A stretch of 33,072 nt of DNA, from positions 1 through 33,072 of the forward strand of contig JAUXQT010000051.1 in NCBI GenBank assembly GCA_030682135.1, in the 5' to 3' direction. This DNA comes from Nitrospirota bacterium (lineage in GTDB: Bacteria; Nitrospirota; Nitrospiria; Nitrospirales; Nitrospiraceae). Under the pieces are notes generated by a model. It was not told the DNA's origin. It made no database searches and saw only the letters and a program-made list of their open reading frames with translations. Shown one piece after another: positions 1-33,072 of the stretch; the stretch's first letter is position 1, and each line of letters begins with the position of its first letter. The position numbers and the translations under genes are program-made.

Positions 1-10
1 AGCGGGGCTG

Positions 11-613
11 TTAGAGATCCCGGCGGCCCTCGATCGATTTCAGCAATGTGACGTCGTCGGCATATTCGATATCCATCCCGACCGGAATGCCATAGGCGAT
101 ACGTGAAACACGGGCCCCGAGAGGTTTGAGTTGGTTCGTCAGATAGATGGCGGTTGCCTCCCCCTCGATCGTTGGACTCGTCGCGAGAATGACCTCTTGA
201 ATGCCTCCACGCTTCACCCGATCGACCAGCTCCTCGGCCCTGATATCGGACGGTCCGACTCCATCCAACGGAGACAAGGCTCCGAGTAACACATGATATA
301 AGCCGCGGTATGCGCCTGCCCGCTCGATGGCATAGGTCGTACTCGGCTCTTCGACTACGAGAATTCTTGTCTGGTCCCGTTTAGGGTCGAGACAAAACTC
401 ACAGAGTTCCCCCTCGGCGATGTTCCGGCATTGCCGGCAAAAGGAGAGGCCGTCTTTGACGGCTCGAATGGCCTCAGCCAAGCGGAGTGCCTCTTCACGC
501 TCGGCCTTCAAGACGTGAAACGCCAACCGCTGCGCCGTCTTTTGTCCGATGCCGGGGAGACGGACCAACTCGCGCACTAACCGTGCAAGTAATCCTTGCT
601 GATCAACTGCCAT
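11..613 (-). CDS. recR: Recombination mediator protein RecR
   Basis: RecR acts with RecO (and RecF) to load RecA onto single-stranded DNA at gaps during recombinational repair. The 200-residue protein has the normal family length. It has an N-terminal helix-hairpin-helix (about residues 10-35, with LPGIGQKTAQRLAFH), a four-cysteine zinc motif (C59, C62, C71, C74) and a Toprim domain from about residue 82 (ILVVEEP, then ATSPTIEGEATA). It is the last of three minus-strand genes, 13 bp after ybaB, so dnaX-ybaB-recR is probably one transcript, an order seen in many bacteria. All motifs are intact and nothing looks odd. Confidence 0.97.
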   Translation of the reverse strand: MAVDQQGLLARLVRELVRLPGIGQKTAQRLAFHVLKAEREEALRLAEAIRAVKDGLSFCRQCRNIAEGELCEFCLDPKRDQTRILVVEEPSTTYAIERAGAYRGLYHVLLGALSPLDGVGPSDIRAEELVDRVKRGGIQEVILATSPTIEGEATAIYLTNQLKPLGARVSRIAYGIPVGMDIEYADDVTLLKSIEGRRDL

Positions 614-626
614 AAATTATTGCCTG

Positions 627-950
627 CTAGAACAGTCCGGGAACATTCATCCCGCCGGTCACGGCTTTCATCTCGTTCGCCATCATGTCGCGAGCCTTCT
701 GAAGGGCATCGTTCGATGCGGCCATGACCAGATCCTGCACCATCTCCACGTCCCCACTTTTCACGACTTCAGGATCGATGACGATGCCGAGGAGTTGCAT
801 GGCCCCATTGGCCGTGACGGTCACGCTGCCACCGCCCGCCGTTCCGGTCACGGTCTTCGCCGATGCTTGTTCCTGCACTTTGGCCATTTGTGCCTGCATG
901 GCCTGCGCCTGCTTCAGGATATTGCCCATATTCGCTAACGGGTTCTTCAT
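627..950 (-). CDS. ybaB: YbaB/EbfC family nucleoid-associated protein
   Basis: This is a small DNA-binding protein of the YbaB/EbfC family; such dimers bind DNA and are associated with the nucleoid. The 107-residue length is typical. The N-terminal helix (MKNPLANMGNILKQAQAMQAQMAKVQEQ) and the central segment VTVTANGAMQLLGIVIDPEVV match the family pattern. The start codon overlaps the end of dnaX by 4 bp, which indicates translational coupling. Its exact role here cannot be read from the sequence. Family assignment is secure. Confidence 0.93.
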   Translation of the reverse strand: MKNPLANMGNILKQAQAMQAQMAKVQEQASAKTVTGTAGGGSVTVTANGAMQLLGIVIDPEVVKSGDVEMVQDLVMAASNDALQKARDMMANEMKAVTGGMNVPGLF

Positions 951-2788
951 GTCTCGACCTCCTTCTGGCTCACGACCGGCCTGACTTCTGCGAGCTCTGC
1001 GCCGAACATTTCCAGGGCCTGTTTGACGACCGGATGCGCTTTCGCTTGCTCGAAGAGGACCTGTTTTTGTTCTTTTTCTTTCGCCGCCCTGAGCTGCGCC
1101 ATCGTCTGTCCTGGAGGATCAGCCTCTGTCAATTCAACGATCCGCACCCTCACAGTTTGACCGCTCAGCCGTTCACAGATCGATGTCAGTACTGCCATAT
1201 TATCAGCGTTCTCGATCATCCCTCGGGCCCCAGTGGCTTGCTTGGCAAACCCGATCGTCACGACATGGCCGTCTATGCCCACAAATCTTCCTCGTTCCAG
1301 GAAGGCCGCAATCCTGGAAGACACATTCGCCACTTCCTCTTGGACCTGCTCCCAATTCAATGTCACCACCGCGCGACCATCCTCAGCTGGAGGCGCTATC
1401 GAAGGCGACGAAGTTTTTATCTCGGTGGCAGGGACCGGAGGCCGGGCGGTTGAAGGATTCGTGGGAAGACTTCGTGGAGATGCCGTATTCGTGGCGGCCG
1501 CGGGCCTCGGGGGCATGGGAGTGGTCGGTTGCGTCGGGGTCGACTGGGACGTTCGAGGCGGTGGAGAGGAGAGCGTTGGCTCAGCAGAACGGGTTGGCGC
1601 AGTAGGCGGGGCTGTGCGGGCCGGAGCCGGCTGAGCCGGGCGTGCCGCCTGGGCTGGCGGGACCACTTGCGCCGGTTTTCCCTCCGATCGACGCAGCAGT
1701 CTGGTTGCACGCACCGCGGCTGTTTCGAGTACGAACCGAGGATGCGCGCTGAGCCTGAGCGAGTCCTCGGCTTGTGTGAAAATGGCGAATAGCTCTTGGA
1801 GCTGCTCCGGCGTGAACGAGCGGGCATCGGTTGCCATCTGTTCAAGGTCTTCCGCTGCTGCCTCGATTAAGCCCTGCTGTTCCTGCGGCGAAGGCACGAC
1901 CGATACCACCAGCATATTCCGAAGATACTCGACGACCTCTGCACAATAGGCCCGCAGATCATGTCCTTGGTCCAGCAGTTGAGCCAACACGTGAAGCGCC
2001 CCGGCGCTTTCTTGTGCCGTAATCGCCTGAATCATGGCGCGAACAAGCTCTTGTGGAACGGCACCCAGCAAGGCTTCCAGATCCGCATGCACAATCGTCT
2101 TGCCGCCGAACGCCACGGCCTGGTCGAGCAGGCTCAACCCGTCGCGCATACTGCCTTCGCTGGCCCGCGCGAGCGCCATCAAGCTTCGTTCTTCGAGCAC
2201 GATCTGGTCTTGATTGACCACATGCCGCAGCCGTTCGACGATCTCAGCTCGCGCAATGCGCCGAAAGTTGTAATGCTGGCAGCGGGAAAGAATCGTCGCC
2301 GGAATCTTGTGAATCTCAGTGGTGGCAAAGATGAACACGACGTGCGGTGGCGGCTCCTCCAGCGTCTTCAACAGGGCGTTAAAGGCTGAGTTCGACAACA
2401 TGTGCACTTCGTCGATGATGTAGACTCGATATTTTCCACGAAATGCGGCGAACTTGACATTCTCACGGATCTCGCGCACATCGTCCACGCTCGTATTGGA
2501 CGCTCCGTCGATCTCCATGACGTCGACGGAGGTGCCCTGTGCAATCTCGAGGCAGTTAGAGCAGGTGCCGCAGGGCGTGCCGGTCTGCCCCCGTTCGCAA
2601 TTGAGCGCTTTGGCGAGAATTCTTGCGACGGTGGTTTTCCCTACGCCGCGGGTGCCTGAAAAGAGATAGGCCTGGGCAATACGTTTCGTGGCGATGGAAT
2701 TGACCAGCGTCTGCACGACATGTGGCTGCCCGATCACGTCATCGAACGTGCCCGGCCGGTATTTTCTGGCTGAAACTTGGTAATCCAT
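947..2788 (-). CDS. dnaX: DNA polymerase III subunit gamma/tau
   Basis: DnaX is the motor subunit of the clamp loader, which uses ATP to place the beta clamp on primed DNA. The 613-residue protein has a clamp-loader AAA+ module: Walker A GTRGVGKT at residues 45-52, a zinc module (C64, C73, C76, C79), a DEVH Walker B and an LSRCQ sensor motif. After domain III comes a long linker very rich in Pro, Ala, Thr and Ser (about residues 375-475), then a C-terminal tau-like domain. I saw no convincing slippery A-run at the place where a frameshift would give a short gamma form. The gene overlaps ybaB by 4 bp. The SRP RNA gene lies just upstream on the same strand. Confidence 0.96.
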   Translation of the reverse strand: MDYQVSARKYRPGTFDDVIGQPHVVQTLVNSIATKRIAQAYLFSGTRGVGKTTVARILAKALNCERGQTGTPCGTCSNCLEIAQGTSVDVMEIDGASNTSVDDVREIRENVKFAAFRGKYRVYIIDEVHMLSNSAFNALLKTLEEPPPHVVFIFATTEIHKIPATILSRCQHYNFRRIARAEIVERLRHVVNQDQIVLEERSLMALARASEGSMRDGLSLLDQAVAFGGKTIVHADLEALLGAVPQELVRAMIQAITAQESAGALHVLAQLLDQGHDLRAYCAEVVEYLRNMLVVSVVPSPQEQQGLIEAAAEDLEQMATDARSFTPEQLQELFAIFTQAEDSLRLSAHPRFVLETAAVRATRLLRRSEGKPAQVVPPAQAARPAQPAPARTAPPTAPTRSAEPTLSSPPPRTSQSTPTQPTTPMPPRPAAATNTASPRSLPTNPSTARPPVPATEIKTSSPSIAPPAEDGRAVVTLNWEQVQEEVANVSSRIAAFLERGRFVGIDGHVVTIGFAKQATGARGMIENADNMAVLTSICERLSGQTVRVRIVELTEADPPGQTMAQLRAAKEKEQKQVLFEQAKAHPVVKQALEMFGAELAEVRPVVSQKEVET

Positions 2789-2887
2789 AATTTTATGTGG
2801 CGAGAGGCGCTGAGCGAGGGGCTAGAGGTTCGGTCATTCTTTTCGACCTCTTGCCTCGATCCGCTCGCTCCATGCCTCTCGTGCAAA

Positions 2888-2990
2888 GCGGGGCCAGGTG
2901 ATCCTGCGGCACACAGAACTAACCGCTTACCGTTGCTTCCTTCCGGACCTGGCGGGGTTCACAGGGTTCCGTTGCACAGGGCCCAGCCCC
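2888..2990 (-). ncRNA. ffs: Signal recognition particle RNA (4.5S type)
   Basis: Read on the minus strand, this stretch has the conserved SRP RNA domain IV: the GGTCCGGAAGGAAGCA core that binds Ffh, flanked by complementary arms (CCAGGT side and ACCTGG side). The ends pair as GGGGCTGGGCC with GGCCCCGC-like sequence. Its size of about 100 nt fits the short bacterial form without an Alu domain. It sits between tRNA-Ser and dnaX on the same strand. The exact ends are estimated to within a few bases. Confidence 0.93.
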
Positions 2991-2997
2991 TATTCAA

Positions 2998-3096
2998 AGT
3001 GCTGAGTGCTGTGGAATGGGTGTTGAGAAAAGAAGGGCCAGTCTTGCCCGATCTCTCCTGACGAAGCTCAACATTCAGTACCCATAGCTCAGCACT
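2998..3096. repeat. Imperfect 30-bp inverted repeat between SRP RNA and tRNA-Ser
   Basis: Two 30-bp arms (2998-3027 and 3067-3096) are inverted copies of each other. The outer 9 bp (AGTGCTGAG / CTCAGCACT) and an inner block of about 6 bp match exactly; the middle is diverged. They enclose 39 bp. The outer arm at 3088-3096 abuts a T-run on the plus strand. The pair could fold into a long hairpin in the spacer between the two RNA genes, perhaps as a processing or termination signal. Confidence 0.5.
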
Positions 3097-3102
3097 ATTT
3101 TT

Positions 3103-3192
3103 TGGCGGAGAGGGTGGGATTTGAACCCACGGTCCCATTGCTGGGACGCATGCTTTCCAAGCATGTCGATTCGACCACTCTCGCACCTCTCC
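3103..3192 (-). tRNA. tRNA-Ser (anticodon GGA)
   Basis: On the minus strand a class II tRNA is visible. The acceptor arm is GGAGAGG paired with CCTCTCC, followed by discriminator G and an encoded CCA. The anticodon stem CATGC/GCATG holds loop TTGGAAA, giving anticodon GGA at 3156-3158. There is a long variable arm (GTCCCAGCAATGGGAC) and a T-loop GTTCAAATC. The long variable arm plus GGA identify serine, reading UCC/UCU. Confidence 0.97.
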
Positions 3193-3215
3193 GCATCGAT
3201 GTTCGCGAGGGGCGC

Positions 3216-3244
3216 ATCTTAACACGCGGTCTAGTGACCGGCAA
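3216..3244 (-). promoter_or_regulatory. Candidate sigma-70 promoter for tRNA-Ser
   Basis: On the minus strand, TTGCCG (3244-3239) and TAAGAT (3221-3216) are separated by 17 bp. They lie about 23 bp before the tRNA 5' end, which is the expected position. This is a pattern match only. Confidence 0.5.
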
Positions 3245-3272
3245 GGTAAGAACAGGGCCCATCTGCATGGCA

Positions 3273-3301
3273 TTGACCCTCCCGAATCCCCTTTCTATAC
3301 T
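3273..3301 (+). promoter_or_regulatory. Sigma-70 promoter for the AsmA-family gene
   Basis: TTGACC (3273-3278) and TATACT (3296-3301) are separated by exactly 17 bp, a near-consensus match. The predicted start is near 3308, about 22 bp before the AsmA-family start codon. A GGGGAGGG ribosome site follows. Confidence 0.75.
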
Positions 3302-3329
3302 GAAAGGAATTTAAAGGGGAGGGCTGGCT

Positions 3330-4979
3330 ATGAAAATTCTTATCGGTTTGGGCGTCCTGGTCATCGTCGTGGCGGCCGCCATCTTCTCCCTGCCCTTTCT
3401 CGTCGACCTCAACAAATACCAAGATCAGTACAAGCCGCTGCTCGAAGAGGCGCTCAACCGCAAGGTTCAGTTGCAAGACATTCGCCTGACGATCTGGCCA
3501 AGGATTGGCGCGCGTGTGGCTGGATTTGCCGTATTGGACGATCAGGCGTTCGGCGCAACCCCGTTTACCTCGCTCACGTCGCTTGAGATTGGAGTCAAGC
3601 TCGGGCCCTTGCTCAGCGGCAAGGTCGAGGTCGAAGAGATCACGCTTCGCGATCCAGTTATTACGGTGATCAAGAACAAGAGCGGTGTCCTGAACGTCGC
3701 GACCATCGGAAGAACTGGCGTCCAGACTCCTGAAACTCCGTCCCGGGCGCCGATTCCATCGACCGACGGTCCGCTCAAGATCCTGGCCCTCCTGGCCGTC
3801 GATCGCGTCTCCATTGCTGGTGGAACACTCACCTATCGAGATCTGTCGGCTGCCAAACCAACCGAGTATGTCTTGCAGGACCTGGAGCTCCTCCTTCAGT
3901 CCGTTCGTCTCGGCCAAACTCCGAGCCTCCATGTTGCCACGCTCGTTCAGCCGTTCAATATGCCTGTGACCGTCGACGGTACCTTTGGCCCGTTGAAGGA
4001 AACCACGGATATCGATGCAATCAACCTCCGGCTCGGGCTGGGAAAGACGGAGTTCACCATCACGGGAAAGACCTCCGGCCAGAATGCGACGGTGAATATG
4101 AGTTCGCCGCTGATCAATACCGCGAATCTCCCGATGGCACTCCCGCTCAAGAAGCCAGTCGACATCACTGATGTGAAAATTGCGGCTGAAGTGAAAGGGC
4201 AAGAGGCCAAGCTGAACAACCTCTCCTTCCAACTGTTTAACGGCCAGGTCAAAGGACAGGGCACCGTGATCGCAGGATCCGATGCTCCGCCGTTTAAGAG
4301 TACCGTGACGATTCAAGGACTCCAGCTTGGGCCGGCCCTTGAGGCCGTTGCGACCACGCAGGTGTCGATCAGCGGAACGGCAGGAGCCGACCTTGCGCTC
4401 CAAGGCCGCGGCTTTTCCATGCCGGACCTCACCACGTCCCTGGAAGGGACCAGCCACGTCGCAATCAAAGATGGGAAGATCGAGGGCGTGAACCTGCTTC
4501 AGGAAGCGGTCTCGATACTCAATGTCGCCGGCATCTCGCTCGACAATGCCAAGGCCACCGCATTCTCGACGATCGAAACGGACCTTGCCGTCAAGCAAGG
4601 CACGATCAACGTGCAGCGCCTCTTGATGGACAGCCACGACTTTCAAGCTACGGGGGGAGGTACCATCGGGTTCGATCAGATTCTCAACTTAACGATGAAC
4701 CTGAATCTCTCGCAGGATTTGAGTCAGAAGATTGCCAGTGCGTCTCCTGTCGCGAGACTCGCGATGAAAGAAGGCCGCTTGAGTCTTCCGCTTATTATCA
4801 CCGGGACCGTCCAAGCACCGTCGTATGGACTCGACATGAAGGGCATGACCGGGAAAGTACAGGAGCAGGTGCAAAAGAGAGTGGAAGAGGCAGTCGGTGG
4901 ATTGCTCAAAGGCACGACGAAGCCCCAAGACTTGAAGCAGCAGGGCCAAGATCTTCTCAAAGGTCTGTTAGGCCGCTAA
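3330..4979 (+). CDS. AsmA family envelope protein
   Basis: AsmA-family proteins are large inner-membrane-anchored periplasmic proteins; relatives are linked to outer-membrane assembly and lipid transport between membranes. This 549-residue protein starts with one transmembrane anchor (about residues 3-25) followed by VDLNKYQDQYKPLLEEALNRKVQL, the usual AsmA opening. A long beta-rich body follows, then the AsmA C-terminal region (DLTTSLEGTSHVAIKDGKIEGVNLLQEA onward), which is the most recognisable part. The start follows a strong GGGGAGGG site and a near-consensus promoter. The ribosome site of the MscS gene overlaps its stop codon, so the two are probably cotranscribed. Substrate is unknown. 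Confidence 0.85.
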   Translation: MKILIGLGVLVIVVAAAIFSLPFLVDLNKYQDQYKPLLEEALNRKVQLQDIRLTIWPRIGARVAGFAVLDDQAFGATPFTSLTSLEIGVKLGPLLSGKVEVEEITLRDPVITVIKNKSGVLNVATIGRTGVQTPETPSRAPIPSTDGPLKILALLAVDRVSIAGGTLTYRDLSAAKPTEYVLQDLELLLQSVRLGQTPSLHVATLVQPFNMPVTVDGTFGPLKETTDIDAINLRLGLGKTEFTITGKTSGQNATVNMSSPLINTANLPMALPLKKPVDITDVKIAAEVKGQEAKLNNLSFQLFNGQVKGQGTVIAGSDAPPFKSTVTIQGLQLGPALEAVATTQVSISGTAGADLALQGRGFSMPDLTTSLEGTSHVAIKDGKIEGVNLLQEAVSILNVAGISLDNAKATAFSTIETDLAVKQGTINVQRLLMDSHDFQATGGGTIGFDQILNLTMNLNLSQDLSQKIASASPVARLAMKEGRLSLPLIITGTVQAPSYGLDMKGMTGKVQEQVQKRVEEAVGGLLKGTTKPQDLKQQGQDLLKGLLGR

Positions 4980-4992
4980 GGAGACCTCGTCT

Positions 4993-5793
4993 ATGGTCGC
5001 AATGGATACCGTCACTCAATATGCTGTGCAATATGGCATGCAGGCCGTAGTCGCGCTCGGCATTTTTTCCGCAGGCATGATGGCTTCACGCTGGGTAGGC
5101 AATCTCACTCAGCAGTCACTCGAACGCCAGACCCTCGAACCGCCGGTGCGGATGTTATTGGTTCGCATCGTCAAAATTGTGATCGTGCTCTTCACCGGTG
5201 TGATTGCTCTAGAGGCGCTTGGCGTGCCGATCGCTCCCTTGATTGCCGGCATTGGAGTCGCCGGCGTCGGCATCGGATTGGCGCTGCAGGGCGTGTTGAG
5301 TAATGTGATGGCCGGTCTTTCCATCATTTTCACGAAGCCGTACAAAGTTGGGGAACATATTTCCTTGCTCGGTGTGCATGGCGATGTCATCTTGATCGAC
5401 ATCTTTTCAACGACATTGATGCATTCGGACCATTCGCGCGTGATCATTCCGAATCGGAAAATTGTAGGCGAGATCCTGCATAATTTTGGCACAATCCGTC
5501 AGCTGCACCTGACTGTCCCCCTGTCGCACCGCGCCAATATCGATCATGCGCTTACTCAGGTACGCGAGGTCCTGGCACAACATCCGCGGGTGTTAAAAGA
5601 CCCTTCAGCCACTATGGGAGTGATATCTTTGGGTGAGTCGTCGGTATCTGTTGCCGTGGAGCCTTGGACTGCCGTTGCCGACTACGGCACAGTCAAGGGA
5701 GAGCTGAATAAGGAAATTCTTGAACGATTTCATGCGCATGGGATCAAATTTCCAACCCCACATCAAGAAGTGACCTTGCTAAACAACACCTAG
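4993..5793 (+). CDS. MscS family mechanosensitive ion channel
   Basis: This is a small-conductance mechanosensitive channel of the inner membrane that releases solutes on osmotic downshock. The 266-residue protein has three membrane segments. The third is the Gly/Ala-rich pore helix (PLIAGIGVAGVGIGLALQGVLSNVMAGL, about residues 77-105), followed by the beta domain (KPYKVGEHISLLGVHGDVILIDIFSTTL, then VIIPNRKIV) and a C-terminal alpha/beta domain. It is a short, typical MscS. The start at 4993 has AAGGAG nine bases upstream, overlapping the stop of the AsmA gene. An in-frame ATG at 5002 is a less likely start. Confidence 0.92.
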   Translation: MVAMDTVTQYAVQYGMQAVVALGIFSAGMMASRWVGNLTQQSLERQTLEPPVRMLLVRIVKIVIVLFTGVIALEALGVPIAPLIAGIGVAGVGIGLALQGVLSNVMAGLSIIFTKPYKVGEHISLLGVHGDVILIDIFSTTLMHSDHSRVIIPNRKIVGEILHNFGTIRQLHLTVPLSHRANIDHALTQVREVLAQHPRVLKDPSATMGVISLGESSVSVAVEPWTAVADYGTVKGELNKEILERFHAHGIKFPTPHQEVTLLNNT

Positions 5794-6115
5794 CCTGAAA
5801 CCTGTGATCCTGGAATCTCTCTGATCTGACTCTTCCACCCAATCCACCACGCTAAGTCCGTCAGAACGCCCGCCGCAAGGCTTGTTGCACGCATTTTCCG
5901 GATGGTATGATACGGCCTCTTTCGGCACGCACAGCATGGGGCCATGAGCTTCGGACCTGCGCGCAAAGTGACGGGGCTCCAGAATCCAAGCCGAAGAGAC
6001 ACAATGGCACCACGCAGGAGAGGCGACGAAGGAGTGCGGCGCTGTTCATCCCTCTACAGGGAGCCACATGGGATCACGCCGTGAGAGAATTCGGATCACC
6101 GTGAAGGAGCCTGTC
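5794..6115 (+). other. Intergenic leader of the GTPase module
   Basis: This 322-bp stretch has no convincing gene. It holds a candidate sigma-70 promoter at 5885-5911, after which a leader of about 200 nt runs to the coiled-coil gene. A single GAGACACA half-site near 5996 resembles the repeats at 11018-11048. A 65-codon frame beginning at 5907 overlaps the -10 box and looks like chance. Confidence 0.5.
5882..5911 (+). promoter_or_regulatory. Candidate sigma-70 promoter of the GTPase module
   Basis: A good -10 box TATGAT lies at 5906-5911. The -35 is either TTGTTG (5882-5887, spacer 18) or TTGCAC (5885-5890, spacer 15). The predicted start is near 5918, giving a long untranslated leader before the first gene of the module at 6116. 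Confidence 0.5.
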
Positions 6116-6733
6116 ATGAGTACATCGGCCCACGCAGAGCAATCCCCCGTTACGCACGAAAGCCCGACCACGTGCACCGATGCAGAACGTCCGAGTTTTG
6201 CCGATGGCGATCCCATGGCCAGCGGCAATCTCGATAAGATTCGCGACATCCTGTTCGGCGCGCAAGCCCGCGACCATGAGCGCCGATTCGCACAACTCGA
6301 GCAGCACTTGATCCGCGAAGCGACCGATCTCCGCACCGATTTGAAGTGCCGATTCGATACCTTAGAGGCCTACATCCAGAAAGAAGTCGACGCCCTCACG
6401 ACAAGTCTGAAAAAAGAAGAGGAAATGCGGAGCGGGTCTGTACAAAATCTGATGCAGGAGCTCGCCAAACTTGCCGGAACCCTGGAGAGCAAGGCCCATC
6501 AGTTGGAGAGTCAGACCGTCCAGGCGCAAGCGCATTTGCAGCAACAGCTGATTGAACGAGCTGGCGAATTAGCCACCGACATACGCGCGCGGCATGCCGA
6601 AGTCACATCGGCCCTCCATCGTGCCGTTCAAGACCTTCGGGCAGAGAAGACGGACCGATCATCGCTGGCAGCGATCTTGATGGAAGCATCCAAGCGGCTA
6701 TCCGATGATCATGCCCATGCCGATAACGGATGA
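6116..6733 (+). CDS. Coiled-coil protein of the GTPase/OmpA module
   Basis: A 205-residue soluble protein with no signal peptide or membrane segment. After about 38 polar residues comes the stretch NLDKIRDILFGAQARDHERRFAQLEQ, which looks like a conserved head, and then an almost unbroken helix (about residues 45-190) with heptad spacing and many Glu, Gln and Leu. I chose the start at 6116 because AAGGAG lies seven bases upstream; the longer frame from 6068 has no good ribosome site. I do not know its function. It precedes the OmpA-domain membrane protein, GTPase and activator genes on the same strand. An elongated scaffold or effector is plausible but inferred only. Confidence 0.8.
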   Translation: MSTSAHAEQSPVTHESPTTCTDAERPSFADGDPMASGNLDKIRDILFGAQARDHERRFAQLEQHLIREATDLRTDLKCRFDTLEAYIQKEVDALTTSLKKEEEMRSGSVQNLMQELAKLAGTLESKAHQLESQTVQAQAHLQQQLIERAGELATDIRARHAEVTSALHRAVQDLRAEKTDRSSLAAILMEASKRLSDDHAHADNG

Positions 6734-6870
6734 TCGCAGCCGCATCGACTATCGCGCGGCCCATTCGTGGGCGATGCTCCTAGCTCTCCCATCGCCCTTG
6801 GGTTTCTTGCTTCCGTCGGTGTACATCGTTCGGAGACGACCGCGGATCTGTACGGGAACTTCTCGGCCAT

Positions 6871-8649
6871 ATGTCTAACGAGCCGTTTAAGACTCATTCG
6901 TTCTCCGCCACTGCCCAAGGACTCGAATCCTCGAAGGAAGACTGGAGTGAGCTCCGTAGTCTGTTGCTCGCCCCGGAGCAATCGCAACTCGACGAACTCC
7001 GTGAGCGACTCGACAATCCTGCCATTTATGCCCGTGACGTCAGCCGGGTGCTCCCAGATGCCTTTACCCTTCGAGGCAAAGGCGATCAGCATTTAGCGAC
7101 TGCGTTAGCCCCCTTCGTCGAGGAAGGCTTTGCCGCTGCGGTGCGGAAGTCACCGCGGGCCATTGTCGACGCGATTGCGCCGATCATGGGACCGGCTATT
7201 CGGCAGGCGATTGTGCGCACCCTGCAAAGCATGATGCAGTCGCTGAATTACTCGTTGGAACAGAGCCTGTCGGCCCGTGGCCTTCACTGGAGAATTGAAG
7301 CCTGGCGCACGGGGCGCCCCTTCGCGGAAGTCGTGCTTCTCCATACGCTGCGATACCGAGTCGAGCAGGTCTTTCTCATACATCGTGAGACGGGCCTACT
7401 GCTCCACCACGTGGCGGCTGATTCTGTCGCAGTGCAGGACCAGCATGTGGTATCAGGCATGCTGGCGGCGATTCAAAGCTACGTGCAGGACTCATTCGGT
7501 GCGTCCAAGGATCAAACCCTCGACCACTTTCAAGTCGGCGAATGGACGGTTTGGATCGAAGAAGGATCGCAGGCCTTCTTAGCCGGCGTGATTCAGGGCG
7601 CTCCGCCTACAACACTCCGGCAACATTTCCGGGATGCGATGGATCGCATTCAAGTTCAACAAGCTGACGCCTTGTCCGATTTTCACGGAGACACGGCCCC
7701 GTTCACCGCTACGCACCCGTATCTGGAAAGTTGCCTGCTAGCCCATTACGAAGCGCCCCCGCAACGGCGCGCAATGGGAAAATGGATTCTCGGCGGTGTC
7801 CTGCTCTTCGGATGTGCCTGGTGGGGATGGATCGCGTACCAATCCCACGCACGATGGTCTCACTTCCTGACGCAACTTAAGACGGAGCCTGGTGTCGTCG
7901 TGACCCTGGCGGAATCGACCCTGGGAGGCTATCGTCTCGAAGGATTACGCGATCCCCTGGCCAAAGATCCCTCGACGATGTTGATCGCGGCAGGACTTGA
8001 TCCATCGAAAATCACCGCCATGTGGTCGCCCTACTACGCGTTGCATCCCTCATTGATTACCACCAGAGTCCATTCAATGTTACAGCCTCCGAAGACCGTC
8101 ACGCTTACGCTAGAAAGCAATATCCTTGTTGCGAGCGGTTCAGCGTCGGTTGAATGGGCCAGGGATGCACGGCATCTGGCACCATTCATTCCCGGCATCT
8201 CCGGCTACCGTGACGACAGTCTCATGGCAATTTCGATCCCCGATCTCCTCCTCCTGGTCAATCACAGCGTCATTCGATTCAATTCCGGCTCCTCGATCGT
8301 TGAACCACCGGAGTTGGCAAAACTGCAGACCGTCATGGCGGCCTTGCGTAACCTGGACCTGGCTGCATCGCAATCAGGGCGGACGGTGTCTCTCGAAGTT
8401 CTTGGCTCGGCCGATGAAACCGGCCCTGAGACGATGAATCTCCAGCTGAGTGAGTCACGAGCCCATGCCGTCCTCGCGGCCATAGGGGGCAAACAGTTCA
8501 GCGCAGCGACCACCATCACCACAGGCATCGATTCCCCTTTTCTGAAACAACAGCGCGGATCAGCGGGTCGCTCGGCCGACAAACGGATCGTCTTGCTGCA
8601 TGCCACCCTCACAGAGCCGCCGAATACCGGGGAGGCCGTTCGCCCATAA
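6871..8649 (+). CDS. Membrane protein with cytoplasmic N-domain and C-terminal OmpA-like domain
   Basis: This 592-residue protein has an unusual layout. Residues 1-300 form a soluble domain without a signal peptide, with the dense motif GLHWRIEAWRTGRPFAEVVLLHTLRYRVEQVFLIHRETG near residues 137-175. One membrane helix follows (about 304-322, Trp-rich). Next comes a region resembling BON-type folds (about 335-445), and last an OmpA-like domain (about 465-585: IRFNSGS, GSADETG, LSESRAHAV, DKRIVLL). The OmpA domain would be periplasmic, where such domains usually bind peptidoglycan, although GSADETG replaces the common GHTD. The N-domain would be cytoplasmic. The stop codon overlaps the GTPase start (TAATG), which indicates tight coupling. 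The start lacks a strong ribosome site. Confidence 0.85.
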   Translation: MSNEPFKTHSFSATAQGLESSKEDWSELRSLLLAPEQSQLDELRERLDNPAIYARDVSRVLPDAFTLRGKGDQHLATALAPFVEEGFAAAVRKSPRAIVDAIAPIMGPAIRQAIVRTLQSMMQSLNYSLEQSLSARGLHWRIEAWRTGRPFAEVVLLHTLRYRVEQVFLIHRETGLLLHHVAADSVAVQDQHVVSGMLAAIQSYVQDSFGASKDQTLDHFQVGEWTVWIEEGSQAFLAGVIQGAPPTTLRQHFRDAMDRIQVQQADALSDFHGDTAPFTATHPYLESCLLAHYEAPPQRRAMGKWILGGVLLFGCAWWGWIAYQSHARWSHFLTQLKTEPGVVVTLAESTLGGYRLEGLRDPLAKDPSTMLIAAGLDPSKITAMWSPYYALHPSLITTRVHSMLQPPKTVTLTLESNILVASGSASVEWARDARHLAPFIPGISGYRDDSLMAISIPDLLLLVNHSVIRFNSGSSIVEPPELAKLQTVMAALRNLDLAASQSGRTVSLEVLGSADETGPETMNLQLSESRAHAVLAAIGGKQFSAATTITTGIDSPFLKQQRGSAGRSADKRIVLLHATLTEPPNTGEAVRP

Positions 8650-9149
8650 TGCAGAAGAAAGTTTGCATGCTCGGCGGGTTCGCAGTGGGGAAGACGAGCC
8701 TCGTGCGCCGGTTCGTGACCAGCCTGTTCTCGGAGCAATACCACACCACGATCGGCGTCTCTGTCGAGAAGAAGGCTCTGTCTGTGGACGGTGAGGACGT
8801 GACGCTCATGCTCTGGGATCTATACGGGGATGACGAATTCCAGCGAATTCGCGAGTCCTACCTTCGTGGCTCCTCAGGCTATATTCTTGTCGTCGATGGC
8901 ACCAGAAAAGAGACATTGGCTACGGCGTTGACTCTCCAGCAGACTGTTGAGGGGCTGCTGGGGCCTATTCCTTTCGCGGTGATCGTCAACAAGTCTGATG
9001 TGCGGGCTGAATGGGAAGTTGATGACGCCGCATTGGATGAACTGCGGCAGCGAGGGTGGAGCCTGTTCCTCGGAAGCGCCAAAACGGGCGATGGGGTCGA
9101 GCCGCTATTTTTGACGTTAGCCGACCGCATGCTGCGGCAGGCCGTGTGA
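8649..9149 (+). CDS. Ras/Rab-like small GTPase (prokaryotic Rup/MglA-like)
   Basis: A 166-residue protein with every G box of a Ras-superfamily GTPase: G1 GGFAVGKT (residues 9-16), G2 T34 in YHTTIG, G3 DLYG (57-60) inside WDLYGDDEF, G4 NKSD (114-117) and G5 GSAK (142-145). Nucleotide binding should therefore be intact. The hydrolysis residues differ from Ras: Phe and Ala stand at the Ras G12/G13 positions and Asp replaces Q61. Turnover may be slow or need an unusual partner. It has no lipidation signal. It is coupled by a 1-bp overlap to the OmpA-domain gene and followed after 16 bp by a sigma-54 activator. A switch controlling the membrane partner is the natural inference. Confidence 0.93.
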   Translation: MQKKVCMLGGFAVGKTSLVRRFVTSLFSEQYHTTIGVSVEKKALSVDGEDVTLMLWDLYGDDEFQRIRESYLRGSSGYILVVDGTRKETLATALTLQQTVEGLLGPIPFAVIVNKSDVRAEWEVDDAALDELRQRGWSLFLGSAKTGDGVEPLFLTLADRMLRQAV

Positions 9150-9165
9150 ACCGGAGTCGCCTTTC

Positions 9166-10974
9166 ATGACAATACGCAGCATGCGACCGGTTGCTCATGA
9201 CGAAACATTGCTTGCGCGGCTCTTCGTTTCACTTGAGACGGCGGTGCTTGAGCGTACGGACCGGATCGATACCTTCTCGCTTCGAGGAACCGCCCCTGCC
9301 TGGTGGGTCCGCATCTTTGGCTCGATCACCTCGACAGCGGCGATCCGACCCGGTGAGCGATCGCCGTTCCTCAAGCAGTTCTTTGCGGAAGCCGAACAGA
9401 ACTGGACGCAAAACGCTGACGGCATCTCCCGTTCCGGTCCCTGGACCGAACGCGACCAACAGGGGCAGGTGCTCCATCTTGAAGCCACCGCATTGGTGGT
9501 GGACTCCAGGCAGTTGTTACTGGTGGCACGATTGGGTGCAGACTTCGAGCAGACCCGTGAGACATTGCAGCGAGCCCGAGAACAGGCGCTGCGCCATACA
9601 GAGGCGACCAAGTCGCATGCCAGGGCCGAATCCCGCCTCACGACCCGACTTTCCAAGAGCGAGGGCCTCCGCGACGATCTTCTAGGCGTACTGCAAGAAC
9701 TTGGATTGGCCACGATTCTCACGGACGGACAAGGACAGATCACCTTCGTCAGCGATGAAGCCGCACGTCTGTTGGGTCTGTCGCCCGACGTCAGAGGCGC
9801 GATATGGGAACAGGTGCCATCCTGTTCAAGAAAGGATCGCGACGCGATAAGGACCAGGCTTCGTCGGCCTCCTGCTGAACGCCAAGATCCCCTCACGCTT
9901 CGACTGGAAACCGACAACCCTCGGTGGTTGGACATGACGGTGTCTCAGCATCCGCTGCAGGGCGAGAAACGGATCCTGTTTTTTCATGACACGACGGAAG
10001 TCCACGATTTACGCCGCCTGCTGGATGAGAAAGCGCGGTTCCACGATCTGGTGGGGAGCAGCCCCTCGATGGTCCAGGTCTACCAGCTCGTCCGGGATGT
10101 CGCGCGTGTAGACGCGACGGTTTTGATCGAGGGCGAGACCGGGACGGGGAAGGAGCTGATTGCACGGGCGATTCATCTCTCCAGCGCACGAAAACACGGG
10201 CCATTTATCGCGGCAAACTGCGCCGGGTTGACAGACTCCCTGCTCGGCAGCCAGCTCTTCGGCCATAAACGCGGAGCCTTTACCGGGGCGGTGAGCGACC
10301 AGGCCGGTCTCTTCGAGTCGGCCGATGGCGGCACCGTATTTCTCGATGAAATCGGCGACATCCCTCTCAACGTACAGACGAGCCTGTTACGGGTGTTACA
10401 AGAAAAAGAGATCACACGATTGGGTGAGTCCAAACCAAGGAAGATGAACGTTCGAGTGTTGGCCGCGACTCATCATCACTTGAGCGAGGACGTTGTCCGA
10501 GGGACCTTCCGCGCCGATCTGCTCTATCGCATTCGTGTCGCGCGCATCCAGCTACCGCCCCTGCGAGACCGGCGCGACGATATTCCCTTGCTGGCCAGCG
10601 CATTCCTGGGACAGATCCGGGCAACGATGGGGAAAGGTGTCGACCAGATCAGCCCAGAGGCGCTGCGTCTGCTCCTCACCTATACTTGGCCTGGCAATGT
10701 CCGCGAACTCAAGAGCGCGATCGAGTTCGCCGCGATCAGCTGCAAAGGCCAGCGAATCGGTATGACGGACTTGCCCCCTGAAATCAGTCAGTCCCAGCCC
10801 GGTGCCCATGCCCCAACGATCGTTCCTTTTGGCGGTCATGACGAGCGTACACAGCTTCTGCGCGCACTCGACCATGTGGGAGGCAATCGATCTGAAGCGG
10901 CGAAGCTGCTCGGTGTCAGTCGCGCCACGCTCTATCGCCGTCTTGCAGACCACCACATCGATATCCCTCGCTAA
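9166..10974 (+). CDS. PAS-containing sigma-54-dependent transcriptional activator
   Basis: This is a bacterial enhancer-binding protein that remodels sigma-54 RNA polymerase using ATP. The 602-residue protein has an unfamiliar N-terminal domain (about 1-125), a short coiled coil (about 128-168), a PAS domain (about 170-285), an AAA+ domain and a Fis-type helix-turn-helix (about 565-595). The AAA+ domain carries Walker A GETGTGKE (323-330), the sigma-54 contact loop GAFTGA (370-375) and Walker B VFLDEIGD. It has no receiver domain, so it is not a standard response regulator. It follows the GTPase by 16 bp with a GGAG site, making it the last gene of the module. A striking repeat array lies immediately downstream. 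Confidence 0.93.
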   Translation: MTIRSMRPVAHDETLLARLFVSLETAVLERTDRIDTFSLRGTAPAWWVRIFGSITSTAAIRPGERSPFLKQFFAEAEQNWTQNADGISRSGPWTERDQQGQVLHLEATALVVDSRQLLLVARLGADFEQTRETLQRAREQALRHTEATKSHARAESRLTTRLSKSEGLRDDLLGVLQELGLATILTDGQGQITFVSDEAARLLGLSPDVRGAIWEQVPSCSRKDRDAIRTRLRRPPAERQDPLTLRLETDNPRWLDMTVSQHPLQGEKRILFFHDTTEVHDLRRLLDEKARFHDLVGSSPSMVQVYQLVRDVARVDATVLIEGETGTGKELIARAIHLSSARKHGPFIAANCAGLTDSLLGSQLFGHKRGAFTGAVSDQAGLFESADGGTVFLDEIGDIPLNVQTSLLRVLQEKEITRLGESKPRKMNVRVLAATHHHLSEDVVRGTFRADLLYRIRVARIQLPPLRDRRDDIPLLASAFLGQIRATMGKGVDQISPEALRLLLTYTWPGNVRELKSAIEFAAISCKGQRIGMTDLPPEISQSQPGAHAPTIVPFGGHDERTQLLRALDHVGGNRSEAAKLLGVSRATLYRRLADHHIDIPR

Positions 10975-10986
10975 TCGGGGCACCCG

Positions 10987-11060
10987 AGTCTCAATCCTCT
11001 CATCCACCGTCTCAGGTTGTCTCAGCCTGAGACACATAGCTGTCTCAGCGTTGAAGTCTC
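10987..11060. promoter_or_regulatory. GTCTCA repeat array (candidate activator binding sites)
   Basis: The element TGTCTCAG occurs as an exact inverted repeat TGTCTCAGCCTGAGACA (11018-11034). A third copy at 11041-11048 forms a second inverted repeat with the middle copy. Shorter copies of GTCTCA or GTCTCG begin at 10988, 11009 and 11055-11056. The cluster sits in the gap between the sigma-54 activator and the response-regulator gene. Symmetric repeated sites like this are typical of Fis-type activators. No good sigma-54 promoter follows within the gap. Confidence 0.6.
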
Positions 11061-11203
11061 GATCACGGCGTCACATCGGAAGTACCTGTTTTCTCGGCGA
11101 TTGATCGTCATCGCATCTTTTGGCATGAAAGGTGAGTAAGCCCTCTCATGTCATGCAACGATCGAGGATACAAAAGTTTTGCACTACGAGGAAACGCACG
11201 GGC

Positions 11204-11965
11204 ATGCCAGCCTACGGTGGGTTGGACGACGCGATGAGCAGCCCCGTGAAACAGGATCCTATTCGCGTCCTGCTGGTGGATGAGTCGATGTTGTCTCGCG
11301 AGGGACTTAAGGCCATCCTTCGTCATGAAAAGACCATAACCGTTGTCGGTGAAGCCTGCACCGGGACCGAGGCCTTCGCCGCCGTACAGAACTATCACCC
11401 TCATGTCATTGTCATGGACGTTCAGCTGGGTGACAGCCGGAGCATCGAAGCCTGCCGAGCCATCCGTGGCGGATATCCAGACATCTCGATCCTATGTCTG
11501 ACGGCCGAGAACGATACGGAATTATTTCGGTCGGCGGTTCGCGCCGGCGCTCAGGGGTACCTATTAAAGACTGCCGAAGGGAAAGCCATTGTCAATGCGA
11601 TCAAGGCTCTTTCAGCCGGTCAATCGACTCTCGACCCTTCCGTCACTGAAAATCTCATGTCTTGGATACGACAAAGTTGCCTCGCTCAGAAACCTGCAAC
11701 GAAGGACCTGTTGTCGAGCCACGACATGCAGGTGCTTTTCCTGGTCTCTTCAGGGAAAGTCACCGACGAGATTGCCAAAACCCTCAATCTGCCGCCAAGA
11801 GCCGTCAAGTCCCGATTGCGGAACATCTACAAGCAGCTCCACATTAGTCGGCGGTCTCAAGCCGTCAGCTACTATGCCCGGCATGATAAAAACCTAGATC
11901 GTAGTGCCTCGCCCCCCGAGATCCAGGGCGAGATAGAGATAATTCTGAACAGGAATCAGACTTGA
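11204..11965 (+). CDS. NarL/LuxR-type response regulator
   Basis: A 253-residue response regulator. The receiver domain (about 19-135) has acidic pair D26/E27, phosphoacceptor D72 (VIVMDVQL) and conserved K122 (GYLLKTA). A linker follows, then a LuxR-type helix-turn-helix (about 165-225: LSSHDMQVLFLVSSGKVTDEIAKTLNLPPRAVKSRLRNIYKQL). The HTH opening differs from the usual LTxRE form (LSSHDMQ). I chose the start at 11204 because a GAGGA site lies eleven bases upstream; a start at 11234 is also possible, and the frame opens at 11132. There is no adjacent histidine kinase. The gene follows the GTCTCA repeat array, which may control it. Confidence 0.88.
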   Translation: MPAYGGLDDAMSSPVKQDPIRVLLVDESMLSREGLKAILRHEKTITVVGEACTGTEAFAAVQNYHPHVIVMDVQLGDSRSIEACRAIRGGYPDISILCLTAENDTELFRSAVRAGAQGYLLKTAEGKAIVNAIKALSAGQSTLDPSVTENLMSWIRQSCLAQKPATKDLLSSHDMQVLFLVSSGKVTDEIAKTLNLPPRAVKSRLRNIYKQLHISRRSQAVSYYARHDKNLDRSASPPEIQGEIEIILNRNQT

Positions 11966-12040
11966 TCATCACACATGTCCGGTTTTCGCGATAAGGCTGA
12001 GAGGGCTCGCCACCTATGGTTATAGATTAGGAGCAGCAGC

Positions 12041-12370
12041 ATGATTGCAAAGGGTCTTCTCGTCAGGAATGAGCAAGGACACGAATTCTTACTCACGACA
12101 GGCTCATCGCTCTTGCAGGGAAGCCATGAATTGGTTGTGACCCGGAAGGTACGGAACCAGTGGGTCTTGGTCGAAGGGACAGAGGCTCCGGAGATACGCG
12201 AACATCTGATGGGCGCGCTGCTAGAATTTTTCGCGGGACTATGCCGAACCCTTAACGATTCGAACCGCGCGAAGATACGCGCCCCTGCGAGATCTCGGAA
12301 GGGATCAAAGCCCCGACATCATCAACCGCACGAATCTACTATTGGCCAATTGAGGCGTGCTGGTGATTGA
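12041..12370 (+). CDS. Small hypothetical protein
   Basis: A 109-residue protein I do not recognise. It has no signal peptide or membrane segment. The first 75 residues alternate short strand-like and helical stretches (GLLVRNEQGHEFLLTTGSSL, HELVVTRKVRNQWVLVEG). The last 35 residues are very basic (KIRAPARSRKGSKPRHHQPHES), which suggests a disordered tail or nucleic-acid contact. The start has a good AGGAG site eight bases upstream. It follows the response regulator by 75 bp on the same strand, and the candidate sigma-54 promoter begins 100 bp after it. Confidence 0.6.
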   Translation: MIAKGLLVRNEQGHEFLLTTGSSLLQGSHELVVTRKVRNQWVLVEGTEAPEIREHLMGALLEFFAGLCRTLNDSNRAKIRAPARSRKGSKPRHHQPHESTIGQLRRAGD

Positions 12371-12470
12371 AGCGACAGTTCGCTACACATGAAGTAAGTC
12401 GAGCGGCTCACAAAGTCTACGCGCAAGGGTTATCGCGCTAATTATTCACGAGGTGATTCCGTCTAGGGTA

Positions 12471-12486
12471 AGGCATCAAGTTTGCT
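12471..12486 (+). promoter_or_regulatory. Candidate sigma-54 promoter for the DUF481 protein
   Basis: AGGCATCAAGTTTGCT has the GG and GC dinucleotides (12472-12473 and 12484-12485) at exactly the 10-bp spacing of sigma-54 promoters. The -12 TTTGCT is consensus and the -24 reads AGGCA. The transcription start would be near 12497, giving a leader of about 165 nt. A spaced inverted repeat (GCGC...GCGC, 12421-12438) lies close upstream. The rest of the gap holds no gene. Confidence 0.5.
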
Positions 12487-12662
12487 AATACATTAGGAAG
12501 CTAGGCGTTCCATTTTTTGCCTTGTGAAAGGGTCACTGTCTGGGATATGTACTTCGGTTCGAAATAGAGCGTCTGGCGGCCGTCCGACTCCAGCCATAAT
12601 CGTATCTATCGTGTTCAGTTAACAGGCGCCGAGCGAATGAACAACATTGTGAGGAGGATTCG

Positions 12663-13766
12663 ATGAAGAAGGGCTTCTGGCTACTCTTGTTTATAACTTG
12701 TCTGATGACAACAGGGCCGGTTGTGGCCGCTGATGTTCCAGCAGTGACAGAGGTTCCAGCCCCCGCACCACGCGACGTAGTGACGTTGAAGGATGGGGGC
12801 GTGCTTTATGGAGAAGTAATCGAAATGTCCGGCGGGGTGTTGGTGCTGAAGACCGACGCGGCTGCCGGCAATATGGTGAAGATCAATTGGGCCAATGTCT
12901 CGAAGCTGGCCATTAACCACCCCATCCCTTTTCATCTCAAGGAGGGAACGGTGTTGATCGGCACGGCCACTGAGGGCCCCAACGGAACCATTAATGTGAA
13001 GGCTGAACCGATGAAGGGGACGATGGAAATTCCCATCGATTCGATCACCGCGCTGAACCCACTCATCCAACCCCCGGTCATCTATTCGGGCAGCCTGACC
13101 GGCGGCTACTCGCAAACAACCGGAAATAGCCATCTGAGAAATGCCAGCATGTTAGGAGACTTCGTGGCCCGAAGCGAGCAGCTCCGCCTTTCGATCAACG
13201 GTCGCTATGTCTACGGCGATAACGCGAACACCCTCATCGCTCGAAACGCACGAGGGACGATCAAGCTCGACTTCTTCATCACGAAGCGGTTTTTCTGGTT
13301 TGCCTCCGCCTATTTTGAAAGTGATACGTTCCAGGATTTGAAAATGCGAACCGCCCTCGCAAGCGGCCCCGGTTACCAATTTGTCGACCGGGGCGATTTC
13401 ACCGGCATCCTGAAGGATATGACGCTTTATGCGGAAGCCGGTCTCTCGTACTTCAACGAAGATTTCCGGGTGAGCAACGACGCCTCCTCGACTCGTGGCC
13501 GCGGGTCCATCAAACTGAACTGGCCGCTGTTGGATGAGCGGGTCACGCTGTACCATTTCAGTGAATTCTACCCTTCGTTGCAAAACACCAAGAATTACTA
13601 CCTCACGATGGACAATGGTGTGAGGTTCAAACTCTTCGAGGGATTCGTGAGCGGCTTCCAAGTGACGACGCGGTATAACAGCAGTCCGGCAAGGGGTACC
13701 GGGGATACGGACAACATGTACCTCTGGACCCTTGGATACAGCTTCGACACAACGCGGAAACGGTAG
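12663..13766 (+). CDS. DUF481 family outer-membrane protein
   Basis: A 367-residue exported protein with a clear signal peptide (KKGFWLLLFITCLMTTGPVVAA, cleavage near residue 23). Residues 35-125 form a soluble beta-rich domain (VVTLKDGGVLYGEVIEMSGGVLVLKT). From residue about 138 it has a DUF481/YdiY-like beta-barrel with alternating strands (SGSLTGGYSQTTGNSHLRNASM, TRFxY-like strands). The barrel would sit in the outer membrane. The C-terminus ends in basic residues after GYSFDTTRKR instead of the usual terminal aromatic residue. A strong GAGGAGG site precedes the ATG. MscL follows after 49 bp, so an envelope-stress operon is possible. Function in this family is not established. Confidence 0.82.
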   Translation: MKKGFWLLLFITCLMTTGPVVAADVPAVTEVPAPAPRDVVTLKDGGVLYGEVIEMSGGVLVLKTDAAAGNMVKINWANVSKLAINHPIPFHLKEGTVLIGTATEGPNGTINVKAEPMKGTMEIPIDSITALNPLIQPPVIYSGSLTGGYSQTTGNSHLRNASMLGDFVARSEQLRLSINGRYVYGDNANTLIARNARGTIKLDFFITKRFFWFASAYFESDTFQDLKMRTALASGPGYQFVDRGDFTGILKDMTLYAEAGLSYFNEDFRVSNDASSTRGRGSIKLNWPLLDERVTLYHFSEFYPSLQNTKNYYLTMDNGVRFKLFEGFVSGFQVTTRYNSSPARGTGDTDNMYLWTLGYSFDTTRKR

Positions 13767-13815
13767 TCTCGATAGCAGCAAATGCGGTACACCTTACATC
13801 CTCTGAGGAGGAACT

Positions 13816-14244
13816 ATGCTGAAAGAATTTAAAGAGTTCGCCATGAAGGGCAACGTGGTCGACATGGCCATCGGTGTAATCATCGGCGGCGCATTCGGGA
13901 AAATCGTGTCATCACTCGTCAGCGATGTGATGATGCCACCTATCGGCAAGCTATTAGGAGGCGTTGACTTCACGGGCCTGTTCCTCAATCTCTCGGGAGC
14001 TCCTCAGCCATCACTCGTAGCCGCGAAAGCCGCCGGAGTTCCGACCTTGAACTACGGGGTATTTCTGCAAAGCGTGTTCGATTTTATCATCGTCGCGTTC
14101 GTCATCTTCTTGCTGGTGAAGCAGATGAACCGGATGAAGAAGCCTGAGCCAGTCGCGGTTCCGGCGACGAAAGACTGTCCGCAGTGTTTGTCGACGATTC
14201 CCATCAAGGCAACAAAGTGTGCGCACTGTACGTCCAACGTGTAA
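13816..14244 (+). CDS. mscL: Large-conductance mechanosensitive channel MscL with zinc-ribbon tail
   Basis: MscL forms a pentameric inner-membrane channel that opens near lytic tension. The 142-residue protein starts with the family signature ([41 protein letters not shown]), then has a periplasmic loop and second membrane helix (about 84-102). Unlike the E. coli protein, it ends in a four-cysteine motif, CPQC (121-124) and CAHC (135-138), which should bind zinc as a small ribbon in the cytoplasm. Such tails occur in part of the family. A GAGGAGG site precedes the start. It lies between two outer-envelope genes on the same strand. Confidence 0.96.
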
Positions 14245-14291
14245 GAGAGAGATCCCTTCGTCAACTGAGTCAATCACAGGAGAAATTCACG

Positions 14292-15407
14292 ATGAGATTA
14301 TTCAAAGCAACCATCCTTGCAACCGGCCTTCTGGCCAGCGCCAGCTATGCATCGGCCCTTGATTTAGGGGCGATCTGCTGCGACGGCGGCTATGAATATC
14401 GCAACCGGAACCGGTTCGAGGCTGCAAAAGCAACAGACGATATGGCGGCACGCCTGGCGGCCCTGGAAAAAGAGCGACAACGGCTGGCCGACGAACTCGC
14501 TGCGGCGCAGAAGCAGAATGCCACTTTGACGAGTCGGGTCAGTGACCTCGAACGGCAACTGGCTGATCGCGATCGTGAACTTGCGGCGCTCCGGTCAGGG
14601 GCCGGCGATTCAGCCAAGCTGGCCAGCCAACTCTCAGCGGCAACCAGCGACAAGGACAAGTTGGCAGCAGATCTCGCATCATCCAGACAACGGAATGCTG
14701 ACCTCGAGTCACAGCTGGCTTCGATGGGTGGCGCGGCCGGGGACAAAGATAAAGTGGCCGCCGATCTGGCCGCAGCCAAACAACGGAATGCCGCGCTCGA
14801 AGGCCAACTTGCAGCCATGGGCATTGCTGTCGGGGACAAAGACAAGCTGGCCGCCGACCTGGCCGCGTGCAAACAACGTGTGGCCGAGCTGGAACGCCAA
14901 CTGGCCGACCGGGACAAGGAACTCGCCGGATTGCGCGGGGATCTCTCTTCCGAGATGGCCAAGCTCAAGGAAGCGCAACGGGGCCTTATCAAAGCACTCC
15001 GCCCTCAGATCGACAAGGGCACCATCATGGTGGACTTGAACAACGAACGCCTCCTGATCAATCTGGCCTCCGGCTATCTCTTTGGATCAGGTGAAGATCA
15101 ACTCAAGCCTGCCGGAGCCGACGCGCTTAAGCAGGTGGGCGCAATCTTGAAAGACTTTCCGGAATATAAAGTTGCCGTAGATGGCCATACCGATAACCGG
15201 CCGATCCGCAGTTCTTTGAAGCAAAAGTTCCCCACAAACAAGGAACTCTCTGAAGCCCGGGCGGCCAATGCCGCGAAGGCTCTCGGGGAAGGCGGCCTCG
15301 CTGCCTCGACCACAGCCGGTTACGCAGACACCAAGCCGGTGGCGCCGAACACGACCGATGCCGGCCGTGCGAAGAATCGCCGCGTCGAAGTGCGCGTCAC
15401 GAAGTAG
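14292..15407 (+). CDS. Exported coiled-coil OmpA/MotB-domain protein
   Basis: A 371-residue periplasmic or outer-membrane-associated protein. It has a signal peptide (about residues 1-21, ASASYASA), a short segment with a CC pair, a long coiled coil (about 48-245) and a C-terminal OmpA domain (about 255-371: FGSGEDQLKPAGADAL, VDGHTDNRPI, LSEARAANAAKAL, KNRRVEVRV) that should bind peptidoglycan. The coiled coil contains three copies of a 31-residue unit beginning DKDK. I chose the start at 14292 because it opens the signal peptide and has a GGAGA site; the frame opens further upstream inside mscL. A strong terminator follows. It resembles cell-wall-anchoring spacer proteins. Confidence 0.88.
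   Translation: MRLFKATILATGLLASASYASALDLGAICCDGGYEYRNRNRFEAAKATDDMAARLAALEKERQRLADELAAAQKQNATLTSRVSDLERQLADRDRELAALRSGAGDSAKLASQLSAATSDKDKLAADLASSRQRNADLESQLASMGGAAGDKDKVAADLAAAKQRNAALEGQLAAMGIAVGDKDKLAADLAACKQRVAELERQLADRDKELAGLRGDLSSEMAKLKEAQRGLIKALRPQIDKGTIMVDLNNERLLINLASGYLFGSGEDQLKPAGADALKQVGAILKDFPEYKVAVDGHTDNRPIRSSLKQKFPTNKELSEARAANAAKALGEGGLAASTTAGYADTKPVAPNTTDAGRAKNRRVEVRVTK
14649..14927 (+). repeat. Three 93-bp tandem coding repeats
   Basis: Three 93-bp units begin at 14649, 14742 and 14835, each encoding 31 residues that start DKDK(L/V)AADLA and continue with a QRNAxLExQLAxMG pattern. The third copy diverges in its last third. They lie within the coiled coil of the OmpA-domain protein and keep the reading frame, so copy number changes would lengthen or shorten the spacer. 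Confidence 0.85.
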
Positions 15408-15428
15408 GCTCACGCGCAGCCACAAGAT

Positions 15429-15463
15429 AACGGGGGCTTCTCCATAGCGGAGAAGCCCCCGTT
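15429..15463. terminator. Strong bidirectional hairpin terminator
   Basis: A perfect 15-bp stem, with arms 15429-15443 and 15449-15463 (core GGGGGCTTCTCC / GGAGAAGCCCCC), encloses a 5-base loop ATAGC. A short pyrimidine stretch with TTTT follows on the plus strand. It lies between two convergent genes (stops at 15407 and 15481) and can serve both. Confidence 0.9.
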
Positions 15464-15480
15464 CCCTTTTCAGCCACAGG

Positions 15481-16725
15481 CTATAACTTGCAGGTATTCT
15501 CCGCAACCCGCCCCACAACCAGATCTCCGGCAACCGTGGCCAGAATCTTGTAATGCCCCAGTCCCAGCTCCTTCCCGAACGCTTCGCCGACGAGGACATC
15601 CTGCACATGTTGATGGTCCCATGAACGGAAGAATGATTGGCCCACTTTCAATCCATCGAACTCATGCCCTTCCAGAGTCTTGATCAAGGCCGAAGTCTCT
15701 GTCGTCCCGGCCCGTTGAATCGCTTCCAGGATCTGAGTCATCGCCGCATAGCCGAGATAACAACGCGACGTCGGGGTATGGTTGTACTTGTCGATCACGC
15801 CCTGGATGAACCGTTTCGAGCTATCCCTGTCGATCTTGGGATCCCAGATCAGACCCCAGATGCCGGCATTATTGGCATAACCCAACGGGCGACCGATCTG
15901 TTCGCCTGCGATCATGCCCCCCACGCCGATCTTCTCTTTTGCCAACTCCAGCTTCGCGTAGGCCTTCAATGCATGCACAAGATCCCATCCGTAGAGATTC
16001 AAAATGATCGCCGTGGGGTTCTTGGCTTTCGCCTCGGTAAAAGCCGATGCAAAATCGGTCGAGCCGAATGGCGTGACCGTCTCTCCAACGAAATCGACCG
16101 CGAGGGACTTGCCTGCCTCCAACATTGCCTGAGCCGCCGCCTTGCCATCGACCGTGGCAGCCGTGATCAGGTACCAGCGAGTCCCGTAGGCTTTCGCAAT
16201 GTGTGGTGCGACAGCCTGTGCCATCATCCTTGCATTGGGCATGAACACGAAGGTCTGCCGGTTACAGGCTGTTCCCGTCAGCTCGGGAAGATGCGCACCA
16301 GTCACCATGAACAGCGTATTTTCCTTCTGCGCCAGGGCACTGACGGCCAACGTGCAGTCTCCGTTGAAGGTGCCCATCAGCACATCGACCCGGTCCTCTT
16401 TGATGAACTTCGTCGCCACCTTTACGGCAGTTTCCGGATTCGACGCATCATCCGCTTCGAGGATGACGACCGGCCGGCCCAGTACACCACCTCTCTTGTT
16501 GAAGAGATCCACGGCCACATTGGCGCCATGGACATCGTGTATCGACGACGTTTTGTAGGGGCTCGACAACGGATCGAGTATGCCGATCTTGATCGGCTCA
16601 CCAGTGGCGGCGAGACTCGTCCTCCCCGTGAGTCCCATCACTTGTCCGATCAGGTCCCCGAACACGACGGCACCTCCGGTTGCTGCGGAAAGTTGCAAGA
16701 AACGTCTGCGTGAAAAATCGGTCAT
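15481..16725 (-). CDS. Tat-exported ABC transporter substrate-binding protein (amide/urea/branched-chain type)
   Basis: A 414-residue periplasmic binding protein of the branched-chain amino acid/amide/urea superfamily (periplasmic-binding type 1 fold). The N-terminus carries a twin-arginine signal (SRRRFLQLSAATGGAVVFGDL). The mature body opens with IKIGILDPLSSPYKTSS and has family stretches such as NKRGGVLGRPVVILEADDASNPETAV. Relatives bind urea, short amides or amino acids; the ligand here cannot be told. No permease or ATPase genes are near, so it may feed a transporter elsewhere or act as a sensor. An AGGAGGG site precedes the start. It follows the PNPOx-like gene by 59 bp on the same strand. 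Confidence 0.85.
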   Translation of the reverse strand: MTDFSRRRFLQLSAATGGAVVFGDLIGQVMGLTGRTSLAATGEPIKIGILDPLSSPYKTSSIHDVHGANVAVDLFNKRGGVLGRPVVILEADDASNPETAVKVATKFIKEDRVDVLMGTFNGDCTLAVSALAQKENTLFMVTGAHLPELTGTACNRQTFVFMPNARMMAQAVAPHIAKAYGTRWYLITAATVDGKAAAQAMLEAGKSLAVDFVGETVTPFGSTDFASAFTEAKAKNPTAIILNLYGWDLVHALKAYAKLELAKEKIGVGGMIAGEQIGRPLGYANNAGIWGLIWDPKIDRDSSKRFIQGVIDKYNHTPTSRCYLGYAAMTQILEAIQRAGTTETSALIKTLEGHEFDGLKVGQSFFRSWDHQHVQDVLVGEAFGKELGLGHYKILATVAGDLVVGRVAENTCKL

Positions 16726-16784
16726 CGGTCCCTCCTGTTATCGGACAACCTGCTCGTGCTGTTTCCACTGGCGGCAGAATACCA

Positions 16785-17384
16785 TCACGATTTCCTCGAA
16801 TGAAGTTCGGCCTCCAGTTCGGCAATACGCTTTCTCAACGGACCGGCGAGCTCCTCGACCTCTTCTGCCGAATAACGCGGCGTAATATACTTCGGGCAGT
16901 TCCAGTCGAATGAGACCACATCGATGAAGACCAGCCGCTCTACGCTCGACCGCATCTTTGGGTCGGCCAGCGTCGAAACAAGTTCTGGATGGGCGCGGGC
17001 GTCTTCGACGCGGGCGTGGCCAAGAATCTTCAAGCGCGTTCTGTTCTGGTAGTCCATGAGAAACAGCGCTACGCGGTCGTTCCCCGAGACATTGCCGGTC
17101 GTGAGGAGTTGCCGATTGCCCTTGTAGTCAGCAAAGGCCAGGGTCGTCTCGTCGATCAATCGCAAAAATCCTGCAGGTCCGCCTCGATGCTGAACATAAG
17201 GCCACCCGCTTTCACTGATCGATCCCATGTAAAAGCTGTCCCGAGCGGCAATGAATTCCGCTTCTGCATGGCCCAGCGGGTCTCGCTCTGGGGCGCCCGC
17301 AATCATGCCTGCCTGTCCGTAATATTGGGTCTGCGCACGGCACACGGCATCCGTGAACATCAGATCGAGGTACTTCGTTGCCAT
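16785..17384 (-). CDS. Pyridoxamine 5'-phosphate oxidase-like flavoprotein
   Basis: A 199-residue protein of the PNPOx-like split-barrel flavin-binding superfamily. Visible features include AARDSFYMGSISESGWPYVQHRGGPAGFLRLID (about residues 46-78), which matches the FMN-binding strand pattern of the family, then NDRVALFLMDYQNRTRLKILGHARV (about 103-127), and a helical tail ending AELEAELHSRKS. It is not the vitamin B6 enzyme PdxH itself by pattern; members often reduce small molecules with FMN or F420. The start has an AGGAAG site. It lies downstream of dsrE and a hairpin, and could be part of the same sigma-54-controlled group. Confidence 0.83.
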   Translation of the reverse strand: MATKYLDLMFTDAVCRAQTQYYGQAGMIAGAPERDPLGHAEAEFIAARDSFYMGSISESGWPYVQHRGGPAGFLRLIDETTLAFADYKGNRQLLTTGNVSGNDRVALFLMDYQNRTRLKILGHARVEDARAHPELVSTLADPKMRSSVERLVFIDVVSFDWNCPKYITPRYSAEEVEELAGPLRKRIAELEAELHSRKS

Positions 17385-17419
17385 CGCTTCTTCCTGTTCG
17401 TCTTCAGTTCCACCCTATT

Positions 17420-17446
17420 CAGGAGACGGCATGAGGCCGTCTCCTG
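17420..17446 (-). terminator. Perfect hairpin between dsrE and the PNPOx gene
   Basis: Arms CAGGAGACGGC (17420-17430) and GCCGTCTCCTG (17436-17446) pair perfectly over 11 bp with a 5-base loop. There is no T-run on the minus strand, so it may be a weak terminator or an mRNA-stability element after dsrE rather than a full stop. Confidence 0.55.
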
Positions 17447-17455
17447 AGAATTGAC

Positions 17456-17830
17456 TCAAAATACGACCGTCTGCCAGCCTTCCGCCAAGTAGCGACGCAA
17501 GCTTAAGAGGCCTGCTGTCCCGGCCAATGCATGGTCCTTCACAATCGGGACTCCGCAAGCCCTGACACTTTCCGTCGCTCCAAAGACCTCCGCACAACCG
17601 CATGAGGCGCCTTGCACGACATCGCGAACGGCGTTGTAGAGGCCATTGGCCGGATGCGAGAGTTTGGTCAACTCAGCTGGCCAGCGTGTGCCGGCGCCGT
17701 TGAACACTACGGCGACTTCATCGCCCTTCTGTTTACATTCGGACGCGAGGGCCAGCGCATTAAAGACTCGCCCAAGCGCTTCTTCGGAACCAGTCTTCGG
17801 ATCGGACAGAATGATGATGGCAGTTTTCAT
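17456..17830 (-). CDS. DsrE family protein
   Basis: A 124-residue cytoplasmic protein of the DsrE/DsrF-like fold. The opening MKTAIIILSDPKTGSEEALGRVFNALALA and the strand GDEVAVVFNGAGTRW match the family. It has three cysteines near the usual active site region (C77 and C79 in ASCGCA, and C92 in VRACGVPI), which could carry persulfide or act in redox chemistry; relatives take part in sulfur transfer, but many have no known role. An AAGGAG site lies five bases before the start. A near-consensus sigma-54 promoter lies about 70 bp upstream, next to the GAF-type activator gene, which suggests inducible expression. Confidence 0.85.
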   Translation of the reverse strand: MKTAIIILSDPKTGSEEALGRVFNALALASECKQKGDEVAVVFNGAGTRWPAELTKLSHPANGLYNAVRDVVQGASCGCAEVFGATESVRACGVPIVKDHALAGTAGLLSLRRYLAEGWQTVVF

Positions 17831-17898
17831 GGATGCTCCTTAGATGGAATGAGTGCTGGGATATTTCAATGCGATGGCCATCGCTGTCCTGCACTACC

Positions 17899-17913
17899 GC
17901 AAGGCCGATGCCA
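17899..17913 (-). promoter_or_regulatory. Sigma-54 promoter upstream of dsrE
   Basis: On the minus strand TGGCATCGGCCTTGC carries -24 TGGCA and -12 TTGC with the correct GG-N10-GC spacing, and is preceded by a T-run. This is close to the sigma-54 consensus TGGCAC-N5-TTGC. Transcription would start near 17888, 58 nt before the dsrE ATG. The activator gene at 18070-19641 lies directly upstream. Confidence 0.72.
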
Positions 17914-18022
17914 AAAAGCATGACAGGCATGAAATGGGAGGAATGAAGAGAGGTATCAACGACTTCAGTGATGTGCAGACAAGAAGACACTTAGCACAGC
18001 GATGCGATCGTCCCACGGAATA

Positions 18023-18036
18023 TCGTAGCGCCACGA
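18023..18036. promoter_or_regulatory. Candidate upstream activator site for the dsrE promoter
   Basis: TCGTAGCGCCACGA is a 14-bp palindrome with one mismatched pair. It lies about 125 bp upstream of the -12 element of the sigma-54 promoter at 17899-17913, a distance typical for enhancer sites of sigma-54 activators. Assignment to the neighbouring activator is inference. Confidence 0.4.
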
Positions 18037-18069
18037 AACTTAGTGGGAGGAAGGCAGGGATCGATGGGC

Positions 18070-19641
18070 TTAGGTGAGACGGGGTTTTTGAATGCCGAGC
18101 TTCTTCATGCGAGAGCGGAGAGTGTTGGGATGGAGATCCAGCCGGGTGGCTGCGCCCTGCTTCCCTTCAATGACCCAGTTCACCTCCTGGAGGACATAGA
18201 GAATATGCGCCCGTTCGACTTCTTCCATGGTCCCTTCGCGCTGTGAGGGTGCAGGCCCCGAATGGAGGAATGCGTCATCGATCTGCAGCATCGGTCCGTT
18301 TGCGAGAATCGTCGCCCGTTCGATCACATTTTCCAGTTCTCGAATGTTGCCGGGCCATGAATAGGCCTTCAGACGGTCCATGGTCGCCTGAGACACGCCG
18401 TCAAATCGCTTGCCCAGTTTGGATGACAACTTGGCGATGAAGTGGCTGACCAACGGTGGAATATCAGCGGCACGGGCAGACAGGGGTGGCACCTCGATCG
18501 GAAAGACATTCAGCCGGTAGAGGAGATCGGCCCGGAAGGAACCGGCCTTCACCGCTGCATGCAGGTCACGATTAGTAGCCGCGATTACCCGCACATCGAC
18601 TTTCGTCGAATGACCGCTGCCGACCCGCTCGAACTCTCGCTCCTGCAACACCCGCAGCAGTTTCACTTGCGCATCCAGCGGAAGTTCTCCCACTTCGTCC
18701 AGGAAGATCGTCCCTCCATCCGCCAACTCAAATCTGCCAATGCGGCGCTGTAATGCCCCGGTAAACGATCCCTTCTCATGTCCGAAGAGTTCGCTCTCGA
18801 GGAGGTTCGCGGGGATCGCGCCGCAGTTCACCTTCACCAGGGAGCGAGCCTTGCGCGGGCTCATGTGGTGAATCGCCCTGGCGATCAGTTCCTTGCCCGT
18901 CCCGGTGTCCCCGCGGATGAGGACCGTCGAGTCGGTGGGTGCAACCTGCTCGATCGATCTCAGCACGGCTTTGATGCTCTGGCTCTCGCCGATGATCTCT
19001 TCGAAGTTATGCTCGAGTTTGATCTCTTCACGAAGGTAGAGATTCTCGGCTTGCAGCCGATCTTTGAGCTGTTGAACTTCCGTAAACAGCTGCGCGTTCT
19101 TGATTGCAATCGCGGCCTCATTGGCAAAGACCGCCAGTCGCTCGAACTCCGCTTCGCTCAGCGGCCGGCGTCCGAACATTGCGATGACGCCGAGTAGTTC
19201 CCAGCGGAACTTCAGCGGTTGGCCGGCAAAGGAGCGGAGACCATTGTCGGTCATCCATTGTTTATTTGGAAGCCGATCGTCGCCGAGGACGTCGTTCGTA
19301 AAAATGGCGCCGGTTCCTTGCGCGATTTTTCCGATCTTCAATGCGCCAAGCGGAATGCGGCGATATTCTCCGTTGAGGTTGTTGTAGAGCCCGGCGCTCG
19401 CCTCAAGATGCAGACAGCGGGTCCGATTCGCACAGTCGGCTGCTTTGTAACAGTCGGCACAGAGATCGCCGGGACCTAACAGCCAGATACGGGCGAAGGC
19501 TGCATCCAGCTCCTCCACCAACCCCTGCGTGATCGTGGCCAGTACGACTTGGAGGTCGAGACTTGACACCATCTGGAGTGTGATCCGCTCCAGCACGTCG
19601 GGAGATTGGGAAGGAGGAGTCGAGGGGGGAACAGTGTTCAT
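18070..19641 (-). CDS. GAF-domain sigma-54-dependent transcriptional activator
   Basis: A 523-residue enhancer-binding protein. Domains in order: a GAF sensor (about 15-185), a short coiled linker (about 185-210), an AAA+ domain with Walker A GDTGTGKE (244-251), sigma-54 contact loop GSFTGA (291-296, Ser in place of the common Ala) and Walker B TIFLDEVGE, and a C-terminal Fis-type helix-turn-helix (about 480-520). The GAF domain holds a four-cysteine cluster (C61, C64, C70, C76), which could bind metal, an Fe-S cluster or respond to redox change. It lies upstream of dsrE, whose promoter looks sigma-54 dependent. Its ribosome site lies inside a perfect hairpin. Confidence 0.93.
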   Translation of the reverse strand: MNTVPPSTPPSQSPDVLERITLQMVSSLDLQVVLATITQGLVEELDAAFARIWLLGPGDLCADCYKAADCANRTRCLHLEASAGLYNNLNGEYRRIPLGALKIGKIAQGTGAIFTNDVLGDDRLPNKQWMTDNGLRSFAGQPLKFRWELLGVIAMFGRRPLSEAEFERLAVFANEAAIAIKNAQLFTEVQQLKDRLQAENLYLREEIKLEHNFEEIIGESQSIKAVLRSIEQVAPTDSTVLIRGDTGTGKELIARAIHHMSPRKARSLVKVNCGAIPANLLESELFGHEKGSFTGALQRRIGRFELADGGTIFLDEVGELPLDAQVKLLRVLQEREFERVGSGHSTKVDVRVIAATNRDLHAAVKAGSFRADLLYRLNVFPIEVPPLSARAADIPPLVSHFIAKLSSKLGKRFDGVSQATMDRLKAYSWPGNIRELENVIERATILANGPMLQIDDAFLHSGPAPSQREGTMEEVERAHILYVLQEVNWVIEGKQGAATRLDLHPNTLRSRMKKLGIQKPRLT

Positions 19642-19649
19642 TCTATTGT

Positions 19650-19678
19650 CTCCGAGCCGGCCATCAGCCGGCTCGGAG
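19650..19678 (-). promoter_or_regulatory. Hairpin enclosing the activator's ribosome binding site
   Basis: A perfect 12-bp stem has arms CTCCGAGCCGGC (19650-19661) and GCCGGCTCGGAG (19667-19678) around a 5-base loop. On the minus strand the 3' arm ends in GGAG (19653-19650), eight bases before the ATG at 19641, so the Shine-Dalgarno sequence is base-paired in the mRNA. It would limit translation unless opened. It could instead be a terminator-like element reused here. Confidence 0.65.
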
Positions 19679-19712
19679 GACGATAAGCACCTAACCGAAG
19701 ATTGTCAATCAA

Positions 19713-19737
19713 CAGACTGTTGAAACAGGCCGCCAGC
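19713..19737. repeat. Partial copy of the palindromic interspersed repeat
   Basis: This 25-bp stretch (ending AGGCCGCCAGC) matches one end of the repeat at 26086-26213 at about 19 of 24 positions, including the TGAAA and GCCAGC parts. No second arm is visible nearby, so it appears to be a half element or remnant. The rest of the gap 19738-19920 shows no gene. Confidence 0.5.
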
Positions 19738-19920
19738 TTTATGAAAGGTCAAGCCCACCCTTTACTGCACACATCGGACAATATAGGTACTCCCTCCAAG
19801 CTCGCTCGTTACCTCTTTAGGGATGGGGGCTGATTGATCTTCCACTGCGCGCGTCCAACGAGGGGAGTCCGCGACCGCGCGTTGCGCGTGCACAGAAGAT
19901 CATCAGGCTCCATCCCGTCC

Positions 19921-20991
19921 TCAGCTGAATTGATCCCATGTGTCGCACTGCTTGATCGACCAAAATACCGCTTCCTTGAGTTTCTTGAGCGGCATATTGT
20001 CCGGGTCTCGCATGGCTTGGAGTTTTTTGTCGAGATCGTATAGCGGTTGGATCGACCGTTTGTCGGGAATTTTGCCCAACGACCAGGCCACTTCCGTGAG
20101 CACAGACCAGTCGGTCTTGGGGTCCTTCAGTCTGGCCAACAGGGGCGGCACGACTGAGGCATCTCCGTGCAGACCGCCAAGCTGCCCCAGCCCCTTGGCT
20201 GCCGCAGCTTGTACCTCAAGGTCCGTTGAGGTGTTCATGATTTCGATCAGCAGAGGAATTCCTTCCCGCCCGAGATTGCCCATTGCTGCCAAGGCCTGTT
20301 TCGCCAAGTCTCGATCTTGAAGCGCCTGCTTCAATCTGGGTAAGGCCTCGTCAGCCTGCATTTCTCCGAGCAGCGAGATAATCTTGACCTTGCGTGCCTG
20401 GTTGGTTCCCGCAGAATCCAAGAGTTTCAGCAGCCGATCCGGCTGGCCCCACTCCGCCGTCAACAGAAGGGGAAACTCGTATTTCTCTAATCCGTCGGTG
20501 AGTTTCTGTATGGCGTAGGCGCCCGGTTCTCCTGCTTGCGCGGATTGGGCCGCTGTGACCGCATCGTCAAAGTCGGTTCGCACCTCCCGTTGCCATTTGA
20601 CCTTTATATCTCCTAACAAATAGGTCAACTGGCAGGCAGGTCCTTTCCAGAGCCTCGACGGTGCATCGAGCAAATCTGCATCACCACCGGCTGCGGTGGT
20701 CCCTTCCCAGGTCTTTCGTTGCTCGCACTTCACCTTAAACACCGCGTCATGAGGCTTCGTGCGATCCTGCACCATGGTGTAGCCCAGTTCCCCGAGACGG
20801 CGCGAGGCAATCTCGACGATCGGTCCCGCATCGACGGTGCCTTTTTCGGTCAGGGCAATGGCATCGACGAGAACCGTCTGGACCTTAGCGAGTTGCGCCT
20901 TCTGATCTGCCGTAAAGTAATCTCGGTAGGCCCACGACGGACTTGGCAGGAGTATGGACACACAGGCCAGAGAGAGGAGACATGCTCGCAT
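19921..20991 (-). CDS. Exported HEAT-repeat protein
   Basis: A 356-residue protein with a signal peptide (MRACLLSLACVSILLPSPSWA, cleavage near residue 21). The first part of the mature protein (about 25-170) is an alpha/beta region of unknown type with conserved-looking stretches (YTMVQDRTKPHDAVFKVKCEQRKTWEG). Residues about 180-350 form HEAT-like helical repeats (LPRLKQALQDRDLAKQALAAMGNLGREGIPLLIEIM; EVQAAAAKGLGQLGG; WSVLTEVAWSLGKIPDKRSIQPL). HEAT arrays usually mediate protein binding. I chose the start at 20991 because AAGGAGG lies just before it; the frame opens at 21069. Partner unknown, periplasm likely. Confidence 0.82.
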   Translation of the reverse strand: MRACLLSLACVSILLPSPSWAYRDYFTADQKAQLAKVQTVLVDAIALTEKGTVDAGPIVEIASRRLGELGYTMVQDRTKPHDAVFKVKCEQRKTWEGTTAAGGDADLLDAPSRLWKGPACQLTYLLGDIKVKWQREVRTDFDDAVTAAQSAQAGEPGAYAIQKLTDGLEKYEFPLLLTAEWGQPDRLLKLLDSAGTNQARKVKIISLLGEMQADEALPRLKQALQDRDLAKQALAAMGNLGREGIPLLIEIMNTSTDLEVQAAAAKGLGQLGGLHGDASVVPPLLARLKDPKTDWSVLTEVAWSLGKIPDKRSIQPLYDLDKKLQAMRDPDNMPLKKLKEAVFWSIKQCDTWDQFS

Positions 20992-21087
20992 CAGGCACCT
21001 CCTTACAGGGACAGGAGCCTCACCGGAGGCTGGAACTTCACCATACATCCAGCACATTATAACCCCCATGAGAGGAGGGTGCTACCA

Positions 21088-21109
21088 CGCGTTGCTTCGA
21101 AGCAACGCG
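21088..21109. promoter_or_regulatory. 22-bp perfect palindrome
   Basis: The left half CGCGTTGCTTC (21088-21098) is followed directly by its exact reverse complement GAAGCAACGCG (21099-21109). It lies in the gap between divergent transcription units, about 97 bp upstream of the HEAT-protein start. A dimeric repressor site is possible; as RNA it would form an 8-bp hairpin with a 6-base loop. Confidence 0.5.
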
Positions 21110-21265
21110 CAGATATTGACAGGGAAGAGTGGCGATGAAGGGTATGCCGTCCGTCCTCTGTTCCTATTCGTTCTTGCAGCAATCAGGGCCGTGGCCAGAA
21201 GCGCCCTCCCCCAGGAGTATGGGTTGACAGTAGGCGGTATCCAACGGTACAAAAGACTGACGCTA

Positions 21266-21294
21266 TTGAGTCATTTCGCTTGTGTGCCTATCAT
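21266..21294 (+). promoter_or_regulatory. Candidate sigma-70 promoter for tRNA-Leu
   Basis: TTGAGT (21266-21271) and TATCAT (21289-21294) are separated by 17 bp. The predicted start near 21301 is 24 bp before the tRNA. Confidence 0.55.
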
Positions 21295-21324
21295 GCTGGA
21301 GCCGACTCCAGCGGACCTCACTAT

Positions 21325-21407
21325 GCGAGCGTGGCGAAACTGGCAGACGCGCGAGACTTAGGATCTCGTGGGTAACCGTGGGGGTTCAAGTCCCTCCGCT
21401 CGCACCA
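21325..21407 (+). tRNA. tRNA-Leu (anticodon TAG)
   Basis: Acceptor arms GCGAGCG and CGCTCGC pair, followed by discriminator A and an encoded CCA. The anticodon stem CGAGA/TCTCG holds loop CTTAGGA, giving TAG at 21359-21361. The variable arm is long (TGGGTAACCGT) and the T-loop is GTTCAAGTC. Class II form plus TAG identify leucine. The trigger-factor gene begins 69 bp later; a small TGTAAG/CTTACA hairpin lies between them. Confidence 0.97.
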
Positions 21408-21476
21408 AACCACGGACGGCTCGACGGTACAGCGACACCTGTAAGCCTTCTTACAAGATAAAGGGTAGTACCAGCT

Positions 21477-22787
21477 ATGAAAATGGAAGTGACCGAACTA
21501 GGACCGATGAAACGCGCCCTCAAGATCGAGGTGCCGGCCGATGAGGTCACGCAACGGTTTGCCCGCGCATACGTTGAGTTGAACCGCCAGGTCAACATCC
21601 CGGGGTTTCGCCCAGGCAAGGCCCCCTTGGCCTTACTGGAGAAACGCTACTCCAAATCCGTGGAAGAGGATGTGATTCGAAGCCTCGTACCGGATTTCTA
21701 CGATAAGGCTGTTCGGCAAGCGGGTATTGTGCCGGTCCTCGTTGAAATTCCTCCGTTGGATCGGGTCAAGATTAAGCGAGACGAGCCGTTCACCTTTACC
21801 GCGACCGTCGAGATCAAGCCAACGATCGAGTTGCGAGACTATAAGGCGCCGAGCCCGATTTCGCTCAAGCCGGATAAGCGGACCGTCACCGACGAACAGC
21901 TCGACCGGGGACTTGAGGTGTTGCGCGAGCAACAGGCACGCTTGGAAGCCGCGCCAGCCGGCCATGCCATCGTGGACGGAGACTATATTGTGCTGGACGT
22001 GCAAGGCACGCTCGATGGAGCCCCGTTGGAGGGAACGAAGAAGGACGGTCAACTCCACAAGGTGGGTTCGAAGGCGTCTGTCTTGGGATTGGAGATCGAT
22101 TCGCACGTCATGGGGAAAAAAGAGACGGACGTGCTCGAAATATCCCAGCCCTACCCGGCCAGTCATCCAGACCCACGCGTCGCCGGCAAAACAGTCCTGT
22201 TCACGATGACGGTCAAATCCGTCAAAGAAAAGAAGCTGCCGGTCCTGGACGATGAATTTGCCAAAGACTGCGGCCCCTACACCACGCTTCAGGAAATCAA
22301 AGATAAACTGCGGAGCGGGATGGAGCAGGCGTTGAAGCGAGAGATCGAGGATACCTATAAGGATACGATCATCAAACGGCTCGCGGAGACTCACCACTTC
22401 GATCTTCCGGAGACCCTTGTTGAGCGTGAGCTGGAAGCCATCATCCGCCAGCACGTGCAGCAGCAGGAAAGAAAAGGCGCCGCTCCGGAAGCGCCCAGTG
22501 CGGAAGATGTCACGGCTCTTCGCCAGGAGCATCGCGACGAAGCGGCGCGCCGCGTGAAGCTCGGACTCGTGCTGGAAGCGATCGCCGAAAAAGAAGCGCT
22601 GACGGTCACTCAGGACGATCTCAATGCGGAGATCATGCGGCTGGCGTCTGAGCTTAAAATGCCGCCTGCCGATCTCGTCAAGATGGTCAAAGCCGGCGGA
22701 CAAGAGTCGATCGACGAATTACGCGCCAGGATTTTAGCGGATAAAGCCTTGGATTTTGTGTACCGCAATGCGGTGATTCAGGGATAA
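21477..22787 (+). CDS. tig: Trigger factor (ribosome-associated chaperone)
   Basis: Trigger factor binds at the ribosome exit tunnel and protects nascent chains. The 436-residue length is normal. The N-terminal ribosome-binding domain has the signature region [40 protein letters not shown] (about 40-80). A PPIase/FKBP-like domain (about 155-245) and the C-terminal helical arm domain follow. It is the first gene of tig-clpP-clpX, a common bacterial order that ties folding to proteolysis. All three genes read the same way with short gaps. Confidence 0.97.
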
Positions 22788-22854
22788 CACCGAGGTTCAG
22801 GGCAGGCCTTGTATCTCGGTTTCAATAGGCTGTAAGCGGAAAGGAACGACAGGC

Positions 22855-23490
22855 ATGCTGGTTCCCATTGTCATCGAAACGACGAACCGGGGCGAACGCG
22901 CCTACGATATTTATTCCCGGCTTTTAAAAGATCGGATTATTTTCCTCGGTGCGCCAATCGACGATGTCTTTGCCAACCTGATTATTGCCCAGCTCCTGTT
23001 CCTCGAAGCGGAGGATCCTGAAAAAGATATCAATCTCTACGTCAACTCCCCCGGTGGAAGTGTCACGGCGGGATTGGGCATTTACGACACCATGCAATAT
23101 GTGAAACCCCCGATCAACACCATTTGCCTGGGCCAGGCCGCCAGCATGGGGGCCTTTTTGCTGACTGCGGGAACGAAGGGCAAGCGATTTGCGTTGCCGA
23201 ATGCGCGGGTCATGATCCACCAGCCTCTGGGAGGGTTCTCCGGGCAAGCGACTGAAATCGACATCCATGCCAAAGAGATCTTAAAAATCCGCGAACGGCT
23301 CAACGAGATCATGGCCAAACATACCGGGCAATCTATCGAAAAAATCGCCCACGACACCGAACGGGACTATTTCCTGTCCGCAGAAGAAGCCAAGCAGTAC
23401 GGCCTCATCGATGAAGTCATTTCGCGGCCTCCGAAGATTCTCAAGGCCGTGATCGGCGATGCAGGAAAAGACGGGGCGAAGGACAAGTAA
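22855..23490 (+). CDS. clpP: ATP-dependent Clp protease proteolytic subunit
   Basis: ClpP forms a double seven-subunit chamber that degrades proteins fed by ClpX or ClpA-type unfoldases. The 211-residue protein has the full catalytic triad: S97 (GQAASMGAF), H122 (MIHQPLGG) and D171 (DTERDYFLS). The N-terminus ([32 protein letters not shown]) is that of mature ClpP with almost no propeptide. It lies 67 bp after tig and 14 bp before clpX, with an AAGGAA site before the start. Confidence 0.98.
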
Positions 23491-23504
23491 CCGGGGGAGG
23501 ACGC

Positions 23505-24761
23505 ATGGCCAAGCAGGATAAGATGGATCGACATCTCCGCTGCTCGTTTTGTGGAAAGAGCCGCGACGAAGTCCGCAAGTTGATTGCCGGGCCTACCGTC
23601 TATATTTGCGACGAATGCGTCAACCTCTGTAACGACATCATTGCCGAGGATTGGGAAGAAGCCAAAGAAGAGATTTCGTCAAAAATCAAGAAGCCGGTGG
23701 AAATTAAACACCACTTGGATCAATACGTCGTGGGACAGGAGCGGGCCAAGAAGATCCTCTCGGTGGCTGTGCATAACCACTACAAGCGAATCTCGGCTAA
23801 AGACAAAGATACTGACGAGGTCCAGCTCCAAAAGGGCAATATCCTCATGCTGGGGCCCACGGGCACTGGGAAAACATTATTGGCCCAAACCCTCGCGAAG
23901 TATCTGGACGTGCCATTTACGCTGGCCGATGCCACCACGCTGACCGAAGCAGGGTATGTCGGTGAAGATGTCGAGAACATCATCCTCAAGCTGTTGCAGG
24001 CATCGGACTACGACGTAGAGCGGGCTGAGCGAGGCATCGTCTATATCGATGAAATTGACAAGATCAGCCGGAAGAGCGACAGCCCCTCCATTACCCGCGA
24101 TGTCTCGGGCGAAGGGGTGCAACAGGCGCTGCTCAAGCTCATTGAGGGAACGGTCGCCAATGTTCCGCCTCAAGGCGGACGTAAACATCCGCACCAAGAA
24201 TTTATTCAGGTCAACACGAGCAATATCCTGTTCATCTGCGGCGGAGCGTTCGTCGGTCTCGAACAGATTATCGAGCAGCGTTTGAATCGAAAGTCGATGG
24301 GATTCGGAGCCGAGGTCCGAGGTCGAAACGAAATTCGGCTCGGTGAATTGTTCGCAAGAGTGCAGCCTGAAGATTTCCTCAAGTACGGTTTGATTCCGGA
24401 GTTTGTCGGCCGGTTGCCGGTTGTGGCCACTCTGGATGAGCTGGATGAACGAGCCCTCATTCGAATTTTGACCGAACCGAAAAACGCGCTCACGAAGCAG
24501 TACGAGAAACTGCTCTCATTCGAAAAAGTGAAGCTTAAGTTCACGGAAGGCGCCCTGGGTGCGATCGCGCGGAAGGCATTCGTTCAGAAAACGGGCGCTC
24601 GAGGATTACGCGCCATTCTCGAAGACGTGATGTTAGACGTGATGTACGACGCGCCTTCGCAGAAACAGATTAAGGAAGTCCTTATCACTGAAGATGCGAT
24701 CCTTGGTAAGCATGCTCCCATCAGAATTTTCGAGCAGGATAAGGATGCGAAAACAGCCTAA
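23505..24761 (+). CDS. clpX: ATP-dependent Clp protease unfoldase ClpX
   Basis: ClpX unfolds tagged substrates and threads them into ClpP. The 418-residue protein has the N-terminal zinc-binding domain (C13, C16, C35, C38) and an AAA+ module with Walker A GPTGTGKT (about 114-121), the pore loop GYVGEDVEN, Walker [10 protein letters not shown] and the arginine-finger region. The ClpP-docking loop (IGF-type) appears as MGFGAEV. It starts 14 bp after clpP behind a GGGGAGG site and is followed by a hairpin terminator. Confidence 0.98.
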
Positions 24762-24820
24762 GTTATTGTAAGTCGGTCTGTTTGTTGCGTAGTCGTTTGC
24801 CCGTCGATGTATAACGCTCT

Positions 24821-24846
24821 CCAGGCCAGGATCATTCCTGGCCTGG
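24821..24846 (+). terminator. Hairpin terminator after clpX
   Basis: Arms CCAGGCCAGGA (24821-24831) and TCCTGGCCTGG (24836-24846) pair perfectly with a 4-base loop and are followed by TATTTCCCC. It lies 60 bp after the clpX stop and ends the tig-clpP-clpX unit. Confidence 0.8.
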
Positions 24847-24938
24847 TATTTCCCCTGTAAGCACCCTCTCGAATAGGCCTGCTCCCGGCCATCTTTCTCG
24901 ACCCATTTGTTGACAGGTTGATAACTTTGCGCTTTTCC

Positions 24939-24966
24939 TCGACAAGTTAGAAGGCTGCGCTATACT
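24939..24966 (+). promoter_or_regulatory. Candidate sigma-70 promoter for the PilZ-like pair
   Basis: TCGACA (24939-24944) and TATACT (24961-24966) are separated by 16 bp. The predicted start is near 24973, about 24 nt before the GTG start of the first PilZ-like gene. Confidence 0.6.
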
Positions 24967-24996
24967 TGCCTTGTCACTCTTGAACGCGGAGGACGT

Positions 24997-25515
24997 GTGA
25001 AATATCCAGTATCGTCAAGCCTTCGACACAAAGGTAAAACTCTCGACCTTGATGCGACCCGGGAAGTGATCACCCTCTTGGGTATCAACGGCGAACCGAT
25101 GGGCAATTTGTCCTGGGATTTCGTCATCGACCAGATTCTGGCCTATCGCAATCCCCCGACGAGCCGGGAAACCAGGAACGAGCCGCGAGTGGCACTTACG
25201 TTCCGCATCAAATACAAGACTCCTGAGGGCCAGCAGTTTGAAAGTCGTGCAGGCGGCATCGGCGGCGGCGGGCTCTTTATTGAAAGCCAGAGCCCTCTCC
25301 CGGTCGGTACCAAGCTCGCGCTTGAATTTTCCCTACCAGAAAAGCCATCTGAATGGTTGCCCGCAAAGGGTCTTGTCGCCTGGGTTTGCCCTAAGGCAGA
25401 TCAATATACCTTTAGTCCAGGCATGGGGGTTCGTTTTACGGAGATCAACCCCGAGATCCGCAATTTCGTGCTGGACCTGGTGAAATCTCTCCAGCCTGTC
25501 GGTCAGCCAGTCTAG
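24997..25515 (+). CDS. PilZ-like protein (first of tandem pair)
   Basis: A 172-residue cytoplasmic protein. Residues 1-50 form an N-terminal segment (SLRHKGKTLDLDATREVITLLGINGEPMGNLSWDFVIDQIL), and residues about 58-165 form a PilZ-type beta-barrel of the TIGR02266-like kind. The RxxxR motif is present (R60-NEP-R64). The second c-di-GMP motif, normally D/NxSxxG, is replaced by GGIGGGG before LFIES (about 86-97). Binding of c-di-GMP is therefore uncertain. The start is GTG with GGAGG four bases upstream, rather close. It is 52 bp before a clear paralogue of the same length. Confidence 0.83.
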   Translation: MKYPVSSSLRHKGKTLDLDATREVITLLGINGEPMGNLSWDFVIDQILAYRNPPTSRETRNEPRVALTFRIKYKTPEGQQFESRAGGIGGGGLFIESQSPLPVGTKLALEFSLPEKPSEWLPAKGLVAWVCPKADQYTFSPGMGVRFTEINPEIRNFVLDLVKSLQPVGQPV

Positions 25516-25567
25516 TGACTACCCACTTGCCATCGAATCATTCCCTGTTCAACTCAAAGGTCTGACC

Positions 25568-26086
25568 ATGAAGTTCAATGTAACGACGACCGGGGGACAC
25601 ATGGGGAAGGCCCTGGAGATGGACCCCGATCGTGAAGTGGTCTCATTATTGAGTCCGACGGGTGTCTTGCTTGGTGTTCTTCCCTGGGGAGAGATGATTG
25701 AGCAGGTTCTGGCCGGCGACGACGATGAGCGATTCGCCCATGCCCGCGCACATCCGAGAGCCCCACTCGCTTTGAAGGTCCGGTACACGACACCGGAAGG
25801 TAAACAGTTCGACAGTTTGACAGGTGGTATTGGTGCAGGCGGGCTCTTTATCGAAAGCAGTACCCCGTTGGCCCCGGGAACCGAACTGTCCGTCGAGTTT
25901 GCCCTGCCGGACCGCCCCTGGGAAAAATACCAGGCCACAGCCAAGGTCGCCTGGACCCGCAACAAGCCAGAGCGGCATCTGCTGTTTCCCGGAATGGGCG
26001 TTCAATTTACCAACATCGACGAAAAAGCCCGCAAAGAGCTGGTTGAACTTGTCGAGGCGTTGAATCGCACTCGCCTCACAACCTAG
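25568..26086 (+). CDS. PilZ-like protein (second of tandem pair)
   Basis: A 172-residue paralogue of the preceding gene, colinear over its whole length: N-terminal segment HMGKALEMDPDREVVSLLSPTGVLLGVLPWGEMIEQVL, RxxxR motif (R60-AHP-R64), then TGGIGAGGLFIES in place of the D/NxSxxG motif, and the closing LLFPGMGVQFTNI strand. The two copies share the same altered second motif, so the change predates the duplication. It may bind a different ligand or a protein partner. The stop codon abuts the palindromic repeat at 26086-26213. Confidence 0.83.
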   Translation: MKFNVTTTGGHMGKALEMDPDREVVSLLSPTGVLLGVLPWGEMIEQVLAGDDDERFAHARAHPRAPLALKVRYTTPEGKQFDSLTGGIGAGGLFIESSTPLAPGTELSVEFALPDRPWEKYQATAKVAWTRNKPERHLLFPGMGVQFTNIDEKARKELVELVEALNRTRLTT

Positions 26087-26213
26087 CAGGGTGCTGAAAA
26101 AGGCTGCCAGCGGCGTTCTCAGCTCACAAGAATCCTCAACGTACCCCGGAGGGTACGCCTCCGGTTCTTGCAAGCCTGCGGCCTTGCTGGACAGTCTTTT
26201 TGAGCATCCTGCC
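26086..26213. repeat. Palindromic interspersed repeat with 26-bp terminal inverted repeats
   Basis: The ends are inverted copies: the left begins GCAGGGTGCTGAAAAAGGCT and the right, read in reverse complement, begins GCAGGATGCTCAAAAAGACT, agreeing over about 26 bp with three mismatches and one indel. Inside lie a second hairpin, GTACCC/GGGTAC around CGGA, and CAAGAA/TTCTTG outer arms. It fills the gap between convergent genes and carries no frame of its own. It has the look of a non-autonomous REP/MITE-like element that may also end transcription both ways. Confidence 0.75.
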
Positions 26214-26286
26214 CGATATTCTCCGTTATCCCAGACATGCGAACCAGTGAAATTCTGGTCTGTCCACAACGTTTTTCCTCAGCCCG

Positions 26287-27090
26287 TTAGAGTCCTCCTC
26301 GCTTCGCCCAGTTCCTCACCCCACTGTCGGCATCCATGGCCACCGCCCTATCAAGCGCGGCCTTCGCCTCGACATCGCTGCGCATTCCCAAACGATAGGC
26401 CGCTTCTGTTCGCACCCCGGGCGAGGCGTCATTGGCCAAACGCTCTCTGAGCCAGGGAGAAACGGCTACGCCGCCCCATTCGCCCACCGCCGCTACAATT
26501 GCCTGACGCACGTCTGGGTCTGAGTCCTGTCCTGCTGCGATTAACGAAGAAACCGATTGGCTCGAGTCGATTTGCAGCAATGCTTGCGCGGCCGCTTTCC
26601 TGATCGCCGCATCCGAAGATCGCAATAAGCCAACGATTGGCTCCAGTAACTGGGGAACCGGTTCAATCTCGCCGATCGTGACAACTACCGCCTGGCGGAC
26701 TGACTGGACAGGATCCTCTAGTGTCTTTGCCAGCAGGGCGACGATTGTATCTGTGGCTGTGGGTCTGAACCGTCCCATGGCTGTCACCGCCGCTTGTCGG
26801 ACTGCTTCTTCAGGATCCAGTACAAGGGGGAAAATCGAGTCCATGGATCCTCGGTCACCGATCTTGCCAAGGGATTCAGCAGCCGTTCGCCGCATCTCTG
26901 GCCGCTCATCGTGGAGCAACCCAAGCAGGAGTGAGACGGTTCGTTCCTTCGAGGGTGGTGGCGAGTCCTGGATACAGCCGGCGAGACAGAGAAGGGTTAG
27001 GACGACCGCACAAGCTATGGTGGCAGATGTCGCACGAGAAAGCGGATCCCAGTCAGCGGGCGGGTTGGTGAAGGCTGTATTCCGGCTCAC
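26287..27090 (-). CDS. HEAT-repeat lipoprotein
   Basis: A 267-residue protein. A hydrophobic stretch (about 22-37) ends in a lipobox LAGC with C39, so it is probably an exported lipoprotein, although the 20 residues before the hydrophobic core are long and lack the usual basic start. Residues about 48-260 are HEAT repeats of about 31 residues (DERPEMRRTAAESLGKIGDRGSMDSIFPLVLD; DPEEAVRQAAVTAMGRFRPTATDTIVALLAKTL; and so on), similar to PBS-lyase HEAT repeats. Such arrays bind proteins. The start overlaps the stop of the TatA-like gene by 4 bp, so the two are translationally coupled. Partner unknown. Confidence 0.83.
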   Translation of the reverse strand: MSRNTAFTNPPADWDPLSRATSATIACAVVLTLLCLAGCIQDSPPPSKERTVSLLLGLLHDERPEMRRTAAESLGKIGDRGSMDSIFPLVLDPEEAVRQAAVTAMGRFRPTATDTIVALLAKTLEDPVQSVRQAVVVTIGEIEPVPQLLEPIVGLLRSSDAAIRKAAAQALLQIDSSQSVSSLIAAGQDSDPDVRQAIVAAVGEWGGVAVSPWLRERLANDASPGVRTEAAYRLGMRSDVEAKAALDRAVAMDADSGVRNWAKRGGL

Positions 27091-27890
27091 GCTTGTTTAG
27101 GAGGCTCTTCGTGCAAGGCCGGCATCTCTTTGGCTGCTTCGATGGATTGCTGAAATTCCTTCTGAGCAGAGTCCATCTCGGCTTGGATGGTGCGCATCTC
27201 CGGATCGACAGAATTGCGGACATCTGCGACGGCCTGCTTGAAGGTCCGCAACGCATCGCCAAGTCCCTCTCCCAAGCTTTGCATGTCCCCCGGAGAGATG
27301 CCGGCCGGTTGCGCGGCCTGGGCCTTCATGGCTGCTTGCTGTGCCTGGACGCGAGCCACGGCATCCTTGTTGACGATGGCAGAGGGACGTTTGGCCACAG
27401 GTTTTGCCTGCGCACCAGGAGGAAGAGGTGGGTACTGTGCCTTCATCATTGGAGAGGGAGCCGCCGCGCGCTCTTCCATCGTAGGAGGCTGTTGACCCTG
27501 CGCGGCTGATTGGGTGGAGGCTGACGGGGCCGACGCTGGCCGAGGAGCCTGTGGCTGGGCCGCCATGTTGTACATCAAGGCAGCGGTTGTTCCGGGAGTG
27601 AGTTCCGGTCCAGGCGTATAGGGCGCCGTCGGTTTCAGAGCAGCCGGAGCCTGTCCCTGCGCCGCCACCGGTGCAGCCTGAATGGTCGACTGGACCTGCA
27701 TCGGCTCCGGTTGCGCGACGTCGGACAACGCGGCTTCTGCTGGCGGAGGGATCTCGTTGACTTCCTTCTTGAACCCCTTCAGCGCCTTGCCGACCCCTTC
27801 CCCGATTTGGGGGAGCTTGCCTGCCCCGAAAATGATGAGGACAATGACGAGGATGATGATCAGTTCCGAGATCCCCATGGTACCAAACAT
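27087..27890 (-). CDS. TatA-like protein with long C-terminal extension
   Basis: TatA/TatB proteins form the pore-forming part of the twin-arginine translocase in the inner membrane. The N-terminus (MFGTMGISELIIILVIVLIIFGAGKLPQIGEGVGKALKGFKKEV) is a classic TatA/B helix, FGAGKLP hinge and amphipathic helix. Normal TatA is about 60-90 residues; this one is 267. Residues 50-200 are rich in Pro, Ala and Gln, and 205-260 form a helix (LGEGLGDALRTFKQAVADVRNSVDPEMRTIQAEMDSAQKEFQQSIEAAKE) resembling a repeat of the amphipathic segment. It overlaps the HEAT lipoprotein gene by 4 bp. No TatC gene is in the window. Confidence 0.88.
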   Translation of the reverse strand: MFGTMGISELIIILVIVLIIFGAGKLPQIGEGVGKALKGFKKEVNEIPPPAEAALSDVAQPEPMQVQSTIQAAPVAAQGQAPAALKPTAPYTPGPELTPGTTAALMYNMAAQPQAPRPASAPSASTQSAAQGQQPPTMEERAAAPSPMMKAQYPPLPPGAQAKPVAKRPSAIVNKDAVARVQAQQAAMKAQAAQPAGISPGDMQSLGEGLGDALRTFKQAVADVRNSVDPEMRTIQAEMDSAQKEFQQSIEAAKEMPALHEEPPKQA

Positions 27891-27993
27891 GGCGTGGTTC
27901 CTTTATCCTGTAAATCGCCGCCGACCTTGCCCCTATTGAGAATCGACGCAACTCTATAGGCCAGGAGGAGGCACTGTCAAGGAAGAGCGGGGG

Positions 27994-29193
27994 CTAGAAA
28001 ATCGGGACGATTTCGGTTTGCAACGGCAATCCAAACACCAGCGCTTCATGGTCGGAGAGGTACACATCCAATTCGCTTCTAATGCCAAACTCGCCCGGCA
28101 AATAGATCCCCGGCTCGATCGAGAAACAGGTTTTCGGCATGAGACGGCGGGTATCTTGTGTTTCCAGGCCATCGATATTGGCTCCGTTGCCATGGACCTC
28201 TTCACCGATGGAATGGCCCGTGCGGTGGACGAACTGCTCTCCGTAGCCGCCTTGTTGGATAACCTGGCGGCAGGCCGCGTCAACCTCCCAGCCGAACGGG
28301 CGACGGCCTGCAGAAGTTTCTGTCTTGGCGAAGGTCAAGGCTGCGTCCCGTCCCGCCCGGACCAAGTCGAATATTTCACGCTGCTTCGCCGGCACCGTCT
28401 TGCCGACGTAGCCGGTCCAGGTAATATCGGCGTACACCGAGCCGGCTTCCGCTCGTTTGGCCCAGAGGTCGATCAATAACAGCGCATCGCTTGTGACGTC
28501 GGCAGACCCAATCTCTGTCGGACCGTAATGAGGATCGGCGCTGTGGGCATTGACGGCAGCGATCGGTGCACTCGACGTGACCATCCCGGCATCGCGTATG
28601 CGAGACAAGATGAACTGCTGGACTCCATACTCAGTGAGACTCCGTCCTTGCGCGATCTCCTCATGCACATGACCGAACGTTTCGTCGACGATGCGACGGA
28701 GGGCCGCAGCGGCATATTGATGCGATTCGAGTTGACGGTCTGTCCAGCAGGCTTCGAACACCTGGATCAAATCCGCTGAACTGACCACCTCGACACCGTA
28801 ACTCCTGATCAATTCGATCGTGCCGGCATCCACGCGCGACACGTAGGGCACCGCATTCAGCGGAGAATATTGCATTGCGATACGAGGGCTTCCGGCGAGC
28901 AGGCGCCCGAGGATCTGCCGTTGCTGCTCCCAGGACACATAACAGTCGGTCTGTCCCGGCAAGGTATCCAGTACGTGCGGCTCGATGCGATGCAACAGTT
29001 TGACGGGAGTTCCCTGCGCGGGAATCCAGTAGTACCAGCGTCTCGTCACATGGAGGGTCGGGTCTAGCTGGAGGATGCGATAGGCGAGGGGGTCGCTGTA
29101 GCGGAAGTCATAGAAGAGCCAGCCGTCGACTCCGGCATCGCGAAGTGACTGCTGAATCTCGCCGATACGTTGCTGCAGGGCCGTGGTTATCAT
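27994..29193 (-). CDS. M24 family metallopeptidase (Xaa-Pro aminopeptidase-like)
   Basis: A 399-residue two-domain protein: a creatinase-type N-domain (about 1-150) and a pita-bread catalytic domain (about 155-399). All five metal ligands of the M24 family can be seen: Asp in LLLIDLWAK, Asp in VYADITWTG, His in HRTGHSIGEEVHG, Glu in CFSIEPGIY and Glu in GIRSELDVYL. It should be an active di-metal peptidase that removes residues before proline from peptides, but a prolidase or related role is possible. It has no signal peptide. It is separated from the TatA-like gene by about 100 bp. Confidence 0.9.
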   Translation of the reverse strand: MITTALQQRIGEIQQSLRDAGVDGWLFYDFRYSDPLAYRILQLDPTLHVTRRWYYWIPAQGTPVKLLHRIEPHVLDTLPGQTDCYVSWEQQRQILGRLLAGSPRIAMQYSPLNAVPYVSRVDAGTIELIRSYGVEVVSSADLIQVFEACWTDRQLESHQYAAAALRRIVDETFGHVHEEIAQGRSLTEYGVQQFILSRIRDAGMVTSSAPIAAVNAHSADPHYGPTEIGSADVTSDALLLIDLWAKRAEAGSVYADITWTGYVGKTVPAKQREIFDLVRAGRDAALTFAKTETSAGRRPFGWEVDAACRQVIQQGGYGEQFVHRTGHSIGEEVHGNGANIDGLETQDTRRLMPKTCFSIEPGIYLPGEFGIRSELDVYLSDHEALVFGLPLQTEIVPIF

Positions 29194-29262
29194 AGAGGCA
29201 TCATATTCGTCGGGTCAGCGAGCCGTCAATGAGGCGGCGAGGAGATCGACGATCATGGTACA

Positions 29263-29736
29263 ATGTGCCGCATGACCGTCGAGCATGGACCAGAACCTTC
29301 TCAGTTTCGTGTGACTCTGTTTGTCGGACCACAACCGGTGGAGGGAAGACCATTCACATCTTCCTGTGTCTTCAATGTCAAGAAGCGGAGCTGGAAAGGT
29401 GGAATTCAGGTTGCTGTCGAGGTCACTAACGCACAAATCGATCGGCTCCAAGCTGACGTGGGGCTTTCTCATTGGCTGGCGCAGGCCTTGAACGATCTCC
29501 CAGAGGTAGATCGTCCCGCGCAGGAGGAGCGAGCGCACGAACTGTTTATTCAAGCGGTCTGCTGGTGCAAACTCGACCTGCTGCTGCATTCTGGCATCAC
29601 GCAAGACAACCAATGTCTCGCAGATGACAGATGGATTGTTGAGGTTCGCGATACGGTGATTACACGAACGAACTTCATCACCTCGTACATTGCCACTGAG
29701 CTGGACCTCATACAGAAAGATGTCTCCGCTCCATGA
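29263..29736 (+). CDS. Hypothetical protein
   Basis: A 157-residue soluble protein I do not recognise. The first half is strand-rich (SQFRVTLFVGPQPVEGRPFTSSCVFNVKKRSWKGGIQVAVEV); the second half is mainly helical (LSHWLAQALNDLPEVDRPAQEERAHELFIQAVCWCKLDLLL) and ends with another strand-helix pair. There is no membrane segment or signal peptide. The start is uncertain: ATG codons at 29263 and 29272 both lack a close ribosome site, and a TACAAT box overlaps the first. An antisense frame over 29215-29613 looks less like a protein. Confidence 0.65.
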   Translation: MCRMTVEHGPEPSQFRVTLFVGPQPVEGRPFTSSCVFNVKKRSWKGGIQVAVEVTNAQIDRLQADVGLSHWLAQALNDLPEVDRPAQEERAHELFIQAVCWCKLDLLLHSGITQDNQCLADDRWIVEVRDTVITRTNFITSYIATELDLIQKDVSAP

Positions 29737-29764
29737 AGTTCTCTTCCTGTGTGCGGCAGGGGGT

Positions 29765-29792
29765 TTGCATTCAGTGTTGAATTTGTTATAAC
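29765..29792 (+). promoter_or_regulatory. Candidate sigma-70 promoter
   Basis: TTGCAT (29765-29770) and TATAAC (29787-29792) are separated by 16 bp, about 84 bp before the GTG start at 29876. Confidence 0.5.
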
Positions 29793-29875
29793 CCCTTTAC
29801 CATCAAATCAGAGGTGAGGGCTCCGGGGTCAACCATTACCGCTCAGCTCGCGCTGTCGAAGAAGGAGGATTTTTC

Positions 29876-30298
29876 GTGAACATCTATTCATCGTCATCCA
29901 ATCGATCCCATGCTGGTTCAAGATTCAAGCTCGTGGCCGTCGTTCTGCTCCTGGCCCTTTCCACCATCACCATGTTGCCGTCTGCCTGGAGTCAAGACAG
30001 CATGGCCCCCTCGTCGAATGCGAGCGCGGAGGGGGGGAGTGCGTCGAGTGCAGGCATGCAAGCGGCCGCTGGGTTTTCCACCCTCCTGTATCTTCCCCTG
30101 AAGGCAGCCTTCGCCATCAGCGGAGGGATCGTCGGAGGCCTTGCCTACGCGTTTTCAGGCGGGAATGAACAAGCGGCGAAGAGCATTTGGACCACGAGCC
30201 TTTATGGCACCTATATCCTGACCCCTGACCACCTCCAGGGCAATCGACCGATCCGCTTTCTGGGGGTTGCCGACACGAACGATGCCCCGGCCCAATAA
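29876..30298 (+). CDS. Small exported hypothetical protein
   Basis: A 140-residue protein with a signal peptide after a polar start (SRFKLVAVVLLLALSTITMLPSAWS, cleavage near residue 39). A Ser/Ala/Gly-rich stretch follows (about 42-62), then a hydrophobic segment with glycine (STLLYLPLKAAFAISGGIVGGLAYAFSGG, about 68-96), perhaps membrane-inserted, and a short tail with YGTYILTPDHLQGNRPIRFLG. The start is GTG with a strong AAGGAGG site. I do not recognise the family by name. The hydrolase gene follows after 15 bp, so they are probably cotranscribed. Confidence 0.75.
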   Translation: MNIYSSSSNRSHAGSRFKLVAVVLLLALSTITMLPSAWSQDSMAPSSNASAEGGSASSAGMQAAAGFSTLLYLPLKAAFAISGGIVGGLAYAFSGGNEQAAKSIWTTSLYGTYILTPDHLQGNRPIRFLGVADTNDAPAQ

Positions 30299-30313
30299 CC
30301 CATCCGCCAACCA

Positions 30314-31054
30314 ATGAAACCGATCATCGGCGTCACACCAGACTTCAATGCCGGTGATCGGAAAGAATGGGGTGGGCGCGAGCCCACCTATTTTTTACGT
30401 GCGCGCTACATTCGTGCTATCGAAGAACTGGGAGGCGTCCCGCTCGTTCTTCCCCTCCTTGCAGATCGAGCCGCGAGACGGCGCATTCTAGAACAGCTTG
30501 ACGGACTCCTCCTCACAGGAAGCGGCCCGGATTTGCCCCCGACATTGTACGGTGAGCGCCAACGTTTTCCGTTCGGCATCGTCAGTGCGCGTCGCGCAAA
30601 CTTCGAGCTGGACGTCGTGCACCTGGCCAGGAAGGCCGACCTCCCGCTGCTCGGCATCTGCGGAGGCATGCAGACAATGAACGTGGCCTGTGGCGGCAGT
30701 TTGTTTCAGGACATTGCGTCTCAGGTCGCGAAACCGCTTCAGCATCGGCAGCGGACTTCCGCGACGAATCTCAGCCACACTGTGACCGTGGCGCCAGGCA
30801 GCCTCTTACGCCGTATCGTCCGGTCGGTGTCGATGCGGGTGAACAGTTCCCACCATCAATCGGTCAAGGCCGTCGCACCTTCGCTGATCGCCAGCGCTGT
30901 GGCTCCCGATGGTATCGTGGAGGCGATCGAATCGCCGACCCAGCGCTTTTTTCTCGGCATCCAGTGGCACCCTGAATTTCTTTTCGAGCAGCATCTTCTC
31001 CACCGGCGCCTGTTCGAGGCATTTTTGCGCGCCGCCCGCCGCTCCGCATCATGA
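30314..31054 (+). CDS. Gamma-glutamyl-gamma-aminobutyrate hydrolase-like (peptidase C26) protein
   Basis: A 246-residue class I glutamine amidotransferase-like hydrolase; relatives such as PuuD cleave gamma-glutamyl amides in polyamine breakdown. The catalytic triad is complete: C116 in GICGGMQ (most relatives have GICRGMQ), H219 and E221 in GIQWHPEF. The usual GGxDxxP motif is altered to GSGPDLPP (69-76). No signal peptide. An amino-acid permease gene follows, which fits uptake and use of a gamma-glutamyl compound or amine, though that link is inference. Confidence 0.88.
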   Translation: MKPIIGVTPDFNAGDRKEWGGREPTYFLRARYIRAIEELGGVPLVLPLLADRAARRRILEQLDGLLLTGSGPDLPPTLYGERQRFPFGIVSARRANFELDVVHLARKADLPLLGICGGMQTMNVACGGSLFQDIASQVAKPLQHRQRTSATNLSHTVTVAPGSLLRRIVRSVSMRVNSSHHQSVKAVAPSLIASAVAPDGIVEAIESPTQRFFLGIQWHPEFLFEQHLLHRRLFEAFLRAARRSAS

Positions 31055-31103
31055 GCACAGAGGCGCCCGCTTCGGGCCGGACTGCGAGCCGTGCACAGAC
31101 GCC

Positions 31104-31112
31104 TGCTATACT
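31104..31112 (+). promoter_or_regulatory. Candidate extended -10 promoter for the permease
   Basis: TGCTATACT is an extended -10 box with no clear -35 element. The predicted start near 31119 is about 63 nt before the permease ATG. Confidence 0.4.
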
Positions 31113-31181
31113 TCAGCGGATATGGAACGAGAATCGTTTGACCAGCCGGCAGCCTCACCTCCTATCCGTAGGGGAGGGGCG

Positions 31182-32630
31182 ATGATTCGCCGTCTATTTC
31201 AAACGAAATCTATCGAGCAGATCCTCGCAGACGCAGACCATCCCGACCACCGTTTAAAAAAGACTCTGACGGCCTGGGATCTGACCGCACTCGGCATCGG
31301 GGCGATCATCGGCACCGGCATCTTCGTCCTGATCGGTACCGCCATTGTCGGCGATGCCCACCGACCTGGGGCAGGGCCTGGAATTATTCTGTCCTTCGTG
31401 CTCTCCGGCCTGACCTGCGCTCTCGCGGCCCTCTGCTATGCCGAGTTCTCCACCATGATTCCCGTGGCCGGTTCGGCCTATACCTATTCCTATGCCACGC
31501 TGGGAGAATTTCTGGCTTGGATTACCGGCTGGAACTTGATTCTCGAATATGGAGTGGCCTGTGTCGCCGTCGCCATCGGGTGGTCCGGCTATTTCAATAA
31601 ACTACTCAGCTTGGCCGGGTTCGAACTTCCACATTGGGCGACACATCCGCCAGGAGGACCCGATGGTGGTGTCGCCAACTTCCCTGCCGCGATTATCGTG
31701 TTACTCGTCACCGTCATCCTCGTCATTGGAATCAAGGAAAGCGCTCGCGCCACCGGCATCATTGTCTGTTTGAAGCTCGCGGTCATCCTCTTTTTCATCG
31801 CGGTGGGAACGCCCGCCGTGAACGCAGACAATTGGACGCCCTTCATGCCGCAGGGGTTCGCCGGCATCGGCGCCGCAGCCGCGATTGTATTCTTCGCCTA
31901 TATCGGATTCGACGCGATCTCAACGACTGCCGAGGAAGCGAAAAACCCTCAGCGGGATCTTCCGATCGCCATTATTGCCTCACTGAGCATCTGCACGGTT
32001 CTCTATATTGCCGTAGCCGCTGTGTTGACCGGCTTGATACCCTCTTCGCAGATCGACGTCCATGCGCCGGTGGCCGAAGCGTTGAGTATGGTGGGGTTCA
32101 AGTGGGGTTCAGCGATTGTGGCGATTGGAGCCGTCGCCGGGATTACCAGTGTGCTTGTGGTGATGATGCTGGGTCAGATTCGGGTCTTCTTCGCCATGTC
32201 GCGCGATCACCTCTTGAGCCCCTGGCTCTCAACCGTGCATCCGCGTTATGGCACGCCGCACTACGCCACGATTCTCACGGGCATCGGCGTGGCCACGCTC
32301 GCTGCGCTGATTCCTATCGGCGACGCGGCTGATATGACGAATATCGGCACACTCTTCGCGTTTGTTCTCGTCTGTATTGGAGTCGTTATTCTGCGCTACA
32401 CGAAGCCCAACCAGCCCCGTCCATTCCGTCTTCCCTTCATGCCGCTTGTCCCCATTCTCGGCATGCTGGCCTGCCTCGGCCTCATGAGTTTTCTCCCCTG
32501 GGTGACCTGGATCAGGTTCGTCGTGTGGACAGCCATTGGCATTGTGGTCTACCTAGGATATGGCTTGAAGCACAGCAAGCTGGCCGGCCCTTCCCTCAAG
32601 GCCACTTCCCAACGGGTACATTCTAAATAG
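31182..32630 (+). CDS. APC family amino-acid permease (cationic amino-acid type)
   Basis: A 482-residue inner-membrane transporter with about 12 hydrophobic segments. The first has the APC signature LTALGIGAIIGTGIFVLIG, and the region YIGFDAISTTAEEAKNPQRDLPIAI matches the CAT/YfnA subgroup of amino-acid transporters. The start at 31182 is chosen because GGGGAGGGG lies just before it; the open frame runs further upstream, with no membrane-like sequence. The cytoplasmic N-terminus (SIEQILADADHPDHRLKKTL) is typical. It reads toward a convergent gene whose stop lies 6 bp away, without a visible terminator. Confidence 0.9.
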   Translation: MIRRLFQTKSIEQILADADHPDHRLKKTLTAWDLTALGIGAIIGTGIFVLIGTAIVGDAHRPGAGPGIILSFVLSGLTCALAALCYAEFSTMIPVAGSAYTYSYATLGEFLAWITGWNLILEYGVACVAVAIGWSGYFNKLLSLAGFELPHWATHPPGGPDGGVANFPAAIIVLLVTVILVIGIKESARATGIIVCLKLAVILFFIAVGTPAVNADNWTPFMPQGFAGIGAAAAIVFFAYIGFDAISTTAEEAKNPQRDLPIAIIASLSICTVLYIAVAAVLTGLIPSSQIDVHAPVAEALSMVGFKWGSAIVAIGAVAGITSVLVVMMLGQIRVFFAMSRDHLLSPWLSTVHPRYGTPHYATILTGIGVATLAALIPIGDAADMTNIGTLFAFVLVCIGVVILRYTKPNQPRPFRLPFMPLVPILGMLACLGLMSFLPWVTWIRFVVWTAIGIVVYLGYGLKHSKLAGPSLKATSQRVHSK

Positions 32631-32636
32631 ATTTGG

Positions 32637-33056
32637 TTAGTTTGACTCGTTCGCTGGCTGAGCTGCCGGAGCAGGAGCCGGTGCCATGGGAGCTGGTGCA
32701 GTCGGAGTGGCTGCTGGTGCGACAGGCTGGGCAGCAGCTGATGGCGTCGCGGCTACCGCCGGCTTCGGAGGGGCGGGCGGCTTGGGTGGGGCAGGTCGTT
32801 CCGGCTTGATGCCGCCTTCCCATGAGGGACCGGAGTACATATCCGTCGAGAGACCCTTCGTCTTCCATTTCTCTTCAAAATCAGCGGCCGCTTTATTCGG
32901 GGTTTCACCACTCCCGACGACGTCATTCCATGGGTAGGCCCTTGGGCCGATCTGGCACCCGGTTTCCGTCCGCTTCAAATACAAGGCGATCGGATTCCCG
33001 CGATAGGGTCCAAGATAGATATGCACGGAACCAGCGTACTCGAGCAAATGTGCCAT
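32637..33056 (-). CDS. Hypothetical protein with Pro/Ala-rich tail
   Basis: A 139-residue protein. Residues 1-80 form a compact domain (AHLLEYAGSVHIYLGPYRGNPIALYLKRTETGCQIGPRAYPWNDVVGSGETPNKAAADFEEKWKTKG) that I do not recognise by name. The last 55 residues are almost wholly Pro and Ala, ending PANESN, and should be disordered. No signal peptide is visible. The start at 33056 has GGAG six bases upstream; an ATG at 33068 has none in the window. The convergent permease gene ends 6 bp away. Confidence 0.65.
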   Translation of the reverse strand: MAHLLEYAGSVHIYLGPYRGNPIALYLKRTETGCQIGPRAYPWNDVVGSGETPNKAAADFEEKWKTKGLSTDMYSGPSWEGGIKPERPAPPKPPAPPKPAVAATPSAAAQPVAPAATPTAPAPMAPAPAPAAQPANESN

Positions 33057-33072
33057 GCCCGTCTCCAAGAGG

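Follow-up and report, generated by a model that had tools for sequence, protein, structure and literature searches.

Organization of the dsrE locus

The window (the whole 33,072-nucleotide stretch of DNA analyzed here) contains on its minus strand the gene of a 523-residue activator (18070..19641) followed, after an intergenic gap of 239 bp, by a dsrE-like gene (17456..17830), the first of an operon. The activator is composed of a GAF domain (PF01590), a Sigma54_activat AAA+ domain (PF00158) and a Fis-type HTH_8 domain (PF02954). No Pfam family matches the dsrE product, and PF02635 gives 22.2 bits on its paralogue from the same genome, against a gathering score of 22.7; the AlphaFold model of the dsrE product (pLDDT 94) has DsrE and DsrF as its top structural matches, which are weak (E about 0.003). 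The second gene of the operon encodes a PNPOx-like FMN protein (16785..17384, minus strand; PF01243, PNPOx_N) and the third a TAT-signal periplasmic binding protein of the Peripla_BP_6 type (15481..16725, minus strand; PF13458). In nearly all loci extending that far the PNPOx gene adjoins dsrE and only some relatives have the binding-protein gene, dsrE-PNPOx being the constant part of the putative target. The genome, which its closest named relatives place in Nitrospira, has a single copy of rpoN (one PF04552 match, E 1.4e-55), and 21 of its proteins carry a strong Sigma54_activat domain.

A candidate sigma-54 promoter upstream of dsrE

A closer inspection of the gap between the activator gene and dsrE showed a -24/-12 element, TGGCATCGGCCTTGCG, on the minus strand at 17913-17898. 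The first 15 bases match the 16-mer sigma-54 consensus exactly, the last W being the sole miss, and TGGCATCGGCCTTGC (17913-17899) has the canonical GG-N10-GC spacing. The near-consensus site with exact -24/-12 spacing described in the original prediction is in place, at 68 nt from its GC to the dsrE ATG (17830). The window contains five sites with at most one mismatch to the 16-mer, compared with 2.0 expected from shuffles, and the genome 14 exact matches, compared with five for reversed-pattern controls. Some of the genomic matches are therefore due to chance, and the match taken alone is suggestive but short of decisive. The scoring of sigma-54 sites relied on weights set by hand. A near-exact twin of the promoter at position 22568 of contig 111 (C111:22568) was discarded as a second target, the surrounding 9 kb containing no dyads of the kind described below.

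Tandem dyads as the putative enhancer

Alignment of the orthologous gaps revealed two 16-bp dyads arranged in tandem, with the consensus CYACGA-N4-TCGTRG. In the window, dyad 1 (CCACTAAGTTTCGTGG, 18046-18031, minus strand) and dyad 2 (CTACGATATTCCGTGG, 18028-18013, minus strand) are spaced by 18 bp from centre to centre, the start of dyad 2 being 115 bp upstream of the -24/-12 site. The 14-bp near-palindrome that had been proposed as the enhancer, TCGTAGCGCCACGA (18023-18036), is present, with six of its seven pairs matching, but it consists of the inner half-sites of both dyads and represents their junction and not the binding unit itself. The distance from dyad to dyad is variable whereas the N4 within each dyad is invariant, which rules out the palindrome as the binding unit and points to the tandem dyads as the enhancer. 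The tandem 34-mer, with up to three mismatches allowed, occurs once in the 3.75-Mb genome, at the dsrE operon. A wide regulon based on single dyads was ruled out, since 34 sites with one mismatch were found in the genome compared with 54 for the reversed control.

Conserved geometry in loci of type A

Loci with an orthologue of the window activator upstream of dsrE on the same strand were designated type A (n = 29). Dyad pairs were sought in them at 18 bp, with any promoter distance from 60 to 200 accepted. All 29 loci have the tandem dyads (18 bp apart, with 2 bp between them) and the -24/-12 site, the second dyad beginning 114-116 bp before the latter; the comparison with related genomes thus upholds the promoter as predicted and replaces the palindrome with the dyad pair. 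Mean pairwise identity reaches 79% in the dyads and 81% in the promoter, while the linker between them is near-random (median aligned identity of 0.49, against 0.44 when shuffled). Therefore, it is the length of the linker that is kept and not its sequence. The distance from the promoter to the dsrE ATG ranges from 83 to 605 bp, and in three relatives (L038, L080 and L085) a gene for a YHS-domain protein lies between promoter and dsrE, with the dyad-promoter block staying ahead of it.

This arrangement bears on the origin of the dsrE transcript. The -24/-12 match could be fortuitous and dsrE could depend on a different sigma factor or on transcripts continuing from the activator gene, given that some of the exact genomic matches arise by chance and that activator and dsrE are co-directional, so that some read-through is possible. 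The retention of the site in every type-A locus at a fixed distance from the dyads, together with the lack of any sigma-70-like site in the scanned interval between activator and dsrE, makes this highly improbable, and a functional sigma-54 promoter is strongly supported by these comparisons. In type A the activator adjoins the promoter, and part of their co-occurrence therefore reflects joint inheritance, a weakness from which the linker comparison and the evidence from the paralogous system are free.

A paralogous system of type B

The same genome encodes a second activator (contig 92), 47% identical to the first over its length and divergent from a cluster formed by CMD/AhpD, isochorismatase, dsrE, PNPOx and binding-protein genes. 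Relatives of this activator, designated type B, were found in Nitrospira, Verrucomicrobiota and Planctomycetota. The same dyad appears in two or three copies in the 16 type-B regions examined, most of them with start-to-start distances of 23 and 17 bp (7 and 1 bp between dyads); a comparable pair was found once in 8000 shuffled regions, these being simple mononucleotide shuffles. A -24/-12-like site begins 82-84 bp after the last dyad in 16/16 loci from the three phyla, its -12 half being degenerate in several loci of Verrucomicrobiota. In the genome of the window the type-B array occurs once, at the contig 92 cluster. Between the geometries of types A and B there is a difference of 32 bp, or roughly three turns of the helix, which as a single comparison is only suggestive. 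In Nitrospira moscoviensis the type-B activator matches as two overlapping pieces (L108:2713-4343), which suggests a frameshift or a sequencing error in the gene.

The type-B dyads are found in the divergent region, close to where the activator gene begins, and those of type A after its end; the dyads thus track the promoter and the activator and not a gene end. This placement argues against the dyads acting as an RNA terminator hairpin for the activator transcript instead of as a DNA enhancer. Such a hairpin would agree with the position of the type-A dyads directly after the activator stop codon and with the folding of the dyad region, whose RNA folds somewhat better than shuffles (z -2.4), but neither a T-tract nor a terminator call was found at the dyads and a terminator would not account for their fixed distance to the promoter. 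We regard termination as a very unlikely role for the dyads.

Loci without either activator

The tandem dyads followed by the promoter at a fixed distance were present in 27/27 loci of type A and 15/15 of type B within one scored collection (14 of the latter were scored by script and the remaining one, L131, by a separate region check, as its array falls outside the 4 kb covered by that scan), and in none of the 33 scored dsrE-PNPOx loci lacking both activators. Upstream of the cassette these 33 loci carry a divergent gene of the CGNR/ABATE type (12 loci), a TetR gene (nine), an HxlR gene (two) or no recognised regulator (10). Examples of a divergent CGNR/ABATE, TetR or HxlR gene before dsrE-PNPOx are L069:5263-5946, L093:5235-5939, L113:3506-4138 and L116:5465-5899, the first of them being the nearest case (97% identity between its dsrE product and the one encoded in the window). 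On the dsrE tree, which is poorly resolved, the type of regulator changes many times, and six independent contrasts between loci with and without an enhancer-binding protein (bEBP) lie on supported branches. This number of contrasts is the only informative outcome of a sign test on the tree, the two traits compared being identical in every scored locus.

Dyads of this kind are bound by many regulators, and a different one might bind them here while the neighbouring activator acts elsewhere. That the dyads accompany both activators in two different placements, and are absent from the 33 scored loci without them, renders this improbable, if somewhat less so than a chance promoter or a terminator. 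That a single small cassette comes under unrelated regulators is informative as to the conditions to which it responds. Speculatively, and by association, the operon could be a stress or detoxification cassette, which would fit the AhpD-like, isochorismatase-like and flavoprotein neighbours and the TetR and HxlR alternatives.

The activator and related regulators

The AAA+ domain of the window activator, which is the sigma-54 interaction domain, matches PF00158 with an E of 1.2e-73. Its sigma-54 contact loop reads GSFTGA (residue 291) where GAFTGA is usual; GSFTGA is found in 15/20 type-A and 2/13 type-B proteins, and GAFTGA in 5/20 of type A. The sensor domain, whose modelled fold is that of a GAF domain, contains Cys61, Cys64, Cys70 and Cys76 in a CxxC-x5-C-x5-C motif (residues 61-76). 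All four cysteines are kept in 20/20 type-A and 7/13 type-B proteins, and the CxxC pair in the 33 aligned. As the most economical guess, the motif suggests a cluster that reads a thiol or metal redox signal.

The protein scores under the NCBIfam equivalog cut-offs of NorR (367 vs 476 bits), FhlA (424 vs 830 bits, half of the cut-off) and NifA (396 vs 529 bits), and is therefore not assigned to any of the three. It resembles NorR, the NO-sensing regulator of norVW, in having one GAF domain, an AAA+ domain and a Fis-type HTH, with a sigma-54 promoter preceded by several enhancer sites (PMC2941729), but the target genes differ and the four-cysteine GAF motif belongs to the window activator. FhlA, the formate hydrogenlyase activator, is the best-scoring NCBIfam model, with a match that spans AAA+ and HTH; however, the window activator has one GAF domain and no formate hydrogenlyase genes in its target operon. 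NifA shares the GAF-AAA+-Fis layout and a sigma-54 promoter with upstream activator sequences, but the dyad is unlike the repeats of the TGT/ACA type reported for NifA and others (PMC6615313).

Proposed mechanism

These observations favour, with a probability of about 0.88, a one-component sigma-54 switch in which the activator at 18070-19641, acting on the tandem dyads, would drive dsrE-PNPOx, and the binding-protein gene where present, from the -24/-12 promoter. The circuit of activator, enhancer, promoter and dsrE operon put forward in the original prediction is supported by comparative conservation, geometry and co-occurrence, except that the binding-protein gene is not a constant target. 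We infer from the arrangement of the elements that the activator very probably binds both tandem sites and turns on the operon via RpoN. In NorR the AAA+ domain is kept repressed by the GAF domain as long as the signal is absent, and three enhancer sites are needed for assembly (PMC2941729). By analogy, the GAF-AAA+-Fis activator would sit as dimers on the two CYACGA-N4-TCGTRG dyads, 115 bp upstream of the promoter; a signal would relieve the GAF domain and allow an ATPase ring to form, and the ring would loop to contact the RpoN-RNA polymerase, with the transcript of dsrE-PNPOx and the binding-protein gene starting near 17887. More speculatively, the four-cysteine GAF cluster may respond to redox or thiol chemistry as its signal. 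A broader proposal, which we hold only tentatively, is that an undescribed bEBP subfamily senses redox changes through a metal or an Fe-S centre in its four-cysteine GAF domain, and controls a dsrE-PNPOx cassette that is widespread and has repeatedly changed regulator (bEBP-A, bEBP-B, CGNR/ABATE, TetR, HxlR) in Nitrospira, Verrucomicrobiota and Planctomycetota.

Switches composed of a GAF-containing bEBP and sigma-54 are a familiar type, but the dsrE-operon example appears to be undescribed. Open-literature searches returned no description of this circuit, and neither Nitrospira nor DsrE appears in the main text of a 2025 survey of sigma-54 regulons. In earlier work, rpoN of Nitrospira was co-expressed in a quorum-sensing screen that left targets of such kind undefined. 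The locus would thus offer a sigma-54 target defined precisely enough to be tested, complete with enhancer code and geometry, in the nitrite-oxidising Nitrospira, where the searches found no such circuit described, together with the code by which two related activators, spread over three phyla, probably recognise their sites.

Additional features of the cassette

A perfect 11-bp stem-loop (17420..17446, no strand assigned), unique in the genome, lies between dsrE and PNPOx, and 49/64 relatives have a stem of at least 9 bp at the corresponding position. The sequences of these stems are quite different among relatives and they are present whatever the upstream regulator; the element is possibly an mRNA stabiliser or an element for differential expression. 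Tandem duplication of the module or of parts of it (activator, dsrE, PNPOx) was seen in two Nitrospira genomes (L065:6001-10775 and L079:887-9294).
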